A program made the position numbers and the translations under genes. Below are positions 1 to 64,000 of a DNA stretch of 64,000 nt, in pieces. The DNA is taken from the NCBI GenBank assembly GCA_903844735.1, contig CAIMUX010000127.1, positions 1 through 64,000 of the forward strand, read 5' to 3'. Positions within the stretch are counted from its first letter, which is position 1; every line of letters starts with the position of its first letter. Source of the DNA: Candidatus Eiseniibacteriota bacterium (GTDB lineage Bacteria; Eisenbacteria; RBG-16-71-46; CAIMUX01). Under the pieces are notes generated by a model. The model did not search any database and was not told where the DNA came from. It was given only the letters and a program-made list of their open reading frames with translations.

Positions 1-940
1 ACATGGTCCAGGTCCCCGTGCAGGAGGTCTGCAGCGTCACCGTACAGGTGCCATCCGCAGCGCAGCAGGAACCGGTCGGCTGGGCGCACGGGTTCGGGTC
101 GCAGACGCCGAACATGGTCCAGGTCCCCGTGCAGGAGGTCTGCAGCGTCACCGTACAGGTGCCATCCGCAGCGCAGCAGGAACCGGTCGGCTGGGCGCAC
201 GGGTTCGGGTCGCAGACGCCGAACATGGTCCAGGTCCCCGCACAGGCGGTCTGCAGCGTCACGGTGCAGGTGCCATCCGCGGCGCAGCAGGAGCCGGTCG
301 GCTGGACACACGGATTCGGATCGCAGACGCCGAACATGGTCCAGATCCCAGTGCATGACGTCTGCGGCGTCACCGTACAGGTGCCCTCCGCGGCGCAGCA
401 GGAGCCGGTCGGCTGGACACACGGATTCGGATCGCAGGTGCTGAAAATGGTCCACGCACCGGAGCAAGCCGCCTGCAGCGTCACCGTGCAGGTGCCATCC
501 GGAGCGCAACAGGAACCAGTCGCCTGGACGCACGGATTCGGATCGCAGACGCCGGCCTGCGTCCACATCCCGCTACAGGCGGCCTGCGTCGTCACCGTGC
601 AGATGCCCGCCGGAGTACAGCAGGAACCGGTTGGCTGCGTGCACGGATTCGTTGTGCAGACGCCGGCTTCGGTCCATGTCCCCGTACAGTTCGCCTGCGT
701 CGTCACCGTGCAGGTCCCCGCCGGAGTACAGCAGGAGCCGGTTGGCTGCGTGCACGGGTTCGGCGTGCAGGCGCCAGCTTGGGTCCAGGTCCCCGTGCAG
801 TTCGCCTGTGTCGTCACCGTGCACGTACCCGCCGGCACACAGCACGCGCCCGTTGGTGTCGGCGTCGTCGGCTTATCGTCTCCCCCGCACCCGACGACGG
901 CCATCGCCACCATCACCGCCAGGACCACCACTCTGCGCAT
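1..940 (-). CDS. Cys-rich tandem-repeat surface lipoprotein (C-terminus beyond window)
   Basis: Probable exported lipoprotein, cut by the left window edge so its C-terminus is missing. The ATG at 940 follows AAGGAGG at 7-base spacing. The protein begins MRRVVVLAVMVAMAVVGC: a short hydrophobic signal ending in a lipobox with Cys18, then an Asp/Thr/Pro linker to about residue 30. The rest is at least eight 37-residue repeats, each with six cysteines in the pattern CC-x5-C-x7-C-x9-C-x4-C and ending NPC. Frame and length are kept across all copies. Repeats near the N-terminus are diverged and the last two visible are identical. Similar CC-type repeats are known from secreted proteins of Planctomycetes- and Eisenbacteria-type genomes; function is unknown. 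The plus-strand open frame over the same DNA lacks any signal or domain and is taken as a shadow. Confidence 0.8.
   Translation of the reverse strand, partial: MRRVVVLAVMVAMAVVGCGGDDKPTTPTPTGACCVPAGTCTVTTQANCTGTWTQAGACTPNPCTQPTGSCCTPAGTCTVTTQANCTGTWTEAGVCTTNPCTQPTGSCCTPAGICTVTTQAACSGMWTQAGVCDPNPCVQATGSCCAPDGTCTVTLQAACSGAWTIFSTCDPNPCVQPTGSCCAAEGTCTVTPQTSCTGIWTMFGVCDPNPCVQPTGSCCAADGTCTVTLQTACAGTWTMFGVCDPNPCAQPTGSCCAADGTCTVTLQTSCTGTWTMFGVCDPNPCAQPTGSCCAADGTCTVTLQTSCTGTWTM
3..851. repeat. 111-bp tandem repeat array, about 8 copies
   Basis: Repeat units begin at 3, 114, 225, 336, 447, 558, 669 and 780, exactly 111 bp apart, so each encodes 37 residues of the minus-strand lipoprotein. The units at 3-113 and 114-224 are identical base for base. 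Divergence rises toward 851, which fits expansion from the C-terminal side. The array runs off the left edge. Confidence 0.95.
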
Positions 941-993
941 CGTCAGGCCTCCTTCGTGCCGTGTGTCGTCCCCGGGCCGCCAGGCAACAATCC

Positions 994-1140
994 TCACACC
1001 CCAAACACCCTCAACACCTCGTCCCCATAATGGTTGATGACCTTCACCGCGATCTTCCCCGACTCCGGTCTGGGGAACGCCCGGCTCTCCGTCCGGTACA
1101 GGCAGCTCCACGCCGCCTCATCGATCTCCGCCCGCAAGGC
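994..1140 (-). pseudogene. C-terminal fragment of a BPTD_3080-like restriction endonuclease
   Basis: A 48-codon open stretch with no start of its own; an in-frame TGA lies at 1141-1143. It ends GKIAVKVINHYGDEVLRVFGV-like: residues GKIAVKVINHYGDEVL match what I recall as the conserved extreme C-terminus of BPTD_3080-family (type III Res-like) restriction endonucleases. It starts only 8 bp past the stop of the methyltransferase gene at 1149. The matching N-terminal fragment lies on the other side of that gene at 4063-4257, so the two look like the ends of one broken restriction gene. The family assignment is from memory and needs a database search. Confidence 0.55.
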
Positions 1141-1148
1141 TCATCCCG

Positions 1149-4076
1149 TCACGTCCCCGACGTCCCGGAACGCGCCAAGTTCAACTCCAACAGCCGGCCG
1201 AGCAGGTCGTCATCCGAGATGTCCGGGTCCCACCCGTAGGCAGCGAACACAGCAACGTCCAGGTTGCGGTGCGCAGACTCCAGCCACGCCGGCCGGGCGT
1301 TGTACAGCTGCGTCATGGTCCGCTTCTGCAACTGATCGGCGCTCGCTGCATCCTTCGGCGCAAGGCGCGGGTAGCGGACGAGGCCGATCCGGGTCTTGCC
1401 GTCCACGGTCGTCCTGTCGATGTAGCGATCCCAGGGGCCACCGGACGTGCCTGGGAACTCCAGGACATCTTCTCGTGTCCACTCGGGCGGATTCAGCCAG
1501 CGCTCGCGGAGATCGTTCAGCTCCCGCGCGGCCTCTGCAGTCGCACGCTTCTGCTCCGCCGTTGGTGTCGGGAACGGAAACGTCGCGAGGCAGGAGGTCG
1601 GCGTGTAGCGGAAGCCAGACTCCTTTTCGCGAAGCTGGGTACCCTGCGCCCGCGCCCAGACCTCATGTGGGCGCGAATGCAGAACTCCAAAGAAGAGATC
1701 GCTCTCACGTGAAAGTGCGAAGGTGGCGCTGTCCGGTAGCGTCGGGGCACTCAGCCAGACAAATAGCCGGTGCTTCGAAACGCGGCACGTGCATAGGAAA
1801 CGCGCAAGTGGCGCGAGTGCCTCTCGCATGGCCGGCCTGGCCTCCACATGCTGCCACCAGAGGCGCCGGTATGACTCCCGCGCATTCATCTGCCGCTCCG
1901 CCCTTACCTCGGCCCGGACGTACTCGAAGGCAGCTTCGTATCGGGCCGCGAGGTCTTCCGACGTTCCCACGCCGAAGTCAATGATCCACTTCCCCTTCGG
2001 TCGCTGGGTTAGGTCTATGCCGTTGACCCAGGGGACTACTACGTCCGAATTGGGCCGGCCGTGCGGACTGGGAGTCCGGAGCAACGTGAGTGCCTGCGCC
2101 TCGATGATGTCAAAGGCGCCCCCTTTTGTGGTGCCCATGAACGCGACGTCGTCGTTCTCGGCCAGTGGACGCGCTTGGGTGACATCCACCGCCGAGGTCA
2201 AGTTGGCGTTGATGTTGTCGACCGGGCGGCCGTCCAGTGTCCGGCGGTCCTCCCCGCCGCCGTCGAAGGCAATCAGGCTGACGTGAACGCTTGCGCCATC
2301 CAGAATCCAGTTCTTGTCCGATACGGCCCAGAAGATGTCCCCGGTGTCCTTGATGCGCTTCAATACTTCGCGGTTGGCGCCGCCGCGTATGCCCTGCGTG
2401 GCAAGAAGACCGGCACGCTGACAGTGTGCGTCCCGGATGTGCGCTCGAGCCTTCTCAAACCAGTAGCAGCAGAGATCAGCCTCGGCGGGGACCCGGTCCT
2501 TCCAAAGGGCAAGCATCCGGTTCACATACTCGTCCCCGAGTTCGCGCCGGAGGAACTTGCCACCGAGAAACGGCGGATTACCGACGATGAAGTCAACCTG
2601 TGGCCAGGCGGGCTCCCTCGGACTGGCCGGGTCAGAAAAGTCGAGGACGGCATCCCGGCATTGAAAGTTGCCTTCCATTGGGCGCAGGATGGGGTCCTGT
2701 GGGGAGCCAAATCCATTGAACCGAATCCACTGAAGCCAGCCGATCCAGACCGTCATCTGCGCCAAATCGTAGGCGTACGGGTTGATCTCGATCCCGTAGA
2801 GCTGCCACGGCCCGACCTGGGGCAGAACAGCGTTGAGCCCGTGCTCGACGGACCAGCTGGAGACCGCCTTCTCGAGATCCTTCAGCCTCTGGAGGGCCAC
2901 GTAGAGGAAGTTGCCCGACCCGCAGGCCGGATCAAGAACCTTCACGGTCCGCAGCCGAAACAGAAAGTGCTGGAGCACGCTGTCTGCTTCAGCTCGTGCC
3001 TTGAGCTGTGCCGCCGCGGACAGCGTCTTGCCAGGCGCGGTGCCGCCTTTCCTCCGGCCGGTCGTTAGCACGTTCTGAGCGGTCTGCCGCACCTCCGCCC
3101 ACTCACGCGACAGCGGTTGCATGATGACCGCGTCGACCAGCGCCTCGATGTCCTCCCGGCCGGTGAAGTGCGCCCCGAGCAACGAGCGTTTCGATGGATC
3201 GAGACCACGTTCGAAAAGGGTTCCGAAGATCGAGGGATCGATCGCGCTCCAGTCCAGCCGGGTGGCTTCCGAGACTCCTCGGACCTGATCGGCCGTGAGC
3301 TCTGGGACAGAAGCATCATCAAACAGGTTGCCGTTGAAGTGCCGAATGCTCTCCAGCCCGAACTCGCCGCCCCACCGCATCGCCTCGAAGAGCTGGCCCA
3401 GGAGCCGACAGAAGCGCACGGGGTCGCCAGCGGACTTCTCCGTGATCCGCGAGAAGACCTGATCCGGCAGGAGGCCGATATCCTCGGCGAACAAGCAGAA
3501 GACGACGCGGTCGAGGAAGTGCGCGACGTGCCCGGACTCCAGTCCCCGCATGCGCATGGACTCGGCGATGCTTGCGAAGTGCTGTGCGGCCTTCTGGGTA
3601 ATCGCCTCACTCGTCTGGCCGGGCCGCAGCTTCTCCGGGTCGAAGAACACGTTCCGGAGGATCTCCAGGTTGCGCGGCTCGCCAAGTTGGTCCAGGCCGA
3701 TCTCCAGTGTTGCGGAGGCCGTCTTCGTGAAGTTCGTGTGCACGATGATCCGGTCAAGGTCGCAGACCACGAGCAACGGCGGACTGGCCAGAGCATCGCG
3801 ATACCGAAGCAGCTGGTCATAGGCGGCGGCGAGGTCCTTGTGCTTGCCCTTGTACTCCCAGCCGAAGAAGTCCTTCTTCCACACGTCGGCGAAGCCATCG
3901 CCACCGCCGTACTTGGCGGCGCCCCGCTCGAAGCAGTAGCTGGCGCCGGTGGGATCGGCCTGGGCCGGCGTGGGGTGACCCACCAGACGGCACAGGTCAA
4001 TGAAGTGCTCCTGTGCGGCGGACCGTTCCTTCAGGTCGACCTTCTTCCACTTGGCGACGAATTCAGAAACGAGCAA
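1149..4076 (-). CDS. MmeI-like (Type IIL) restriction-modification protein, N6-adenine methyltransferase
   Basis: A 975-residue class I SAM-dependent DNA methyltransferase with a nuclease-like N-terminus. Residues 64-76 carry a PD-(D/E)xK-type arrangement (Asp64, Glu74, Lys76 in GWEYKGK). A helical spacer follows, then SAM motif I (LDPACGSGNF, about residue 380) and catalytic motif IV NPPF (about 500), and a C-terminal target-recognition region. Length and layout fit MmeI-type enzymes that methylate and cut with one polypeptide. The start is TTG at 4076, supported by GGAGGG five bases upstream and by the fit of LLVSEFVAKWKK to the family N-terminus. It overlaps the end of a broken restriction-gene fragment (4063-4257). 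No BREX or DISARM partner genes are adjacent. It could be a working single-chain system or an orphan methylase. Confidence 0.85.
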   Translation of the reverse strand: MLVSEFVAKWKKVDLKERSAAQEHFIDLCRLVGHPTPAQADPTGASYCFERGAAKYGGGDGFADVWKKDFFGWEYKGKHKDLAAAYDQLLRYRDALASPPLLVVCDLDRIIVHTNFTKTASATLEIGLDQLGEPRNLEILRNVFFDPEKLRPGQTSEAITQKAAQHFASIAESMRMRGLESGHVAHFLDRVVFCLFAEDIGLLPDQVFSRITEKSAGDPVRFCRLLGQLFEAMRWGGEFGLESIRHFNGNLFDDASVPELTADQVRGVSEATRLDWSAIDPSIFGTLFERGLDPSKRSLLGAHFTGREDIEALVDAVIMQPLSREWAEVRQTAQNVLTTGRRKGGTAPGKTLSAAAQLKARAEADSVLQHFLFRLRTVKVLDPACGSGNFLYVALQRLKDLEKAVSSWSVEHGLNAVLPQVGPWQLYGIEINPYAYDLAQMTVWIGWLQWIRFNGFGSPQDPILRPMEGNFQCRDAVLDFSDPASPREPAWPQVDFIVGNPPFLGGKFLRRELGDEYVNRMLALWKDRVPAEADLCCYWFEKARAHIRDAHCQRAGLLATQGIRGGANREVLKRIKDTGDIFWAVSDKNWILDGASVHVSLIAFDGGGEDRRTLDGRPVDNINANLTSAVDVTQARPLAENDDVAFMGTTKGGAFDIIEAQALTLLRTPSPHGRPNSDVVVPWVNGIDLTQRPKGKWIIDFGVGTSEDLAARYEAAFEYVRAEVRAERQMNARESYRRLWWQHVEARPAMREALAPLARFLCTCRVSKHRLFVWLSAPTLPDSATFALSRESDLFFGVLHSRPHEVWARAQGTQLREKESGFRYTPTSCLATFPFPTPTAEQKRATAEAARELNDLRERWLNPPEWTREDVLEFPGTSGGPWDRYIDRTTVDGKTRIGLVRYPRLAPKDAASADQLQKRTMTQLYNARPAWLESAHRNLDVAVFAAYGWDPDISDDDLLGRLLELNLARSGTSGT

Positions 4077-4257
4077 GGAATCCCTCCGGGGCAGGTCGAT
4101 CAGGACAGGGTCGCGCAGCGTCGCGGAAGTTCGAGCGGCTCCGGCGCCGGCCGGCCTCCACCTCGTTCGTGATCCCCTCGTCGGAAAACCGGAAGTGGCG
4201 GCTCGGCTCGTCGTAGGGCGAGTTGATGATGGGGTTTTCGATGGTGACTTGGGTCAT
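4063..4257 (-). pseudogene. N-terminal fragment of a BPTD_3080-like restriction endonuclease
   Basis: ATG at 4257, preceded by AAGGGA, opens a 64-codon frame. Residues 1-41 (MTQVTIENPIINSPY, then RHFRF and GITNEV..GRR) match the start I recall for BPTD_3080-family restriction endonucleases, which are normally near 1000 residues. After the GRR the similarity stops and the frame ends at 4063, inside the start of the methyltransferase gene. A presumed C-terminal piece of the same family lies just past that gene (994-1140). This is a remnant; at most it may serve as a translated leader for the TTG-started methyltransferase. Confidence 0.65.
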
Positions 4258-4839
4258 GCGGTTCGGTCCCTTGGCGACGTCTTCTTCACGCGTCCGCCTG
4301 ACCATCGAGACATGCCAGAACCGCCAACCCGTTGCCCTGCAACCGCCGTGACGCCGGCCCGCCTGTTGATCCACCGTCCGATCACGCAACCTCCCTGACG
4401 CTGCCAACGGCCGGAACAGCCGCAGGGGCAGCCTACTGCCCCGCCGCCGCGCCCGCAACGGATTGCCCGGAGGGTACACGCAGGGGTACGCCATGCGCTG
4501 TCGCCGGTGTGCTGAGATTCAGTCCTTCCTTGCCGCGCAGGACGGCATCGGCGCCGGAAGGACGGTCGCCGTGGCGGCGCTCCACCGCGGGCCCCACGGC
4601 AGTGTTCGCCCCGGTCACGCCCTCGATCGCGCAGTTGGGCCGCGACAGCATCGCAGGACCACGCCATTCGGGGTACTGGCTTCTCATCGTTCCGTTCCCG
4701 GGCGCAGGCCGACACGGCCATTCCCGAACCGGACGCCGGGGGATCCCGTAGAAGCATGATCTGCAACGTGCTCGCAACACAGCATGAAGACAGCAGGATG
4801 GCGGCATCGACAAGTGCGTTTCAATAATCTGTGAAACCA

Positions 4840-4866
4840 TGCCGCTATCGGCCTCTAAAAGCGGCA
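4840..4866. repeat. Inverted repeat TGCCGCT / AGCGGCA
   Basis: Seven-base arms TGCCGCT (4840-4846) and AGCGGCA (4860-4866) are separated by 13 bases. The left arm, with the A at 4839, forms the ATGCCGCT word that recurs in the direct repeats downstream, so it may belong to the same set of sites. Confidence 0.5.
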
Positions 4867-5154
4867 GGCATGCTTATACCAACGTGTTTGTGCAGAACGA
4901 GTTGCACGCACGTCGCCTCACGGGTTAATGACGACATCCAAGCGGCAGACCCGGCAGATCGTCGACATTTCCCAGCGTTTTCGAGCCGGTCCGGGCACCC
5001 AAGCGGCATCTCATGGGCACGTTTTCGCCCAAAATATGCATCCGGACGCCTCATAGGGGCAGGCCCCGTTTGGCTGACTGACGGACCTGCAATGACTTAC
5101 GCGACTCTGCCCCTCCGCGCGAACACGCCTGCCCCATCGATTTCGGCACTTTCG

Positions 5155-5282
5155 ATGCCGCCAAACGGCGATGTAGAAACGGGGGCATGCCGCTAAACGG
5201 CGATCTTCGGAAATGGGCATGCCGCCAAACGTCCAAGTCCGCCGGAGGCCATGCCGCCAAACGGAGCACGGCGAGGAAGCTC
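5155..5282. repeat. Four iteron-like direct repeats at exact 32-bp spacing
   Basis: The word ATGCCGC(C/T)AAACG begins at 5155, 5187, 5219 and 5251, exactly 32 bp apart (three helical turns). The first two copies extend to ATGCCGCyAAACGGCGAT and contain a small GCCG/CGGC dyad. The 19 bases between cores differ. The array ends 91 bp before the tyrosine recombinase ATG. Fixed phasing and short cores fit protein-binding iterons (recombinase accessory sites, autoregulation or replication) better than CRISPR. Confidence 0.8.
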
Positions 5283-5373
5283 GGTCGCGTCCCGGCGGCC
5301 TGCCGTTTTCCTGGCGAACTCCGCTTGATTCGTTGCCCCGCAGCGCCACCCTTGGGTCCAGGAGGACGCTGCC

Positions 5374-5958
5374 ATGCCACACCTGAGCCCTCAGACCCTC
5401 ACGGCCGACGAATTGCATGCCCTGCTCCAGGTCAGCGCCGCCCACCCGCGGGACCACCTCATCATCTCTCTGGCCCTGGGAACCGGCCTGCGCCTATCTG
5501 AAACGGTCGGCTTGAACGTCGGTGACCTCTACCTCCCGACCGGCCAGCCACGGCAACGGGTCCGGGTGCGAGCAGAGATCGCCAAGGGTGGCCGGCCGGG
5601 CGACGTGTTCCTGCCCGATGCGTTGGTCCCGAAGCTCGTGGCGTTCTGGCGGCACAAGGCGGAACGGCGCCAACGTCTCGATCCCCTGGCGCCCGCGTTC
5701 TGCGGACTGTCCCGCCGGCGTCTGTCGCCGCGTCGCGTGCAGGTTCTCTTCCACCACTGGCAGGAGCAGGCCGGGTTCGATCGGTCCTACCCCTTCCATT
5801 CCTTGCGTCACACCGCCATAAGCGGGGTATACAGGATCTCCCGAGACCTCTTCCTCGCCCAACGCTTCGCCCGGCACGCCAGTCCGCTCACGACCACGAT
5901 CTATACCCATCCCTCGGACCAGGAGCTGCAGGACGGGGTGCGCAAGCTGGCCTGCTGA
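5374..5958 (+). CDS. Tyrosine recombinase, catalytic domain only
   Basis: A 194-residue integrase of the XerC/XerD type. Visible catalytic residues are Arg in TGLRLSE, Lys in IAKGG, His-x-x-Arg in SLRHT, His in RHAS and the nucleophile Tyr in TTTIYTH. It lacks the usual 80-100 residue N-terminal SAM-like DNA-binding domain (full-length relatives are near 300 residues). The ATG has GGAGG eight bases upstream, so the short form looks intended or is the retained half of an older gene. The stop lies only 2 bp from the convergent terminase gene. It probably moves the element to its right or acts on the phased repeats before it. Confidence 0.88.
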   Translation: MPHLSPQTLTADELHALLQVSAAHPRDHLIISLALGTGLRLSETVGLNVGDLYLPTGQPRQRVRVRAEIAKGGRPGDVFLPDALVPKLVAFWRHKAERRQRLDPLAPAFCGLSRRRLSPRRVQVLFHHWQEQAGFDRSYPFHSLRHTAISGVYRISRDLFLAQRFARHASPLTTTIYTHPSDQELQDGVRKLAC

Positions 5959-5960
5959 CA

Positions 5961-7643
5961 TCACCACCGCTGGTGCATGTCGAACGGGCTGGGACTGAAC
6001 AGCCGGCGGAACTCCTGCTCCTCACTCGACTCGGGCCGGAAGTCGAGGAACGCGAACGACGGCCAGCCGGTCCCTTCCCGGGCGGCGAGCCAGGCATAGG
6101 TGAAGGCCAGGGAGTAGTGGTTGGTGCCGGTGCGGACGTACCGGTACTTCTTGATCCCCGTCTCCGCGTCCTCATCCAGCACCTTCGCGTCGCAGGCCAG
6201 ATGCGCCGCGAACTCCTCCATCAGCCGCGACGCCGGCGGCAGCGCCAGCTTCCGTTCCCGCACCGCGGCTCGGGAGGCATCCAAGGCTTCGGTTCGGTTC
6301 ACCTGGACGATCTGCTTGTCCGTGTCCCAGTTGGGGGCGCCACGCTGATGCTCATTGAAGAAGTTCATGTAGACCGTGCCCCGGTGACGCTGGGCGAACT
6401 CCCGGGTGGCGTGCGTCTCGGGCAGCCCGTCGATGACGCAGCGGTAGACGTGGTACTTCCGCAGCAACCCGTCCAGTTCCCCGAAGTCGTGATAGGCGCC
6501 CACGTGGGCGACCGCCTGCTTGCTCTCGTCGCCTTCCGTGGGTCGCAGGACGACCACGTGCAGCTCCTTGCCGGTGTCCACGCCCATCGAGCAGGATCCG
6601 CTCTCCGACTCCGGCCGCGGGCTCTGGGCACAGAGTGCCAGCACCGACGCGATGTCCAGCCGCCGCTCCAGGTCCGCCCAGGGGATCCCGATCTTGAGGT
6701 TGAAGAACCGGTCCGCGTACCGGGTGGTGCGGTACTCCGACAGGATCTCGCCAGGGTCCACCATCGCCGAGAACAGCTGGGAGATCCGATAGCCGTGGAT
6801 GGCCCGGTTGGGGAAGTCCGCCACCCACTCGCCGGCGGCTAGGTCCAACTCCGCCGCGCAATGGGGACAGGCCCGGTAGAACGAGCCGTCAGGGCGCGGC
6901 AGGATGATCCCGACCTCTTGTCCCAGCTTCACCGGGAACTCCTTGTCCAGCGCCGTCCAGTGGCCGCAGGACGGACAACGCAGGGTCCAGTGACGTTGGT
7001 CGCTCTTCTCGTACTGCTGATCGATGCCGTAATCGGGCAGCGAGGGGTTGGAGAGTTCGATCACCCGCTTGTAGTTCGAGTGCGCCAGGCGCTCCAACGC
7101 CATCGCCTTGGCACTCGGTGCGGCCTCGTCCAGCTCGTCGAAGACCACCATGTCGGCAGGCACCGACTTCATCCCGACCGTCGATTGCATGCCCCGCAGG
7201 TAGAGATGCGCGTCGCCGATCCGCTTCAGACCGGCCGTGTCGGTGTCGGTCATGAGCTTCGAGAGGAACGGATTTTCGCCCAGGAGCGGCCCGACGCGGG
7301 ACTTCGAGAACTCCAGCACATCGGTCCTTGTGGGAAAGAAGTAGATAACGTTCAGACCCGTCAGGCAGGCGTGGAGGCTGCGCAGGATGGCCCACGTGGT
7401 GCCGCCGATCTGCGCTGCCTTGGAGAGCACCATATGGGGCGCGGTGTCGTTGTAGATCGCGCGCAAGTACTCGTGGCCTTCGAACCGGAACGGCCGTCCA
7501 TCGAGGCGGATCTTGCGGACAGCCCACTCGGCCAGCGGGTCAGTGAGCGAGCGCGTCGCTTGGCTCGTCAGCTCCTGCGTCCTCCTCTGTAGGTATCGCT
7601 TCGAGTATCGACCGCTGGATGCGCTCGCGAACGGCTTCGTCAT
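5961..7643 (-). CDS. Phage terminase large subunit (GpA-like)
   Basis: DNA-packaging motor with ATPase and nuclease domains, 560 residues from the preferred ATG at 7643. An ATG at 7649 is also in frame, but AAGGAG lies 8 bases before 7643 and almost touches 7649. A Walker A-like SKAAQIGGTT is at residues 74-83 and Walker B VVFDE at 166-170, followed by two CxxC pairs (CPSCGH and CPHC) that resemble a zinc knuckle. The C-terminal half carries an RNase H-like nuclease signature (GVDTGKE, then CVIDGLPE). The gene overlaps the 3' end of the small-subunit gene by about 104 bases. No portal or capsid gene was found nearby. Confidence 0.88.
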   Translation of the reverse strand: MTKPFASASSGRYSKRYLQRRTQELTSQATRSLTDPLAEWAVRKIRLDGRPFRFEGHEYLRAIYNDTAPHMVLSKAAQIGGTTWAILRSLHACLTGLNVIYFFPTRTDVLEFSKSRVGPLLGENPFLSKLMTDTDTAGLKRIGDAHLYLRGMQSTVGMKSVPADMVVFDELDEAAPSAKAMALERLAHSNYKRVIELSNPSLPDYGIDQQYEKSDQRHWTLRCPSCGHWTALDKEFPVKLGQEVGIILPRPDGSFYRACPHCAAELDLAAGEWVADFPNRAIHGYRISQLFSAMVDPGEILSEYRTTRYADRFFNLKIGIPWADLERRLDIASVLALCAQSPRPESESGSCSMGVDTGKELHVVVLRPTEGDESKQAVAHVGAYHDFGELDGLLRKYHVYRCVIDGLPETHATREFAQRHRGTVYMNFFNEHQRGAPNWDTDKQIVQVNRTEALDASRAAVRERKLALPPASRLMEEFAAHLACDAKVLDEDAETGIKKYRYVRTGTNHYSLAFTYAWLAAREGTGWPSFAFLDFRPESSEEQEFRRLFSPSPFDMHQRW

Positions 7644-8112
7644 GGACATGCTCCTTCACGGCGTCGATGAACACGTCAATCAAATGCCGCGTCTCGGCCT
7701 CGGACTGGGCGCGGATGGCCTCTTCGGTCTCGCCGGTGATCGAGAGTCCCTTGGCCAGGCGCTGCCCCTTCTGCGCCCGCTCCAGGATCCCCGAGATCCG
7801 GTCCAGCTCACGGATCTCCACCCCCTGCTTGCTCTTCAGGTCCTCGGCCAGCTTGGCCACCAGCAGATCCCACATGCGGTAGTGCCGAACGTTGAGGCTA
7901 ACCCGATCGCTGGCGATCTTCTCCGCGAACACCTCGGCGGCGCGGCGGTCGACCTTGCGGCGCAGGTCGTCCCAGTCTTCTTCCTTTCGCCACCGGCCCA
8001 CGGTGTGGGGCTTCACCTTCAGGCGGATGGCGATGGCGGAATTGGTCTCGGCCTCGCCGGTCAGAAAGAGGCGGCGGGCCTCCTCACGCATCTTGCTAAG
8101 CGATCTGGGCAT
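7540..8112 (-). CDS. Terminase small subunit-like DNA-binding protein
   Basis: A 190-residue protein with an N-terminal helix-turn-helix (about residues 20-45, IAIRLKVKPHTVGRW) followed by a long charged helical region. Small terminase subunits recognise packaging sites with such an HTH and oligomerise through helices. Placement directly before the large subunit gene, with a shared 104-base overlap, supports the role. ATG at 8112 has GGAGG six bases upstream and overlaps the end of the ParB-like gene by 17 bases. The HTH is clear; the small-subunit name rests mainly on context. Confidence 0.7.
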   Translation of the reverse strand: MPRSLSKMREEARRLFLTGEAETNSAIAIRLKVKPHTVGRWRKEEDWDDLRRKVDRRAAEVFAEKIASDRVSLNVRHYRMWDLLVAKLAEDLKSKQGVEIRELDRISGILERAQKGQRLAKGLSITGETEEAIRAQSEAETRHLIDVFIDAVKEHVHDEAVRERIQRSILEAIPTEEDAGADEPSDALAH

Positions 8113-8788
8113 CTCGATCCTCCATGAAGCGCTTGGCCAGGTTGGCCAGACCTCGGGCCTTGCGATCCCGACCGGGCGTGCCGTCGCTGGCGGTCTCCAC
8201 GGCCTGCTCGATGAGCTGCTCCTGCTCGGGGGTAACCACGAACGACATCACCCGGGGCAGCACCTTCTCTTCCTCCTCGGCCTGTTCGTCGAGCAGCGCG
8301 GCGATCTCGTCGGCGGGGAACTCGAGCAGCGCGTGCAGGTCCTCGAGCTGGCGATCGGTCTCGGGCAGCAGGCCGGCGAGGTCGTCCATCGACATCTCAC
8401 CCAGCAGCTCGTGGAGCAGTTGCGCCCGGCGCATCGGGACATCCTGACCCTCGAGGCGGTTCAGGGTGGCGAGCAGGAGCTTCGCCTCGCGGTCGTCGAC
8501 GTCCCAGACGTCGCAGCGGGCTTCGGTGTGGCTGAGATCGCGGAGGATCTGGACGCGGTGGTGGCCGTCGAGGACCTGGTACTTGCCGGCCTGGTCCGGG
8601 TGGGGCCGGACGACGAGGAACGGGTAGCGGCCGGTGCGCTTGATGTGGGCCCGAAGCTTCTCGCGCAGATCGTCGGCCATGACGTTGGCGTTGAGCGGGT
8701 GCGGCAGTAGGTCCTCGAGCGGGACCATGCGGGCGCCGATCCGGGTTCGTCCCGGGCGGCTCTCAGGGGCCTGCGGGTCGTCAGTCAT
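8096..8788 (-). CDS. ParB/Srx-fold N-terminal domain protein
   Basis: A 230-residue protein with a ParB-like nuclease domain: PLEDLLPHPLNAN near residue 22, then VLDGHHRV at about 70, the signature of ParB/sulfiredoxin-fold CTPase or nuclease domains. The C-terminal half is acidic and helical with no recognised domain. In phages such genes sit among terminase and methylase genes, as here, and are thought to act on DNA or to pair with modification enzymes. The ATG at 8788 has AAGGAG seven bases upstream and overlaps the adenine methylase stop by 8 bases, suggesting translational coupling. The exact role is unknown. Confidence 0.8.
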   Translation of the reverse strand: MTDDPQAPESRPGRTRIGARMVPLEDLLPHPLNANVMADDLREKLRAHIKRTGRYPFLVVRPHPDQAGKYQVLDGHHRVQILRDLSHTEARCDVWDVDDREAKLLLATLNRLEGQDVPMRRAQLLHELLGEMSMDDLAGLLPETDRQLEDLHALLEFPADEIAALLDEQAEEEEKVLPRVMSFVVTPEQEQLIEQAVETASDGTPGRDRKARGLANLAKRFMEDRDAQIA

Positions 8789-9902
8789 CGTGATCTCCTT
8801 CTCCAGTGGCAGCCGCCACCGGCACGGTCCGCCTCAGGATCGCCGCGTTGGGATCCCATCCGACGACCAAGAACTCCTTGTTCGTCGCCGTCTTCTCCTC
8901 GGTGGCCACCGCCGGCAGGTGGGCATACTTGATCGCGATCGACCGGGTCTCCCGGCCCAGGCGGGTCATCTTCTCGGCCAGCTCCTCGATCCCGACCACG
9001 GCGTTGCCCAGCGAGAGCAGCCAGACCGGGATGTGCATGGCCCGTTCGAACAGCGTGTCGAGCATGGCGGCGCCGTCGCGGGCGGTGAATGGGCTGGTCG
9101 GCCTGGACTGGCCCTCCAGGATCTCGTCGATGATGCGGTATTCCTTTTCGTACGACATGACCCCGGGATAGGGCGGGTCGAAGTAGGCGACGTCGGCGTG
9201 GATGCCGGGGAGCTTGTCAATCACGCTGGCCTGGAGGACCGTGGCCTGGCCGGCGAACACCCCGGCGTTGATCGACTGCGCAAGCTCCCACAGCTTCTCG
9301 GGACGGGTCAGCCGCAGGCCATCCACGTAGTGATACAAACAGCTCTCGGTGATGCTCTCGTACTCGCCACTGGACAGGCGATGGATCGTGCCGGCGCGCA
9401 CCTGCGACATCGGGTGGGCCAAGAGCGCCACACGGATCGCCAGGAGACGCAGGAGTGCCGCCTTGGCGCGATCGGCGGTGGTTCCGGCTGCGATCAAGGC
9501 CCGGTCGAGAAGACGCGCCTGGGGGCCCGTGAACGTGCTGGGGGCGTAGTTCTGCTCGATGCGACCGGCCGGTTCGTCCGTGGGCGCGGCCAGGCGGAGG
9601 ACATCCTCGCGCGAGAGCTTCACCCGGCTGTTCTCGACCAGCGCCTGCCCGACCACGATGGCACGGTCGGCGATGTCGGTGGAGATGACCCGGAACCCCT
9701 GGGCTTTCGCATAGAGGGAGACCGACCCGCCGCCGAGGAAGCCGTCGAGGAATGTCAGCCCCGGCCAGAGGTGCCTTGGCAGGACTCGGTCCACTTCCCG
9801 GAAGATCAGCGGGCAAAGTCGGCGCTTTCCACCCAAGTACGGCGGCAGAGCAGACCACAGTGCCAGCCTGCGGGACCGGGTGCGCCGCATCGGCTTTCTC
9901 AC
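8781..9902 (-). CDS. D12-class (Dam-type) N6-adenine DNA methyltransferase
   Basis: A 373-residue phage-type adenine methylase. The N-terminal SAM site is LPPYLGGKRRL, followed by TFLDGFLGGGSV (FxGxG-type motif I); the catalytic motif DPPY appears in DVAYFDPPYPG in the second half. It methylates adenine in a short site, probably to protect element DNA from restriction. The start is taken as GTG at 9902, with AAGGAG nine bases upstream; an in-frame ATG at 9890 is possible. It is co-directional and overlapping with the ParB-like and terminase genes, and divergent from the small plus-strand genes that begin at 9995. Confidence 0.88.
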   Translation of the reverse strand: MRKPMRRTRSRRLALWSALPPYLGGKRRLCPLIFREVDRVLPRHLWPGLTFLDGFLGGGSVSLYAKAQGFRVISTDIADRAIVVGQALVENSRVKLSREDVLRLAAPTDEPAGRIEQNYAPSTFTGPQARLLDRALIAAGTTADRAKAALLRLLAIRVALLAHPMSQVRAGTIHRLSSGEYESITESCLYHYVDGLRLTRPEKLWELAQSINAGVFAGQATVLQASVIDKLPGIHADVAYFDPPYPGVMSYEKEYRIIDEILEGQSRPTSPFTARDGAAMLDTLFERAMHIPVWLLSLGNAVVGIEELAEKMTRLGRETRSIAIKYAHLPAVATEEKTATNKEFLVVGWDPNAAILRRTVPVAAATGEGDHDD

Positions 9903-9994
9903 GATTCATCGCTCCTTTCGCTTGATGTCCTTCTGCAACAGCGGACTCCTTGCGTTGTGCCGGGCATGGGGCTCGGCCGGGAGGTACGAGGACC

Positions 9995-10342
9995 ATGAAC
10001 GACACCACTGACCACCAGGCCGAACGGGGCACGGCGAACCGGACCCGCAACCCCGAGTGGGGCTTCTACGGCACCTGCCAGACGAACGGCCACACCGACG
10101 TCGACGGCGCCTGGGCCGAGGCGATCGGGATCCTGACTGACCCCGATGGCTGCTTTCGCCTCGAGGCCGAGGTCGCCCGCGACCTGCTCGACGCCCCGTG
10201 GGGACGCCACCTCGCCAACGAGTTCGTCGGGATGGAGCTGATGGACGTGATCGCGGACCTCGCGGCGGACCGGCGATGGATGAAGAGCACGCTGAAGATC
10301 ACCGAGGCGATCGTCGCCGCCCGTGCTGACGACGGTCGGTAG
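9995..10342 (+). CDS. Hypothetical phage-type protein (115 aa)
   Basis: A soluble protein of 115 residues with no recognised domain. It begins MNDTTDHQAERGTANRTRNP and continues with an acidic helical body rich in Ala, Glu and Asp. The ATG at 9995 is chosen because GGGAGG lies upstream at suitable spacing; the longer in-frame extension starts inside the divergent promoter region. It is the first of three small plus-strand genes with good ribosome sites (9995, 10352, 10649), likely one transcript divergent from the methylase operon. Confidence 0.65.
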   Translation: MNDTTDHQAERGTANRTRNPEWGFYGTCQTNGHTDVDGAWAEAIGILTDPDGCFRLEAEVARDLLDAPWGRHLANEFVGMELMDVIADLAADRRWMKSTLKITEAIVAARADDGR

Positions 10343-10351
10343 GAGGTCACG

Positions 10352-10603
10352 ATGACGGTGAACGAGATGATCGAGCGGCTGCAGGAGGTCGCCGAGAACG
10401 GATCCGGCGATCGTGAGCTGCGGCTCGCCTTCCAACCGAGCTGGCCCCTGCAGTTCACCATCGGTGGGATCGCTGAGCCGGAGGAGCCGTCGCCCAACGA
10501 GGAGCCGGCCGACGCTGCACCGGTGGTGTACATCGCCGAGGGCGGCCACCCGAGCGATGACTCGCCGTACGCGCCCGCCTGGGCGTTCGATACGGCAGGC
10601 TGA
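10352..10603 (+). CDS. Hypothetical phage-type protein (83 aa)
   Basis: A small acidic protein with no domain recognised with certainty. Residues 1-25 (MTVNEMIERLQEVAENGSGD) form a short helix followed by RELRLAFQPSWPLQF. This layout resembles small phage proteins whose N-terminal segment reads IxxLxxxxxxGxxDxxVxxxxQP. ATG at 10352 has AGGAGG seven bases upstream, and the gene lies 9 bp after the preceding one. Confidence 0.65.
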   Translation: MTVNEMIERLQEVAENGSGDRELRLAFQPSWPLQFTIGGIAEPEEPSPNEEPADAAPVVYIAEGGHPSDDSPYAPAWAFDTAG

Positions 10604-10648
10604 ACCAACCAGACGCGGGGCACGTCCTCGCGAGAAGGAGACACGACG

Positions 10649-11092
10649 ATGTCGACGAAGAGCACGAAGCAGGCCGCCGGATCGAAGCAGGAGGCCAAGG
10701 GCAAGCAGGCCACCGCCCAGAAGAAGACCCGTGGTGGGCAGGCCGCAGGCGTACAGCCAACCGCGGGCAGCAAGACCGCGGATGCGGCGGTCGAGCTGCT
10801 CATCGACGCGAAGGGGATCCACTCCCTGACCGCCGAGGCGAGGCCGGCGGCGAAGAGCGCCAAGGCCACACACCCGAAGCCGACCGAGGCCGAGGTGGTG
10901 CCGGAGCCGGATGACGCGGAGGAGCTGGTGGTCTTCGCGTTCCGCCTCACCCGGGCGGAGAGGGACGTGATCCACGCGGCTGCCGGGTCGGCCAAGGCCT
11001 CGAAGTTCGTGCGGACGCTGGCGGTGGCGGCGGCCCGGGGAGATGGACCGGCGGTGCTGGGGATCTTGGACACGATCTCGGCGAATCAGTAG
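10649..11092 (+). CDS. Hypothetical protein with Lys/Ala/Gln-rich tail and C-terminal helical domain (147 aa)
   Basis: Residues 1-50 are low-complexity and basic (repeated KQ, KK, GGQ), likely disordered and able to contact nucleic acid. Residues 90-147 (EELVVFAFRLTRAERDVIH, then ASKFVRTLAVAAARGD) look like a ribbon-helix-helix-style fold: a beta strand followed by two helices, as in small phage or plasmid regulators. ATG at 10649 follows AAGGAG. It is last in the three-gene plus-strand set and converges on the primase gene with a long hairpin between them. Confidence 0.6.
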   Translation: MSTKSTKQAAGSKQEAKGKQATAQKKTRGGQAAGVQPTAGSKTADAAVELLIDAKGIHSLTAEARPAAKSAKATHPKPTEAEVVPEPDDAEELVVFAFRLTRAERDVIHAAAGSAKASKFVRTLAVAAARGDGPAVLGILDTISANQ

Positions 11093-11238
11093 CCCGCCGC
11101 GCCGACCCGCAGACGACCCTGGCGAACGGTCGCTGGGGGTTGTCTGTTGTGTCTCTGTCGGCGTCACGCGTCATCCTCCACGCTCAGGACCTTGCTCCTC
11201 ACGGCACCCATTCCCGGCACCTTCGTTCCCATCCCCCA

Positions 11239-11343
11239 GAGTTGCGAGTTGCGGGTTGTGCTGGTTCTTCCCATAAGTTCTTCATGTGTGCGCGCGCGTG
11301 GGACTTCTTGGACAGACCCGCACAACCTGCAACCCTGCAACTC
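11239..11343. terminator. Long imperfect hairpin between convergent genes
   Basis: Left arm 11239-11261 (GAGTTGCGAGTTGCGGGTTG...) pairs with right arm 11320-11343 (GCACAACCTGCAACCCTGC...), mostly matched over about 23 bases. The loop region contains further GTGTGCGCGCGCG pairing. The right arm abuts the primase stop codon at 11344. Position between convergent transcripts suggests a bidirectional terminator. There is no T-run, so a small mobile repeat is an alternative. Confidence 0.5.
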
Positions 11344-13659
11344 CTAGAGATTGTCCAGTCGTCCTTCGTCGTCGGCGCGCAAGCGGAGTCCCTTGCGTAA
11401 CCGCTTGCCTCCTGTGCCAATACCCGATTCAAATCCCTTGCTGCTGAGCGCGAGCCCGAAGCTCGTGGAGTTACCCGGCTCTTCCTCGTTCGCGATCGCC
11501 CACTCGCGCCAGGCGTTGAAAAGCGGCCCGGACGGCGATTTGAAATCGGGCGAGACGTCACAGCGATCGGCCAGAAATGCCGCCAGCGCGTCCTCCGCCT
11601 CCCGATACTCCTGAACCGCGGCGAGAACGTCGTCCGGCGGATTGAGCCCGCCCTCCTGCCAAGCGAGACACCCATCCACGGCCCAGGCGAGGACGCCGGC
11701 AGCTTCCGCCCGCAGCTTTTCCATCAGGCCGCGATCCCGCTCTTCTGCTGGGATCTGCACCTTGAAGGGGATGAGGATGAGGCGTCGCCACATGCCGTCC
11801 GAGTCGTCCGGAATGCGGGGTTTGTGGTTCGTGCTCATCCAGGGCTTGAACGTCGGCGGGAAGGAGATCTGGCCCTCAAACAGGCCGCGAGCCGAGATGC
11901 GGTCGCCTCCTGTCACCTGCTTGATGAAGGCCGCGTTCAGCCGCCGACCCTTCGTGGACTCAACGGACGCCGAAAGACGAGCACCTCGCAACGGAATGCG
12001 TTCCGGTGTCGCCGCGCCGGAACTGGCCTGCCGACCCATCATCCAGACCGACATATCCACGGTGACTCCATAGTCACCCAGGAGCCAAACCAGGAACTCC
12101 ACAAGAGTGCTCTTCCCATTCGAGCCAGCACCCCAAAGGAGAATGAATAGCTGTTCGGTCGTTAGGCCGGTCAGCGAGTACCCGACAAGTCGTTGGAGGA
12201 AGCCGATCAACTCCTGGTTGCCGTTGAAGACCCGAGAGAGAAAGGCAAGCCAGACCGGGCAATCTGAATTGCCGTCCATCGGAGCGCGTGTGAGCTTGGT
12301 GCAGAGGGCCTTCGGATCATGTGCCCGGAGGGTGCCCGTACGAAGATCTACCAAACCGCTCGGGGTATTCAGCGCCATCGGGTCCGCATCGAGGTCGTCG
12401 GTGTCGATGTGGAAATCCTCCAGCGTCTCGGCCTGGGACACGCAAGCCCGCCCGGCGTTGGCCCTTTCACTGGCAAGAGCATGTCTGGTCAAGTCTCGGC
12501 GCTGGGTCTCGTCGGCGAGCTTGACCGCGGCCTGAAGCGTCTTCCGCGCGGTCTTCGCCGCGAGTCCGCGCATCAGGGCGCCGGGGTCCGGCTTCCAGAC
12601 CTTCCCGCTCCAGACAAACCACCGCGCCATGGGAAGGCAATACCGTATCCGCGTCCCGTGGAGATGCCGGAGCCGCTCAGCATTCCCGAGATCGGTGAAG
12701 GTCGCGGCGACGATCGGGTCCGGCGGCGAAGGCCAGGCGTAGATTTCGCCCCCCCCATTGACCACCTTGGCGATGGTGCTCTCTCCGAGGCGGTCCCACC
12801 GCTCGGGGCGGTAGAGACCCGACGCGCGGAAGATGCGGTCGATCTGCTCGGCGTCCTGCGTCCAGTAGTGGAGGATGCCAACCAGGGCCATGTCGGCCTC
12901 GCTCTGAGACGGGTAGCCTTGTCCCTCCCACCGTCCGGCGAACAGATCCACGAACTTCGCTCCGTTCAATGCGGAACGAGCCTTGGCAATCACCACGTCA
13001 TCCGGCCGGAGCGTCGCCGGTGTCAACCTCGGCGGGGGCTTCTTCGGCGGCGTGGGCTTGTCGGGGAAGGCGGTGACGCACCACTGTTCAAGCTGGGCCT
13101 GTCGCTCCTCCACGCTCACCGGCGTGCCCTCGATGTGCCGCCCAGTCATGGTGAAGAACCGGTCGCGGTCGTACACCTCGCGCGGACCCTTCTTGCGCCC
13201 GGTGCTATCACGGCCAGACCCGGTCTTTCCGCGGACGGGAAGCATCGCCCTCAGAATGGCGTGAACGCCCGTTCCAGACGGCGACTCTTCCGTGTACGAC
13301 GCCAGGAGGGCGATCTCGTCACGGGCCCAGGGTTCGATCTCGCCGGACGCGTCATCCCGACAGTGGTCCAGGTCCACCCCGGCATACGGATCATCGGGGG
13401 TGAACACAAACCCAAGCCCGTCATACCTTCCGGTCTCAAGCGCCGCCGCAGCCAGCGCGTGCGTGGTCCACGTCGCGGGGTTGGTCGACTGGGCGTTGCC
13501 ACCCGTCCGGGGATTCTTCAGGACCTTGGTCGGCTTCCTCTCGCCGGTCTTCGGGTCCTGCCGGTCCTCGGTATTCCAGACACACCATTGCGGCCGGGAG
13601 ATGAGCTCGGCGGGGATGCTGCTTGCGAGTGCTCGCTTCTCGACGCATCGCTCGATCAT
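11344..13659 (-). CDS. Phage/plasmid P4-type primase-helicase
   Basis: A 771-residue replication protein. The N-terminal third is an archaeo-eukaryotic primase/polymerase-like domain (RPQWCVWN, then GVDLDHC with the paired acidic residues). The middle holds a D5_N-like region, and the C-terminal third is a superfamily 3 helicase with Walker A GAGSNGKSTL. Such proteins start replication of satellites, plasmids and prophages. The ATG at 13659 is preferred over the longer frame: GGAGG lies nine bases upstream and it overlaps the stop of the upstream gene as ATGA. The upstream extension would be an Arg-rich shadow of that gene. Confidence 0.88.
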   Translation of the reverse strand: MIERCVEKRALASSIPAELISRPQWCVWNTEDRQDPKTGERKPTKVLKNPRTGGNAQSTNPATWTTHALAAAALETGRYDGLGFVFTPDDPYAGVDLDHCRDDASGEIEPWARDEIALLASYTEESPSGTGVHAILRAMLPVRGKTGSGRDSTGRKKGPREVYDRDRFFTMTGRHIEGTPVSVEERQAQLEQWCVTAFPDKPTPPKKPPPRLTPATLRPDDVVIAKARSALNGAKFVDLFAGRWEGQGYPSQSEADMALVGILHYWTQDAEQIDRIFRASGLYRPERWDRLGESTIAKVVNGGGEIYAWPSPPDPIVAATFTDLGNAERLRHLHGTRIRYCLPMARWFVWSGKVWKPDPGALMRGLAAKTARKTLQAAVKLADETQRRDLTRHALASERANAGRACVSQAETLEDFHIDTDDLDADPMALNTPSGLVDLRTGTLRAHDPKALCTKLTRAPMDGNSDCPVWLAFLSRVFNGNQELIGFLQRLVGYSLTGLTTEQLFILLWGAGSNGKSTLVEFLVWLLGDYGVTVDMSVWMMGRQASSGAATPERIPLRGARLSASVESTKGRRLNAAFIKQVTGGDRISARGLFEGQISFPPTFKPWMSTNHKPRIPDDSDGMWRRLILIPFKVQIPAEERDRGLMEKLRAEAAGVLAWAVDGCLAWQEGGLNPPDDVLAAVQEYREAEDALAAFLADRCDVSPDFKSPSGPLFNAWREWAIANEEEPGNSTSFGLALSSKGFESGIGTGGKRLRKGLRLRADDEGRLDNL

Positions 13660-14024
13660 CGCGTCGTTCCTCCGCCGCCGACTTGCCTCGACGCAGCCGC
13701 GGTCATCTTCCCCCGCAAACGCAGCCGGAACGGCAGTCCGCCCTTGATCTCGAGTGACTCGATCGTGCCGGTCCCGAGCAGATCGAGCTGCTCGAAGAGA
13801 TCTACGACCTGATCCCTGAGCGCGAAGTTCCCCGAGGCGGCGGCGCACCGAGTTTCCTTCCCGCCTCCCAGCTTGACCTCGCGAACCACCTCGGGCGGCG
13901 GGTCGAACTGCGGTTCGCCGGCCCGAATGGTCAGGTCGAGGATCTCGCCGAAGCCGATGGCCCGCATGAGCACGACAAGTTGCCGCCGGCTGGGCGTGAG
14001 CGCCTTCGTCCTCAGCTCACTCAC
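13656..14024 (-). CDS. Hypothetical protein upstream of the primase (122 aa)
   Basis: A 122-residue protein starting at GTG 14024 (MSELRTKALTPSRRQLVVLM) with no recognised domain. A short N-terminal helical region is followed by alternating strands. The sequence TPSRRQLVVLMRAIGFGEI could form a small DNA-binding unit, but this is only a resemblance. It lies between the AlpA-like regulator and the primase and is coupled to the primase by an ATGA overlap, so it probably takes part in replication or its control. Confidence 0.6.
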   Translation of the reverse strand: MSELRTKALTPSRRQLVVLMRAIGFGEILDLTIRAGEPQFDPPPEVVREVKLGGGKETRCAAASGNFALRDQVVDLFEQLDLLGTGTIESLEIKGGLPFRLRLRGKMTAAASRQVGGGGTTR

Positions 14025-14034
14025 GGCCGGCCCT

Positions 14035-14247
14035 TCAAGCCTGTGTCTCTGTGCGCACCGAGCCCATTGCTCGGTCCCGCTGTTCGTCTAACCACCGCCG
14101 CCATGCCGCCCTGGGAATGCGCAGAGAGCCGCCAACCCGCACGGCCGGGATCACGCCCTCGGCGATCAGCTGGTACACCCTGCCCGTACCCACACCCAGT
14201 GAGGGCGCGATATCCGCAGGTCTCAGAAGTTCCATCGTGTCGTTCAT
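14035..14247 (-). CDS. AlpA/excisionase-type helix-turn-helix protein (70 aa)
   Basis: A small DNA-binding protein with a MerR-like HTH_17 fold: LLRPADIAPSLGVGTGRVYQ, then LIAEGVIPAVRVGGSLRIPRAAWRRWL in two parts. The VG-SLRIPR..W pattern is typical of excisionases and AlpA-like activators. ATG at 14247 is chosen for GAAGGAG eight bases upstream; the longer frame adds an unlikely leader. It likely controls excision or switches on the replication genes that follow. A 14-base perfect inverted repeat about 120 bp upstream (14369-14407) could be its operator. Confidence 0.8.
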   Translation of the reverse strand: MNDTMELLRPADIAPSLGVGTGRVYQLIAEGVIPAVRVGGSLRIPRAAWRRWLDEQRDRAMGSVRTETQA

Positions 14248-14368
14248 CCTGTTCACTCCTTCGCTTTGTGGCCGTCCAGCCGTCTCCACCACGGCGCCGT
14301 CCGGCACATCACCATCATTTTGCAGAGAACCCCGGGTCCGCAATGCAGATCCGGGGCTCGTGCCAACT

Positions 14369-14407
14369 TCATGTTACACGCCATCGCTCGTCAGGCGTGT
14401 AACATGA
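14369..14407. promoter_or_regulatory. Perfect 14-bp inverted repeat (operator or recombination site)
   Basis: Arms TCATGTTACACGCC (14369-14382) and GGCGTGTAACATGA (14394-14407) match perfectly around an 11-base centre. It lies between the stop of the paralogue gene at 14422 and the AlpA-like gene. No T-run follows on either strand, so a protein-binding site or recombination core is more likely than a terminator, though a factor-dependent terminator stays possible. Confidence 0.7.
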
Positions 14408-14421
14408 CGCCAAGGTATTGA

Positions 14422-15336
14422 TCAGTAGCGTCTGAGGATGCCAACACCTCCTTGCTTCATTCGCTGGATCGCCCGGCGTTTGCGGTCTGGACTTAGCCGT
14501 TCGGTCGCCTCCGCCGATCTCCGGGTGGCTTCCAGTTTCTGTTTGCTCATCCTGTGCGCTTCTTCGAGCCGACCGCGGATTGCCGGAGCCGAACTGCGTT
14601 CATCTTCCGCCAGACGTTTCAGGGCCCAAACTCCGGGCCTGGTCGACCCCTTCCAACATTGAGTAAGCCAATTGGGGGGAACCTGCAGCTCTTCCGCATA
14701 TCTGGAAAGGGACTCCTCGGTGGCAGTCCCAGAGAGCCGGTCGTCGGCAGACAACGCCCGGACCTGTTTGAGGCAAGTCGCCAGTTCAACGTAGCAGTTG
14801 TACCGATTGATCAGACCACACGCCCGGAAGATGTCCTTCCAAGGACGGTCCGCTCGCAGCCTTCGCCACTTCCGCGTCCGTTGCCATTGGCCGGATGGAA
14901 GGCGCTCGGAAACGATTGCCGCCGAGAGGTGTTGGAGGTCCCTCAGGGCGGAGCGCCGGGCGTGGATATCGGGATCAAGCAGGGCGGTTCGCTTCCTTTC
15001 CAGGAGAAGGTCGGTGACCCATTGGTCTCGCAGAAAGACGGGAGACTGACGAAGCAAATCGCAAACGAGGGAGATCTGGCCAGATCGCCGATAGAATCGC
15101 GCCACGCGGGCCGAGAGTTTTTCCCGCGGTTCATCATAGCAAGCCTGGATCGCTTCCAGATGGCGGATCATCTCCGGTGGAGCCCCGGCCGGCACAGAGA
15201 CGCGGTAGGCTACTTCTCGGTCGAAAGCACCTTCGTTCGACACATGCCTCGACGAGTGGTGGATCTGGGCGAGATCTATCCTAATTCGCTTCTTGGCCTC
15301 CTCATGCGTGTTCGGGTACTTAAGACCGCGCCGCAT
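14422..15336 (-). CDS. Unknown mobile-element protein, paralogue A (304 aa)
   Basis: Family not recognised. The start MRRGLKYPNTHEEAKKRIRI at 15336 is chosen because it aligns with the start of the neighbouring paralogue; the gene then overlaps that gene's end by 17 bases. Shared blocks include SLVCDLLR.SPVFLR..WV in the middle and a repeated ..KxxLxxPDxxARxxALRxL stretch. The protein is basic, helical and soluble, without signal or membrane segment. The C-terminal tail is Arg/Lys-rich. Two tandem diverged copies with a common N-terminus suggest partners in one complex. No catalytic motif is visible. Confidence 0.7.
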   Translation of the reverse strand: MRRGLKYPNTHEEAKKRIRIDLAQIHHSSRHVSNEGAFDREVAYRVSVPAGAPPEMIRHLEAIQACYDEPREKLSARVARFYRRSGQISLVCDLLRQSPVFLRDQWVTDLLLERKRTALLDPDIHARRSALRDLQHLSAAIVSERLPSGQWQRTRKWRRLRADRPWKDIFRACGLINRYNCYVELATCLKQVRALSADDRLSGTATEESLSRYAEELQVPPNWLTQCWKGSTRPGVWALKRLAEDERSSAPAIRGRLEEAHRMSKQKLEATRRSAEATERLSPDRKRRAIQRMKQGGVGILRRY

Positions 15337-16288
15337 GGCGTCCGCCCTTCTGTCGCGACGAGCGCGCCGCGGTCCGCTTCGAGGCGGGCCTATCTTCGCC
15401 TTCGGATACGCCTCGTTTACGCCGCAGGTCCCTAACGGACTTGTCCAGCTTCTCGCCAAGTCGCCGCAGCCGCGTCTCGCGTACCACCTCGGGTACCCCT
15501 TTCGCCAGCCTGCGGTCCGCAGCCTTGGCGTCTTCGAGCCGTCTCCGAACGCCGGCGGGAGTCATTCCGTTGAATTCCGCGACTCTGTCGAGGGCCCAAT
15601 TTCCGGCAGTCCGCCTCGGATGCCAGAGCGACGTCAGCCAGTCGTCTGCCAATTGAAGGTCAGCGGAGAGCCGCTCCTGGACTTGCGCTGTCGATTCGCC
15701 GCCTGGGCGTGCCGGCGGCAGCAGGCCGCGGACGGCCTTGAGACAGCTTCCGATCTCGAGGAACTCCTCGTACTGCTTCTGGAGACCAGCCAGATGACCG
15801 GAACGCGCACTGCTGTCGGTCTTCGCGAGGGCTCTCCGCCGCACTCCTGAGCCCCCCGCCGCTGGCCGTTCTTCCGTGAGCGCCGCGGCAAGAGCTTTCA
15901 GCTCCCGCAAAGCTAAGCTGCGAGCTTTGAGATCCGGATTGCGGAGAATGGTCTTCCTGTGTTCCAGGAAGAGGTCGTTGACCCATTCCTCGCGCAAGAA
16001 GACCGGGGACTTCCGCAGGAGATCACAGACGAGGGAGACATTGCCCGTCCGTTGGAAGTGCCTCTGGACCCGGCGTGAAAGGGCCTCCCGCTTTCCGTCC
16101 AGCTCGCGTTGCTGGTCGGCGAAGATCTCCATCGGATACGGCGGCCGAGTAGGCACCCGGTACGCCACCGTGTAGTCGAAGTCGCGATTCACGTCGGTGT
16201 GAAGAACCACCCCGATCTGGAACTTCGCCTTTCGAACCCGGGTTCTGACCTCATCGAGCGAGGTCGGACTTCGCAGACCTTTCCTCAT
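15320..16288 (-). CDS. Unknown mobile-element protein, paralogue B (322 aa)
   Basis: Paralogue of the downstream gene: MRKGLRSPTSLDEVRTRVR matches MRRGLKYPNTHEEAKKRIR, and SLVCDLLRKSPVFLREEWV matches the same block in copy A. Overall identity looks about a third by eye, so the duplication is old. The C-terminal 60 residues are very basic (KRTAARSSRQKGG), as in nucleic-acid-binding tails. ATG at 16288 follows a purine-rich stretch. It lies downstream of, and is probably transcribed after, the serine recombinase cassette. Function unknown. Confidence 0.7.
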   Translation of the reverse strand: MRKGLRSPTSLDEVRTRVRKAKFQIGVVLHTDVNRDFDYTVAYRVPTRPPYPMEIFADQQRELDGKREALSRRVQRHFQRTGNVSLVCDLLRKSPVFLREEWVNDLFLEHRKTILRNPDLKARSLALRELKALAAALTEERPAAGGSGVRRRALAKTDSSARSGHLAGLQKQYEEFLEIGSCLKAVRGLLPPARPGGESTAQVQERLSADLQLADDWLTSLWHPRRTAGNWALDRVAEFNGMTPAGVRRRLEDAKAADRRLAKGVPEVVRETRLRRLGEKLDKSVRDLRRKRGVSEGEDRPASKRTAARSSRQKGGRHAARS

Positions 16289-16412
16289 GCTGCCTCCAGG
16301 GTTGTGCCCTTCGCTAGTTCAGGGATCGTCAAGCCTTGCGGGTATTACGCAGGAGGGGGGCAGAATGGGCCCGAGTGTGATCAGGGATTCCGGAGAGTCA
16401 GGGAACGGTGCC

Positions 16413-16459
16413 GTTGGCCTAGCCAACCCTCGCCCGCCAGAACTTGCCCCAAGGCGGGC
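16413..16459. terminator. Two adjacent small hairpins
   Basis: GTTGGC/GCCAAC (16413-16427, 3-base loop) is followed by GCCCGCC/GGCGGGC (16432-16459, 14-base loop). They sit between the end of the serine recombinase cassette (16484) and the start of paralogue B (16288), so they may end the recombinase transcript. No T-run. Confidence 0.45.
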
Positions 16460-16483
16460 TCGGATCCGGTCCCCGCGGATCAG

Positions 16484-16672
16484 CTACTTGGCGATATACG
16501 CGTTCACCCCCACAACCAGCGTCTTCCCGTTGACCTGGGCTTCCGTCCGTGCGTTTCCCCTCGTCGATGCCACGACCAGCGTCTTGCCGCTCGCGCTCGG
16601 CGTCGGCTCCTCCAGATCGAGGACCAGCGTCAAGGTCTTGGCCTTCTCATCAACGATGACTTGCTTCAACAT
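16484..16672 (-). CDS. Small recombinase-associated protein (62 aa)
   Basis: A 62-residue protein starting MLKQVIVDEKAKTLTLVLDL, with short beta-strand segments and a central SASGKTLVVAST. ATG at 16672 follows GGAGAGG six bases upstream; a longer frame to 16741 is possible but has no ribosome site. It is last in the overlapping cassette DUF2924, serine recombinase, HTH protein, small protein. Small proteins of this look recur next to such recombinases in other genomes as far as I recall; no function is known. Confidence 0.65.
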   Translation of the reverse strand: MLKQVIVDEKAKTLTLVLDLEEPTPSASGKTLVVASTRGNARTEAQVNGKTLVVGVNAYIAK

Positions 16673-17165
16673 GGGTTTCCTCTCCTCCGCGGTGCTTCTT
16701 GCTCGGCCGGGACCGATCTGGCCGGCCCTTCCTCGAACCACCCGTTCTCTGCTCCGGAGTCGATGGTAACAGGATGCAGGCTGCCTCCGCCCGTTGTCTG
16801 CTCCAGTCGAATTCGCAGGTGACAGAGCGCAGTTTCCTCTCTGTCACCGAATCCCGCCCGGCGACCGTCCTGGACAGGAACAGGATCTCCTCCTGGATGT
16901 CCGGCGCCAGATTCAGCAGATCCATGACCTGCGAAATCCGAGTCCGGCTCACGCTCCCGAGCCGCGCCAGCTCCGCGTAGTCCCGAACCGCCCCCTTACG
17001 GATGAGCCCGTCGAACCGAATCGCCAGCGCCAGCAGCCGGGATACCCGTGGCACCCGCCCCGGCGCGATGACCGGCGGCACTGGACGTCCACCGGTCCGC
17101 AACCGTCGCCGCCCTCGATTCCCATGCCGGAAATGCACCGCGAACTCGACCGTCGTACCGGTCAC
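16650..17165 (-). CDS. Helix-turn-helix protein of the recombinase cassette (171 aa)
   Basis: The GTG start at 17165 overlaps the recombinase stop (GTGA). Residues 60-105 contain a ParB/KorB-like helix-turn-helix: AELARLGSVSRTRISQVMDL followed by LNLAPDIQEEIL. The N-terminus is basic (GRRRLRTGG) and the C-terminus is rich in Arg/Lys. It probably binds DNA and assists or regulates the large serine recombinase. The end overlaps the next small gene by 23 bases. Confidence 0.75.
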   Translation of the reverse strand: MTGTTVEFAVHFRHGNRGRRRLRTGGRPVPPVIAPGRVPRVSRLLALAIRFDGLIRKGAVRDYAELARLGSVSRTRISQVMDLLNLAPDIQEEILFLSRTVAGRDSVTERKLRSVTCEFDWSRQRAEAACILLPSTPEQRTGGSRKGRPDRSRPSKKHRGGEETHVEASHR

Positions 17166-18745
17166 GCCGCTCCCTCCTCCGTCAACGCCCGGATCCCGCC
17201 GGGCCGGAACGTCACCGCGACCGTGCCCTTGGCTCCGTCGTAGGCGACTTGCTCGACCAGCAGATGGACGATCCGCGCCTGCTCCCGCGGTGAGAGCGTC
17301 TCCCAGACCGGATCGAACCGGCTGAGCGCCGCCACCAGTTCGTCGTTCGTGCCGCGGTCGGCCGCCACCGTGGCCTCCTGGCGCGCGATCTCGGCCAGCC
17401 GTGCCTCTGCATCCGCCGTCAGATCCTGGAGTTCCACCAGCCGCGCCGTGGCCGCCGTCTGCCGCCCGCTCGGTAGTGGGAGCTGGCCGACCAGCCGCGT
17501 GGTCTCGTCCGCGTACCCACGAAGCTCCCGTTCGACCTGCCGGCGCTCACTGGCGAGTTGGCGTGCCTGCTCCTCGGTCTTCCCCCGGACCTGCGTCACG
17601 ACCTCTGCCTGCAGCGCCGGGTCTGTCCCGATCGCCCGGATCCGGTCGACCACGAATCGCTCGATCTCCCCCGCCGGGATGGACTTCGTTGGACAAGTCT
17701 CCCACCCGTGCTGCCGGGCGTGGCTGCAGACGTAGTACCGGTACCGGCGCTCACCCTTCTGGGAGTAGGTGTGGGTCATGGCCGAGTCGCAGGGTCCGCA
17801 CCGCAGGAGGCCGCTCAGCAGCGCGCCGTGTTTGTTCCGCGCCGCCTGGCCACCGGCCCGGCCGTTGCGCCGCAGTAGCCGCTGGACGCGATCCCAGACG
17901 GCCGCGTCGACGATGGCGGCGTGCTCTCCGGGGTAGACCGTGCCCCGGAAGTCCACCTGCCCGGTGTACGTGGCGTTGGTCAGCAGGCTGAAGAGCGTGC
18001 CCCTGGTGAACGGCTTCCCACCCCGCTCCGGGCCGGCTCTGGTGACCCAGCGCTTCGCGGTCCAACCCCGGCGGTTCAGCTCGCGGGCGGTATCGAGCAG
18101 GGACTCCGTCTCCAGGTAGAGGTCGAAGACGCCCCGCACCTGGACGGCCTCGGCCTCGTTCACGAGCAGCCGTCCGCCGTTCGGATCCAGGTCGTAGCCG
18201 AGCAGCGGCGAGCCGCCGATCCACTTCCCCTTGCGGCGGGCGGCGGACATCTTGTCGCGGGTCCGCTCGGCGATGGTCTCCCGTTCGAACTGCGCGAAAC
18301 TCAACAGGATGTTTAGCGTCAGCCGCCCCATCGAGGTCGTCGTGTTGAACTGCTGGGTCACGGAGACGAACGACACACGGTGCTCGTCGAGGGTGCCGAT
18401 GATGCGGGAGAAATCGAGGAGCGACCTTGAGAGGCGATCGACCTTGTAGACCACAACGGCGTCCACGCGACCGGCCTCGACGTCGGCCAGGAGCCGCCGC
18501 AGAGCTGGCCGGTCCATGCTGCCGCCGGAGTATCCCCCGTCGTCGTAGCGGTCCGGGATGCAGATCCAGCCCTCGTGCTTCTGGCTGGTGATGTAGGCCT
18601 CGGCGGCCTCGCGCTGGGCGTCCAGGGAGTTGAACGCCTGGTCCAGGCCTTCCTCGGTGGACTTCCTGGTGTAGATGGCGCAGCGGACCGACTTCGTCGC
18701 CGGTGGCGAGGTCTGCGCTCGGTTCCGTGCCGTTCGTGGCTTCAC
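17162..18745 (-). CDS. Large serine recombinase
   Basis: A 527-residue site-specific recombinase. The resolvase domain carries the catalytic Ser in AIYTRKSTEEG near residue 28 and the conserved VVYKVDRLSRSL. A recombinase domain follows (GYDLDPNGGRL through FSLLTNATYTGQV), then a zinc ribbon (LLRCGPCDSAM and the CSHARQHGWETCP pair) and a long coiled coil before the C-terminus. The GTG at 18745 is chosen because it overlaps the DUF2924 stop as GTGA; the longer open frame runs over the DUF2924 gene and is a shadow. It is the likely integrase of this side of the element, distinct from the tyrosine recombinase at 5374. Confidence 0.93.
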   Translation of the reverse strand: MKPRTARNRAQTSPPATKSVRCAIYTRKSTEEGLDQAFNSLDAQREAAEAYITSQKHEGWICIPDRYDDGGYSGGSMDRPALRRLLADVEAGRVDAVVVYKVDRLSRSLLDFSRIIGTLDEHRVSFVSVTQQFNTTTSMGRLTLNILLSFAQFERETIAERTRDKMSAARRKGKWIGGSPLLGYDLDPNGGRLLVNEAEAVQVRGVFDLYLETESLLDTARELNRRGWTAKRWVTRAGPERGGKPFTRGTLFSLLTNATYTGQVDFRGTVYPGEHAAIVDAAVWDRVQRLLRRNGRAGGQAARNKHGALLSGLLRCGPCDSAMTHTYSQKGERRYRYYVCSHARQHGWETCPTKSIPAGEIERFVVDRIRAIGTDPALQAEVVTQVRGKTEEQARQLASERRQVERELRGYADETTRLVGQLPLPSGRQTAATARLVELQDLTADAEARLAEIARQEATVAADRGTNDELVAALSRFDPVWETLSPREQARIVHLLVEQVAYDGAKGTVAVTFRPGGIRALTEEGAA

Positions 18746-19215
18746 CGCGTGCCTCCGTGGCTGGCGATGCCAAAGAACAGGTAGCCGTTCCAGTGCGACC
18801 CGGTGACCGCCTTGGCCACCGCCGTCAGCGACCGGTAGACCTGCCCGGCGTACTCGAACCCGGAGTCCAGCACCGTCACCGTCACGGTCTGGCCGTGGTA
18901 CTCGCGCTGCAGCACGGTTCCGGGCATCGGGAGACGCCGGTCGTGGGATGGGCGGAACGGACGGACCACGGTGCGTGCCGAGGGTGCCAGCAGGCGCAGG
19001 TCGGCGTCGTTGGCCAGTTCCTTGGCACGGCGCAGGGCACGAGCCGACAGGCCGCCCTCCTCGTTCGCCTGCAGGCGCCAGACGATGCGCTTGCGGAGGA
19101 AGTCCTTGTGACTGGACCGGGTGGTCTCGCCGAAGGCCTCGGCGTAACGCTCGCGCAGCTCCCCGATGGTCATGTCCCGGAGCGCTTCCACCTGCTGTGC
19201 GACCTTCGGCGTCAT
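18742..19215 (-). CDS. DUF2924 domain protein
   Basis: A 157-residue protein of the DUF2924 family. The N-terminal IGELRERYAEAFGE helix and FLRKRIVWRLQANEEGG are followed by PGTVLQREYHGQTVTVTV and YRSLTAVAKAVTGSHWNG, FFGI near the end. This family is almost always found just before a large serine recombinase, as here, and probably assists it through DNA binding; biochemistry is unknown. ATG at 19215 overlaps the stop of the upstream small gene (ATGA), and its own stop overlaps the recombinase GTG. Confidence 0.9.
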   Translation of the reverse strand: MTPKVAQQVEALRDMTIGELRERYAEAFGETTRSSHKDFLRKRIVWRLQANEEGGLSARALRRAKELANDADLRLLAPSARTVVRPFRPSHDRRLPMPGTVLQREYHGQTVTVTVLDSGFEYAGQVYRSLTAVAKAVTGSHWNGYLFFGIASHGGTR

Positions 19216-19397
19216 GCCGCATCCTCCGCCGGATCTCTCTGGGTCAACCCGTTGTCACACAAAGGCATCGGTGCGGCAGAACAGTCCAGGGGTTTCTCGG
19301 TGAACGGGTGGCGACGGAAGCCAGCCGCGAGAATGCCAGCGACCTCAGCAAGCCGCTGCTCGGGCGTCATCTCCTCAGGGTCGTCTTCGAAGGGCAT
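19212..19397 (-). CDS. Small acidic protein heading the recombinase cassette (61 aa)
   Basis: Begins MPFEDDPEEMTPEQRLAEVA, then GILAAGFRR and a Pro/Cys-containing tail. No domain assigned. Short proteins with MTPEQRL..VA.ILA.G are a familiar companion of DUF2924/serine recombinase cassettes. It is coupled to DUF2924 by an ATGA overlap, and GGGAGA precedes its ATG. It appears to be the first gene of the cassette, so the promoter should lie in 19398-19470. Confidence 0.65.
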   Translation of the reverse strand: MPFEDDPEEMTPEQRLAEVAGILAAGFRRHPFTEKPLDCSAAPMPLCDNGLTQRDPAEDAA

Positions 19398-19865
19398 GGG
19401 GTCTCCCGGTGCTGGTGAATCGTGAGCGCCGGATCCCTGGCACCCTCCATTCCCTACCTACCGGAAAACCGATCGAACTGTCGGGCCGAACCGGCGGAAA
19501 CGACAAAGGCGCTATGGGCTGCCGGAGCAACACCCACAACGCCTTCCGCTTTGCGGCCGGGTCGATGTCTGGTGATATCTACGCTCGCGGTGCGTTCACC
19601 GCGATGGGTAGTTTGTACTACGTTGAGTGACTCCTGTCAAGGCCGTTTGCGAAGGGAAGACGGCTGGCTCCTCTGTCACGACCGCCGCACTGCGGAATCC
19701 TGGGTTCGATGGGAATCGACTCCGCCAAGTGACTCCCCTCGCCACTCCACCCACGGTGGCCTTCGCGCCTGTTCCTTCACCACCGGTGACGGCGCCCCAA
19801 CACCAGCCCCCCACGGTCCACCCGCAGACCACCGGCACCAGGGACAGCGCGGGTGCTGGTCCCCG
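19398..19865. other. Intergenic region at the right edge of the mobile element
   Basis: No gene or RNA gene recognised. It separates the recombinase cassette, which reads away to the left, from the end of the secreted-protein gene at 19866. It should contain the cassette promoter and may contain an attachment site, but I could not identify a matching direct repeat by eye. Confidence 0.5.
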
Positions 19866-20909
19866 CTACCGGTAGCGATTCTTGATCCTGCCCCAGGACG
19901 TCTCCTCGACCGGCGTCGGCATTGCGGCCAGGCCGCATATTGTGAAGACGTAGTCGGATTCGGGAAACACATGATCGACGATCGGACTCACGTACACCCA
20001 GACGCGCTGGCCTGGTTGAAGATAGGGATGCGATACCTCCGCGGGAACGCACGGCACGGCCTCACCGTAGGCACCCTCCGGACTCACGGCGCAGCTGGTG
20101 CTTTGGTCCAGTATGATCACGATGGGGAACTCCGCTTTGCAGGTGACCGTGGCAGGGCCGCCGGCAGCAAACGCCTCGTACCAGTCGCTGTCGTGCCACA
20201 GGTAGCCCTCGTAGAGGTAGTTGCAGCTCTTTCCGCAGACGGTCGCGCACCCGTCCGGACCGGCCTCGATCTGGCTCCAGATGAGGTTGGAGCTTCCGCA
20301 GCCCCCGTTGAACACGTCCTCGTAGTCGTCCCCACAGGGCGGCTCGCCTTCAACCAGCGCGCCCGCGGGGCACTCCAACACGCACCCCTGCCCACGCATT
20401 AGGTTGAGGTCGTATGTTCCGCAGGCGTCGTGGTCGCCGTCAATCACGATGTAGTACGTTACGCCTCCGGTCAGCGCGAGACCGTAGATGAACGACCGCC
20501 CCTGGGGGCAGGCGTCATCGTCACAGGCGATCAGACCCTGGGGAGCTTCGTAGACATAAACCTTCGTGTCGTAGCCGGAAGCACAGAGGTCCACGTCTAC
20601 TGAGATGTCCTGGGTGGGGGTGAAGCTATAGACCACATCGGGTGACGTCGAGCCCGTCGATCCACACACCTCGTTGTAGTCGTCCACGTTGTCGCAGGTG
20701 TTGCCCGTGTCGTGAAAAGGCAACAGGTTGACGTCGCCGGGAATCACGACGGCGGTGGAGATGGTCTCTCCTCCATCCCGGCCATTGTAGGCCGGATGGG
20801 TGCCTATTTGCCACGGGGAGGGACCAGGTTGGTTGTCCGCGGGACCGGGGGCACCCATCGCAGGTCCGACTAGCAGCAACATGAGCGCCAAGGCCGATAG
20901 GTAGCGCAT
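19866..20909 (-). CDS. Secreted protein with PPC-like beta-sandwich domain
   Basis: A 347-residue exported protein. MRYLSALALMLLLVGPAMG is a signal peptide with cleavage after GAMG-like Ala/Gly. The first half (CDNVDDYNEVCGSTGST, PDVVYSFTPTQD, TKVYVYEAP, then GGVTYYIVIDG) matches the PPC (bacterial pre-peptidase C-terminal) type domain. The second half has about eight Cys, probably disulphide-bonded. The end, SWGRIKNRYR, resembles a short C-terminal tail seen on many secreted proteins of this kind of organism. ATG at 20909 follows GGAGAGG. It lies 90 bp downstream of the subtilisin-like gene on the same strand and is likely co-expressed. Confidence 0.75.
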   Translation of the reverse strand: MRYLSALALMLLLVGPAMGAPGPADNQPGPSPWQIGTHPAYNGRDGGETISTAVVIPGDVNLLPFHDTGNTCDNVDDYNEVCGSTGSTSPDVVYSFTPTQDISVDVDLCASGYDTKVYVYEAPQGLIACDDDACPQGRSFIYGLALTGGVTYYIVIDGDHDACGTYDLNLMRGQGCVLECPAGALVEGEPPCGDDYEDVFNGGCGSSNLIWSQIEAGPDGCATVCGKSCNYLYEGYLWHDSDWYEAFAAGGPATVTCKAEFPIVIILDQSTSCAVSPEGAYGEAVPCVPAEVSHPYLQPGQRVWVYVSPIVDHVFPESDYVFTICGLAAMPTPVEETSWGRIKNRYR

Positions 20910-20999
20910 TGCCTCTCCTCCTTCATCGGTCATCCGCCATCCGCTCGGGACACCTTGTTGGCACGCGGCCGAGCCCGCGCGCGCAGGTGACCGCCAGTC

Positions 21000-23795
21000 T
21001 CATCTCACGATCAGCAGGCGCACCGCGGGGCTCCGGGCCTGTTCCCCGCTGGACCGCAGGAACGCAAGATAGAGCCCGGCGGCGACACGCCTGCCCCTGG
21101 AGTCCCGCTCGTTCCACCACATCCCACGGACGCGCTCCTCGTCGGTTTCTGCTCGCAGGACTTGGACCTGCCGACCAGCGACGTTGAAGATCTCGATGGA
21201 AAGCGGCGCGGCCCTGTCCGGTGGAAGCTCGAAGAGCCAACGCCCGCCTCGTCCTTGGACACGAAACGGAGGGTCCCGTTGGGCCGGCATTTGCACAGCC
21301 GCGGCTTCAACCTGGTTCACGACGTACGAGTACGTTACCTGAGCGCCATCCGGAGGATCATACGGATCAAACGGTGCCCAGCCGAGCGAGTCTCCATTCT
21401 GTGCCGAACGGATCTTGTACACATAGGAGTAGAACGTGGGGCTATTCCCTCCGGTCCAGTCAACGTCAGCGTGGTTGGCATAGAATAGTCCATCGTAGTA
21501 CCAGTCGATGGAATCGTCGATTCTCCTCCATCCGGCACAGGACTTCCCACGCGGCCACACGTACTCCACCCACGAGGGCGAGGACAGCTCGATGTTTGCG
21601 GACCAGGCAAGCCTATAGCGATCGACAAGGAATACAGAGTCCCTTTCAACATCAGTGGAATCGGTGTAAGGTGGTACCTGTCGCAATACCACAGAGAGTG
21701 ATGTATCGTCTAGAGACACCTCGAAGTCGGGAATACTGTCATGCACCACGTAGCGTGGACCGGTAACACAGCCTATCGCCCCATACACATTGAGCATTCC
21801 TGAACCAACCTGCGTTGAGTTCCACCTTAGCGGCGTGGCGGTCAGCTTGAGCAGGTTGTAGCAGTCCTCATTGGTCAGGAGGGGGTCGGCTCCGAGCAGA
21901 AGTGCGATCGCACCAGAGACAAGAGGAGCCGAGTAGGACGTTCCACCCCATCCTGACGCGACCCGGGGACCGTCCCAATCTAGAACCCAGATGTTCCATC
22001 CAGGCGCAGCGAGGTCAATGTATGAACCCGTGTGGTTGATCGGATTGGGGTTTCCGGTGCAGTTGACGGACGCAACTGCAAGAGCATAGTCAGAGAAGGC
22101 CGCCGGGAATTTGAGCGCGGTGTCTCCCGGGCAGGGGAAGTTGATGCTGTTCCCTGCGGAGCAGACCAAGTTGAGGTCACACAGGAAGGCATTCCGGAAC
22201 GCGTCCCGAAGCGCGGTACTGTAGTTGCGGCTGAGCCGGCAGGTTGACCGATACTGACCCCAGCTATGATTGACTACCCTAATTCTGCCGCCGACGGTGT
22301 CGGATGCGACATAGCTGAGCGCCGCGGGTCCGGCCACCTCGGTCAGGGAGTCAAGGCCGCCGACTGTAAGACACACGAGCAGACTGTCGCCATGACTCGC
22401 GGGGAGGTTGGGGATGGATGCCAGTGGAAAGGCGTCCAGCGAGCCAGTGCCCGCAATGGAAGCCACGGGGGTCGTGTGCCAATGGTAGGTCCACCACTCA
22501 CGGTCGATGAAGGACCGACTGAGTGTGATATCTACGTAGCCACGGATCCCGGCAAGTGACGTGTCGATACCGCCAAGGTCCGAAATCCCGATCTTCGTGC
22601 CGGCCCTGTCCTGTTGAAGCCAGGCTGAGATCAAGTTGACGTCGAGTCCTGGAGTGCACCCGTCCTGGCCGGTGTTTTCGAAATACCACTGCTCAGTCCA
22701 GAGTGAGTCAAATTCCCCCTCGGTGAGGCCCGTCATGATCTGGTCGCACTCGGCGTGCTCGACGCCGGGACGGCCCTGCAAGTCCGTGATGACGTTTTCG
22801 ACGGACTCGCGGCCGTCCAGCCGCACCCGGTAGACGTCGGTGAAGTCGACCAAATCGACGTGCCGTCCATGGATGTCTCTCTGGTCCTCCTCGGTCATGT
22901 GCCGCCAATGCGGCGCGACCGTTTCGAGGGTCTGCACGCCGAGGTTCGCCAGGAAGTCCTGGAGCCCTGATCTCGAGAATGTGGCCGCACTGAGCGGAAG
23001 CACAAAGCGCTCGTGAAGGGCGGGATTCTCTTGAGGGAAGGAGACCTGGTTTGGAGAAAATCGGATTAGAACCACGTTCGGGGCACAGCCTTCGGTATCG
23101 ACCGGTGGGTTCTCCTCACCCGGGTCTTCCGGCTCGTCACCGGAGCTGCCTGGTTCTGAGGTGCCGCCGTCTAGTTCGTCCCCGGGCACCCACACGACAT
23201 CCCCACCGCTGGTCGGGCACGGCAGTGCACCCGCCATCCCAAACCCCAGGGTCCCGTACCCGGCGATGGTATCGACTTCCGCCGGGAAGCTGTCATCGAC
23301 GAAGACCCCGTGCTGCAGCGGATGCGGAATCAGCGAGACCGAAGTCGAGTCCTCGCCCTCCTGCTCCGAGTATGCGTAGCCCGCGAACCAGTATGTTTCG
23401 GTGAGCACACCGGACTGCGCGCCAGTGGTCCAGCTTTGGGCCGTCCCGGTGCCAGTCGCCGGCCACGCTCCGTCCGGAAGCTCGAAGTCCGCACACGTCC
23501 CGCGGGCGGACATGACGAACCTTTCCGGATCGTATTGGATCCCGAACGAGACGCTCTTCAGCCTCGGTCTGCTCCCGGACGGAAACGCCGCCAGAGCATG
23601 GAACACTATCCTCGTTCCCGGCTCCCAGGGCACGCTCGTGATGGCCGCCGAACAGGAATCAAGCGCCGCCATCCCGCAGTAATTCTGGATGTCGCTGGTG
23701 AACACCAGCCCAGGATTTGCATGCAGAATGAGCGTGCCGCCCTCGTTCGGCCCTGCGAGGACGAGCCCCGGCACGATTAGGAGGAGGCCGTGCAC
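21000..23795 (-). CDS. Secreted subtilisin-like (S8) serine peptidase with FlgD-like C-terminal domain
   Basis: A 931-residue extracellular peptidase. The catalytic triad is visible: Asp in GISDLGGID, His in YHWHTTPVASIAGTG, Ser in GWGGTSYSAPLVSG, with the oxyanion Asn in VCSAGN. Before the catalytic domain are a Cys-containing N-terminal domain and an inhibitor-like propeptide (FVLPLSAATFS to VRLDGRESVENV). The C-terminal 75 residues (LSIEIFNVAGRQV, then GLYLAFLRSSG) form a FlgD-Ig type domain common in secreted proteins of FCB-type bacteria. The start is uncertain: the frame opens at GTG 23795 with half a signal peptide. A well-placed ATG with GGAGG at 23827 is in another frame, so a one-base indel near 23800 would restore a full signal peptide. 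Confidence 0.88.
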   Translation of the reverse strand: MHGLLLIVPGLVLAGPNEGGTLILHANPGLVFTSDIQNYCGMAALDSCSAAITSVPWEPGTRIVFHALAAFPSGSRPRLKSVSFGIQYDPERFVMSARGTCADFELPDGAWPATGTGTAQSWTTGAQSGVLTETYWFAGYAYSEQEGEDSTSVSLIPHPLQHGVFVDDSFPAEVDTIAGYGTLGFGMAGALPCPTSGGDVVWVPGDELDGGTSEPGSSGDEPEDPGEENPPVDTEGCAPNVVLIRFSPNQVSFPQENPALHERFVLPLSAATFSRSGLQDFLANLGVQTLETVAPHWRHMTEEDQRDIHGRHVDLVDFTDVYRVRLDGRESVENVITDLQGRPGVEHAECDQIMTGLTEGEFDSLWTEQWYFENTGQDGCTPGLDVNLISAWLQQDRAGTKIGISDLGGIDTSLAGIRGYVDITLSRSFIDREWWTYHWHTTPVASIAGTGSLDAFPLASIPNLPASHGDSLLVCLTVGGLDSLTEVAGPAALSYVASDTVGGRIRVVNHSWGQYRSTCRLSRNYSTALRDAFRNAFLCDLNLVCSAGNSINFPCPGDTALKFPAAFSDYALAVASVNCTGNPNPINHTGSYIDLAAPGWNIWVLDWDGPRVASGWGGTSYSAPLVSGAIALLLGADPLLTNEDCYNLLKLTATPLRWNSTQVGSGMLNVYGAIGCVTGPRYVVHDSIPDFEVSLDDTSLSVVLRQVPPYTDSTDVERDSVFLVDRYRLAWSANIELSSPSWVEYVWPRGKSCAGWRRIDDSIDWYYDGLFYANHADVDWTGGNSPTFYSYVYKIRSAQNGDSLGWAPFDPYDPPDGAQVTYSYVVNQVEAAAVQMPAQRDPPFRVQGRGGRWLFELPPDRAAPLSIEIFNVAGRQVQVLRAETDEERVRGMWWNERDSRGRRVAAGLYLAFLRSSGEQARSPAVRLLIVR

Positions 23796-23827
23796 AGCAG
23801 GGTCAGCGATCCGGATCGAGTCGTCAT

Positions 23828-25525
23828 GTCACGTTCCTCCGGAGACCGATGTTGAGGCTGAGTGAGCCGCGTTCATGCGGGGGGACTCTGGCGGGAAAGG
23901 CAGGCAGATTCTGGCAGCGGACTCCAGCCCGCTGGCGCACACGATGAAGAGGCCAATGACTGGATCCACGACTACCTCGCGCCTTCCACCCGTGGCCCGT
24001 CGAGTGGGAGGATCACAAGAACCACCACCAGATGTCGCTTCACACAGCCTAGCCTGTCGAGCCACTGGTGAGAGCGTACGCCTCAACGGCAACGCCGCCA
24101 AGCCCATCTTTTCACCCCGGACATCCGGGTGCCGGGGGTCCCGAGAACCTGCCGCCTCGGGCTCTCGCGCGGGCGGACGGCGGTGGCGTCAGTCGGCGCG
24201 GACGGCGAGTTCGAAAAGCGTTCGCCACGGGGTTCGAGCCGAACGGGCGCGTCAACCACTCGGCGATAGAGAGTCGAGAGGGAGAGAGTCGGAGGCGTAT
24301 TCGGGCAATTCTGGCCTGTCGCCGACGTTCTCTGGTGAACGCCCCGTCGGAACAGGGAGCCCGTCAACACGATCCCGCACCCGCAAATCCCGCGACAACT
24401 TGCGGATATACGCCGACCCCAGAGACACGCAGCACCGGCGTCTTTCGCTGCTGCTCCGTGCGCCTGGTTCCGCATCCGAGAGGAACGCCTCCCCGAACCG
24501 AACACGAACCTGGACCCTTGTGGTGAACACGAACAGGACGGCTCCGCCCGATCGGTCGCGAAACCACCTCTTGGCTTTCGTCCCCACCAATCAGCAGCCA
24601 TCCCCTTCGACCCGCCCGGGCTCCTCTCCAGGATCAGGGTGTGGGCGCGGAGAACATGGAGAGGGGAAAGCGGGACGGTCGCCGTGTGCGCGGCGGTCGG
24701 GCCCGGAACCGGCACACACGAAGGACTCGAAGCACACGCCCTGCTCGAACCCCAAAATGACGTCGGCGCTGACGCACACGCCCTGCTCGAACCCCAAAAT
24801 GCCGTCCGCGCCGACGCACACGCTCGTATCAAGGACTGAACGTAGCGTCCGATCAAAAGCACAAGCCGGTATCAAGGACTGAACGTAGCGTCCGATCAAA
24901 AGCACAAGCCCGTATCAAGGCCTGAACGTGGCGTCCGACAAAAAGCACAAGCCCGTATCAAGGCCTGAACGCGGCGTCCGACAAGAAGCACAGGCCCGTA
25001 TCAAGGCCTGAACGTGGCGTCCGACAAAAAGCACAAGCCCGTATCAAGGCCTGAACGCGGCGTCCGACAAGAAGCACAAGCCCGTATCAAGGCCTGAACG
25101 TGGCGTCCGACAAGAAGCACAAGCCCGTATCAAGGACTGAACATGGCGTATGCGCCGACGCACACGCCGCTGTCAAGGGTTGACCATAGCGTCTGCGTCA
25201 GCCTTTCCGCCATTTTGGGGTTGGGTAGAGACGTCTGCGTCAGCTTTTCCGCCATTTTGGGGTTGGGTAGAGGCATCTCCGTGAGCCTTCTCGCCTCCTT
25301 GGGGCTCAGCCGACGCCTCTACTTCCGCACGGTCGAGCCGAGAAGAGTTCGACAGTTCCGAATGTAGCGTCTGGCTTCCACTCGGCGGCACTCGGTCACA
25401 CCTTCTGCTTCGGTGGCGGCTCCTCTACCCAGTCGCGGGCTAGGACAGGACGGAACCGCCCCGCGTGATGCTCGGTCGCGACCGACCCGCCGCGGAAGAC
25501 CCGCGGGGCTGAACTGGTCCGTTCC
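23828..25525. other. 1.7 kb gene-poor region with a repeat array in its right half
   Basis: Between the peptidase start and the serine acetyltransferase stop. Open frames on both strands (to about 330 codons) show no motif, no ribosome site and strong Arg/Ser/Pro bias, so I call none. 23828-24720 contains nothing recognised. 24733-25310 is a tandem repeat array described separately. 25320-25525 is plain intergenic DNA. Confidence 0.6.
24733..25310. repeat. 42-43 bp tandem repeat array with inverted outer units
   Basis: The core holds eight or more units starting at 24827, 24870, 24913, 24956, 24999, 25042, 25085 and 25128 (exactly 43 bp), each containing TATCAAGG(A/C)CTGAACG, GCGTCCGA and AGCACAAGCC. 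Left of it, units near 24733, 24775 and 24817 have a 42-bp period with AACCCCAAAATG. Right of it, units at 25211, 25253 and 25295, also 42 bp, carry CATTTTGGGGTT, the reverse complement of the left motif. The outer arms thus form an inverted repeat around the core. A 43-bp period breaks reading frames, so the core is not coding. Confidence 0.85.
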
Positions 25526-26476
25526 TCAGGCCTTCCTGCCGTTTCGATCGATGCGGACCGACTTCGTCTCGTTGAGCACCTTCGTGTACGGCGGGACCGA
25601 ATCGGTCACCCATGTGTTGCCGCCGATCACCGCGCCTTGGCCGATGACGGTGTTCCCGCCGAGGATTGTCGCCCCGGCATAGATGACGACCCCTTCCTCT
25701 AGCGTCGGGTGCCGCTTCGCGCCGCGGATGATCTTGCCGCGCTCGTCCTTTGGGAACGAGAGAGCTCCGAGGGTCACGCCCTGGTAGATCTTCACGTTCT
25801 CGCCGATGTCAGTCGTCTCGCCGATGACCACCCCGGTCCCATGGTCGATGAAGAACGACTTGCCGATGCGGGCGCCCGGGTGGATGTCAATGCCGGTCTC
25901 GGAATGGGCCCACTCGGTCATGATCCGCGGTAGGAGCGGGACGCCAAGCCGGTGCAGTTCATGGGCGATGCGGTAGACCGTGATGGCCCGCAGTCCCGGG
26001 TAGGCGAAGATGATCTCGGCCAGGTTGGAGGCGGCCGGGTCGCCGTCGTAGGCGGCCTGGACGTCAAAGATCAGCATCCGGCGAAGCTCGGGCAGGCCCG
26101 AGAAGAAACTGTCCACCACCGTCTCGGAACGAGCGGCACAGTCGCACTCTTCCTCGCGGCCTCGGCAATCGAAGAAGAACGCCTGGTAGACCTGCTCAGA
26201 GAGCTCATCGGCGACGCTGTCGAGAATGGCGCCAACGTGGAAAGCCACGTTCTCCTGGGTCAAGTGCTGGACCCCATGGTATCCGGGGTAGCAGACGGCG
26301 AAAAGCATCTCCAGGATCCGCCGCGCGGACTCGCGCGATGGCAACCGAAGGTCCGGGTCGATGTTGTGCGCCACAATCCCACCGGAGTCGTACGTCTCCA
26401 CAACCCGGCTCGTGATCTCCCTCAACTTGTCCGAGAGTGGATGGCGTTTCAAAGCGTGCCTCCCCGTGTTCGTCAT
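25526..26476 (-). CDS. Serine O-acetyltransferase
   Basis: Transfers acetyl from acetyl-CoA to serine, the first step of cysteine synthesis, in the cytoplasm. The 316-residue protein has an N-terminal helical domain (to about 150) and a left-handed beta-helix of hexapeptide repeats: the signature HSETGIDIHPGARIG, FIDHGTGVVIGET, then IYQGVTLGALS and GGNTVIGQGAVIGGN. The catalytic Asp/His pair is expected in this first segment. Length matches the longer EpsC-type enzymes. The ATG at 26476 has only a weak ribosome site (GACGGCTCG), so the start is less certain. No cysteine synthase lies next to it in this window. Confidence 0.93.
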   Translation of the reverse strand: MTNTGRHALKRHPLSDKLREITSRVVETYDSGGIVAHNIDPDLRLPSRESARRILEMLFAVCYPGYHGVQHLTQENVAFHVGAILDSVADELSEQVYQAFFFDCRGREEECDCAARSETVVDSFFSGLPELRRMLIFDVQAAYDGDPAASNLAEIIFAYPGLRAITVYRIAHELHRLGVPLLPRIMTEWAHSETGIDIHPGARIGKSFFIDHGTGVVIGETTDIGENVKIYQGVTLGALSFPKDERGKIIRGAKRHPTLEEGVVIYAGATILGGNTVIGQGAVIGGNTWVTDSVPPYTKVLNETKSVRIDRNGRKA

Positions 26477-26781
26477 CGAGCCGTCGTCCGCGCCAACGAG
26501 ACCGGCGAACCGGACCCGGGTGGGCCTTCTTGATATCGGCCCACGACTGGATGCAAGCGACCTCGCAACCGCGAGCCGGGCCAGTGCGGGCCCGCCAGCT
26601 CGCCAGCCCGAGCCAGTCAGCCCGGGCCCGCCAGCCCGTCAGCCGCCCAGCTATCCAACCAGCCACTGAAACACAGTATCACAGGCCAAACGCTCTCTGC
26701 AGTCACACGAAAGAAGCTACTTCGAGAGCAGGACGGAATTCCGCTGGTGCGCGGCTCAGGGTTGGGCGACCATCATCCGTC
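26477..26781. repeat. Intergenic region with CCAGCCCG-type low-complexity repeats
   Basis: The divergent spacer between serine acetyltransferase and the gamma-glutamyltransferase-like gene. From about 26560 to 26655 it is built from short CCAGC/CCCG words (CCGCCAGCTCGCCAGCCCG and similar). This is likely slipped-strand expansion; a long plus-strand frame through it upstream of 26782 is an artefact of this composition. Confidence 0.6.
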
Positions 26782-28698
26782 ATGATCCTTCGTCCACCCA
26801 GCCTCGCTCGCCGCGGCATGGTCGTAGCCTCACACCCGATGGCCGCCGAGGCCGGAACGCGGATGCTCAGGGCCGGCGGCCATGCGGTGGATGCCGCTAT
26901 CGCGGCTGGGGCGGTTCTCTCCGTGGTAGAGCCCTCGGCCAGCGGACCCGGCGGCGATGCTTTCCTTCTCATCTGGGATCGGTCGGATGGTGTGGTCTCG
27001 GCCATCAACGGCAGCGGCGCCGCACCGGCGGGGCTCAGCGTGGATCGCTTCGCGGGGATGGCCGCGGTGCCGTCGCGGGGCGTGGCATCCCTCACCGTGC
27101 CCGGGTGTGTGGCGGCGTGGTACGAAGCCTGGTACGGCTGGGGACGCCTCTCCTGGCGGGAATTGTTCGCGCCAGCCATCGCCCTGGCTGAGGAAGGGTT
27201 CGCGGTCTCGTGGCGCCTGGCCCGCGTGCTGCGACGCGAGCGGGCAGTGTTGGCGGCCGATCCCGGGCTGGCATCGCTCTTCCTCCGCGGCGGCCGGCCG
27301 CTCGAAGCGGGAGAGATCTGCCGGCCCGAGGCATTGGCGCGCACGCTCAAGGCCATCGCCCGGGACGGCGCCGAGGCGCTTTCCACGGGTTCCCTCGCGG
27401 AACGGCTTTGCCGTGCGGTTCGGGGGGCAGGTGGCGTGCTCACGGTCGCGGATCTTGAAGACCACGAATCTGAACTGCACAGCGCGGTGGAGGTGCCGGT
27501 GCGTGGGTCGGTGGCCGTGCCGCCGGCCGAGAGCCGGGGCTTCCTCAATGCCATCTCCTCCGACATGTTCACGCTGTGCGAACAGCCGCTCCCATCCCAG
27601 GGCCTTCTTGTGCCGCTGGCCCTGCGGATTCTCGAGGAAACCTGCGCTGACCCTGGACGCCGCGCGCCTTTCAGACGCTCCGAGATGCACCGGCAGGTCG
27701 AGTCGATCCGGGTGGCTTTCGCCGTGCGGGATCTATTTCTCGGCGATCCACGGACGCTACCTGTGCCCGAGGCGGAACTGCTCGGCGCGCTGTTCGACAC
27801 CCACACGGTGACAGCGCTCGCCAATCTCGTAGGCAGGGAGGCTCGGGCGCCGCGGATGGAAGATCTGACGGCGGTCCTGTCGTGTCGGGGTATCCACTCG
27901 ACCAACCCATGCAGGTCTCGGGTGCCCGCCTCGGCCTCGCACGCCCGGCCGTTCGCCGAAGAGGTCATCGAGGCCCTTGCCGCCGCCGGACCGGGACCAC
28001 GGGCGGTGGTCGAGGCGTACCGCCGGGCGGGCTTCGGCCCCGCCGCACCCGGCGCCGACGGCGCCGACACCACCTACCTCTGTGCTGTGGATAGCGAAGG
28101 AAATGCCGTGGGCCTCATCCAGAGCATCTTCAGCCCGTTCGGCTGTGGATTCCTTGAGCCGAGCAGCGGGATCATCCTGAACAACCGAGGCGCGGGCTTC
28201 TCGCTCGATCAGCGCAGTCCGAACCGTCTGGGGCCGGGGAAGCGCGCGCGACACACGCTCAACTCGTGGATGCTGCTCGGGCCGGACGGACCGCGCTTTG
28301 TGGGAGGGACGCCCGGCGCGCAGAATCAGGTGGTCGTGAACCTGCAGGTGATCCGGGCACTGCTTGCGGGAGGACCGCTGTGGGCCGGCCCGCTCCCCAT
28401 GCGCCCGGAAAAGTGGACCGAGGCTCGCCTCGACCCGCCATCGTCGCTGAGCCCGGATGAACTGCTCGCCTCAGTGCTGGAAGCACCTCGGTGGGATCTC
28501 GACCCGCTGGGCCGCGTGCGAGTGGAGGCACGGGCGCCGGGGGAATGCCGCCGTCTCCTGCGCCGGGCCGGACACGAGGCGGTCCGCGGCGGGCCCTGGG
28601 AGGGGACCGGGTTCTTTCAAGCGATCCAGTTCGCGGGCAACGGCGTGCTCCTCGGCGCCACCGATCCCCGCGGCGAGGGGATCGCGCTGGGGATCTGA
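26782..28698 (+). CDS. Gamma-glutamyltransferase-family protein
   Basis: An Ntn-hydrolase of the GGT family, 638 residues. N-terminal ASHPMAAEAGTRMLRAGGHA and DAAIAAGAVLSVVEPSASGPGGDAF (read in two parts) match the GGT large-subunit start. The self-processing and nucleophile Thr lies in ADTTYLCAVDSEGNAVG, where canonical enzymes have TTHF. The small subunit follows, with GIILNNRGAGF and the LNS-type motif. It cleaves gamma-glutamyl bonds in glutathione or related peptides, though no Sec signal peptide is visible, so it may be cytoplasmic and act on another amide. ATG at 26782 starts at the family's conserved region. Confidence 0.85.
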   Translation: MILRPPSLARRGMVVASHPMAAEAGTRMLRAGGHAVDAAIAAGAVLSVVEPSASGPGGDAFLLIWDRSDGVVSAINGSGAAPAGLSVDRFAGMAAVPSRGVASLTVPGCVAAWYEAWYGWGRLSWRELFAPAIALAEEGFAVSWRLARVLRRERAVLAADPGLASLFLRGGRPLEAGEICRPEALARTLKAIARDGAEALSTGSLAERLCRAVRGAGGVLTVADLEDHESELHSAVEVPVRGSVAVPPAESRGFLNAISSDMFTLCEQPLPSQGLLVPLALRILEETCADPGRRAPFRRSEMHRQVESIRVAFAVRDLFLGDPRTLPVPEAELLGALFDTHTVTALANLVGREARAPRMEDLTAVLSCRGIHSTNPCRSRVPASASHARPFAEEVIEALAAAGPGPRAVVEAYRRAGFGPAAPGADGADTTYLCAVDSEGNAVGLIQSIFSPFGCGFLEPSSGIILNNRGAGFSLDQRSPNRLGPGKRARHTLNSWMLLGPDGPRFVGGTPGAQNQVVVNLQVIRALLAGGPLWAGPLPMRPEKWTEARLDPPSSLSPDELLASVLEAPRWDLDPLGRVRVEARAPGECRRLLRRAGHEAVRGGPWEGTGFFQAIQFAGNGVLLGATDPRGEGIALGI

Positions 28699-28752
28699 CA
28701 TGAGCGCCGGCGCGAACGCGGGCCTGCGTATCGGGAGGGGAGGCATCTCGTC

Positions 28753-30777
28753 GTGAACCCATGGGTCTTCCTGATTCTCTGCGTGGCCGCGGGCGGCGCG
28801 CTCCTCGCGCAGCCGGGTCCGTTACGATTTCGCGGCTCGACCCTCCTCGGCTTTCTCCTGGTGACCCTGGGGATGACCTCGCCGTTGCCGCTCCACCTCA
28901 CCCGCATGATGCTGACCAGCAGCGGGGGCAGTGACGCCTTCATCGGCGCCTGGAACCTATGGTGGACCCGCACCGCCGCCACCCAGGGGGTGAATCCGCT
29001 GTTCTGTGGATGGCTTTTCTATCCCGAGGGCACGAGCCTCGCCCTCCACACCTACAGCCTCACCTACGGCGTGTTGACCCTGCCCCTGCAGTGGCTGCTT
29101 CCTCTGGTCATGCCTGGAGGTCTGGCCGGCGCCGGCCCTCTCGGCCCTCTTTTTGTCGTGTACAACCTGGTGCTGCTCGGGTCATTCACCGCGACCGGGT
29201 ACTTCACCTACCGGCTCGCCCTACTTGTGACCCGGCACCGCACCGCTGCCATTCTCGCGGGTCTGCTTTTTGCATATACGAACTACCGGTTCGCGAATAC
29301 GGTGCGTCTCGATGTGCTGGGCACCGAATTCCTGGTGCTGGCGCTCTGGGCCTGGGTGGCACTCCTGCGCCGGCCGCATCCGCGCGGACTGTCGGCGCTC
29401 TGTGGCTCCTTGGTGCTTCTGGCCTACAGTTCGCTCGACTACACCGCCTGCGCCGTGATTCTCTTCCTCGTGGCCGGAATCGCGGAGATCGTGGTGCGGG
29501 CCACCGGCGCGGGGCGGGGTCGACGCGAAGGGAACGGTGACGCGGACGCCGCGACATCACCCCGCGGGGCCGACGCCACGCCAAACGCCACCTCACGTTC
29601 CTGGACGCCGGAACCCGAGCCTCTGCACAGAAAGCGAGACTGGCTCGGAGCGATTCTCCTTTCGGGGCTGGGAGGCGCGCTACTCCTACTGCCCCTCGTG
29701 CTGGGAGTGCTCCAGCGACTTCGCCAGGGCGGCACCGGCTTTGATCCCCGGCTCGCGGCGTTCTCCTCAGCCGATCTGCTCGATTTCTTGTTGCCGAACC
29801 CGCGGCACCCGATTTCCGGCCGGCTCTTCGCGGGGATCTCTGCCCGGTTGCACAACGGCGATGCCGGGTTCGGGCAGTCGATCGGCTGGGTGGCACTGGG
29901 GCTCTTCGTGATCGCGGTGGGATCGAATTTCCGTGCGCGGACAGGGCGCCGCTGGTTCTGGGGCTTTCTGATCTTCTTCGTCCTGTCGCTGGGGCCGTCA
30001 CTGCATTTGGGGGGGCACGTGCTGGAGAACCCCCCGTTGCCGCAGGCACTGCTGTCGAAAGCCATGCCGTTCCTGGCCGGCTCGCGAATGCCGATCCGCT
30101 ACATAGCACCCGCCTCGCTCTGCTTCGCTCTCGCCGTGGCTTGTGGTTGGGCGGCGCTACGGCGGCGCCAGGGTTTCGCCGACCCCTCTGCAGCGCGACC
30201 CGGCGCGACCCGCATCGAGGTCATCGTCGGGGCCGCCCTCCTCTTCGAGTCGCTGGCGGCGCCGATGCCGTTGCTGCGAGTACCCGTCCCGGAGATCTAC
30301 GGACAGATCCCACCCACGCCCGGGTACTACGCCCTCGCCGTGATCCCCGGCCTGGCCGCGCGCGAGTCGATGCTCTACCAGGTGGTTCACCGCCAGAGGC
30401 TGGTGCAGAGCGTGGAGACGGCAATCCCGCTGTACACGCCGCGGCCGCCGAGCCCATTCGACACTGCGCGCTGGGAGGCGCTCATGCAGAACCTCGGCAC
30501 CCCGGGCTGGATCGAATCCCAGCCCGACGAGAGCCGCGCCCAGGTCATCGGTTCGCTGCGGCAGATTCTGAGCGACGCAAAAGTCCGATGGGTGCTCTTG
30601 CAACGAACGCGTCCGGTTCTGGCGCGCGATGGGCTGAGCTTCAACATCGAACCGATCTGTGACGAGACGGCGTTCACCGCGTCCCGGGAGAACCTGCGGC
30701 GACTGTGGCCTACGCATGAGCGCGAGGTCGGCGACGCGGTGCTGTTCATGTTCGAGACGACGGAGATTCAGGAGTAG
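28753..30777 (+). CDS. Polytopic membrane protein, GT-C glycosyltransferase-like
   Basis: A 674-residue integral membrane protein with about ten to twelve hydrophobic segments. The first loop contains SDAFIGAWNLWW, then NPLFCGWLFYPEGTSL, features of GT-C-fold enzymes that use lipid-linked sugars; the acidic residue after TM1 would be catalytic. Residues 250-300 form a hydrophilic loop (GRREGNGDADA) and the C-terminal 150 residues are soluble. The start is GTG at 28753, with a purine-rich GGGAGGGGAGG upstream. It may glycosylate a surface polymer; the substrate cannot be told. Confidence 0.65.
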   Translation: MNPWVFLILCVAAGGALLAQPGPLRFRGSTLLGFLLVTLGMTSPLPLHLTRMMLTSSGGSDAFIGAWNLWWTRTAATQGVNPLFCGWLFYPEGTSLALHTYSLTYGVLTLPLQWLLPLVMPGGLAGAGPLGPLFVVYNLVLLGSFTATGYFTYRLALLVTRHRTAAILAGLLFAYTNYRFANTVRLDVLGTEFLVLALWAWVALLRRPHPRGLSALCGSLVLLAYSSLDYTACAVILFLVAGIAEIVVRATGAGRGRREGNGDADAATSPRGADATPNATSRSWTPEPEPLHRKRDWLGAILLSGLGGALLLLPLVLGVLQRLRQGGTGFDPRLAAFSSADLLDFLLPNPRHPISGRLFAGISARLHNGDAGFGQSIGWVALGLFVIAVGSNFRARTGRRWFWGFLIFFVLSLGPSLHLGGHVLENPPLPQALLSKAMPFLAGSRMPIRYIAPASLCFALAVACGWAALRRRQGFADPSAARPGATRIEVIVGAALLFESLAAPMPLLRVPVPEIYGQIPPTPGYYALAVIPGLAARESMLYQVVHRQRLVQSVETAIPLYTPRPPSPFDTARWEALMQNLGTPGWIESQPDESRAQVIGSLRQILSDAKVRWVLLQRTRPVLARDGLSFNIEPICDETAFTASRENLRRLWPTHEREVGDAVLFMFETTEIQE

Positions 30778-30788
30778 AGATCGGAGCC

Positions 30789-30962
30789 ATGACAGACAGA
30801 GGGGCACTCTGGATCTGCCGGCCGAAACACGCTTCCGGCATCGCCACCGACCTCACACAGGTGACCGTGCGCCGCATCGGCACGGCCGCCGGCCTTGTAG
30901 ACTTCAAGGTCGCCGCCATCGACGCTACCTGGTCCCGGCTCCGCTTCGCGAGGAAACGGTGA
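30789..30962 (+). CDS. Small DUF3052-like protein (57 aa)
   Basis: A compact gene 11 bp after the membrane-protein gene. It reads MTDRGALWICRPKHASGIA, TDLTQVTVRRIGTAAGLVD, FKVAAIDATWSRLRFARKR, ending at TGA 30960-30962. The pattern LW..PK......TDL....VR..G.A.GLVD.KV.AID.TWS.L.F..R matches the C-terminal half of DUF3052-type proteins and stand-alone short homologues as I recall them. Conserved pattern and proximity to the upstream stop argue that it is real. Function unknown. Confidence 0.7.
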   Translation: MTDRGALWICRPKHASGIATDLTQVTVRRIGTAAGLVDFKVAAIDATWSRLRFARKR

Positions 30963-31307
30963 GCCCCGACACTCCCTTCGCCCATCACGCGACCCTGGTG
31001 GAACTGATTCGCTCCCACTATCGGCTACGGTGAAACGGCGTCCACGATCCGAAGCACGGGTGGCGCGGGGCCTCCAGGAAGAGTAGGACACTCAAGACGT
31101 TCCCCTACGCACCCGGGATCACCTGCAAGGCCTGCAACGCAACTCATTGTTTTCGTGAACGATAGACCGGTCCGGCCAAGGCCGCCTGAGCGACAGCGTC
31201 GCGTCTTCCGACGGTGCACCGGTTCCGCGAACCCCAGGCGCAGCATCCTCCGTATGGCACCCCGGAGTCTCCGGGGACCATTCCATGGAAGCAAGAGGAG
31301 CGAACTG
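30963..31307. other. Intergenic region before the MBL-fold gene
   Basis: No gene recognised. A short perfect hairpin CCCCGGA/TCCGGGG (31260-31276, 3-base loop) lies 31 bp before the MBL-fold start, close to its ribosome site, and might modulate translation. Confidence 0.45.
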
Positions 31308-32276
31308 ATGAACGTGCATCACCGTCCCACCCGCGTCACAATGATCGGTCACAGCACGGTCCTGATTGAGATAGGCGGGAAGCGGATCCTGACCGACCCG
31401 TTCTTCGGAACCCACGGCAACCCGGCGTATCGACGCATTGGGCCGCCGGCCTTCACCCGCCGGAAGATGGCCGACGTGGACTTGGTGCTTCTCTCCCACG
31501 ATCACTGGGATCACTTCGATCGTCGTTTCTTCCGGATGCTGCCGACGTCGGTGCCGGTGGTCGTCCCCGCCCTTGCCAGCGGCTGGATGCGGATTCGCGG
31601 CGTGCGCCGCCCCGTGGGGATCCGGTGCTGGGAAAGCCTGCGGCACCACGGCATCGCCATATGGAGCGTACCGGCCTCCCACTTCTGTGTGGCCCAAGGG
31701 TTCGTCATCGAGCACGGCCCACAGCGAATCTACTTCGCAGGCGACACGTTCCACGGGCGTTTTCACGAGAGGATCGCGCGCGAGCTGGCGCCCACGGTAG
31801 CACTGCTGCCGGTGACCACGTATCGCCTGCCCATGACCATGGGCGAGGACCATGCGGTACGGGCGGTGACCGATCTGCAGTCCCAGGTGGTGATCCCGAT
31901 CCACCTCGGTCTTGAACCGCGCTCCCCGCTCCTACGCAGCTCCCAGACCGTGGGGCAGTTCGCGAAGAAACTGCACCGAGCCGCTCCGAGCGTCCAGGTA
32001 GTGCACCTCCACGAGGGTGAAAGCTGGGAATCGGAGCACGAGACGGAAGCGAAGAACGACGTCGCCGGCGATCCTGCCAACCGCGCCCCCGCGGTCCCGC
32101 CCCCGGGTCCGGGACCGCGGCCGCCCCACGACCGCCGTCTCGCTCCGCTCGTGTTCCGCATGAGCGGCCATCGGGCCGGCGTCGACGCCCTGACTGACGC
32201 AGTGGGAGGGTGCGCCGACCGGGCCGACCGCGCCGACCGCCGCACGGCACCCTGTGCTGCGCCGCCGGCGGCGTAG
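31308..32276 (+). CDS. MBL-fold metal-dependent hydrolase (UlaG/NAPE-PLD-like)
   Basis: A 322-residue metallo-beta-lactamase-fold protein. TMIGHSTVLIEIGGKRILTD leads into LLSHDHWDHFD, the HxHxDH dinuclear metal site; further ligands are the His in VPASHFCVAQ, Asp in IYFAGDTFHG and His in VVIPIHLGLE. This order and the early GHST fit the L-ascorbate lactonase/NAPE-PLD branch. The C-terminal 70 residues are Pro/Arg-rich and low-complexity. ATG at 31308 is chosen for GAGGAG eight bases upstream; the 51-residue in-frame extension is composition noise. The substrate is unknown. Confidence 0.85.
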   Translation: MNVHHRPTRVTMIGHSTVLIEIGGKRILTDPFFGTHGNPAYRRIGPPAFTRRKMADVDLVLLSHDHWDHFDRRFFRMLPTSVPVVVPALASGWMRIRGVRRPVGIRCWESLRHHGIAIWSVPASHFCVAQGFVIEHGPQRIYFAGDTFHGRFHERIARELAPTVALLPVTTYRLPMTMGEDHAVRAVTDLQSQVVIPIHLGLEPRSPLLRSSQTVGQFAKKLHRAAPSVQVVHLHEGESWESEHETEAKNDVAGDPANRAPAVPPPGPGPRPPHDRRLAPLVFRMSGHRAGVDALTDAVGGCADRADRADRRTAPCAAPPAA

Positions 32277-32337
32277 AAAGGTCCACGAAAGACGCCCGGG
32301 GGCGAGGTTCTCCGGCAATTTGTCGTCCGCGCCGTGC

Positions 32338-33738
32338 CTACTCGTGCCGCGAAACCACCCTGCGGATCGGCTTCGAGAACGCCAGCATGGCGAACCCCGC
32401 GGTCAGTCCCAGCATCGTGAGCATCAGGAAGAAGCTGGTGTGTGCCATCTTCTCCCAGTACGTACCGAGATAGCCGGATAGGTAGTTACCGAAGAAGCTG
32501 GAGAGGAACCAGACTCCCATCATCATGGAGACGATTCGCGCCGGCGCCACCTTCGTCACCAGCGACAGGCCGATAGGTGACAGGAAGAGCTCGCCGATGG
32601 TGATGATGAAGGTCGTGCTGGCCAGCCACATGACGTTCCGCCGCACCTCCGGCGTCATCCCCTGGGCGGCGATGATCATGATGATGTAGGAAAGCCCCAG
32701 CAGGAAGCAGCCGATGGCCATTTTCTGCACGCTGTCGGGCTCCTTCCCTCGCCGCGCCTGCCACGCCCAGATCATGTTCAGCAGCGGCGCAAAGGCAAAG
32801 ATCATGATCGGGTTGAACGATTGGAACCAGGTCGATGGCATCGTCCAGCCGAAAATATTCCAATTCGTGTTCTGATCGGCCCAGAGCTGCATGGTGTTCC
32901 CCTGCTGCTCGTAGCATCCCCAGAACACAATGTTGAGGCCGCAGAGAATGATGAGGGCCCAGACACGCTTCCACTCGTCCTTGGTCAGCGGCTCTTTCAC
33001 CTTGGGGCCGGCGGCGGACTTAGTCTTCGAGATGTTGTCCTCGACGAGGTACTTCTGACCTGTCAGGTAGATGATCAGCCCGATGATCATCCCGACGCCC
33101 GCCGCGCCAAAGCCATAGTGCCATCCGACTTTCTGGCCCAAGGTTCCGCAGACGAGCGGAGAGAAGAAGGCACCCAGGTTGATCCCCATGTAGAAGATCG
33201 TGAACGCCCCGTCGCGGCGCGAGTCCCCCGCGGGATAGAGGCTGCCGACCTGGGTCGAGATGTTCGGCTTGAACGCCCCGTTGCCGAAGATCAGGAACAT
33301 CAGCGCCACGAAGAAGAGGCCCTCCACCGCCATGAGAAAGTGGCCGATGGCCATGAGAACAGCGCCAAGGACGACGGTCTTGCGCTGGCCCAGGATCTTG
33401 TCGGCGAGCAACCCGCCGAAGAACGGCGTGAGGTAGACGAACGCGGTGTACAACCCGTAGATCTGCGAGGAGAGCGGCTGTGTCCCCAGCGGCCCGAAGA
33501 TCGACTCCAGCGTCCCTTTGATCGCGTTGAACCCGAGAACCTCCCGCCCGACGTCCGGCTTGATGAATAGGTAGTTCACCATGTAGAGGACGAGCAGCGA
33601 GCGCATCCCGTAGTAGGAAAAGCGTTCCCACATCTCGGTGAAGAAGAGGACGAAGAGTCCGACGGGGTGGCCGAAGATCGTGCGTCCGCCCCCCGGAAGG
33701 GTCGCGGTGCGTCCGGGAGAACTCGGGGAGAAGCTCAT
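32338..33738 (-). CDS. POT/PTR-family proton-dependent peptide transporter
   Basis: A 466-residue major-facilitator protein with about 12-14 membrane segments. The POT signature EMWERFSYYGMR (ExxERFxYYG) is near residue 30, followed by FNAIKGTLES and the second signature region FIFGNGAFKPNIS-like (FLIFGNGAFKPNISTQ). It imports di- and tripeptides with protons. ATG at 33738 follows GGAG at eight bases; the longer frame to 33816 is not supported. It lies 188 bp downstream of the GH20 gene in the same direction, so it may be the last gene of the N-glycoprotein operon, taking up the peptide part. Confidence 0.92.
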   Translation of the reverse strand: MSFSPSSPGRTATLPGGGRTIFGHPVGLFVLFFTEMWERFSYYGMRSLLVLYMVNYLFIKPDVGREVLGFNAIKGTLESIFGPLGTQPLSSQIYGLYTAFVYLTPFFGGLLADKILGQRKTVVLGAVLMAIGHFLMAVEGLFFVALMFLIFGNGAFKPNISTQVGSLYPAGDSRRDGAFTIFYMGINLGAFFSPLVCGTLGQKVGWHYGFGAAGVGMIIGLIIYLTGQKYLVEDNISKTKSAAGPKVKEPLTKDEWKRVWALIILCGLNIVFWGCYEQQGNTMQLWADQNTNWNIFGWTMPSTWFQSFNPIMIFAFAPLLNMIWAWQARRGKEPDSVQKMAIGCFLLGLSYIIMIIAAQGMTPEVRRNVMWLASTTFIITIGELFLSPIGLSLVTKVAPARIVSMMMGVWFLSSFFGNYLSGYLGTYWEKMAHTSFFLMLTMLGLTAGFAMLAFSKPIRRVVSRHE

Positions 33739-33926
33739 GCTGGTATCTCCACGCGGTTTAGAGGCTGCCTGACAGGATCGAGGGAGACGACCGGGCCGAG
33801 CCGGAATCTTCGACACCCTGCCAACCGGTGACGAACGTCCCAGAATATACCATGCTCAGGCACGGTCACGCCACCTTGGAGGATCCGATGATCGTCCGTC
33901 CGTGGATGCGCCGGATGGCACCACGG

Positions 33927-35801
33927 TCACCCGATCGCCCCGTGCCGGATCCCCAGGCGATCCAGCCGACGCGCATGCTCCTCGAGGCGAGCCCTGAAAT
34001 CCCCCTCGCTGCGCACCTCCCGCGGCGACCAGAGCGCCTCGGCCAATGCGCACAGTCGCGGGAATACCATGTACTGGAGGTGCCCCCAGTCGCGCATCTG
34101 TTCGGTCCAGGTATTTCCCTGCCCTCCGAGGATGCGCGCCGCAGCCTCGCCGTCAAGACCGGGTGGCAGCGGCTCGAAGGCATAGACCCGTCCCAGAGGC
34201 AGATCGGCGGGAAACGCCGGTGGCTCCGACCCGCGCGGCCCCTGGTAATGATCGAAGTAGCAGTGCGCGGTGGGGGTCATCACCACCTCGTGCCCTGCCC
34301 GCGCCGCCCGGATACCCCCGTCGAACCCTCGCCACGACATCACCACGGCGTCCTTCGGCAGGACCGAACCCGGAACGCTTCCGGCACCATCGAGAATCTC
34401 GTCCCAGCCGACGAGCCGCTTCCCGAGCCCCGCCAGGTGCCGTCCGATGCGGCGCACGAACCAGGCCTGCAGCGCATCGGCGTCCGGGAGTTTCTCGGCC
34501 TCCATGCGCCGGCGGCAATCGGGGCACGTGTTCCATCGCGCCTTCGGGCATTCGTCTCCGCCGATGTGCACGAACAGGCCCGGAAAAAGCACCGCCACCG
34601 AATCGAGCACCGCGCCGAGGAAAGCGAATGTCTCCTCCTTCCCGGCGCAGAAGACATCCTCGAAGATTCCCCAGCCTGAGGGGACGGGCAACGGCGCACC
34701 CCGGCAGGAGAGTCCCGGGTAGGCTGCGAGGGCCGCGCGCGCGTGACCGGGCATCTCGATCTCGGGAACCACCGTAACGAACCGCTCGGTGGCGTAGGCC
34801 ACCACCTCCCTGATCTCGTCGTCTGTGTAAGCGCCGCCGTAGCGGGCTCCTCCATCCCCGCGTCGCCAGGCGCCGATCTCCGTCAGCCTCGGAAACCCTG
34901 CCACCGGCAACCGCCATCCCTGATCGTCCACGAGGTGCCAATGCAGGACATTCAGCTTGTGCAACGCGCACCAGTCAACCGCCTCCTTCACCCTCGCCGC
35001 GGGAAAGAAGTGCCGCGCGACATCGATGTGTAATCCGCGCCAGCGGAACCTCGGGCGGTCGTCGATGCGCACGGTGGGGATGGCGCAAGAGAACGGGCGA
35101 CCACCGGCGCTTCCTCCGTCGGTTCTTTCACCGTCGGCACTTCCGTCGCGGTCACCATCCCCCTCCCCATTCCTCTCTTCGTCGCGCCCCCGGCCTCGTA
35201 ATGCGCCTCGCTTCGCGCCAGCCGCCTCGTCGAGCCCAGGGTCTCGCTCCGCGCCCATCCATGCACTGCCGTCCGGCACTAACTGAAACAGCGTGTGCAT
35301 CCCGCGAAACAGGCCGATCGGAGCGGTAGCCGTGAGTCGCACGCCGCTTGGTGTGACGTCGAGGCGGTAGGCTTCAGACTCGATAGCGGGAAGGCCACGG
35401 GACTCGTCGCGTTCGGGCGGCTTCGCACCAGCAGCGGTGATGCCGGCCTCCACGGCCCCCGCCTCCCCCGAATCACCCGTTTCCAGAACCAGCCGGATGA
35501 CTCCGTCATCGCGCACCGGGATGACGAAGCCGATCCGTTCCCCCAGAGTCCTGGCGAGATCGTGGGCGATGCGTCGCACCGACTCATCCCGCGCTCCGTC
35601 GCCCGGGGCCGCGTCCGCGGGCGCCTTGTCGATCGCCGCCGCATTTGCCGGAATCGTTTCACTCCCGGCGTTTGCCGGTACCGGTTCGCTCGCCGGCGCA
35701 CATCCCGGGCCCGACCAGGCTGACCAGGACACGGCAATCCCCGGGGCAAGGCGAAGGGAGCCTTCTCCCCACGCCACGTGCGCGGGCCACGGAACCAGCA
35801 T
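33927..35801 (-). CDS. Beta-N-acetylhexosaminidase, GH20
   Basis: Removes terminal beta-linked GlcNAc or GalNAc. The 624-residue protein has an N-terminal GH20b-like domain with an inserted Ala/Asp/Glu-rich segment of about 60 residues (ERNGEGDGDRDGSADGERTD). The TIM barrel starts FRWRGLHIDVARHFFP and contains LHWHLVDDQGWRLP, VVPEIEMPGHARAA and the catalytic Asp-Glu pair in FVHIGGDECPKARW. No signal peptide is obvious, so it may work in the cytoplasm or leave by another route. ATG at 35801 overlaps the PNGase F stop by one base (TGATG), indicating translational coupling. Confidence 0.93.
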   Translation of the reverse strand: MLVPWPAHVAWGEGSLRLAPGIAVSWSAWSGPGCAPASEPVPANAGSETIPANAAAIDKAPADAAPGDGARDESVRRIAHDLARTLGERIGFVIPVRDDGVIRLVLETGDSGEAGAVEAGITAAGAKPPERDESRGLPAIESEAYRLDVTPSGVRLTATAPIGLFRGMHTLFQLVPDGSAWMGAERDPGLDEAAGAKRGALRGRGRDEERNGEGDGDRDGSADGERTDGGSAGGRPFSCAIPTVRIDDRPRFRWRGLHIDVARHFFPAARVKEAVDWCALHKLNVLHWHLVDDQGWRLPVAGFPRLTEIGAWRRGDGGARYGGAYTDDEIREVVAYATERFVTVVPEIEMPGHARAALAAYPGLSCRGAPLPVPSGWGIFEDVFCAGKEETFAFLGAVLDSVAVLFPGLFVHIGGDECPKARWNTCPDCRRRMEAEKLPDADALQAWFVRRIGRHLAGLGKRLVGWDEILDGAGSVPGSVLPKDAVVMSWRGFDGGIRAARAGHEVVMTPTAHCYFDHYQGPRGSEPPAFPADLPLGRVYAFEPLPPGLDGEAAARILGGQGNTWTEQMRDWGHLQYMVFPRLCALAEALWSPREVRSEGDFRARLEEHARRLDRLGIRHGAIG

Positions 35802-36949
35802 CAGTTCCTCCAGAGTCGGGGCGGCCGGTCCCACCCGATCAGCGCAGCCGATACGCGCCAGTAGCCGAAGTTTCCGTCGGCATCCTCAGGTCGCATCTCC
35901 TCGATGGCGACCTTCACCTGGTGCTTCCCCGGACCAAGGTGGTCGGTCAGGTCGAATTCCGTCGGGAGAACCTCGACACCCGGACACCAGCCGCTGCGCG
36001 CGTAGTCGGACGACCACGATCCGTCGGCCCAGCGCGAGCAGTACGGATTCCGCTCGCGGAAGCGGCGGCAGTCGTCCCGCCACGGGTGGATGCGCGCCAC
36101 CACCCGGCCGTCGACCGAGATGACATTCGCCTTGGACTCGAACTCGTCGGCATCGCGTCCGTCGGTGCAGTGGCCGGTCGAGATGTACCGCAGTACCACG
36201 CGCGAGAGGCCGGGCGGCACCGTCACCTCGGCCACGAGACCGTCGCCGTGCTCCTCGCGGTTGAACGAATCGACGAGCATCACCGGAGCGGCCCAGAACG
36301 GGGCGTCGAACGTCGAATCTGGCTCGTAGCGCAGCGAACAGTCGACCCGCCAGGCCGGGGTGACCCACGTGTCGATGAAGGCACGGAAACGGCACGGCCC
36401 GCGCAGCAACGGAGCGAGAGCGGTGACATCGACCTCGTGGTCGGTACGTCCTCCGTAGGCGGTGATGAAACGCACCAGCTCGACATCGGGCCCTTCCTCG
36501 AACGCCAGGCGGATGCTCCCGGCGCGGTCCCAGCGGTCAAACATGCTGCGTTCGTCCTGCGGTATCGGTTTGATGGTGAGAAGGGCCTTCACCTGCCCGC
36601 GCGGTGGATCCGCGGGCAGAACGATCTCGGTAGAGACGATCCGCCCGCGATCCCGGACCTCGATACCCGGGGTCGCGTACTTCGCCGACGAGTCGGGCGA
36701 GAAATGGATCATGGCGTCAAGGAAGATCGGGACGTCGAGCGGAGCCGGTGCCGGTGCCGACACCACAAAGGCCGAGGATGCCTTGACACCCGCGGCAGCG
36801 GCAGAACCGGCCACAAGTAGCACGAGAAGGCCGGTCGCGACGCCCGCGGCGATGCGCGCGGCCGCGAGGTCCCGTGCAACCCGACTCGCCGAGACACCTC
36901 TCGCCCGTATGCGTCCGTCCACCGCGTTCTCCGCCGATCCCGGCCTCAC
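35801..36949 (-). CDS. Peptide-N-glycosidase F-type enzyme
   Basis: Cleaves the amide between Asn and the first GlcNAc of N-glycans. The 382-residue protein has an N-terminal signal or anchor (IAAGVATGLLVLLVAGSAAA). Both PNGase F domains are visible: MFDRWDRAGSI corresponds to the EWDR segment with catalytic Asp60 of the Elizabethkingia enzyme, followed by VRFITAYGG and DVTALAPLL. The second domain carries GRDADEFESKANVISVDG and RSGWCPGVEVLPTEFDL. The segment FIDTW replaces YTETW, so the Glu118 position is Asp here (from my memory of the reference). The GTG start at 36949 overlaps the GH38 stop (GTGA), which decides it over the longer frame. Confidence 0.9.
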   Translation of the reverse strand: MRPGSAENAVDGRIRARGVSASRVARDLAAARIAAGVATGLLVLLVAGSAAAAGVKASSAFVVSAPAPAPLDVPIFLDAMIHFSPDSSAKYATPGIEVRDRGRIVSTEIVLPADPPRGQVKALLTIKPIPQDERSMFDRWDRAGSIRLAFEEGPDVELVRFITAYGGRTDHEVDVTALAPLLRGPCRFRAFIDTWVTPAWRVDCSLRYEPDSTFDAPFWAAPVMLVDSFNREEHGDGLVAEVTVPPGLSRVVLRYISTGHCTDGRDADEFESKANVISVDGRVVARIHPWRDDCRRFRERNPYCSRWADGSWSSDYARSGWCPGVEVLPTEFDLTDHLGPGKHQVKVAIEEMRPEDADGNFGYWRVSAALIGWDRPPRLWRN

Positions 36950-39900
36950 CCATCCCTCCACCGGTACGTCCGAATCTCGAACGGCCCCAGTTCCAGCTCC
37001 ACCGGTCCCGCGATCGGCACCGGCCTCCCGCGATCGTTCCACTCCACGAGGTCGCATTCGACCAGCGTTCCGGCCGGAGGCTCCAGAAAGAGCCGCCCGC
37101 GCGAGGTTCGTCCGCGCGTCTCCACCACACGCAGGGTGCGGCTCGTGTCCCCCTCCGCCTTCTTCACAACAGCCAGGGAAAGCCCCTCGCCCTCCAACTG
37201 CACCGGATACCGGCACCCGCGCGCCGCCAGCCCGTCGAAGAGTAGCGGCGGCCGGTTCAGCGCCGCAGCCTCGGCGAAAACGTCCGAGTCCTCCAGACAT
37301 CCCGGGTGCGGCAGGAGGCTGTAGGTGAACCGATGGTCACCCTGATCGCAGTCGGGGTCCGGGTTCGTCGGCGATCGCAGCAGCGCCAGATCAAGCGTGT
37401 TGCCATGCGCCTTGTGGCCGTACTTCGAGTCGTTCAGCAGCGCCACGCCGTACCCGTCGGCCGAGAGGTCGACAAAGCGATGCGCCACCGACTCGAATCG
37501 TGCCAGGTCCCATCGTGTGTTCCGGTGGGTCGGCCGCCGAAGGAAGCCGTACTGAATCTCGAAGCTCGCCTCCGCCGCGCGCACCGCTACCGGAAAGGCG
37601 ACGCGCAAGAGGCGGTGTCGCTCGCGCCAGCGCACGAAAGTCCGAAAGTCGAGCCGCCGCGACCGCGATCCGAGCCTCACCTCCTGCGTGATCTCCGAAT
37701 CACCCAGCCGATATCGGAAGCGGAGCGTCCGGCGCACCGGACCGTCGCTCACTCGGTCTGCCGCATGCGCCCGCGCGACCTCCACCACGGCTCCCTCATA
37801 GAACAGGTCGATGTCCCAGGCGTCCCAATCGTTGGGACGGTCCTCGTAGAGAGTGAGCGCGTTGCCCCGGGCCCCTGGCTCCAGGATCTCGCGCCCTGCT
37901 TCGCGGTCGAACGCGCGGATCAGCGCGCCATCCGGGGCGAACTCGTAGCGGATGCGGCCGTTTTCCAAGATGAGGACGTCCGGAGCCACGCCCGGAGCCG
38001 TGCCCCCGGCCGCACCCGAGACGGCATCCCCCCGCCGCAGGGTCACGAACCAAAGCCCCGGCACCGACACCTGGACCACCGCCACCCCCTCTTCCTCCTG
38101 CACCGGAAGGGGCCGATCCTCCGCATCGAGCACCCCGTAACCGCGCCACGACTCCGGGAGCTCCACGGCGCCGTGAAAACTGTGGGCATGCGGCTGAAAG
38201 AGCACAAGCGATCCGGCCTCATGCTCGCCCAGTCGCACCGCGGCCCGTGTACAAAGCCGTTCGCAAACCGCGATCGTCTCCGCGTGCTCGCGCCGCGTCC
38301 GCTCGTAGACACAGCCGATGCTCGACCCCGGCAGGATGTCATGAAACTGGTTCACGAGGAGAATCTTCCACGCGGCGTCCAGCTCCGCCGCCGGGTATTC
38401 CTCCAGCGGGAGCGCCGACCAGAGCAGCTCCGTCACCCTCAGCCACTCCTCCAGCCGTCGGTTCCCGCGCTTCACCTCCGCCTGCGAAGTGAGCGTGCCG
38501 CGGTGCAGCTCGAGATAGAGCTCTCCCACCCACGACGGCAGCTCCGCCTGTCGCTCCCGCAGCCCAGCCAGAAACTCGCGCGCCGGAGCGAAACGCACCC
38601 GTGGTGCTCCTTCGAGATCGCGCATCCTTCGCCCGCGCTCCAGGTGGTCCTCGTGCGGACCACCACCACCGTCCCCCACCCCGAAAAGGCTGAGAAACCC
38701 GTCCAGGAACCCGCGCTCCCGGAAATTCTCTTCACCCTTGATCAACGACTCGGGATCGAGCGCGCTGTTGTAGGTATTCTCCGGCGGAAAGTGGGCGATC
38801 ACCGCACTCCCGTCGATGCCGGTCCAGTTGAACGTGGTGTGCGGGAAATCATTGAACTGATTCCAGGAGATTTTCTGCGTGACCAAAGTGTCGAGGCCGC
38901 ACCGGCGCAGGATCTGCGGCAGCGCCGCCGAGTAGCCGAAGACATCGGGCAACCAGAGGTTGTCCACCGTCACGCCCAGCTCGTCGCGGAAGAACCGCAT
39001 GCCGTGTAGGAACTGCCGGATGAGCGACTCTCCGTCGGGAACGTTGCAGTCGGCCTCCACCCACATCCCGCCCTGCACCTCCCACCGTCCCTCCTCAACG
39101 AACCGGCGGATCTGCGCGAAGAGCCCCGGGTGGTGCTCCTTCATGAAGGCGTAGTGCTGGGCCTGCGACGCTCCGAAGTGGTAGTCCGGATAGCGTTCCA
39201 GCAGCCGGAGTTGCGTGGAGAACGTCCGCGCGCACTTGCGCACGCCCTCGTCCACCGGCCAGAGCCAGGCGGTATCGATGTGGGCGTGCCCGATCGCCGT
39301 TACGGTAAGCGCCGAGGCCGCTGCTGGCTTGTACAACTCGCGAACGATGATCTCCCGCGATGCCGCGAGCCGGTCTCGCTGCCCGGCGTAGAGGTCCGCG
39401 GCCGCGTTGGCGGCGTGCAACAACCGCGCTCGGCGCGTCCCGTCTTCCGGCAATCCGCGGATCAGGCCCAGCAGCACCCGCAGATCCTGCGCAAACTGCC
39501 ACCCCTCCTCGTCGAGGGCGACCAGGCGCAACATCCGCACCCGCGGTTCCCACCGTCCATGACGCTCAGGGTCCGTAGGGCGCGGGTCGACTTCGAGCGA
39601 GACACCGAAAAGGGCGGCCGCCGAGACCTCTACCCACAGGTCGATCTCCTCGCCCCCGGCCGCGGGTGCGAAGAGCGGCACCAGATCGCGGCGGAACGAC
39701 GGATCCCAGGTAGAGCCGACCGAGATCCCCTGCACCAGCTCCCCGGTGTTCCGGCAGACCAGACCCTCGCCGCCCAGATCCAGCCGCGCAGCCACCGTTC
39801 GCCGGCGCCACGCATCCGGTACCCGCCCGCGCAGATGGAACCAGGCGATCTCCCAGGCACACCCCCACACCTCACCCTCGGTGATCGGGCCACCCTCGAC

Positions 39901-40053
39901 ACTCCGTCGGTCCGCGAACGGTACCGCGACGCGCGTGGTCGAGACGGTCGCCGACAGGGGCGCCTCCTCCGCAATCCGCAACCCACGCAAGCGGGTCTCC
40001 CAGAGCTCCAGCCGTCGCAACAACAGCCGCTCCACCTTCGCGTCCACCCACAC
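36946..40053 (-). CDS. Alpha-mannosidase, GH38
   Basis: Hydrolyses alpha-mannosides, here probably the mannose branches of N-glycans. A 1035-residue enzyme with the full GH38 layout: an N-terminal beta domain, then a catalytic domain with zinc ligands in IGHAHIDTAWLWP, EGRWEVQGGMWVEAD, nucleophile Asp in LWLPDVFGYSAALPQI, followed by the three-helix and large beta domains. The frame opens at GTG 40053, but AGGAGG sits at five bases from a second GTG at 40047 (MDAK...), which may be the true start. No signal peptide, so cytoplasmic. The stop overlaps the PNGase F start. Confidence 0.95.
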   Translation of the reverse strand: MWVDAKVERLLLRRLELWETRLRGLRIAEEAPLSATVSTTRVAVPFADRRSVEGGPITEGEVWGCAWEIAWFHLRGRVPDAWRRRTVAARLDLGGEGLVCRNTGELVQGISVGSTWDPSFRRDLVPLFAPAAGGEEIDLWVEVSAAALFGVSLEVDPRPTDPERHGRWEPRVRMLRLVALDEEGWQFAQDLRVLLGLIRGLPEDGTRRARLLHAANAAADLYAGQRDRLAASREIIVRELYKPAAASALTVTAIGHAHIDTAWLWPVDEGVRKCARTFSTQLRLLERYPDYHFGASQAQHYAFMKEHHPGLFAQIRRFVEEGRWEVQGGMWVEADCNVPDGESLIRQFLHGMRFFRDELGVTVDNLWLPDVFGYSAALPQILRRCGLDTLVTQKISWNQFNDFPHTTFNWTGIDGSAVIAHFPPENTYNSALDPESLIKGEENFRERGFLDGFLSLFGVGDGGGGPHEDHLERGRRMRDLEGAPRVRFAPAREFLAGLRERQAELPSWVGELYLELHRGTLTSQAEVKRGNRRLEEWLRVTELLWSALPLEEYPAAELDAAWKILLVNQFHDILPGSSIGCVYERTRREHAETIAVCERLCTRAAVRLGEHEAGSLVLFQPHAHSFHGAVELPESWRGYGVLDAEDRPLPVQEEEGVAVVQVSVPGLWFVTLRRGDAVSGAAGGTAPGVAPDVLILENGRIRYEFAPDGALIRAFDREAGREILEPGARGNALTLYEDRPNDWDAWDIDLFYEGAVVEVARAHAADRVSDGPVRRTLRFRYRLGDSEITQEVRLGSRSRRLDFRTFVRWRERHRLLRVAFPVAVRAAEASFEIQYGFLRRPTHRNTRWDLARFESVAHRFVDLSADGYGVALLNDSKYGHKAHGNTLDLALLRSPTNPDPDCDQGDHRFTYSLLPHPGCLEDSDVFAEAAALNRPPLLFDGLAARGCRYPVQLEGEGLSLAVVKKAEGDTSRTLRVVETRGRTSRGRLFLEPPAGTLVECDLVEWNDRGRPVPIAGPVELELGPFEIRTYRWRDG

Positions 40054-40201
40054 CTCCTGCCGTCCGCCCCGTCCGCGCCACTCGCATCGTCAGCCTCGGG
40101 TAGGCCGACCGCGCCGTCCCCACATCCGCAAGAGAGGTCCCGCGCGGCATCGCGGACCGACCCGTCCGGCTGCGGTCTGCGCGCACCGCGCGCGCCCAAC
40201 C

Positions 40202-42118
40202 TCAGTCTCGCCGCACGAACCCGTCGTCGGCGTGATCCCGCTCGCGCCCCCGCAGTGTGCGAAACATCCGCTGCAGGTCCTTGAGCCCCCCGGCCGTGAA
40301 CCAGACGACCGTGACGCAGGCGAGAACGATGTTGATCCCGAGTTGGATCTTCCAGAACAGCATCCAAGCGTCGTCACTCACGTCGTGCGAGAGGTTGTAC
40401 ACCAGCCCTACCACGAAGATGAGAAACCACGCGAAGGTCCAGGCAAAGTTCGCGGTGTAGACCGCCTTGTCCCCGCGGCTGAACTCGGGGCTGAAGCCGA
40501 GAACCCGCCAACCGCGCGGCCTCCCGGCTACGCCCTCCCCGGGGAGCACGTAGGGCCCGCGGTGCAGTAATCGGTCGAGGTCAAAGTCGGTCCGCTTTCC
40601 CAAGAGCGATACCAAGACAAAGACGAGCGCCGACGCTCCCATGGCCAAAGCCCAGAACTCCTGCCCGTTCACCGGAAAGCCGGGTTGCAGTTGATGGATG
40701 ATGATCCCGCCCACCGCCACCACTGAACCGGTGGTCATGGCCGCCCAGGCCGCCGCGGTCGTCCCCCGCCGCCAGTAGAGCCCGCCGATGATGATCGCCC
40801 CCGAGCCGCCTGCGAAGATCGCACCCGTGATGGCGAAGAAGAGGAAAATGTACTGCGTCTGCCGGAAGACCAGGCTGAAACAGAAGATGAAGACAGCCAC
40901 CAAGAGGATGGCCAGCCGCAGCGCCCGCAGGTGGGCCCTCGTCGAAAGCGGCCGCCCCCGCAACGGAATGATGACATCTTGCACGAGAATGCTTCCCCAG
41001 GAGTGCAGGTAGGTGTCAAAGGTGGTGATGGAAGCGCAGAGCATGAGCGCGGTGAAGACGCCGATCAGCCCCATCGGCAGCAACTGGCGCATCACAAGCG
41101 GCACCTGCAGTTGGTTTCGCACCGCCTCCGTCTCTCCCATCGGCAGGAGCCCCTGGACTGTCTGGGCGATCGCCGCGTAGCTCGGATGGTGCAGCACGGT
41201 GTAGGCCACGATCGGCACGAACCCGAGCATCACCGTTTGCGGCATCCCGCGCCAAAGCCCCAGCACCCCTGCCATCTTCGCCTCGTGGGCGTTCACGGCC
41301 GAAGAGTTGTACGCCTGCGTCCCCTGCCACGACATCGTGCCGTACAACACGCCGACGACCCCGATGAGGAAGTACCAGAGGTTGAAGTCCTTCACCTCGC
41401 TGGTGTGGAACGGGTTGATGAGCGAGGCGTCCCGCGGCGCCTGTTGCAGAGCTTCCCGGATCGCTCCCCAGTCCACGGTGAAGACGAAGAAGAGGGTGAT
41501 CGCGATGAGCCCGAAGTTGACGAAGGCGCCCTGCAGGAAGTCGGAAACGATCACCGCCACCTGCCCGCCGGCAAAGACGAAGAAGAGCGCCACCGCGAGC
41601 AGAAAGACCATGACCAAGGCAAACGTGGAGAAAGCCAGTCCGAAGAGGTGCACCGTCGGGGGAAGACCACAGAAGTGGATGAAGAAGCGCGCCTCCACCG
41701 CCGGAAAGATCCCCATGTTCACGATGCCGGCGAGGAAGGCGATGCTGCCGGTGTAAATGCGAAAGCCCCGGCTATACCGCAGTTCGAAGAACTGGGCCAG
41801 GGTTAGGCAGCGTGTCTGCCGGAAGCGGTAGATGACCCACCCTGAGACGGTGACCAGGAGAAGGACCACTCCCATGGTCATCCCCCACCACTGCATGGAG
41901 AACCCGGCTACCAGGTTCATCTCCAGGTTGCCCACGATGGTGATCGCACCCAGCGCCGCCACACCGGCGGAGACAGTCAGCAGGTAACGCCCGGCGGTGC
42001 GTCCCGCGGCGAGGAAGTCGGCCACGCTGCGCATCTGGAGGCGGCTCACGAGCACACTGCCCACCATGACGACAAACACCACGGCCACGATCGACCAGTC
42101 GAGAGCGGTCAGAACCAT
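40202..42118 (-). CDS. Sodium:solute symporter (SSS family)
   Basis: A 638-residue sodium-coupled transporter with about 13-14 membrane helices. The start MVLTALDWSIVAVVFVVMVG is followed by SVADFLAAGRTAGRYLLTVS and a G-rich first broken helix, typical of the SSS/APC fold. Middle segments include YGTMSWQGTQAYNSSA and FTALMLCASITTFDTYLHSW. The ATG at 42118 follows AAGGGG; the longer frame to 42190 is not supported. It lies 13 bp after the CBM9-like gene. Position among glycosidases suggests uptake of a sugar released from N-glycans, for example mannose, GlcNAc or a disaccharide. Confidence 0.92.
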   Translation of the reverse strand: MVLTALDWSIVAVVFVVMVGSVLVSRLQMRSVADFLAAGRTAGRYLLTVSAGVAALGAITIVGNLEMNLVAGFSMQWWGMTMGVVLLLVTVSGWVIYRFRQTRCLTLAQFFELRYSRGFRIYTGSIAFLAGIVNMGIFPAVEARFFIHFCGLPPTVHLFGLAFSTFALVMVFLLAVALFFVFAGGQVAVIVSDFLQGAFVNFGLIAITLFFVFTVDWGAIREALQQAPRDASLINPFHTSEVKDFNLWYFLIGVVGVLYGTMSWQGTQAYNSSAVNAHEAKMAGVLGLWRGMPQTVMLGFVPIVAYTVLHHPSYAAIAQTVQGLLPMGETEAVRNQLQVPLVMRQLLPMGLIGVFTALMLCASITTFDTYLHSWGSILVQDVIIPLRGRPLSTRAHLRALRLAILLVAVFIFCFSLVFRQTQYIFLFFAITGAIFAGGSGAIIIGGLYWRRGTTAAAWAAMTTGSVVAVGGIIIHQLQPGFPVNGQEFWALAMGASALVFVLVSLLGKRTDFDLDRLLHRGPYVLPGEGVAGRPRGWRVLGFSPEFSRGDKAVYTANFAWTFAWFLIFVVGLVYNLSHDVSDDAWMLFWKIQLGINIVLACVTVVWFTAGGLKDLQRMFRTLRGRERDHADDGFVRRD

Positions 42119-42131
42119 GCGGTGTCCCCTT

Positions 42132-43403
42132 TCACGGCTCGGTACGCCCGGAACGCCCGTCGTCCCGTATATGCAGCGTGCCACGACCATCGGTCGACGG
42201 CAGAGTCGCCTCGAACCCCGATCGGGTCACCCTCAGCTCCACCGGACCCGGCGGAAACCCGGGCAGTTCCAGCCGGTCGGCGCTGTACCGCCGCTCACGC
42301 TCGAAGAGCTCCTTCTCGGCATAGTACGCCAGGCGCAGCGTCCAACTCGCATGGGCGTCCGGGTCGGGCCGCACCGTCGAACTCGGCGTGCCGGCCGCAC
42401 CCGACGTGCCAGCAGGACTCGGCGTACCAGCCGCACCCGGCGTACCAGCCGGCGCCGCGCAGAACTGCACCACGCCCCACATTTCGGGGTAATGCATCGC
42501 CACTAATCCCTGAGGCGACCAGGTCCAGTTGTCTTCCGGCAGCGCCTTTCCGCTCGCCGGGTCCTTCCGCTTCTCGTAGCCCCCCTCGCGCGGGTCGATC
42601 CGCCACTCGACCCGGGAGAAGTTCACCCGCCACTGATCGCCGTCGGCCGGCGGCGCCGCACGGTGCGCACACTCGGCCAGAACCGTCCAAGGAAAGGCAA
42701 TCTCCACGGTCCAGCCGCGGTCGCGGTCGCGCGGATCATTGAGCGTCCCGTCGAGATGGACCGCTGTCGTAAGCCCCGCAATGTCCCACGCGTTCACCGC
42801 CGGCCCGCCATCGCGGTAGGGACGGATGAGCAGGAGGTCCCAGGCCGTGTTGAGGGCGTTCATCTCCAGCTCGTAGTACTCGTGCGTGTCACCGTCGGGA
42901 TCGATGAAGACCTCGAAGTCGTTCTCGTGGTAGATCACCATGTCGCGCCGATCGTAGGTGGCCCAGAGGTCAGGCTCCTCCATCTCCGCACCCACGTAGA
43001 AGAACGTGTCGTCCCAGAGCATGCGGGCACGGGTGTGAAAGCGCGGGGTGGGGCGGATCGATCCCTCGATGTCACCGAACTCCTCGGTCCGCGGAGCTTT
43101 CTGCCAAGCGGGCTCATCCATGACGCCATCGATGATCGGCGGCGTCAACGTCTGCGCACAAGCATACACGCGGGGTGCGTAGGGGATGAAGGGGACCGGA
43201 AACTTGCGCGCGCCCAGCGACGCAGGGAGTAGCTGGGGCGGTGGGCCGGAGAGATGGGCGGTCACGCCGTTCACGGGCCGTGGTCTTGCCGCGTCGATAG
43301 CGTCTGCCGGGCCCGCGACGGCGAGTATTTCCGTGCTCGTGAACACGATGATCACCCACGCCGGCAGCATCCGGTGAAACAGGCGTCTGTGTTCGGCCGG
43401 CAT
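42132..43403 (-). CDS. Exported CBM9-like carbohydrate-binding protein
   Basis: A 423-residue exported protein. The N-terminal MLPAWVIIVFTSTEILAVAG acts as signal. The core is a family 9-like carbohydrate-binding fold: PPIIDGVMDEPAWQKAPRTE, ARMLWDDTFFYVGAEMEEPD, the NDFEVFIDPDGDTHEYYELE block and WTVEIAFPW. Such domains bind sugars or reducing ends and are common beside glycoside hydrolases. Residues 325-355 are a recent-looking Ala-Gly-Thr-Pro repeat (GTPGAAGTPSPAGTSGAAGT) encoded by near-identical short units. ATG at 43403 is chosen for its purine-rich GGGGGAAGGGGGG upstream. It probably presents glycan at the surface or periplasm. Confidence 0.8.
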   Translation of the reverse strand: MPAEHRRLFHRMLPAWVIIVFTSTEILAVAGPADAIDAARPRPVNGVTAHLSGPPPQLLPASLGARKFPVPFIPYAPRVYACAQTLTPPIIDGVMDEPAWQKAPRTEEFGDIEGSIRPTPRFHTRARMLWDDTFFYVGAEMEEPDLWATYDRRDMVIYHENDFEVFIDPDGDTHEYYELEMNALNTAWDLLLIRPYRDGGPAVNAWDIAGLTTAVHLDGTLNDPRDRDRGWTVEIAFPWTVLAECAHRAAPPADGDQWRVNFSRVEWRIDPREGGYEKRKDPASGKALPEDNWTWSPQGLVAMHYPEMWGVVQFCAAPAGTPGAAGTPSPAGTSGAAGTPSSTVRPDPDAHASWTLRLAYYAEKELFERERRYSADRLELPGFPPGPVELRVTRSGFEATLPSTDGRGTLHIRDDGRSGRTEP

Positions 43404-43464
43404 CGTTCCCCCTTCCCCGCCCCGGACGCGCGCCGCATGCGCCGTGTGCGCGAAGATCATCCCC

Positions 43465-44436
43465 TCACGCTCCCGCACGACACGCCGCCAGCATTTCCCC
43501 TACAGTGGCCGTGGCCAATCCGACGCAGGTGTCGGCCGCCCCGTAGTACAACAGCACGCGACTCTCCGGCAGGACGAACCCCTCCGCGTCTTCCTTCTCC
43601 GCCACCCATCCGCTCGGGAAGACGACATTCGGCACCTGCCCGGTGCACTCGTACGGCTCGCGCGGCTCGAGGCAGTTCCAACGAGTGCGCGCCAGCACGC
43701 GCGACGGGTCGACCAGGCCCAGAAGCATCAACCCAGCCTGGTAGATGTTCACGCCGGCGAAGTGCGTGGCCACGCCGTGATAGGCCAGGAGCCATCCATC
43801 GCGCGTGCGCAACGGGGGTGGGCCGGGGCCGATCCACTCATCCCAATAGTGCGGGCGTCCGTGCGCCACGTCCGCCACCACGTCCCAGCGACGCAGGTCG
43901 TCGGAGACCACGAGCGTGATGGTCTCCCCGGTGGTCGGCGCCCCCGCGCGAGCGGCGCGGTTCGGCCGCGTCAGCATCGCATATCGCCCCCCGATCCGCG
44001 CCGGAAAGAGGACACCGTTACGCTGGTCGTCGTCCCCGGCCGACCCCAGGAATTCGAACGACTCGAAATCTTCCGTGCGCGCGACTCCGACGCGACAGCC
44101 GGCCGTGGTGTCGAGCGCCACCGTGACGAAATAGGCGCCTTCGAGCGGTGTGATCCGCGGATCGTACACATGGAAGACCGGCCCCGGCACGCGCTCGATG
44201 CCGTCCAGGACGATCTCCCGGTCCCGCACCAGGAAGCGGACGCCGTCGTCGCTCTCGGCCCGCAGGAGAAAGGTCTCACGCCCGCGGTTCTGCACCCGCA
44301 GCAGCAGCAGGATCCGGTCGCGAAAACGAACCGCACCGGGGTTGAAAACCGAACTGACGTCGACCAGGTGTGGCGCGAACGTCGGTATGTCCGCTCGGGT
44401 GAGGATCGGGTTCTCCGGGTGACGGACCAGCGGCAT
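43465..44436 (-). CDS. GH130-type mannoside phosphorylase
   Basis: A 323-residue five-bladed propeller of the GH130 family. The N-terminal LVRHPENPILTRADIP and FNPGAVRFRDRILLLLR are typical, followed by VYDPRITPLEGAYFVTV (with the catalytic-region Asp), LTRPNRAA, YWDEWIGPGPPP and YGAADTCVGLATATVGEM at the end. GH130 members phosphorolyse beta-mannosides; in N-glycan catabolism the substrate is Man-beta-1,4-GlcNAc, which fits the PNGase F, GH38 and GH20 partners here. It is first in the operon; the promoter should lie in 44437-44530, divergent from the seven-heme gene. Confidence 0.9.
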   Translation of the reverse strand: MPLVRHPENPILTRADIPTFAPHLVDVSSVFNPGAVRFRDRILLLLRVQNRGRETFLLRAESDDGVRFLVRDREIVLDGIERVPGPVFHVYDPRITPLEGAYFVTVALDTTAGCRVGVARTEDFESFEFLGSAGDDDQRNGVLFPARIGGRYAMLTRPNRAARAGAPTTGETITLVVSDDLRRWDVVADVAHGRPHYWDEWIGPGPPPLRTRDGWLLAYHGVATHFAGVNIYQAGLMLLGLVDPSRVLARTRWNCLEPREPYECTGQVPNVVFPSGWVAEKEDAEGFVLPESRVLLYYGAADTCVGLATATVGEMLAACRAGA

Positions 44437-44527
44437 GTGACGTTCCCCACTCCGGGATCAAAGCGAGACCGGTGCAAGAAGACCAGCAAATGGCCGGGCT
44501 GTCAACCGGGCCAGCGCACCGGGCCGG

Positions 44528-44542
44528 TGGCGCGTGAATTGC
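44528..44542 (+). promoter_or_regulatory. Weak sigma54-like promoter before the seven-heme gene
   Basis: TGGCGCGTGAATTGC places GG and GC exactly 12 bases apart, as in the -24/-12 consensus TGGCAC-N5-TTGC; the A of TGGCAC is G here. The distance to the start codon at 44726 is long (about 180 bases). It is of interest because a sigma54 activator gene ends the same region (62018-63430). Confidence 0.4.
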
Positions 44543-44614
44543 GCGAGTCGTGCAGGGAGATGATCGCGGCGGGCAAATGAAACCGGTAACTCGTTCGGTT
44601 TCAACGCAGAACCA

Positions 44615-44637
44615 TCCCGGGCAGCCGGAGCCCGGGA
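44615..44637. other. Hairpin in the leader of the seven-heme gene
   Basis: TCCCGGGC/GCCCGGGA with a 7-base loop, 88 bases before the start codon. It could be an attenuator or an end for an upstream antisense transcript. No T-run. Confidence 0.45.
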
Positions 44638-44725
44638 CGTGCATGGATCACTCACGGTGCATCGTGCACGACCAAGGGGCGCCCACGACGCAGATCGCCG
44701 TGTTTCCAGGGTGAAAGGACCAACT

Positions 44726-45832
44726 ATGACACTGCGCCGAAGCGGGTACGACGGATCGATCCCCCTCGTCGCGGTCGGAATGCTGGTCTCCTTGGTCGTG
44801 ATACCGGCGTCGTCTGCGCGCGCTGGCGCCTATCACGCAGGCGAAACCTCTTATTGCGCCGATTGCCACCTGCAAAGCGGCCCCGCGACCGGCGCCGCGC
44901 CATCTCGGATGGAACTCGTGTCGGAGAACGTGCCGGAGCTGTGCCTCCGGTGTCACGACGGCCGACCGGGAATACCCGACGTGATGGGCGACGACATCAA
45001 CAACCTGACGGAACGGAGTGGCGGCTTCTTCGCTCCGGTAGATGCCGGCAATCCGCGAGGACACGAGCTGTCCCGCCGGGCCACCCTCGCCGCCGCCGAG
45101 TCCGGCTGCGGACTTTGTCACGCACCGGCCGGCCCGCTGGTGTCCCCGTGGAACGCTTCCGCGCAACACGGAGGACTAAGCTGTACCGACTGCCACGATC
45201 CTCACGGCAACAACAACCCGCGCAATCTCCGTCTTCCCTCGGCGCCAGCCGACCCGCCATCCTTCGGACTCTTCATCGCGGCGGGCACCCGGGGACTGGA
45301 CAGGTATGAACGCAGAAACGTGTGCTACGGCACGCTCGGCTCCGATCGCAGCCGTGAGGTGAGCGCGCTATGCCTGGACTGCCACGGAACGTTCGGGGGC
45401 GCCGACGGCCGAAGTCCCGGCGGTCACCGCATCACGCATCCCTCGTATGACAGCCAACGCGGCAACACCAACACCATCGCACAGGGAGCAGCCCGCGGCG
45501 CAACGGATCCCGGCCACTGGGTCCGAGGGGATGGCAGCGGATTCGACGGGACATCCCGGGTGCCGTTTCTCGTGCCCGGGGCACGCGACTTCGCGAGCGC
45601 CTCGGTCGTCGACCCGGCGCGCAACGGTGTGTTCTGTCTGAGCTGCCACAAAGCGCATGGCAGCGGCTCCGCTTTCGGTCTCACCTGGACGTCCCGGGAG
45701 CGCGGCATCGGTCCCCGAGGCTGCGACCAGTGTCACGGGTTGGCGGCTCTTCCGCCGGGTGATGCCCCGGCTGGGAGTGCCGGCGCAACAGCCTCGCGTG
45801 CCGTACTCCACCTCCAGAACCGGTCGGAGTAG
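44726..45832 (+). CDS. Seven-heme c-type cytochrome, exported
   Basis: A 368-residue multiheme protein. MTLRRSGYDGSIPLVAVGML is followed by a hydrophobic stretch and SSARA, a Sec signal. Seven CxxCH motifs are visible: CADCH, CLRCH, CGLCH, CTDCH, CLDCH, CLSCH and CDQCH, several in the DPHG or KAHGSGSAFGL setting typical of cytochrome c3/doubled-CXXCH families. An extra CYGTLG motif at about residue 200 resembles the odd CX8CH motif of the protein at 52727. ATG at 44726 has AAAGGA at suitable spacing; the longer frame is not supported. It is separated from the main cytochrome cluster by an amidase and gene debris. Likely periplasmic or surface electron carrier. Confidence 0.9.
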   Translation: MTLRRSGYDGSIPLVAVGMLVSLVVIPASSARAGAYHAGETSYCADCHLQSGPATGAAPSRMELVSENVPELCLRCHDGRPGIPDVMGDDINNLTERSGGFFAPVDAGNPRGHELSRRATLAAAESGCGLCHAPAGPLVSPWNASAQHGGLSCTDCHDPHGNNNPRNLRLPSAPADPPSFGLFIAAGTRGLDRYERRNVCYGTLGSDRSREVSALCLDCHGTFGGADGRSPGGHRITHPSYDSQRGNTNTIAQGAARGATDPGHWVRGDGSGFDGTSRVPFLVPGARDFASASVVDPARNGVFCLSCHKAHGSGSAFGLTWTSRERGIGPRGCDQCHGLAALPPGDAPAGSAGATASRAVLHLQNRSE

Positions 45833-45875
45833 CTGCGCCCAAGGACATCGCCCGTGTCGCGGAGTACGGGGCGAT

Positions 45876-45962
45876 GCGGTGACGGTCTCGTCCGGCCTCT
45901 GCGCCGTGGCACTCGCCACGGATGCGGACGGCTCGATCGCTTGCCCGGCGCACACCAGAGGG
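45876..45962 (+). pseudogene. Fragment of a second amidase gene
   Basis: About 28 codons reading AVTVSSGLCAVALATDADG then SIACPAHTRG. This matches AVAVSSDLCVVALATETDG, SIVCPAHTNG in the intact amidase at 46636-48408, at both protein and base level. It covers the TDGSI nucleophile segment only. The rest of the copy is lost, indicating duplication and deletion. Confidence 0.7.
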
Positions 45963-45965
45963 CAA

Positions 45966-46290
45966 CTAGCCGGTCCGTACAAAGGTCAGGGTCCCGGAGG
46001 AACCGTCCACAATCTCGTAGGAACCGCTCATGGTGTCGCCGCTCGCTGTTCCGGTGAAGTGAACCGCGGTGTCAAACCCTTCGTAGATGGCCGTGAACAC
46101 AATTGTGTGTCCGGACACAGGATCCCGACACGTTCCCACCCTCGCCATCGCCATCGACAAAAGTACCAGACTGTGAACAGGACCGGCAGGGCGAGTCGAC
46201 GTGGCGTGGAACTCTCCTCTCTCGTTGACGTTGGCATCCGGTGTCCGCGTTGTACGGCAAACGGGCTTAGCGCGGGGGAGACGCCAGGAA
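45966..46290 (-). pseudogene. Broken C-terminal part of a secreted beta-rich (lipocalin-like) protein
   Basis: One frame ends SGHTIVFTAIYEGF, then HFTGTASGDTMSGSYEIVDG, SSGTLTFVRTG and a stop, the usual C-terminal style of small exported beta-barrel proteins (GTVSGDTMSGSY...SGTW). The part before it (SQSGTFVDGDGEGGNVSGSC) continues the same style in another frame, so a frameshift near 46110 is likely. No start or signal peptide remains. Confidence 0.45.
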
Positions 46291-46635
46291 GCACGCCCGG
46301 GGAGCGCCCTTCGACCCACGGCGAGCGGCTGTCAGGCCGCCAGTGATTCTTCCCAAGCCCTGGGAACAAGGGCAAGCCTTATTCCGAAACACGGTTGAAC
46401 GCCCGAGAGCCTCCATCCCCGGTCCAGCCGGGAGAACAACACGCGACGCCCACCTCCCCCCGCGAAAGGTTGCATATACTGGATGAAGACGATGAGCCAT
46501 AATGGCAACGCTGTGGCTGACCTTCGGCAACGTCCGGTGGATCGCACGGCGCATGTTCGAGGTAGTTCCGGGCCGCCTTCGCCGACGCCGGCAAGAAGCC
46601 CCACCAGGCCTTGACCAGAATGTGAGGACCGTGCC

Positions 46636-48408
46636 ATGAACGAAGCAGACCCGCCAAACGCAATGAACCGCCGCGATTTCCTGCGCCGAGGGACACTGGC
46701 CGCAGGCGCAGTACTGGGCGGGGCCGCGCTCGTCCAGGGCGCAGCCCCCGCCGCTGGAACGACGAAGGGGGCGCCGGCATGGGCCAGGGCGCCGCTCGGC
46801 GACACCGGCGGCGAGCAATCCGGCGGCCGTCCTCTTGGGGGAAAGGGAACCAGCACACCTCCGGCCTCTCCGGCACCGAACCCGATCCGCGAGGCTTCCA
46901 TCGACGATCTGCAGCGCCTCATGGAACGCGGCGAGCTCACGTCCCGAGAGCTGACTCGTTTGTACCTCGATCGGATCGAGGCGATGAACACGGCCGGGCC
47001 TAGTCTGCGCGCCGTCTTGGAGTCCAACCCCGATGCCATCGAGATAGCGATCGCACTCGATGCCGAGCGGAGATCCCGCGGCCCGCGAGGCCCGCTCCAC
47101 GGCATCCCGATCCTCCTCAAAGACAACATCGACACCGGCGACCGGATGCAATCGACGGCCGGCTCGCTCGCCCTCCTCGGCACGCGGCCGACCCGCGACG
47201 CCTTCGTGGCGGAACGGCTGCGCGCGGCGGGGGCGGTGCTGCTCGGCAAGACGAACCTCAGTGAGTGGGCCAACATCCGCAGCTCCCGTTCGGTCAGCGG
47301 CTGGAGCGCCCGGGGCGGCCAGTGCCGCAACCCGTACATTCTCACCCGCAACCCCTGCGGCTCCAGCTCCGGCTCGGCGGTGGCGGTCTCCTCCGATCTC
47401 TGCGTCGTGGCGCTCGCCACCGAAACAGACGGCTCCATCGTCTGCCCAGCGCACACCAATGGCATCGTCGGCGTGAAGCCCACGGTCGGTCTCACCAGCC
47501 GCACCGGCGTCGTGCCGATCTCGCACACCCAGGACACCATCGGCCCGCACGCGCGCAGCGTCCGCGACGCCGCCATTCTCCTCGAAGCCATAACCGGCGT
47601 CGACCCGCGCGACACAGCCACCGCGGCCGGCGCCGGCAGGAAACAGAAAGATTACACAAGTTTTCTCGATCCCCTGGGTCTGCGCGGCGCGCGCATCGGC
47701 GTGCCCAGGAAATCGTTCTTCGGGTACAGCCCCCCCGCGGACCAGGTGATCGAGGGCGCTCTCGAAGTACTGCGCCGCGCGGGCGCCGTTCTCGTGGACC
47801 CGGCCGACATCCCGACCATCGACGAGATCAACGCCAGCCCCGACGAGATGACGGTGCTGCTCTATGAACTCAAGGCGGATCTCGCCGCCTACTGCGCGGA
47901 ACGAGTTCCCGACCCGGCGCGCCGCGACATCCCCGTGGTACGCACGCTCGCCGACGTCATCGCCTTCAACGAAGCGCACCGGAAGGAGGAGATGGCGTTT
48001 TTCGGGCAGGAGACGTTCCTCCAGGCCCAGGAAAAGGGGCCGCTCAACGACCCGATCTACCTCGATGCCGTCGCAGCCGGGCGGCGGCGCGGCGGAACCG
48101 AAGGAATCGACGCGGTCCTCGACCGGTTCCAGCTCGACGCCCTGGTCGCGCCCACCGGAGGACCGGCGTGGCCGACCGACCCGCTCAATGGTGACCACTT
48201 CCTGGGGGCGAGCTCCTCCCCCGCTGCCATCGCGGGATACCCGCTTGTCACGGTGCCGGCCGGATTCTGTCTGGGCCTACCGGTGGGGATCACCTTCATG
48301 GGCCGGGCATGGAGCGAGCCGGTCCTGTTGCGCCTGGCGTACGCGTACGAGCAGGCATCGCGGGAGCGGCGGGCTCCCCGGTTTCTTGCTTCCATGCCGA
48401 TGGACTGA
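46636..48408 (+). CDS. Amidase-signature family hydrolase, Tat-exported
   Basis: Hydrolyses amide bonds with a Ser-cisSer-Lys triad. The 590-residue protein begins with a twin-arginine signal (MNRRDFLRRGTLAAGAVLGG, allowing for a nine-residue extension), so it acts outside the cytoplasm. Catalytic Lys is in GIPILLKDNIDTGD, the cis-Ser in NPCGSSSGSAVAVSS and nucleophile Ser in ETDGSIVCPAH. A low-complexity linker (about 45-75) precedes the domain. Start ATG 46636 follows GTGAGGA; ATG 46663 is a second option. A decayed copy of the active-site segment lies 0.7 kb upstream. The substrate is unknown; the gene interrupts the cytochrome genes and need not be part of that function. Confidence 0.9.
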   Translation: MNEADPPNAMNRRDFLRRGTLAAGAVLGGAALVQGAAPAAGTTKGAPAWARAPLGDTGGEQSGGRPLGGKGTSTPPASPAPNPIREASIDDLQRLMERGELTSRELTRLYLDRIEAMNTAGPSLRAVLESNPDAIEIAIALDAERRSRGPRGPLHGIPILLKDNIDTGDRMQSTAGSLALLGTRPTRDAFVAERLRAAGAVLLGKTNLSEWANIRSSRSVSGWSARGGQCRNPYILTRNPCGSSSGSAVAVSSDLCVVALATETDGSIVCPAHTNGIVGVKPTVGLTSRTGVVPISHTQDTIGPHARSVRDAAILLEAITGVDPRDTATAAGAGRKQKDYTSFLDPLGLRGARIGVPRKSFFGYSPPADQVIEGALEVLRRAGAVLVDPADIPTIDEINASPDEMTVLLYELKADLAAYCAERVPDPARRDIPVVRTLADVIAFNEAHRKEEMAFFGQETFLQAQEKGPLNDPIYLDAVAAGRRRGGTEGIDAVLDRFQLDALVAPTGGPAWPTDPLNGDHFLGASSSPAAIAGYPLVTVPAGFCLGLPVGITFMGRAWSEPVLLRLAYAYEQASRERRAPRFLASMPMD

Positions 48409-48472
48409 TCTCGTCCGCCGTACGGGAGGGTACGCCCGTCACCGGCGCCGGGCCGAATAGCGCAAACTCCGC

Positions 48473-48491
48473 GCCCGCCAAGGCGGCGGGC
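48473..48491. terminator. Hairpin between convergent genes
   Basis: GCCCGCC/GGCGGGC with a five-base loop, between the amidase stop (48408) and the convergent gene ending at 48596. There is no T-run, so it is probably a weak or bidirectional terminator. Confidence 0.45.
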
Positions 48492-48595
48492 GAGGTACCG
48501 ACTGCGTAATCCCCCGGAACGAATCGCGAACCTGATGCGGCGAGCAGGGTTATCGCCAGCCTGGCGTCGCGGCGGTTGGAAAGGGTCGGGGTTCC

Positions 48596-49246
48596 TCAGG
48601 ACTCTTCCACCTGGATCTTCCCGGCTGCTTCCTCGTCCGAGAGCTTCTTCTCGGCATATGCCTTCAGATCGTCGGTCCGAACGCGTAGGACCAGACGAGC
48701 CACGTTCTTTTCCTCGCGGAGGGCGTCATCGTCTACGTATCCGGAGATGACAACCCACTGTCCGGCGGGAAGGTTCGACAGCGTTCCTGCCTCGTCCAAG
48801 AGCAACTCCACCAGCTCCGCCTTCCCTCCCTGGTATAGCTCGAGGGGATCGTCCTCGTCGTGATGGCGGTGCGAGCCGACATTCACGCCGAACAGCCGCA
48901 TCACCGTCCGTTTCCCATGGTGGTGCGAGCGATCCCAGGATCGGATGGCCACGCGGGAGTCATCGTCATCACCGAAGATCTCTACGTAGGAGTCGTCGGC
49001 GTTGATGGCGGCATTGAAGGTAACAATCAGTCCGTAGTCGGGAAGGTAAACCCCGTGGGCGTTGTGGCCGCGTTGAACGAGGAAGTTGGGGCTGTCCAAC
49101 ATCAAGTGGTCTAAAGCCTTCTCCATCGATCTGACCCGGTGATGAATCTGGTCGGAATCGAGAGGATCCGAGGCCCGGGCGCCCCCGGCGACGAGACCGA
49201 TCGCGAGAATTGCAATGCTCCAAACGCGTTGCTGCAGGCGTGTCAT
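48596..49246 (-). CDS. Exported hypothetical protein (216 aa)
   Basis: Family not recognised. MTRLQQRVWSIAILAIGLVA then GGARA form a clear signal peptide. The body is acidic with a His-rich stretch (RSHHHGKRT and GSHRHHDEDD) that could bind metal, and a helical N-terminal part (IHHRVRSMEKALDHLM). The C-terminus holds LVLRVRTDDLKAYAEKKLSD. ATG at 49246 has AAGGAG at seven to eight bases. It lies in opposite direction to the cytochrome genes. Possibly a periplasmic metal-linked protein; this is only suggested by composition. Confidence 0.75.
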   Translation of the reverse strand: MTRLQQRVWSIAILAIGLVAGGARASDPLDSDQIHHRVRSMEKALDHLMLDSPNFLVQRGHNAHGVYLPDYGLIVTFNAAINADDSYVEIFGDDDDSRVAIRSWDRSHHHGKRTVMRLFGVNVGSHRHHDEDDPLELYQGGKAELVELLLDEAGTLSNLPAGQWVVISGYVDDDALREEKNVARLVLRVRTDDLKAYAEKKLSDEEAAGKIQVEES

Positions 49247-49496
49247 GGGTCATCTCCTTTTCATGGGCCCGAGGCGCGGGCGAGACGGGACCTTGTCGAT
49301 CCCCGGCAGTGGCTCCTTGTACGGCCGGCCCCGGCCCGAAGGTTGCAAGCGGCCTTGCGTCTTTTGGAGCGTGACCGCCGTTCGGGGTGAGTCGGGGCGT
49401 GACGGCCGGAACGGGAACCTCCCGTGTGGCGCCGGCGGTGTAATCGCCTGTCCGGCGGCGGGATCTGCGCAGAGCGCACAGGACGCGCAGCACCGC

Positions 49497-49731
49497 GGAG
49501 TCCAACCCGCGTACCAGGACAACGACGACGGCACCGTGGCCGACCGAGAGACCGGGCTCACGTGGGAGAAGGACCGAGTTCTGGCGGATGGACAGGCGCA
49601 AAGTTACACGCGGGGCGGGGCCAAGGACTGCTGCGAGGCGCTTACCCTGGGCGGGTGCTCCGACTGGCGCACGCCGACCATCAAGGAGCTCTTCTCGATC
49701 GCGACGTTCGGCCGCGTCCCCTCGGGGGGAG
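49497..49731 (+). pseudogene. DUF1566/Lcl-type domain fragment
   Basis: Reads YQDNDDGTVADRETGLTWEKD then CCEALTLGGCSDWRTP and TIKELFSI. The pattern DNGDGTV.D..TGL.W.K followed by GG.SDWRLPTIKEL is diagnostic for DUF1566 proteins. The frame continues but the family pattern stops after about 78 codons, and no convincing start or signal precedes it. Confidence 0.7.
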
Positions 49732-49894
49732 ATTTCTGGCGGGTCACGGTAGAGCTGGCCGTTCGAATGCCGTTTGAATCGGTGAGCGCAGCGGCGATCC
49801 GGGGCCCATCTCACGTAGGCGGCCGGATCGGGAGCTCCGTCGCTCCGGAGTCCCTGCGGAGGAAAACCAGAAGAATATCCCATCAGCGAGTCGT

Positions 49895-50029
49895 GGGAGA
49901 TGGCCGAACGTCGGGTTGTCGTTCCAGGAGGTGGTCGCGACCCCTGAAGTCGGCGGGCTGCATCATCACTACCCGCGCATCACTCACTTCGACGCCACCG
50001 CGGCACCGCTGCATCTGGGACTTGGCTGA
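49895..50029 (+). pseudogene. Possible C-terminal remnant of an IS transposase/integrase
   Basis: A 44-codon stretch without a start contains VVATPEVGGLHHHYPRI. A closing P.(V/L)GGLHH.Y motif is typical of the extreme C-terminus of some rve-type transposases. The match is short, so the assignment is tentative. Confidence 0.3.
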
Positions 50030-50205
50030 TCGGCCGCGGAAAATTCCGCACTCCACGTGATTTCCCGGAGACGAGATCCTCCGTGCGATCAGAGATCAGC
50101 CCAATTCCCCTCAACGACTCACCCGCTATCGCCCTAATTCCATTCAATTCATAGCATTAGAGAATCCAATCGAAGCCGGTCACGGTCGGCCGCACTGCCT
50201 CAGGC

Positions 50206-50220
50206 TGGCACACCTCATGC
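50206..50220 (+). promoter_or_regulatory. Sigma54-type promoter of the NHL/cytochrome operon
   Basis: TGGCACACCTCATGC has the -24 element TGGCAC complete and the -12 GC exactly 12 bases after the GG (TTGC is ATGC here). The predicted transcript would start near 50231, about 17 bases before the GTG at 50248. An NtrC-family activator gene (62018-63430) closes the same cluster. Confidence 0.65.
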
Positions 50221-50247
50221 CGGAATGCTTTTCCAGGAGAGAATGAA

Positions 50248-51441
50248 GTGCCTATCAATCCCAACACAAGCGACACGCGGCAGGGTTCTCGGACCTCCGA
50301 TGGTGGTCGTTCCAGGCCGGGGCTGCCGGCTTCGTCGGGTCCGTCCCGACCGAAGCCCGGTCGCATCGGTTCGGCAGGACTCGCCACCGGAGCCGCATCA
50401 GTCGAGGCGGGATCCGTGGTTGGGACATTTCTGACTGTGGTGCTCCTAACTGGGACATGTCTGGTTGGGGCATTTCTGGCCGGGGCACCACCGGCAGAAG
50501 CATCCATCCCCCTGGCCGAGCCGGTCTCCGTGCTCGACCGAGTGGGACCGGCTTCCTTCTTCTCCTCGCCGCTGGATGTCGCCGTCGACACCACCGGCGG
50601 ACTCATCGTCATCGCCGACACCGGCAATCACTGCATCCGGATCTTCGATTTGGGCGGCTATCCGATCTCCTCGTTCCCCCACCGGGTGGACGGGGGGCGA
50701 GGGAGCGTGCCGGGGGAACCCAAGGCGCTGGCTGTCGATCGGCAAGGCTTCCTGTACGTGCTCGACGCGCTCGCAAGCTACGTCGACGTTGTGGATCTGC
50801 TCGGCTACGCGGTTCGCCGCATCGACCCGGCCACCATCTCTCCCGGCGGGATCGATACCACGGCGCTCATCTCGGCGGGCGAGCGAAACGAGAACCTAGT
50901 CCCGGTGGCGCTGGCGCTGGATACGGAGGATCGCCTGATCCTCGCGGTGGGGGGTCAGCAGAGCCGGGTCTGGGGTCTTGATGAGCACGACGGGATTCGG
51001 TGGACCCTCGACGGGACCGAGGAGGGCGGCGCACCGTTCGGCGCGATCACCGACCTCTTCGTCGACGGCGAGGGCCGGGTGTTCGTGGTCGATGGGACGA
51101 GCACTCCTGCGGTCCGGGTCTACGCGCCGGGTGGACGGCGGCTCCTGGGCTTCGGGTTGCACGACGTGGGAAACGAGAACTTCTCTCTCCCGACCTCGGT
51201 GGTCTCCACCTCGGACGGCAGGATCTGGGTTCTCGACACCATGCGCCAGGTCATCAAGATCTTCGACGGCGAAGGACGGTTTCTCGACCGGATCGGCGGA
51301 CTCGGCAGGGACATGGGGGCCTTCACCTACCCCTCCGCGCTCGCGATGGACGGGAAGGGCAGCCTCTTCGTCCTGGAGCGGGTGGGCGCGCGCCTGACGA
51401 CGTTTCGGATAGCGGAATCGGTGGTCCAGCAAGCCCCGTGA
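50248..51441 (+). CDS. NHL-repeat beta-propeller protein, membrane-anchored or exported
   Basis: A 397-residue protein. A long, probably disordered N-terminus (to about 55) precedes one hydrophobic segment (VGTFLTVVLLTGTCLVGAFL) and an ALA-type site, so it is exported or anchored. The rest is a six-bladed NHL propeller with repeats of the type FSSPLDVAVDTTGGLIVIAD, TGNHCIRIFD, GEPKALAVDRQGFLYVLD and YPSALAMDGKGSLFVLE. NHL proteins accompany multiheme cytochrome operons in Geobacter-type bacteria. GTG at 50248 has GGAGA at eight bases; an overlapping ATG at 50243 is in another frame. It leads the operon, 80 bp before the six-heme gene. Confidence 0.85.
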   Translation: MPINPNTSDTRQGSRTSDGGRSRPGLPASSGPSRPKPGRIGSAGLATGAASVEAGSVVGTFLTVVLLTGTCLVGAFLAGAPPAEASIPLAEPVSVLDRVGPASFFSSPLDVAVDTTGGLIVIADTGNHCIRIFDLGGYPISSFPHRVDGGRGSVPGEPKALAVDRQGFLYVLDALASYVDVVDLLGYAVRRIDPATISPGGIDTTALISAGERNENLVPVALALDTEDRLILAVGGQQSRVWGLDEHDGIRWTLDGTEEGGAPFGAITDLFVDGEGRVFVVDGTSTPAVRVYAPGGRRLLGFGLHDVGNENFSLPTSVVSTSDGRIWVLDTMRQVIKIFDGEGRFLDRIGGLGRDMGAFTYPSALAMDGKGSLFVLERVGARLTTFRIAESVVQQAP

Positions 51442-51521
51442 GCCGGATCCCGCAACGCAAGTCGCGGGGCCCGAACGGGGTCAATCACAGTACTGAAGCA
51501 ATGGATGGAGGATCCTTCAAC

Positions 51522-52526
51522 ATGAAGAAGTCCGCAATTCTTCTCGCGCTCGTCGCGACGGTTCTCGCCGCGCCGCTTGCGCTGGCCGGTGACTTTCACC
51601 GGGGCACGAGTCTCGTCTGCTCCGACTGCCACGTCATGCACTACAGCCAGGCACACGGATACAACGCCGACGGCGGCGGCATCTACAACCCGGTCGGCAC
51701 GACCGGTCCCTACGAGCGTCTGCTCCGTAACGACGTCAACGACCTCTGTCTTGGCTGCCACGACGGTGCCAGCTTCGCCCCCGACGTCCTCGAAGGACAC
51801 GGCAACGGGTACGTCCGCTCCGCCGGCGCCCTGAACCGCGGCGGCGCGGCACCTTACTCTCATGCTTCCGGTCACACTCTCGATTCCATGGATCCGGCTC
51901 CCGGCGGCGCCGGGGTTCCCCCGACTGCGGGTCTCAACTGCACGAACTGCCACAGCGCGCACAGCAGCACCTCCTACAACAGTTTCCGGAACCTGCGGCG
52001 GGTCGGCACCGATCCCAACCGGATTGTCATCGATTACGCCGCCGGCACCAATGATCTGCTCACGGACGTCTACGAGGTCAACGGCGCCGGCACCGGCCTC
52101 GCCGCCCACTACGGCGTCGACAACGTCTGGTACAACGAGCCCGACCAGACCAAGTCCGACTACGCCGGCTTCTGCAAGAGCTGCCACGTCGATTTCCACG
52201 GCACCAGCACGGATGCCAACATGAACGTCGGCGGCGACTGGGTCCGCCACCCGAACGCCGACGCAAACTTCTCCGGCAGCAACCTCACGCAGTACAACGG
52301 CAAGACGAACAAGGCCAAGATCATGAGCAACTCGCTCGACAAGACGGTGGCCCCGGCCGACGCGACCCCGTCCTGCTTTAGCTGCCACAAGTCCCACGGC
52401 AACCAGAACGCGTTCGGCCTGGTCTACCTGACCGGCACCGGCACGGTCACCGAGCAGGGCGATGACGTCAATGCCAACCAGCGTGCGGTCTGCAAGCAGT
52501 GCCACACCCAGGGCGGCAATCCGTGA
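51522..52526 (+). CDS. Six-heme cytochrome, OmcS-like (putative nanowire subunit)
   Basis: A 334-residue exported cytochrome; MKKSAILLALVATVLAAPLA, ending LAG, is the signal. CxxCH hemes lie at residues 33, 76, 140, 218, 285 and 324. The setting of each motif follows Geobacter OmcS as I remember it: CSDCHVMHYS near the N-terminus, CLGCH, CTNCHSAH, FCKSCHVDFH followed about 20 residues later by VRHPNADANF, CFSCHKSHGNQNAFGL, and a final QRAVCKQCH close to the C-terminus. Six hemes and at least ten further His residues would allow bis-His ligation. OmcS subunits stack into micrometre-long conductive filaments outside the cell. ATG at 51522 has GGAGG eight bases upstream. Relationship to OmcS is a pattern match, not an alignment. 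Confidence 0.88.
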   Translation: MKKSAILLALVATVLAAPLALAGDFHRGTSLVCSDCHVMHYSQAHGYNADGGGIYNPVGTTGPYERLLRNDVNDLCLGCHDGASFAPDVLEGHGNGYVRSAGALNRGGAAPYSHASGHTLDSMDPAPGGAGVPPTAGLNCTNCHSAHSSTSYNSFRNLRRVGTDPNRIVIDYAAGTNDLLTDVYEVNGAGTGLAAHYGVDNVWYNEPDQTKSDYAGFCKSCHVDFHGTSTDANMNVGGDWVRHPNADANFSGSNLTQYNGKTNKAKIMSNSLDKTVAPADATPSCFSCHKSHGNQNAFGLVYLTGTGTVTEQGDDVNANQRAVCKQCHTQGGNP

Positions 52527-52574
52527 TCTAAGACCCTCCAGTCCGTCGACGAACTCGACGGACGCAGGCAAGAC

Positions 52575-52606
52575 ACCGGCCGGGGTCCACGCGGATCCCG
52601 GCCGGT
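52575..52606. terminator. Strong 10-bp hairpin after the six-heme gene
   Basis: ACCGGCCGGG (52575-52584) and CCCGGCCGGT (52597-52606) form a perfect stem with a 12-base loop, 48 bases past the stop. With no T-run it may be a processing or partial-termination signal that raises six-heme transcript over the genes downstream. Confidence 0.55.
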
Positions 52607-52726
52607 CCTCACCGGGGCCGGCCGGGTGTAGACTGCCTCGGATTCAGGATCCCCGATCGAAGATCAGGCTGCGACGGCGAACGCCCGCACCGGAGCCTGG
52701 AGACCGCCCCGACGGAGGAGGTTGCC

Positions 52727-53827
52727 ATGTCCTGGTGGATTCTCTTCTTCCTTGCTCTCGTCACGGAGAAGAGCGGCGGTGCCGCCAACCCGCACTTCGA
52801 CCCCGCCTCGGGCGTGAATCGAGTACCCACCGTCCCGCCTACCATCGGCGACTGCTCGCAGTGTCACCGCCTCCATGGCGATGAGGGTGAAGTCCCTTCG
52901 GCGAAGACTCTCTTCACCATCGACGACAACATGCTTTGCTACACAGCCGGGGGGCCGAGTGGATGCCACGGTGCACTCCCGGCCGGCTACCCCGCGACGG
53001 AGGAAGACCGGATGCCCGCCGCCTCGGACGCTCCCGGTTATTTCGAGGTCAACGCCGGCGGGCAACGAGTAGCGGGCGTCCTCGTGCGGCGCCGCTGGCC
53101 GGGCAGCACCGTCTACGAGGATGCCCGCGCCTTCGGGGCCGGCCACTCCTATTCGCCGCACCGCAACGACGTCGACATGCCGCGTACGGACGAACTCGGT
53201 CACGGGCTTTGCCTCAACTGCCACGATCCGCACGAAGGGCGGTCCCAATTTGATCTCACCAGCCGGGTGTACCAGGCCTACGGCGGTCCTTGGGCGCGCA
53301 CCGCTGCCGCCCGACTCGCCCTCTGCCTCGGCTGTCACTCTACCCAGGGCCCCTTTGGCATGGACGAGGAAAACCAGCGAATCGCGGACTTCTACAATCG
53401 CGGCGTGAATCCGGACGGAACCGCCGGACACGCCATCCGGAAGAACCCACGGGTCGCCATCTCGTGGCCGTCGCACGTCCGGGCCGGCGACTTTCTTCCT
53501 TGCTACGATTGCCACAACCCACACGGATCGCGCGGACATGATGGCACCGGCGCCAACGGCTTCTGTCTGAGCGACCAACGCCCCGGATGGACGGGGCTCA
53601 CCCATACCCGCACCGATCCAGCACAAAGTCGCCGTTTTTGCCTCGGCTGCCACATCCCCTCCGACGGTGTGGCGGGATCGCAGCAGGTCGAGGGCATCGT
53701 GATGAACACCCTTTCCAACAAGGGCGAGCATGCATCGTCGTCTTTGGAGGGCTGCTTCGACTGCCACGGCAACGACTACGCCAGCCCAACCTCTTTCAAC
53801 GTCCACCATCCGGCGAGAAACGACTGA
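52727..53827 (+). CDS. Multiheme cytochrome with six CxxCH and one CX8CH motif
   Basis: A 366-residue protein with a short N-terminal hydrophobic segment (MSWWILFFLALVT). Hemes: CSQCH at 43, CLNCH, CLGCH, CYDCH, CLGCH and CFDCH, in the pattern NCHDPHEGRSQFDL and CHNPHGSRG common to the doubled-CXXCH family. At residues 71-81, CYTAGGPSGCH has eight residues between the cysteines; it sits where related proteins have a normal CxxCH, so it may be a non-canonical heme site or a lost one. ATG at 52727 has GGAGGAGG seven bases upstream. The next gene starts 1 base after its stop. Probably the periplasmic or surface partner of the six-heme protein. Confidence 0.88.
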   Translation: MSWWILFFLALVTEKSGGAANPHFDPASGVNRVPTVPPTIGDCSQCHRLHGDEGEVPSAKTLFTIDDNMLCYTAGGPSGCHGALPAGYPATEEDRMPAASDAPGYFEVNAGGQRVAGVLVRRRWPGSTVYEDARAFGAGHSYSPHRNDVDMPRTDELGHGLCLNCHDPHEGRSQFDLTSRVYQAYGGPWARTAAARLALCLGCHSTQGPFGMDEENQRIADFYNRGVNPDGTAGHAIRKNPRVAISWPSHVRAGDFLPCYDCHNPHGSRGHDGTGANGFCLSDQRPGWTGLTHTRTDPAQSRRFCLGCHIPSDGVAGSQQVEGIVMNTLSNKGEHASSSLEGCFDCHGNDYASPTSFNVHHPARND

Positions 53828-53828
53828 G

Positions 53829-55535
53829 ATGATCCGGTGGCCGCGGAACTACAGGGCCGTTGCCGCGTCGGCCTGGCTTCGGGCCGGGCTGAACCTCATG
53901 ATCCGGGTGGCGTTCCTGGTCTCGGCGGTGAACTCGCTCGCGGCAGCCCAATGGGAAATGCGCCTGACCGCCAACTATCAGGACGCGCGCTACGCCGGCG
54001 TCGCGTTCCGTTCGTCCACGCAGGAAATCCTCGCCCGGCGGCGGTTCAGCCTGAATGATGAATCGAGCCTCGCGGTTTCGGCTCGGCTCTCTCACGACAA
54101 CGATTTCCGCGCCGACGACGACCTGTACCGAGGCTACGGTGATGCCGAATTCCGCAGCGCGCTCATCGACCTGTTCCTGCGCGTTCGTCCCGACCAGCGG
54201 CAGGCAGCCACGCTGCCGGCCACCTGGCGCCAGGAGGAGCGATCATGGGGTGGCACACTCCATCTCGACCGGGGTCCAGGAGTTACATACAACGAGGGGC
54301 GGTATCGACGGGTCCAGCGGTTTCCCGGCATCGTGAGAGGAGAGACGAGGAACCGGCGCCTCACGAGCTCCTGGAGCATCCTGGGCCTGGATCTCGACTA
54401 CGGTTACACTTGGGCGGAGAACAACCGCAAGGTGGACGACCCCACGGCCGGACCTATTCCGAACAACATCACCCTGGATCACGCGGGCGGTGTCTCCTTC
54501 GCCCGCACCGTCATGGGCGCCGTCCAGGTCGGTGCCGGCTACCGCCGGGCCGATACGCAACGGAAGCGCCGCTTCCCGGCGGACAGTGTGGGAACGCCTC
54601 GAAGCACGTTGAGCACTCATATCATCGGCAATCAGGCCGACCTCCGCCTGAGTGCGCAACCGTGGAAACCGGTGCAATTCAGCGCCGTCAGCGGCTGGGC
54701 GGAGACAACGACCCACGGAGGAGGCGCCGCGACGCGCCTGGACCGAAACTTCGATGTCAGCGTCGGCGCGACGTGCCGCCCGTGGCGCGGGCTCGGCATC
54801 GACATGCAGCGGGCTTTCCAGGAACAACACACCGGCACCTTCGCCACCCGCGGCGACTATCTGCGGGCTCGGCTCGGGGCGTCGGGCAACATCAGCCCCG
54901 ACGTACGGCTATCCGGAGATTTCAGCCACAGCGAAGCCGTGGGCCGTAGCGACGAGGCGGGCGCCTCCGATCAGGTTACCGTCGGGATGAGCGGTCGGCT
55001 TCGCGCCGGTGCCGAGATGTCCATCTCGGCAGCCGGCTCACGTCTCGTGGGCGTTTCGGCCGACATGCGCTACCAGGTGACCGAAACGGCGGAGTTGCGG
55101 CTCCAACCGATCAAAGCCCTTCGGTGCAACCTGGCGATGCAGGGGTTCGCATTGGGGTCCACACCCGACCCGGGTTCGCCCGATCGGGTGCAGTATCGAG
55201 CCGAGATCCTGGCGGCGGGCGAGGAGGGTGGCGCCGTTTCCATTACCTACAACTCCCGCACGGTGCGCGGGGGTTCATCGGGAGAAAAGTACTCCATCTC
55301 CGGATCCGCGAGCGTCCCTTGGAAAGGAAGCTCGTTCTCCTGGAACGGATCGTTCTCCCGGGCGGCGGATCGCGAGGCTGCGTCCGGGCGCGCGTGGGGG
55401 TACGCTTCGGCTATCTCGGCACGATTGCGTCTCTCACGGCAGGCTGACGTCAATCTGTCCCGGAGTCTTAGTCTTCCGGCGATCGGGGATGGGAATTCCA
55501 CGTGGATCGCCTCGGTCCAGCAGACGATCCGTTGA
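53829..55535 (+). CDS. Outer-membrane beta-barrel (putative porin of the electron conduit)
   Basis: A 568-residue exported protein. The N-terminus is basic then hydrophobic (AGLNLMIRVAFLVSAVNSLA, cleavage after AAA), followed by alternating amphipathic strands: WEMRLTANYQDARYAGVAFR, SSLAVSARLSHDN, LDLDYGYTWAENN, and a terminal ISARLRLSRQADVNLSRS, with aromatic-ended strands throughout and a C-terminal IR. The barrel could hold more than 20 strands. In porin-cytochrome conduits (MtrB/PioB type) such a protein carries multiheme cytochrome through the outer membrane. No N-terminal CxxC as in MtrB is seen. The start ATG at 53829 is one base from the upstream stop (TGAGATG), which decides it. Confidence 0.8.
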   Translation: MIRWPRNYRAVAASAWLRAGLNLMIRVAFLVSAVNSLAAAQWEMRLTANYQDARYAGVAFRSSTQEILARRRFSLNDESSLAVSARLSHDNDFRADDDLYRGYGDAEFRSALIDLFLRVRPDQRQAATLPATWRQEERSWGGTLHLDRGPGVTYNEGRYRRVQRFPGIVRGETRNRRLTSSWSILGLDLDYGYTWAENNRKVDDPTAGPIPNNITLDHAGGVSFARTVMGAVQVGAGYRRADTQRKRRFPADSVGTPRSTLSTHIIGNQADLRLSAQPWKPVQFSAVSGWAETTTHGGGAATRLDRNFDVSVGATCRPWRGLGIDMQRAFQEQHTGTFATRGDYLRARLGASGNISPDVRLSGDFSHSEAVGRSDEAGASDQVTVGMSGRLRAGAEMSISAAGSRLVGVSADMRYQVTETAELRLQPIKALRCNLAMQGFALGSTPDPGSPDRVQYRAEILAAGEEGGAVSITYNSRTVRGGSSGEKYSISGSASVPWKGSSFSWNGSFSRAADREAASGRAWGYASAISARLRLSRQADVNLSRSLSLPAIGDGNSTWIASVQQTIR

Positions 55536-55579
55536 CTGGCGGATCGGGGCATGGCCTCAGCTTTGTCCAAGGAGGTCTC

Positions 55580-56176
55580 TTGAGCGCAGGCCGGCGCGAC
55601 ATGTGGCAAAGGACGAGAGGATGGGTTCTCCTCCTTCTGGCGGCAGGACTCGGCGCCGGATGCGCCGGAAACCAGACGTTTGTGCATCCCGATGCCGACA
55701 TGGGGTTCTATGAGAAGGTGGGCGTACTCCCGTTCGCCACGCTGGGTGTCGACCGCCTGGCCGGGGACAAGGTGTCGTCCTCATTCACCACGCACCTCCT
55801 CGTCGCCCGCCGGATGCAGGTGGCCGAGCCGGGACAATTTCTCGCCGGCTACCTCAAACAGATGGGCGAAAACACAGCTCCTCCCATTGGGCTCTCCCGG
55901 GAAAAGCTGACCGCCATCGGCCAGGAGACCGGCGTGCAGGGTGTGTTCGAAGGAACGGTCCGGGACTTCGACTTCACGCGGGGAGCCGCCCCTCGCCCGC
56001 TCATTTCGGTCGAAGTCCGGCTCGTCGATGTCGCCACCGGCGATATCGTCTGGTCAACCAGCGTGACCAAGGTGGGCAAAGCGATGGTCCCGATCCTGGG
56101 CGTAGGCGGCGTGCGCACCCTGGCCGAGCTCACCGAGGAGATCGCCGCGGAGTTGGTCGGGAGGCTCCCGGGATGA
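55580..56176 (+). CDS. Lipoprotein with CsgG/TolB-N-like fold (198 aa)
   Basis: Begins at TTG 55580 (AAGGAGG four bases upstream), giving LSAGRRDMWQRTRGWVLLLL then AAGLGAGC with a lipobox Cys; ATG 55601 lacks a ribosome site. The body KVGVLPFATLGVDRLAGDKV, LTAIGQETGVQGVFEGTVRD and VEVRLVDVATGDIVWS follows the fold of CsgG- or TolB-N-like periplasmic proteins. It likely sits in the outer membrane, inner leaflet. It overlaps the next gene by ATGA. Paralogous in design to the lipoprotein that follows. Confidence 0.8.
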   Translation: MSAGRRDMWQRTRGWVLLLLAAGLGAGCAGNQTFVHPDADMGFYEKVGVLPFATLGVDRLAGDKVSSSFTTHLLVARRMQVAEPGQFLAGYLKQMGENTAPPIGLSREKLTAIGQETGVQGVFEGTVRDFDFTRGAAPRPLISVEVRLVDVATGDIVWSTSVTKVGKAMVPILGVGGVRTLAELTEEIAAELVGRLPG

Positions 56177-56826
56177 GCACGCCGTCGCACCGGACCCGAC
56201 ACTCTCCTGCGGGGCTGCCTGCGGTCGCGGCGAGGGCCATGCTCCTTCTCCTCTGTGGCTGCGCCGCGGGGCCAAGAACATTCCGCGGACCCGGTCCGGG
56301 GGTCCCGGTGGGTTCGGTCGTCGCCGTGGTGCCGCTCGTCAATCTGACCGACAATGAGACCGCCCCCCGCCTCATCACCGAGAAATTGCTTCTGGAGCTC
56401 GGTCGCCTTCATCACTTTCAGGTCCAGGATCCCGGCATAGTTCTCGGCTACCTCCGTGAGCTCCGGATCCTCGTCCCCGACCGCATGTCCCGCGAACAGA
56501 TGGCTGAACTGGGGTCGCGTTCGGGAGCGCAGTACTTCCTGGTGGGAACCATCGCCGACTGCCGGTCCGGCGAGAACACCCCGGCGGGGGTGCCAGTGGC
56601 GGCGGTCAGCCTGCGTCTCGTTCACGCCGCCAGCGGAACCGTGGCGTGGGCCGGCTCGCTGGCGCGAACCGGCACCGACCGCGAGACTTTCTTCGGTCTC
56701 GGCAAGGTCCGGACCCTGGACCGCCTGAGCGCAGACATCGCCCGGGACCTGGTGCGGGGCATCCGCGGAATCGACCGGATCGGCCCACCCCTCGCAGCTT
56801 CGGCGAGGAGGAAGGAGCAACCGTGA
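56173..56826 (+). CDS. Second CsgG/TolB-N-like lipoprotein (217 aa)
   Basis: MSTPSHRTRHSPAGLPAVAA leads to RAMLLLLCGC, a lipobox with Cys30. VAVVPLVNLTDNETAPRLI, EQMAELGSRSGAQYFLVGTI and VSLRLVHAASGTVAWAG repeat the order of motifs in the previous lipoprotein, so the two are diverged paralogues. CsgG-like proteins form outer-membrane secretion pores or assist export of extracellular fibres, which would suit a filament-forming cytochrome. ATG at 56173 overlaps the upstream stop; the stop overlaps the next GTG. Confidence 0.78.
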   Translation: MSTPSHRTRHSPAGLPAVAARAMLLLLCGCAAGPRTFRGPGPGVPVGSVVAVVPLVNLTDNETAPRLITEKLLLELGRLHHFQVQDPGIVLGYLRELRILVPDRMSREQMAELGSRSGAQYFLVGTIADCRSGENTPAGVPVAAVSLRLVHAASGTVAWAGSLARTGTDRETFFGLGKVRTLDRLSADIARDLVRGIRGIDRIGPPLAASARRKEQP

Positions 56827-57368
56827 GTCCCCCGGATCCGCGGCTCCCCATTCTGCGTTTGCGGTCCCGCTTCGGGGCACCCGCCCAGGTATCGCGGCTG
56901 AGCCGTCTGGCGGGCGTCCTAGTCACTGGCGTTCTGGTCACCGGCCTACTGCTCGGCGGCTGCGCAGCGCCGTACCAGACGGTCGACCTGCGCATCACCC
57001 ACCGGATGTACCCGCAGTTCAAGGAGCAACACACTGCCGCACCGGGAGAGCGGTTCCAGGTCGGCGACACCGACTACAGCGCACGGACCGCCGGATTCCT
57101 GCCCGACTTCTTGATGGACGAGAAGACGGGGAAGGTCTCCTCGCGAGGCAAGCAACCGCGCAATCCGGCCTTCCAGATCGAGGTGTTCCAGGCGGACACC
57201 TTGGTGGAGCGGTCCTGGGCATTCCTGAAGGGCAGTCCCCCGCATTTTGGCCGTCGTTCGTTGCTCAACTTCGAGGTTGAACGGATCGTTTGGAAGCCGG
57301 GGCGGGGCCCCATCGACAGCACGTCCACGCCTGACGCCCGGGGTCACGAATCCCAGAGCACGCCGTGA
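56823..57368 (+). CDS. Lipoprotein with DUF2155-like domain (181 aa)
   Basis: The GTG start at 56823 overlaps the upstream stop (GTGA). After a basic N-terminus, LAGVLVTGVLVTGLLLGGC is the lipoprotein signal. The body contains FQVGDTDYSARTAGFLPDF, MDEKTGKVSSRGKQPRNPAF and WAFLKGSPPHF, a set I associate with small proteins found beside multiheme cytochrome genes and with DUF2155. These are probably periplasmic, on the outer membrane. Role in cytochrome assembly or anchoring is likely from context. Confidence 0.75.
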   Translation: MSPPDPRLPILRLRSRFGAPAQVSRLSRLAGVLVTGVLVTGLLLGGCAAPYQTVDLRITHRMYPQFKEQHTAAPGERFQVGDTDYSARTAGFLPDFLMDEKTGKVSSRGKQPRNPAFQIEVFQADTLVERSWAFLKGSPPHFGRRSLLNFEVERIVWKPGRGPIDSTSTPDARGHESQSTP

Positions 57369-57414
57369 ATCGGAATCGGGTCGCAAACGCGGGCAGTCGC
57401 GGGAGGGCGAAGTC

Positions 57415-60400
57415 GTGAAGGATGTACGGGTCGCGGTGGGGATTCTTGTGCTGGGGCTGACCTGCTGGCTGGCCGGGACCGGGGTGACCGCGAAGAAGGA
57501 CTCGAGTCGCGATTGCGCCGAATGCCACAAGGAAGCGTTGGAGAAGTTCCGAGCCGGCCAGGTCCATGCCCCCGTGGCGCAGGGCGACTGCAAGGCCTGC
57601 CACAAGAGCCACGGGTTCTCCCAGAAGCTGGTGCTCGTGGCCGGACCACCTCAGGTCTGCACCGGATGCCACCCCGGCGAGGGGGCCGAGGGAGCCAAAC
57701 GCTCGGGCCACCCGATCCCCCCGCGTGGTGACTGCCTCGTCTGCCACCAGCCGCACAACGCCCCGGAACATGCCCTCATTCGCCGCTACGACGCCGAGAC
57801 GTCGTGCATCGCGTGTCATACGCCGATCAAGGAGGCCATCACTTCGGGCGGGCACCAACCCGCCGCCGAGGGGAAGTGCGACGCCTGTCATCAGGTCCAT
57901 GGCAACCAGAGGGCCGGTCTGCTGGTGAACGATCCCCTGCCGCTCTGCCTCTCCTGTCACGGTGGCACGATCGAGGCGGTCGCCGGAAAGCACGCCGGCG
58001 AAGGCTGGAAGAGCCGTGCCTGCCTCGACTGTCACGATCCGCACGGTGCCACGGACAAGGGTCTGCTCGTCGCGGGTGGCCACGCACCCTATCTGCAAGG
58101 CCGGTGCGACGCCTGCCACGCAGGAACCTCGGGCGGGGATCTCAAGGCGGCCGAACCGGATCTCTGCACAGCTTGCCACGCCGGCAAGATCGGCCTAGCC
58201 GATCGAGCCCACCCGCATGACCCCGCCTCGGGTGGCACCTGCACCACCTGCCACGCCCCGCACGCCGGCAAGGGAAAAGGAATCCTCAAAGAGGAGCCGC
58301 TCAAGCTCTGCGGAGAGTGTCACGGCGACATCGCCACCATGGCCGCGTCAGACTCCCTCGCGTCGGTCCACGCGCCGTTCGGCAATCAAGAGTGCTCATC
58401 CTGCCACGATGCCCACGGATCCGACCTCGCCGGACTTCTGCGCAAGGAGTCCGGGCCCCCGTGCGCCCAGTGTCACGCAGCCGTCGACTCGCTCATCACC
58501 GGTGCCAAAGTCCCGCACCCGGCCATGGCCTCGATGACCTGCGTTGAGTGCCACACCCCGCACGCATCCAAGGAGCCCAAACTCCTGCGGGAGGCCGAGA
58601 CCGTGACCTGTGCGAAGTGCCACGACGAGCCACAGCCACAACTCGGGGACAAGTTCGTCCACACCCCCTTCGGCAACGGTGACTGCGGTGCCTGCCACGG
58701 TGTCCATGGGAGCGAAAACACCAAGCTGCTCAAAGCCGAGGGGCGCACGCTCTGCCTCGGCTGTCACACCCGGACGGCCCTCGACGAGAAGGCGCCGATC
58801 GTGCATGCCGGCTTTGTCGACGCCGACTGCCTCACGTGCCACGAAGCCCACCACGGCAAGGAGGAGGCAGGGATCAAGGGAACCCCGGCAGAGGTCTGCG
58901 GCTCCTGCCACTCCGACGTCGTTTCGAAGGCGGCGGTGGAGGCCGCGTTTCACCAGCCGGTCAAGGACGCACAGTGCACCGCCTGTCACAAGGGGCATGC
59001 CGGCAAGGAAAAGGGCCTCCTGATCAGCGGCTCTCGAGCAACCTGCCTCACCTGCCATCAAGCGGTCGGCAAGGAAATGGACCGGAGCGTGGGCCATGCC
59101 CCGGTGCGCGACGGCACCTGCACCGACTGCCACGCCCCCCACGGCTCAAGCGCCCCCGGCATGCTGATCAAGCCGGCCGCCGAATTATGCGGTGGCTGTC
59201 ACGACACCGCGGATCCGAAGGCCTTGGAAAAGCACCACGGCGCCGACATGGCGGGGCTCAACTGTGCGGGCTGCCACCAGCCGCACGGTTCCGAGGGGAA
59301 GGGGCTGATCGCCCGCCAACAACATGCCCCCTTTGCCGCCGGCGAGTGCACCGCCTGCCACGGCGACGGAGTCCCCGGACCACTCACCGGCTCCCAGACT
59401 GCCATATGCGCCAACTGCCACGCCGACCCGACCGCCCCGTCTGAGCCGGGCGAGACGCTGCATCGGCCTGTAGCCGACGGTGCATGCACCGAGTGCCATA
59501 ATCCGCACGCCTCCGAGGCGGATTCACTGCTGGTGGCGCCGCCCAAGCTTCTCTGTCAGAAGTGCCATGCCGACCTTTTCGCGGAGGCGCCGGTTCAGCA
59601 TTCCCCCTTCGCGCAGGGGAACTGCTCCGGTTGCCACGCGGTGCACCGCTCGAAACAGCCAGGCCTGCTCACCGCGCCGGCAACCGAATTGTGCGGCACC
59701 TGCCACACAGCCCTGGCTGATCGGATCAAAGCCGGCAAGCCCCACGGCCCGGTCGCGCAGAACCGATGCGAGGCATGCCACCAGCCACATCAGGGAACCG
59801 AACGGGGGCTCCTCAAGAAACCGCTCAGTGAGCTCTGCGCAACCTGTCACCCGATTAACACCGCGCTGCGCGGCAAACACCGCAACTATGCGCTCGACCG
59901 CGGAGCCTGTACCGGGTGCCACGATCCGCATGTCGTCATGGAACCGGGGATGCTGCTCCCGAACAAACACGCCCCGTACGCCCAGGGGAACTGCGTCGCT
60001 TGCCACGGAAGCGACGGACGGGTCACCGATCTCGGGGAAAAGGCGTGCCTGGGCTGCCACGGTCCCACAAAGGACGAGCTGGGGCGGCCGTTCAATCACA
60101 CCGCAACCCGTGGGGGGCAGGGACCGACGAAGGCCCAAGGGAAGGCCCAGGCAAAGGCCTGTCTCTCCTGCCACTCACCTCACGCCGGAACCGAACCGTC
60201 GCTCCTGGCACGGCCGGGGCAGCAGGCAACCTGCACCGCCTGCCACGATGGAGCGACGTTTCGCGGCAAGTCGAGCCATCTCGATAAGACCCCGGACTGT
60301 ACAACCTGCCATGAGCCCCACGGGGCGGAGCAGCCGAACATGCTCCGTGCGAAGGCGAATGAACTCTGCGGCGGCTGCCACCAGTTCGAGCCGAAGCAAC

Positions 60401-60555
60401 ATCATCCCGTCGGCGATCAATACAAGGACCCGCGGACCGGCGGCCCGCTGACCTGCTTGTCTTGTCACGATCCGCATGCTTCGGCCTTCGAGAAGCAATT
60501 GAAGGCCGACCAGCGGAGGGATCTGTGCATCGAGTGTCACTCGGCAGGGCACTGA
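57415..60555 (+). CDS. Giant c-type cytochrome with about 42 CxxCH motifs
   Basis: A 1046-residue exported cytochrome from GTG 57415 (GGGAGGG upstream). Signal: MKDVRVAVGILVLGLTCWLA. By eye I count 42 CxxCH motifs, from CAECH near residue 34 to CIECH five residues from the end, one per 25 residues on average. They recur in pairs of the form (H-A/S-P-F/V)...C-x-x-C-H-x-(P/A/V)-H-(G/A), LL or GLL, then LC-x-x-CH, a doubled-CXXCH repeat of 45-50 residues. The HAPF and HxPV histidines are probable distal ligands. Such a protein could span tens of nanometres as a wire between periplasm and outer surface. Its last 31 bases overlap the sensor-kinase gene. Confidence 0.93.
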   Translation: MKDVRVAVGILVLGLTCWLAGTGVTAKKDSSRDCAECHKEALEKFRAGQVHAPVAQGDCKACHKSHGFSQKLVLVAGPPQVCTGCHPGEGAEGAKRSGHPIPPRGDCLVCHQPHNAPEHALIRRYDAETSCIACHTPIKEAITSGGHQPAAEGKCDACHQVHGNQRAGLLVNDPLPLCLSCHGGTIEAVAGKHAGEGWKSRACLDCHDPHGATDKGLLVAGGHAPYLQGRCDACHAGTSGGDLKAAEPDLCTACHAGKIGLADRAHPHDPASGGTCTTCHAPHAGKGKGILKEEPLKLCGECHGDIATMAASDSLASVHAPFGNQECSSCHDAHGSDLAGLLRKESGPPCAQCHAAVDSLITGAKVPHPAMASMTCVECHTPHASKEPKLLREAETVTCAKCHDEPQPQLGDKFVHTPFGNGDCGACHGVHGSENTKLLKAEGRTLCLGCHTRTALDEKAPIVHAGFVDADCLTCHEAHHGKEEAGIKGTPAEVCGSCHSDVVSKAAVEAAFHQPVKDAQCTACHKGHAGKEKGLLISGSRATCLTCHQAVGKEMDRSVGHAPVRDGTCTDCHAPHGSSAPGMLIKPAAELCGGCHDTADPKALEKHHGADMAGLNCAGCHQPHGSEGKGLIARQQHAPFAAGECTACHGDGVPGPLTGSQTAICANCHADPTAPSEPGETLHRPVADGACTECHNPHASEADSLLVAPPKLLCQKCHADLFAEAPVQHSPFAQGNCSGCHAVHRSKQPGLLTAPATELCGTCHTALADRIKAGKPHGPVAQNRCEACHQPHQGTERGLLKKPLSELCATCHPINTALRGKHRNYALDRGACTGCHDPHVVMEPGMLLPNKHAPYAQGNCVACHGSDGRVTDLGEKACLGCHGPTKDELGRPFNHTATRGGQGPTKAQGKAQAKACLSCHSPHAGTEPSLLARPGQQATCTACHDGATFRGKSSHLDKTPDCTTCHEPHGAEQPNMLRAKANELCGGCHQFEPKQHHPVGDQYKDPRTGGPLTCLSCHDPHASAFEKQLKADQRRDLCIECHSAGH

Positions 60556-62021
60556 CCGGTTCACTGAAGCGGAAGATCCTGCTCACGAACCTGGTCGTGT
60601 TGAGCCTCATGGTGGGCGCGTCCCATCTGATGACCTACATGCACTGGCGAAGCCACCTCCTGCGCTTCGCCCAGTCGCAGGGGTGGGCCATGTCGTCGAT
60701 CATCAGCCAGCGACTCTACCGCGAGTTCATGGAAGGCGACATCGACGGAATCCGCGACCTCATGCGGGCCATGCTCGACCACCAAGCGGTGCACTCCGTC
60801 CGCGTGACCAACGAGAAGGGGCTGGTGCTTCTATCGACGGTGCGGGAAGAGGAGCACCGGATGACGGTGAAAATCCCCCGCGAGGTGAGCGAGCGCCTGG
60901 AGTGGACCGCCGCCCCCAAGAGACTGACCCGTGGCACCGCCGAGCTGACCTTCTTCGTCCCGATCCCGCGGGGTCCGGAGTGCCGGCAATGCCACTATCC
61001 GGCCGCGCCGCAACTGGCCATCCTCCAACTCGACGTGGAGGCGGATCGGCTCACCCGCATCCTGCGCGGCTCCATCTACCAAGTGATGATCATCACCTCG
61101 GTCACGGTAGGGCTCCTGCTCCTGGCGCTGCACGGTCTCTTCAGGCGTGAGGTCAACCGACCGGTCTCACGGATTCTTTCGGTCATGGAGCGCGCCCGGG
61201 CAGGCGATCTCGAGGTGCGGGTCCCCGCGGGCGGCCCCGACGAGATGGGACAGATCGGCGACGGTTTGAACCGCATGCTGGAGCAGCTCCACGGAGCGCG
61301 GGAGGAGCTACAGACCCTGCACCAGCAGGAGATGGAACGACAAGAGCGACTTGCCACCATCGGCAACCTCGCCTCGGCGGTGGCCCACGAGATCAAGAAC
61401 CCGCTCGCGGGGATCCGCGGCGGGATGGAGGTCTTGGAAGACGGCCTCCCCGCAGGCGACCCGAAGCGCAACCTCACGCGCGAAATCAAGGCCGAGGTCG
61501 ATCGGATCAACCGGATGGTGCGCGATCTCCTCTCGTATTCGCGGCAGCCGAACCCCGAGACCGTTCCCGCTCTTGTCTGCGACCTTCTGGAGGACGTGAT
61601 CACCCAAGCGCGTCAGCTCCCGGATGCCCGTCGGGTGCAGATCCTCCACGAGGCCGGTTGCGGCTGCCGGGTGGCGGTCGACTACCAGCTCATCAAACAG
61701 TCGTTCTTCAATATCATCCAGAACGCCTTCGACGCTATGCCCCACGGGGGCAGTCTCACCGTCACCTGTGAGCACGCTGACGGGAAGGCGCTGATCTGTT
61801 TCGCAGACACCGGCGGCGGCATCGACCCCGTGGTTGCGGCGCGCATCATGCAACCGTTCTTCACCACCCGTCACCGCGGCACAGGACTCGGCCTTCCCAT
61901 CGCGCTGTCGATCGTGGAGGCGCACGGCGGAGAGATCACCTTCGTCGCCGGCCCGGGCCGCGGCGCCGTGTTCACTGTCCACTTGCCCCTCATCGCGGAG
62001 AAGGAGCGTCCCGCATCATGA
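60525..62021 (+). CDS. Sensor histidine kinase with a periplasmic c-type heme motif
   Basis: A 498-residue membrane kinase starting at GTG 60525 (GGAGGG four bases upstream), overlapping the giant cytochrome gene by 31 bases. TM1 is residues 18-38 and TM2 185-206, with a periplasmic domain between. That domain ends in PECRQCHYPAAPQ: CxxCH at 153-157, a covalent heme site in a sensor. A HAMP domain follows, a coiled coil, HisKA with phospho-acceptor His288 in AHEIKNPLAG, and an ATPase with N box QNAFDAM and G boxes DTGGGID, GTGLGLPIA. It probably senses redox or electron-acceptor state and controls the cytochrome operon through the following regulator. Confidence 0.92.
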   Translation: MHRVSLGRALTGSLKRKILLTNLVVLSLMVGASHLMTYMHWRSHLLRFAQSQGWAMSSIISQRLYREFMEGDIDGIRDLMRAMLDHQAVHSVRVTNEKGLVLLSTVREEEHRMTVKIPREVSERLEWTAAPKRLTRGTAELTFFVPIPRGPECRQCHYPAAPQLAILQLDVEADRLTRILRGSIYQVMIITSVTVGLLLLALHGLFRREVNRPVSRILSVMERARAGDLEVRVPAGGPDEMGQIGDGLNRMLEQLHGAREELQTLHQQEMERQERLATIGNLASAVAHEIKNPLAGIRGGMEVLEDGLPAGDPKRNLTREIKAEVDRINRMVRDLLSYSRQPNPETVPALVCDLLEDVITQARQLPDARRVQILHEAGCGCRVAVDYQLIKQSFFNIIQNAFDAMPHGGSLTVTCEHADGKALICFADTGGGIDPVVAARIMQPFFTTRHRGTGLGLPIALSIVEAHGGEITFVAGPGRGAVFTVHLPLIAEKERPAS

Positions 62022-63430
62022 GCACCGCCACCATTCTCATCGTCGACGACGAGCGCCTCCTGCGCCTCACCCTCCGGTCCCGCCTCGAGGACCAAGGCTT
62101 CATTGTCGTCGAGGGCGAAACCGGCGAAGAAGCCGTCCGCATAGTCGGCGAGGAGGACCCCGATCTCGTTCTGCTCGACTACCAGCTTCCCGATCGCAAC
62201 GGCCTGGAGGTGCTCGATATCCTCCTCCAACGCGACCGCGACCTGCCGGTAGTGATGATCACCGGCCACGGCTCGGTGGAAGGCGCGGTGCGGGCGATGC
62301 GCCGCGGTGCCATCGACTACCTGGAAAAACCGTTCGAGTTCGACGCGCTGTTGCTCACCGTCGAGAGCTCGCTACAGACCACGGCGCTGCGGCGCGAGGT
62401 CCGCCGCCTTCGCCGCGAGGCGAGCGAGGCGGGCGGCGCCTCCGAGCTGGTGGGGCGAACCCCGCAGATGCAGGAGCTGAACACTGTCATCGACCGCGTG
62501 GCCCAGTCCGACCCGGCCACTGTGCTGCTTCAGGGCGAGAGCGGCACCGGCAAGAACGTGGTGGCGCGGGCCATACACCAGCGTTCGGTCCGCGCAGAGA
62601 AGCCGTTCGTCACCATCGCCTGCACCTCGCTGCCGGAGAACCTACTCGAAAGCGAACTCATGGGCCATGAGCGCGGCGCCTTCACCGACGCCCACAGCAC
62701 CAAACGCGGGCTGCTCGAAGTGGCCGACGGCGGCACCCTCTTCCTCGACGAGATCGGGGAGCTGCCGCTCTCGCTCCAGGCCAAGCTCCTCCATCTGCTG
62801 GAGGAACGGAGCTTCCGCCGCATCGGCGGGACGCGCACCATCAAGGTCGATGTGCGGATCATCGCCGCCACCAACCGCGACCTGCGCGGCGCGGTAGAGC
62901 GCGGACAGTTCCGGGACGATTTCTACTACCGGCTCAACATCGTGCCGATCTGGATCCCCGCGCTGCGCGAGCGCAAGGCCGATATCCCACTCCTCGTCGA
63001 CACATTCGTCACGCTCTTCAACCGCGACTTCCGCAAAGAAGTGCTGGGAGTGACACCGGCCGTGCTCCAGGTCCTTATGCGCTACCACTGGCCGGGCAAT
63101 GTGCGCGAGTTGAAGAATCTCGTGGAGAGGGTGATGATTCTGGGCGGCGGCCGCCAAGTCGAGCTGGAGGACCTGCCCGTGGAGCTTCGCGGAGGGCCGT
63201 CGCTCACGCCCAACGCCGCAGGCGGTTTTGCACTTCCCGACGGAGGGCTTGACCTCGAAGAGCTCGAGCGCGGCCTGCTCGTGCAGGCCCTTGTGCGCGC
63301 GGGCGGCAACCGCACCCAGGCAGGCAGGCTCTTAGGCCTCAACCGCGACCAGGTGAGCTACCGGGTGGAAAAGTTCAAGATTCGATTCGAAGACGCGGGG
63401 ACCCCGCGACTGCGCGTGCAGCGGGACTAG
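62018..63430 (+). CDS. NtrC-family sigma54-dependent response regulator
   Basis: A 470-residue regulator, ATG 62018 overlapping the kinase stop. REC domain with phospho-acceptor Asp54 in VLLDYQLPDRNG and Lys104 in YLEKPFE; AAA+ domain with Walker A GESGTGK (173-179), the sigma54-contact loop GAFTDA (220-225), Walker B GTLFLDEIGEL and arginine-finger region RDDFYYRLN. A Fis-type HTH closes it (NRTQAGRLLGLNRDQVSYRV). It activates sigma54 RNA polymerase when phosphorylated by the heme-bearing kinase. The TGGCAC-type promoter at 50206 before the NHL/cytochrome operon is a natural target. Confidence 0.95.
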   Translation: MSTATILIVDDERLLRLTLRSRLEDQGFIVVEGETGEEAVRIVGEEDPDLVLLDYQLPDRNGLEVLDILLQRDRDLPVVMITGHGSVEGAVRAMRRGAIDYLEKPFEFDALLLTVESSLQTTALRREVRRLRREASEAGGASELVGRTPQMQELNTVIDRVAQSDPATVLLQGESGTGKNVVARAIHQRSVRAEKPFVTIACTSLPENLLESELMGHERGAFTDAHSTKRGLLEVADGGTLFLDEIGELPLSLQAKLLHLLEERSFRRIGGTRTIKVDVRIIAATNRDLRGAVERGQFRDDFYYRLNIVPIWIPALRERKADIPLLVDTFVTLFNRDFRKEVLGVTPAVLQVLMRYHWPGNVRELKNLVERVMILGGGRQVELEDLPVELRGGPSLTPNAAGGFALPDGGLDLEELERGLLVQALVRAGGNRTQAGRLLGLNRDQVSYRVEKFKIRFEDAGTPRLRVQRD

Positions 63431-63517
63431 TCTCGCTGCCGGCGCTCAGCCTCGGACGCCGCGACTCGCGCAGGAGCGCCACCGCCTCGGCCGGGCGCCC
63501 CCAAGCCCGAAGCCTAC

Positions 63518-64000
63518 TCAGCGCCTCCGTTCCACCTTGCCCACCACAAGCAGCCCGCCCCGCCCCACCGCCACACAAGCCGCACACCGCCACCTCCGAT
63601 TGGTCGTCCGAGCCAGCCCCGTCCACCCACAAGTCGGGCAATGATGCTGATACACGCGGGGACGCCGCAAAGGCTGCGGAAACGACGGAATCGCGTCGGT
63701 GTTCAGCCTGACCCTCGGCCCATAGCCCGCCTGGCGCATGAGCCGCCGCCATTGCGCACCGTGCGGCTGGACCCGCCGTCCATGGATAAGAAAACACGCC
63801 ACGTGGGCTGCCTCATGGCAGACGATTTCCAGAAGCAGATCCTCAGGCGCGAACTCCAGGACGCGAGTGCTGATCCGGACTTCACCGGTAGAAGGAAACG
63901 CCCGGGCCAGTGTGCGAGTCATGCGGCGACTGGCGCGAACGTAAACCCTGGTTCCGAGATCCGGTGTGCCCCACACAAAAGCGAGACGAGCGATCAGTGC
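63518..64000 (-). CDS. SprT-like zinc metalloprotein (5' end beyond window)
   Basis: The frame is open to the right edge (codons before GTG 63976 read ALIARLAF), so the N-terminus lies outside. The core IVCHEAAHVACFLIHG carries the HExxH metal site; PHGAQWRRLMRQAGYGP follows, and a C-terminal zinc ribbon has CPTCGWTGLAR and WRCAAC. This order (HExxH, then a four-Cys ribbon) is that of SprT/Spartan-type proteins, in bacteria of uncertain role. It converges on the response-regulator gene with an 87-bp gap. Confidence 0.85.
   Translation of the reverse strand, partial: ALIARLAFVWGTPDLGTRVYVRASRRMTRTLARAFPSTGEVRISTRVLEFAPEDLLLEIVCHEAAHVACFLIHGRRVQPHGAQWRRLMRQAGYGPRVRLNTDAIPSFPQPLRRPRVYQHHCPTCGWTGLARTTNRRWRCAACVAVGRGGLLVVGKVERRR

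Follow-up and report, generated by a model that had tools for sequence, protein, structure and literature searches.

The window analysed here, a stretch of 64,000 nucleotides from Candidatus Eiseniibacteriota, carries a hexaheme c-type cytochrome gene that raises a simple question: does a bacterium outside Geobacter make extracellular conducting filaments of the OmcS type? An earlier note on this DNA had been reminded of OmcS by the order of the heme motifs, and had proposed a candidate nanowire flanked by the genes for its export and wiring.

A hexaheme cytochrome with the motifs of OmcS

The gene (positions 51522-52526, forward strand) has an ATG start with GGAGG upstream and codes for a protein of 334 aa, which we annotate as an OmcS-family hexaheme c-type cytochrome and candidate wire subunit. 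As in OmcS, the signal peptide (MKKSAILLALVATVLAAPLALA) stops just before the first ligand His; the mature protein starts from about Gly23 and has 312 aa, about 95 residues fewer than OmcS of Geobacter sulfurreducens (GSU2504; PDB 6EF8, 6NEF). This secreted protein contains six CxxCH motifs (CSDCH, CLGCH, CTNCH, CKSCH, CFSCH, CKQCH) in the same sequence order as the six c hemes of OmcS. Every motif named by the earlier note is present and matches the corresponding residues of the OmcS PDB chain, both at the termini and around hemes 4 and 5: CHVMHYS for CHTMHNS at the N-terminus, CHVDFH for CHTDIH at heme 4, followed by a block RHPNADANF for RHPAGNGAKF, and CHKSH..FGLVY for CHRAH..FNLAY at heme 5. 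The last heme, described as lying after QRA, is found as NQRAVCKQCH and aligns with YQRxLCNKCH of Geobacterales OmcS.

Relation to OmcS and other wire cytochromes

Ordinary annotation would not name this protein, since we could not find any PDB match by single-sequence phmmer, and Pfam returned mainly generic multiheme and paired-CxxCH families; a family profile was needed to expose the relation to OmcS. These two results would suit an ordinary multiheme cytochrome that looks like OmcS simply because both contain CxxCH motifs. However, against the PDB the family profile matched OmcS at 1.1e-10, and at 9.4e-21 with paralogues included in the profile, whereas the next chain reached only 2.8e-5 and OmcE 1e-3, a lead for OmcS of about 15 orders of magnitude, in E-value, over every other multiheme cytochrome in the PDB. 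An hhalign comparison of the window family with 14 Geobacterales OmcS-type proteins, some of them about 70% identical to OmcS, covered all six hemes (99.8%, E=2e-30), with 23% aligned identity to OmcS in the profile comparison. The full-length similarity to OmcS is therefore clearly above that to other multiheme cytochromes. Moreover, distal His outside the CxxCH motifs and the gene cluster are common to both proteins (see below). Profile search, hhalign and distal-His alignment thus contradict the artefact reading, which we regard as extremely improbable. To judge from sequence, the hexaheme protein is unambiguously a distant homologue of OmcS, and its membership of the OmcS family in a broad sense is well supported. 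The second-best chain of the profile search (9yuq chain N) is an unnamed 218-aa multiheme cytochrome, and the 9yuq entry, with 16 chains of it, may be another cytochrome assembly.

The relation to OmcS that the earlier note had proposed is in this way borne out by profile, by hhalign and by 12 matching His. Of the three wire cytochromes to which that note had proposed to align the protein, OmcS is clear, OmcE very weak and OmcZ without any match. OmcE (PDB 7TFS) is also joined by an inter-subunit His, but it has four hemes instead of six, and the osc-type cluster of the window corresponds to OmcS and not to OmcE. Neither OmcZ nor the archaeal cytochrome filaments (8D9M, 8E5F) were matched by the family profile in the PDB at E-values up to 10, and their likeness to the window protein is one of functional analogy only; OmcZ has eight hemes and lacks an inter-subunit ligand (PMC9473688).

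Heme ligands and the inter-subunit histidine

OmcS has 12 histidine ligands (PMC6584659), and one His ligand of its heme 5 is supplied by the neighbouring molecule (PMC12203936). In our alignment, the window family and OmcS share exactly six distal His, namely H26, H40, H118, H147, H243 and H292 of the window protein, corresponding to OmcS H2, H16, H110, H147, H257 and H335. These six are invariant in the 33 family members and, with 12 of 12 axial-ligand positions matched, all the axial ligands are predicted to be His placed as in OmcS.

Among them, H40, present in 33/33 family members, is the equivalent of OmcS His16, which we take to be the ligand that crosses to the next subunit. This equivalent is missing in a paralogue encoded in the window (44726-45832) and in 4 of 20 Geobacterales paralogues; these four proteins (loci L074, L078 and L085), three of which sit beyond the 16-heme/NHL end of the cluster, may be non-wire paralogues. 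The most conserved segments of the family are the surroundings of CHxMH and of heme 5 (entropy 1.06 and 0.84, respectively, versus 1.23-1.97 elsewhere), which in OmcS lie on either side of the bond between subunits. Such conservation fits an interface contact, which is suggestive only, since heme pockets are conserved in general.

Distribution and phylogeny

A scan of one genome per species recovered relatives in 21 loci, and 17 sequences (the window protein included) could be aligned over their full length, with 35-53% identity to the window protein. Orthologues with the same six hemes are present in at least seven phyla (Planctomycetota, Latescibacterota, Zixibacteria, Krumholzibacteriota, Eisenbacteria, Armatimonadota, Myxococcota), which puts the hexaheme protein far beyond chance; in the window's own class, 14 of 47 genomes have the gene. 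The earlier note was right in placing it outside Geobacter. An OmcS relative there is not new in kind, OmcS homologues and osc machinery having already been called widespread (PMC10954620; title of Shen et al. 2025).

In our tree, OmcS and its Geobacterales paralogues come together with good support (100/99), and the window protein falls outside, in a separate supported group of 31 rows where its sister comes from a genome of the same class. Strict orthology, that is, grouping with OmcS rather than with the OmcT/OmcJ/OscC-type paralogues, is not what we observe: the window protein branches as sister to all the OmcS/OmcT/OmcJ/OscC-type proteins together, and is therefore a co-orthologue of the entire Geobacter radiation and not of OmcS alone. 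Bin contamination was considered and is unlikely, as the closest tree relative is a same-class genome that also has the second cytochrome and the two-component pair described below. The paralogous cytochrome at 44726-45832 (forward strand, 7 CxxCH) lies apart from the cluster in the window and adjoins it in Krumholzibacteriota L009; its closest relatives retain the His16 equivalent.

A gene cluster related to osc

The hexaheme gene is embedded in a row of forward-strand genes, several junctions of which overlap. It is preceded by a gene for an NHL beta-propeller with an N-terminal signal sequence (50248-51441, Pfam NHL 8e-19), whose true start is probably downstream of 50248 and which adjoins the hexaheme gene in most Eisenbacteria, Planctomycetota and Geobacterales loci. 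It is followed by a second multiheme cytochrome (52727-53827, 6 CxxCH), whose orthologues in the same place have 5-9 hemes (9 in most Eisenbacteria, 12 in one Zixibacteria locus), and by a large OscE-like outer-membrane beta-barrel (53829-55535). Then come three lipoproteins: lp1 (55604-56176), OscF-like, with a lipobox (GAGC) and a weak LpoB/CsgG resemblance in Pfam; lp2 (56173-56826), OscG-like (Pfam LpoB 4e-6); and lp3 (56823-57368, lipobox LLGGC), which has no convincing family match and is conserved in Eisenbacteria, Latescibacterota and Krumholzibacteriota. The row ends with a 42-heme c-type cytochrome (57415-60555), a sensor histidine kinase (60462-62021; HAMP, HisKA, HATPase) and an NtrC-type sigma-54 response regulator (62018-63430, Pfam Sigma54_activat 2e-68), and homologues of the last two are found near the cluster in L036. 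The kinase carries one CxxCH in its sensor region (ECRQCHYP), as does its L036 homologue, and is possibly a covalently bound heme sensor. Ahead of the NHL gene, ORF 49215-50060 is probably a separate small gene; it contains the motif WRTPTIKEL, typical of DUF1566/Lcl domains. A sigma-54 promoter search gave 31 matches versus 21 expected, with no convincing site upstream of the operon, and we could not find any sigma-70-like promoters.

The osc (omcS companion) cluster comprises OscC-OscJ (described by Shen et al. 2025, through PMC13194489 and PMC12977616). HMMs built from the window-type cluster families were run on Geobacterales loci, where their matches followed the same order: a barrel at 1e-4 to 1e-8, lp1 at about 1e-34, lp2 at up to 6e-50, then one protein with 26 hemes at up to 4e-170 and another with 16 hemes at about 1e-93. 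The window thus has the hexaheme gene, counterparts of OscE, OscF and OscG, and the giant cytochrome in osc order, with an NHL protein beside the hexaheme gene and a histidine kinase and sigma-54 regulator next door, like GSU2506/2507 near omcS. What the earlier note had seen as an export and wiring neighbourhood, with its NHL propeller, barrel (28 predicted strands), LpoB/CsgG-like lipoproteins of weak resemblance and 42-CxxCH cytochrome, turns out to be a relative of the Geobacter osc cluster with matching gene order.

However, we could not find the OscD propeller in the window nor, beyond a marginal propeller match, at its place in other Eisenbacteria clusters, and we could not find the OscH prolyl isomerase in the window or in Eisenbacteria clusters. 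The second cytochrome and the third lipoprotein stand in their places, whereas Geobacterales have a YncE-like propeller between the hexaheme gene and the barrel, and a protein that we read from its sequence as SurA/PPIase-like between lp2 and the 26-heme gene. OscD-like and OscH-like proteins are present in Myxococcota L006, and OscD-like ones also in Planctomycetota. Both have been tied to filament morphology and folding (PMC13194489, citing Shen et al. 2025). The block from the NHL gene to the 42-heme gene recurs in Eisenbacteria and Krumholzibacteriota, in Latescibacterota without an adjacent NHL gene, and partly in Zixibacteria. The missing OscD and OscH hence define a second cluster architecture in Eisenbacteria, Krumholzibacteriota and Latescibacterota; judging by these genes, the window encodes a variant of the osc-type machine.

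Structure models and the role of the barrel

The AF2 model of the barrel has about 28 strands (pLDDT 70), and its top Foldseek match is MtrB (6r2q_B, E 5e-7, TM 0.35). This match is what one would expect if the barrel were an electron conduit instead of an export pore, forming with the 42-heme and second cytochromes an MtrCAB-type porin-cytochrome conduit that has the hexaheme protein as its outer extension, an arrangement compatible with filament formation. As in MtrCAB, the large barrel adjoins multiheme cytochromes, here on both sides in the operon, and to go by heme spacing 42 hemes could span the periplasm. However, the match reaches a TM-score of just 0.35, similar to those of other large barrels, the giant cytochrome has 42 hemes as against 10 in MtrCAB, the cluster includes an OmcS-type subunit, and for the Geobacterales counterparts, OscE-G, a role in OmcS secretion has been proposed (PMC13194489). 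We consider a conduit rather unlikely, and an OscE-like export barrel remains our preferred reading.

AF2 modelled the hexaheme monomer with low confidence (pLDDT 58, pTM 0.62), and Foldseek did not match the model to OmcS. Foldseek with OmcS or OmcE is reported to return only themselves and close homologues (PMC9473688), so the missing match neither supports nor refutes the relation.

The 42-heme cytochrome and electron supply

On the profile of the 42-heme family, the 26-heme protein of five Geobacterales-type clusters aligns as one domain to positions 8-652, and the 16-heme protein of six such clusters to positions 665-1040. By heme-register scoring the 26-heme part fits best at heme 1, and the 16-heme part is tied between registers 27 and 17. 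These alignments indicate that the 42-heme protein corresponds, in one chain, to OscI (26 hemes) followed by OscJ (16 hemes), which are two proteins in the osc cluster.

Elsewhere in the genome, one block (L097, G000:C103:158000-172000) codes for 12-, 11- and 19-heme proteins and a 5-heme protein that we would call NapC/NirT-like. The 11- and 19-heme proteins have C-terminal membrane segments resembling, by our own reading, cytochrome b, and are in this respect like the CbcL-type quinol oxidases, where multiheme proteins are fused to cytochrome b-like membrane segments. We found few other paired-CxxCH genes in the genome, and much of its paired-CxxCH cytochrome complement therefore lies in the osc-type cluster.

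A hairpin after the hexaheme gene

The hexaheme gene is followed by GC-rich stem-loops without a U tract (52540-52610, forward strand), with a 9-bp stem at 52541-52563 and a 13-bp stem at about 52576-52605, and the 200 bases after the stop codon (52527-52726) have an unusually stable fold (z -3.2). For 9 of 33 hexaheme genes, a perfect stem of at least 10 bp occurs no more than 110 bases past the stop, versus 0.7% of random segments, and we found none after the nhl, second-cytochrome, barrel and lp1-lp3 genes. The stem sequences are unrelated between most loci. A terminator was first considered and set aside, the U tract being missing in most loci. By analogy with the intercistronic hairpins of other operons, the structure, which is not universal, would keep subunit mRNA above machine mRNA.

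Filament subunit or monomeric carrier

Taking these data together, we think it likely that the product of gene 51522-52526 is the building block of an extracellular cytochrome filament of the OmcS type, and the bacterium probably builds OmcS-like conducting filaments; for the window protein, we infer polymerisation. The preprotein would be exported by Sec, have its six hemes attached in the periplasm, and exit through the OscE-like barrel with the help of the OscF/OscG-like lipoproteins. Subunits would then join head to tail, H40 (CHxMH) of one completing heme 5 of the next, to give a continuous heme chain. Quinol-oxidising cytochromes of the inner membrane would feed the 42-heme cytochrome, which in turn would relay electrons through the periplasm to the wire base, and the second cytochrome and lp3 presumably have roles in the same system.

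Several lines of evidence favour a filament: OmcS as the best PDB match, the hhalign over six hemes, the invariant distal His, the conserved interface segments and the osc gene order, as well as the recurring hairpin, which fits a high subunit stoichiometry, and the multiheme proteins with cytochrome b-like segments elsewhere in the genome. We count against it the shorter chain, the sister position in the tree, the missing OscD and OscH, the weak AF2 monomer without a fold match, and the lack of other known polymerising members among the OmcS homologues (PMC12977616). Even in Geobacter, the physiological need for OmcS wires is disputed (PMC11077965).

The hexaheme protein might instead have the OmcS fold but always remain a monomer, carrying electrons in the periplasm or at the cell surface; the osc-type genes would then export or contact it as a single unit. 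Among OmcS homologues only OmcS is known to polymerise, most of the others having no shown filament (PMC12977616), and the absence of OscD and OscH from the cluster, together with a paralogue in the same window that lacks the His16 equivalent, would be in keeping with such a carrier. However, H40 is invariant even though heme 5 of a soluble monomer would have to draw its sixth ligand from elsewhere, for which the only spare near-invariant His of the family are H45 and H226, and the hairpin suggests more subunit than machine. We therefore regard a monomer as unlikely, and retain the filament subunit as the preferred reading.

Implications

Solved cytochrome-wire structures come so far from Geobacter and two archaea, and the sinuous OmcS filament has a rise of about 47 Å and a pitch of about 200 Å (PMC12954529). 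Eisenbacteria, Krumholzibacteriota and Latescibacterota may possess a compact wire machine, with a shortened OmcS-type filament exported without OscD/OscH and fed by one periplasm-crossing 42-heme cytochrome, a scenario that we put forward tentatively and to which we give somewhat less than even weight. If true, one operon would encode a complete wire from the periplasm to the outside. Telling wire subunits from paralogues with HMMs across genera has been found hard (PMC12977616), and a conserved His16 equivalent offers a residue-level test for distinguishing probable wire subunits from paralogues that do not form wires. The presence in uncultured phyla of a simpler yet conserved operon of the osc type provides concrete proteins for imaging, points to the barrel, two lipoproteins and 42 hemes as the core of the osc parts, the others being dispensable, and implies that lineages seen only in metagenomes also have access to mineral or syntrophic electron transfer.
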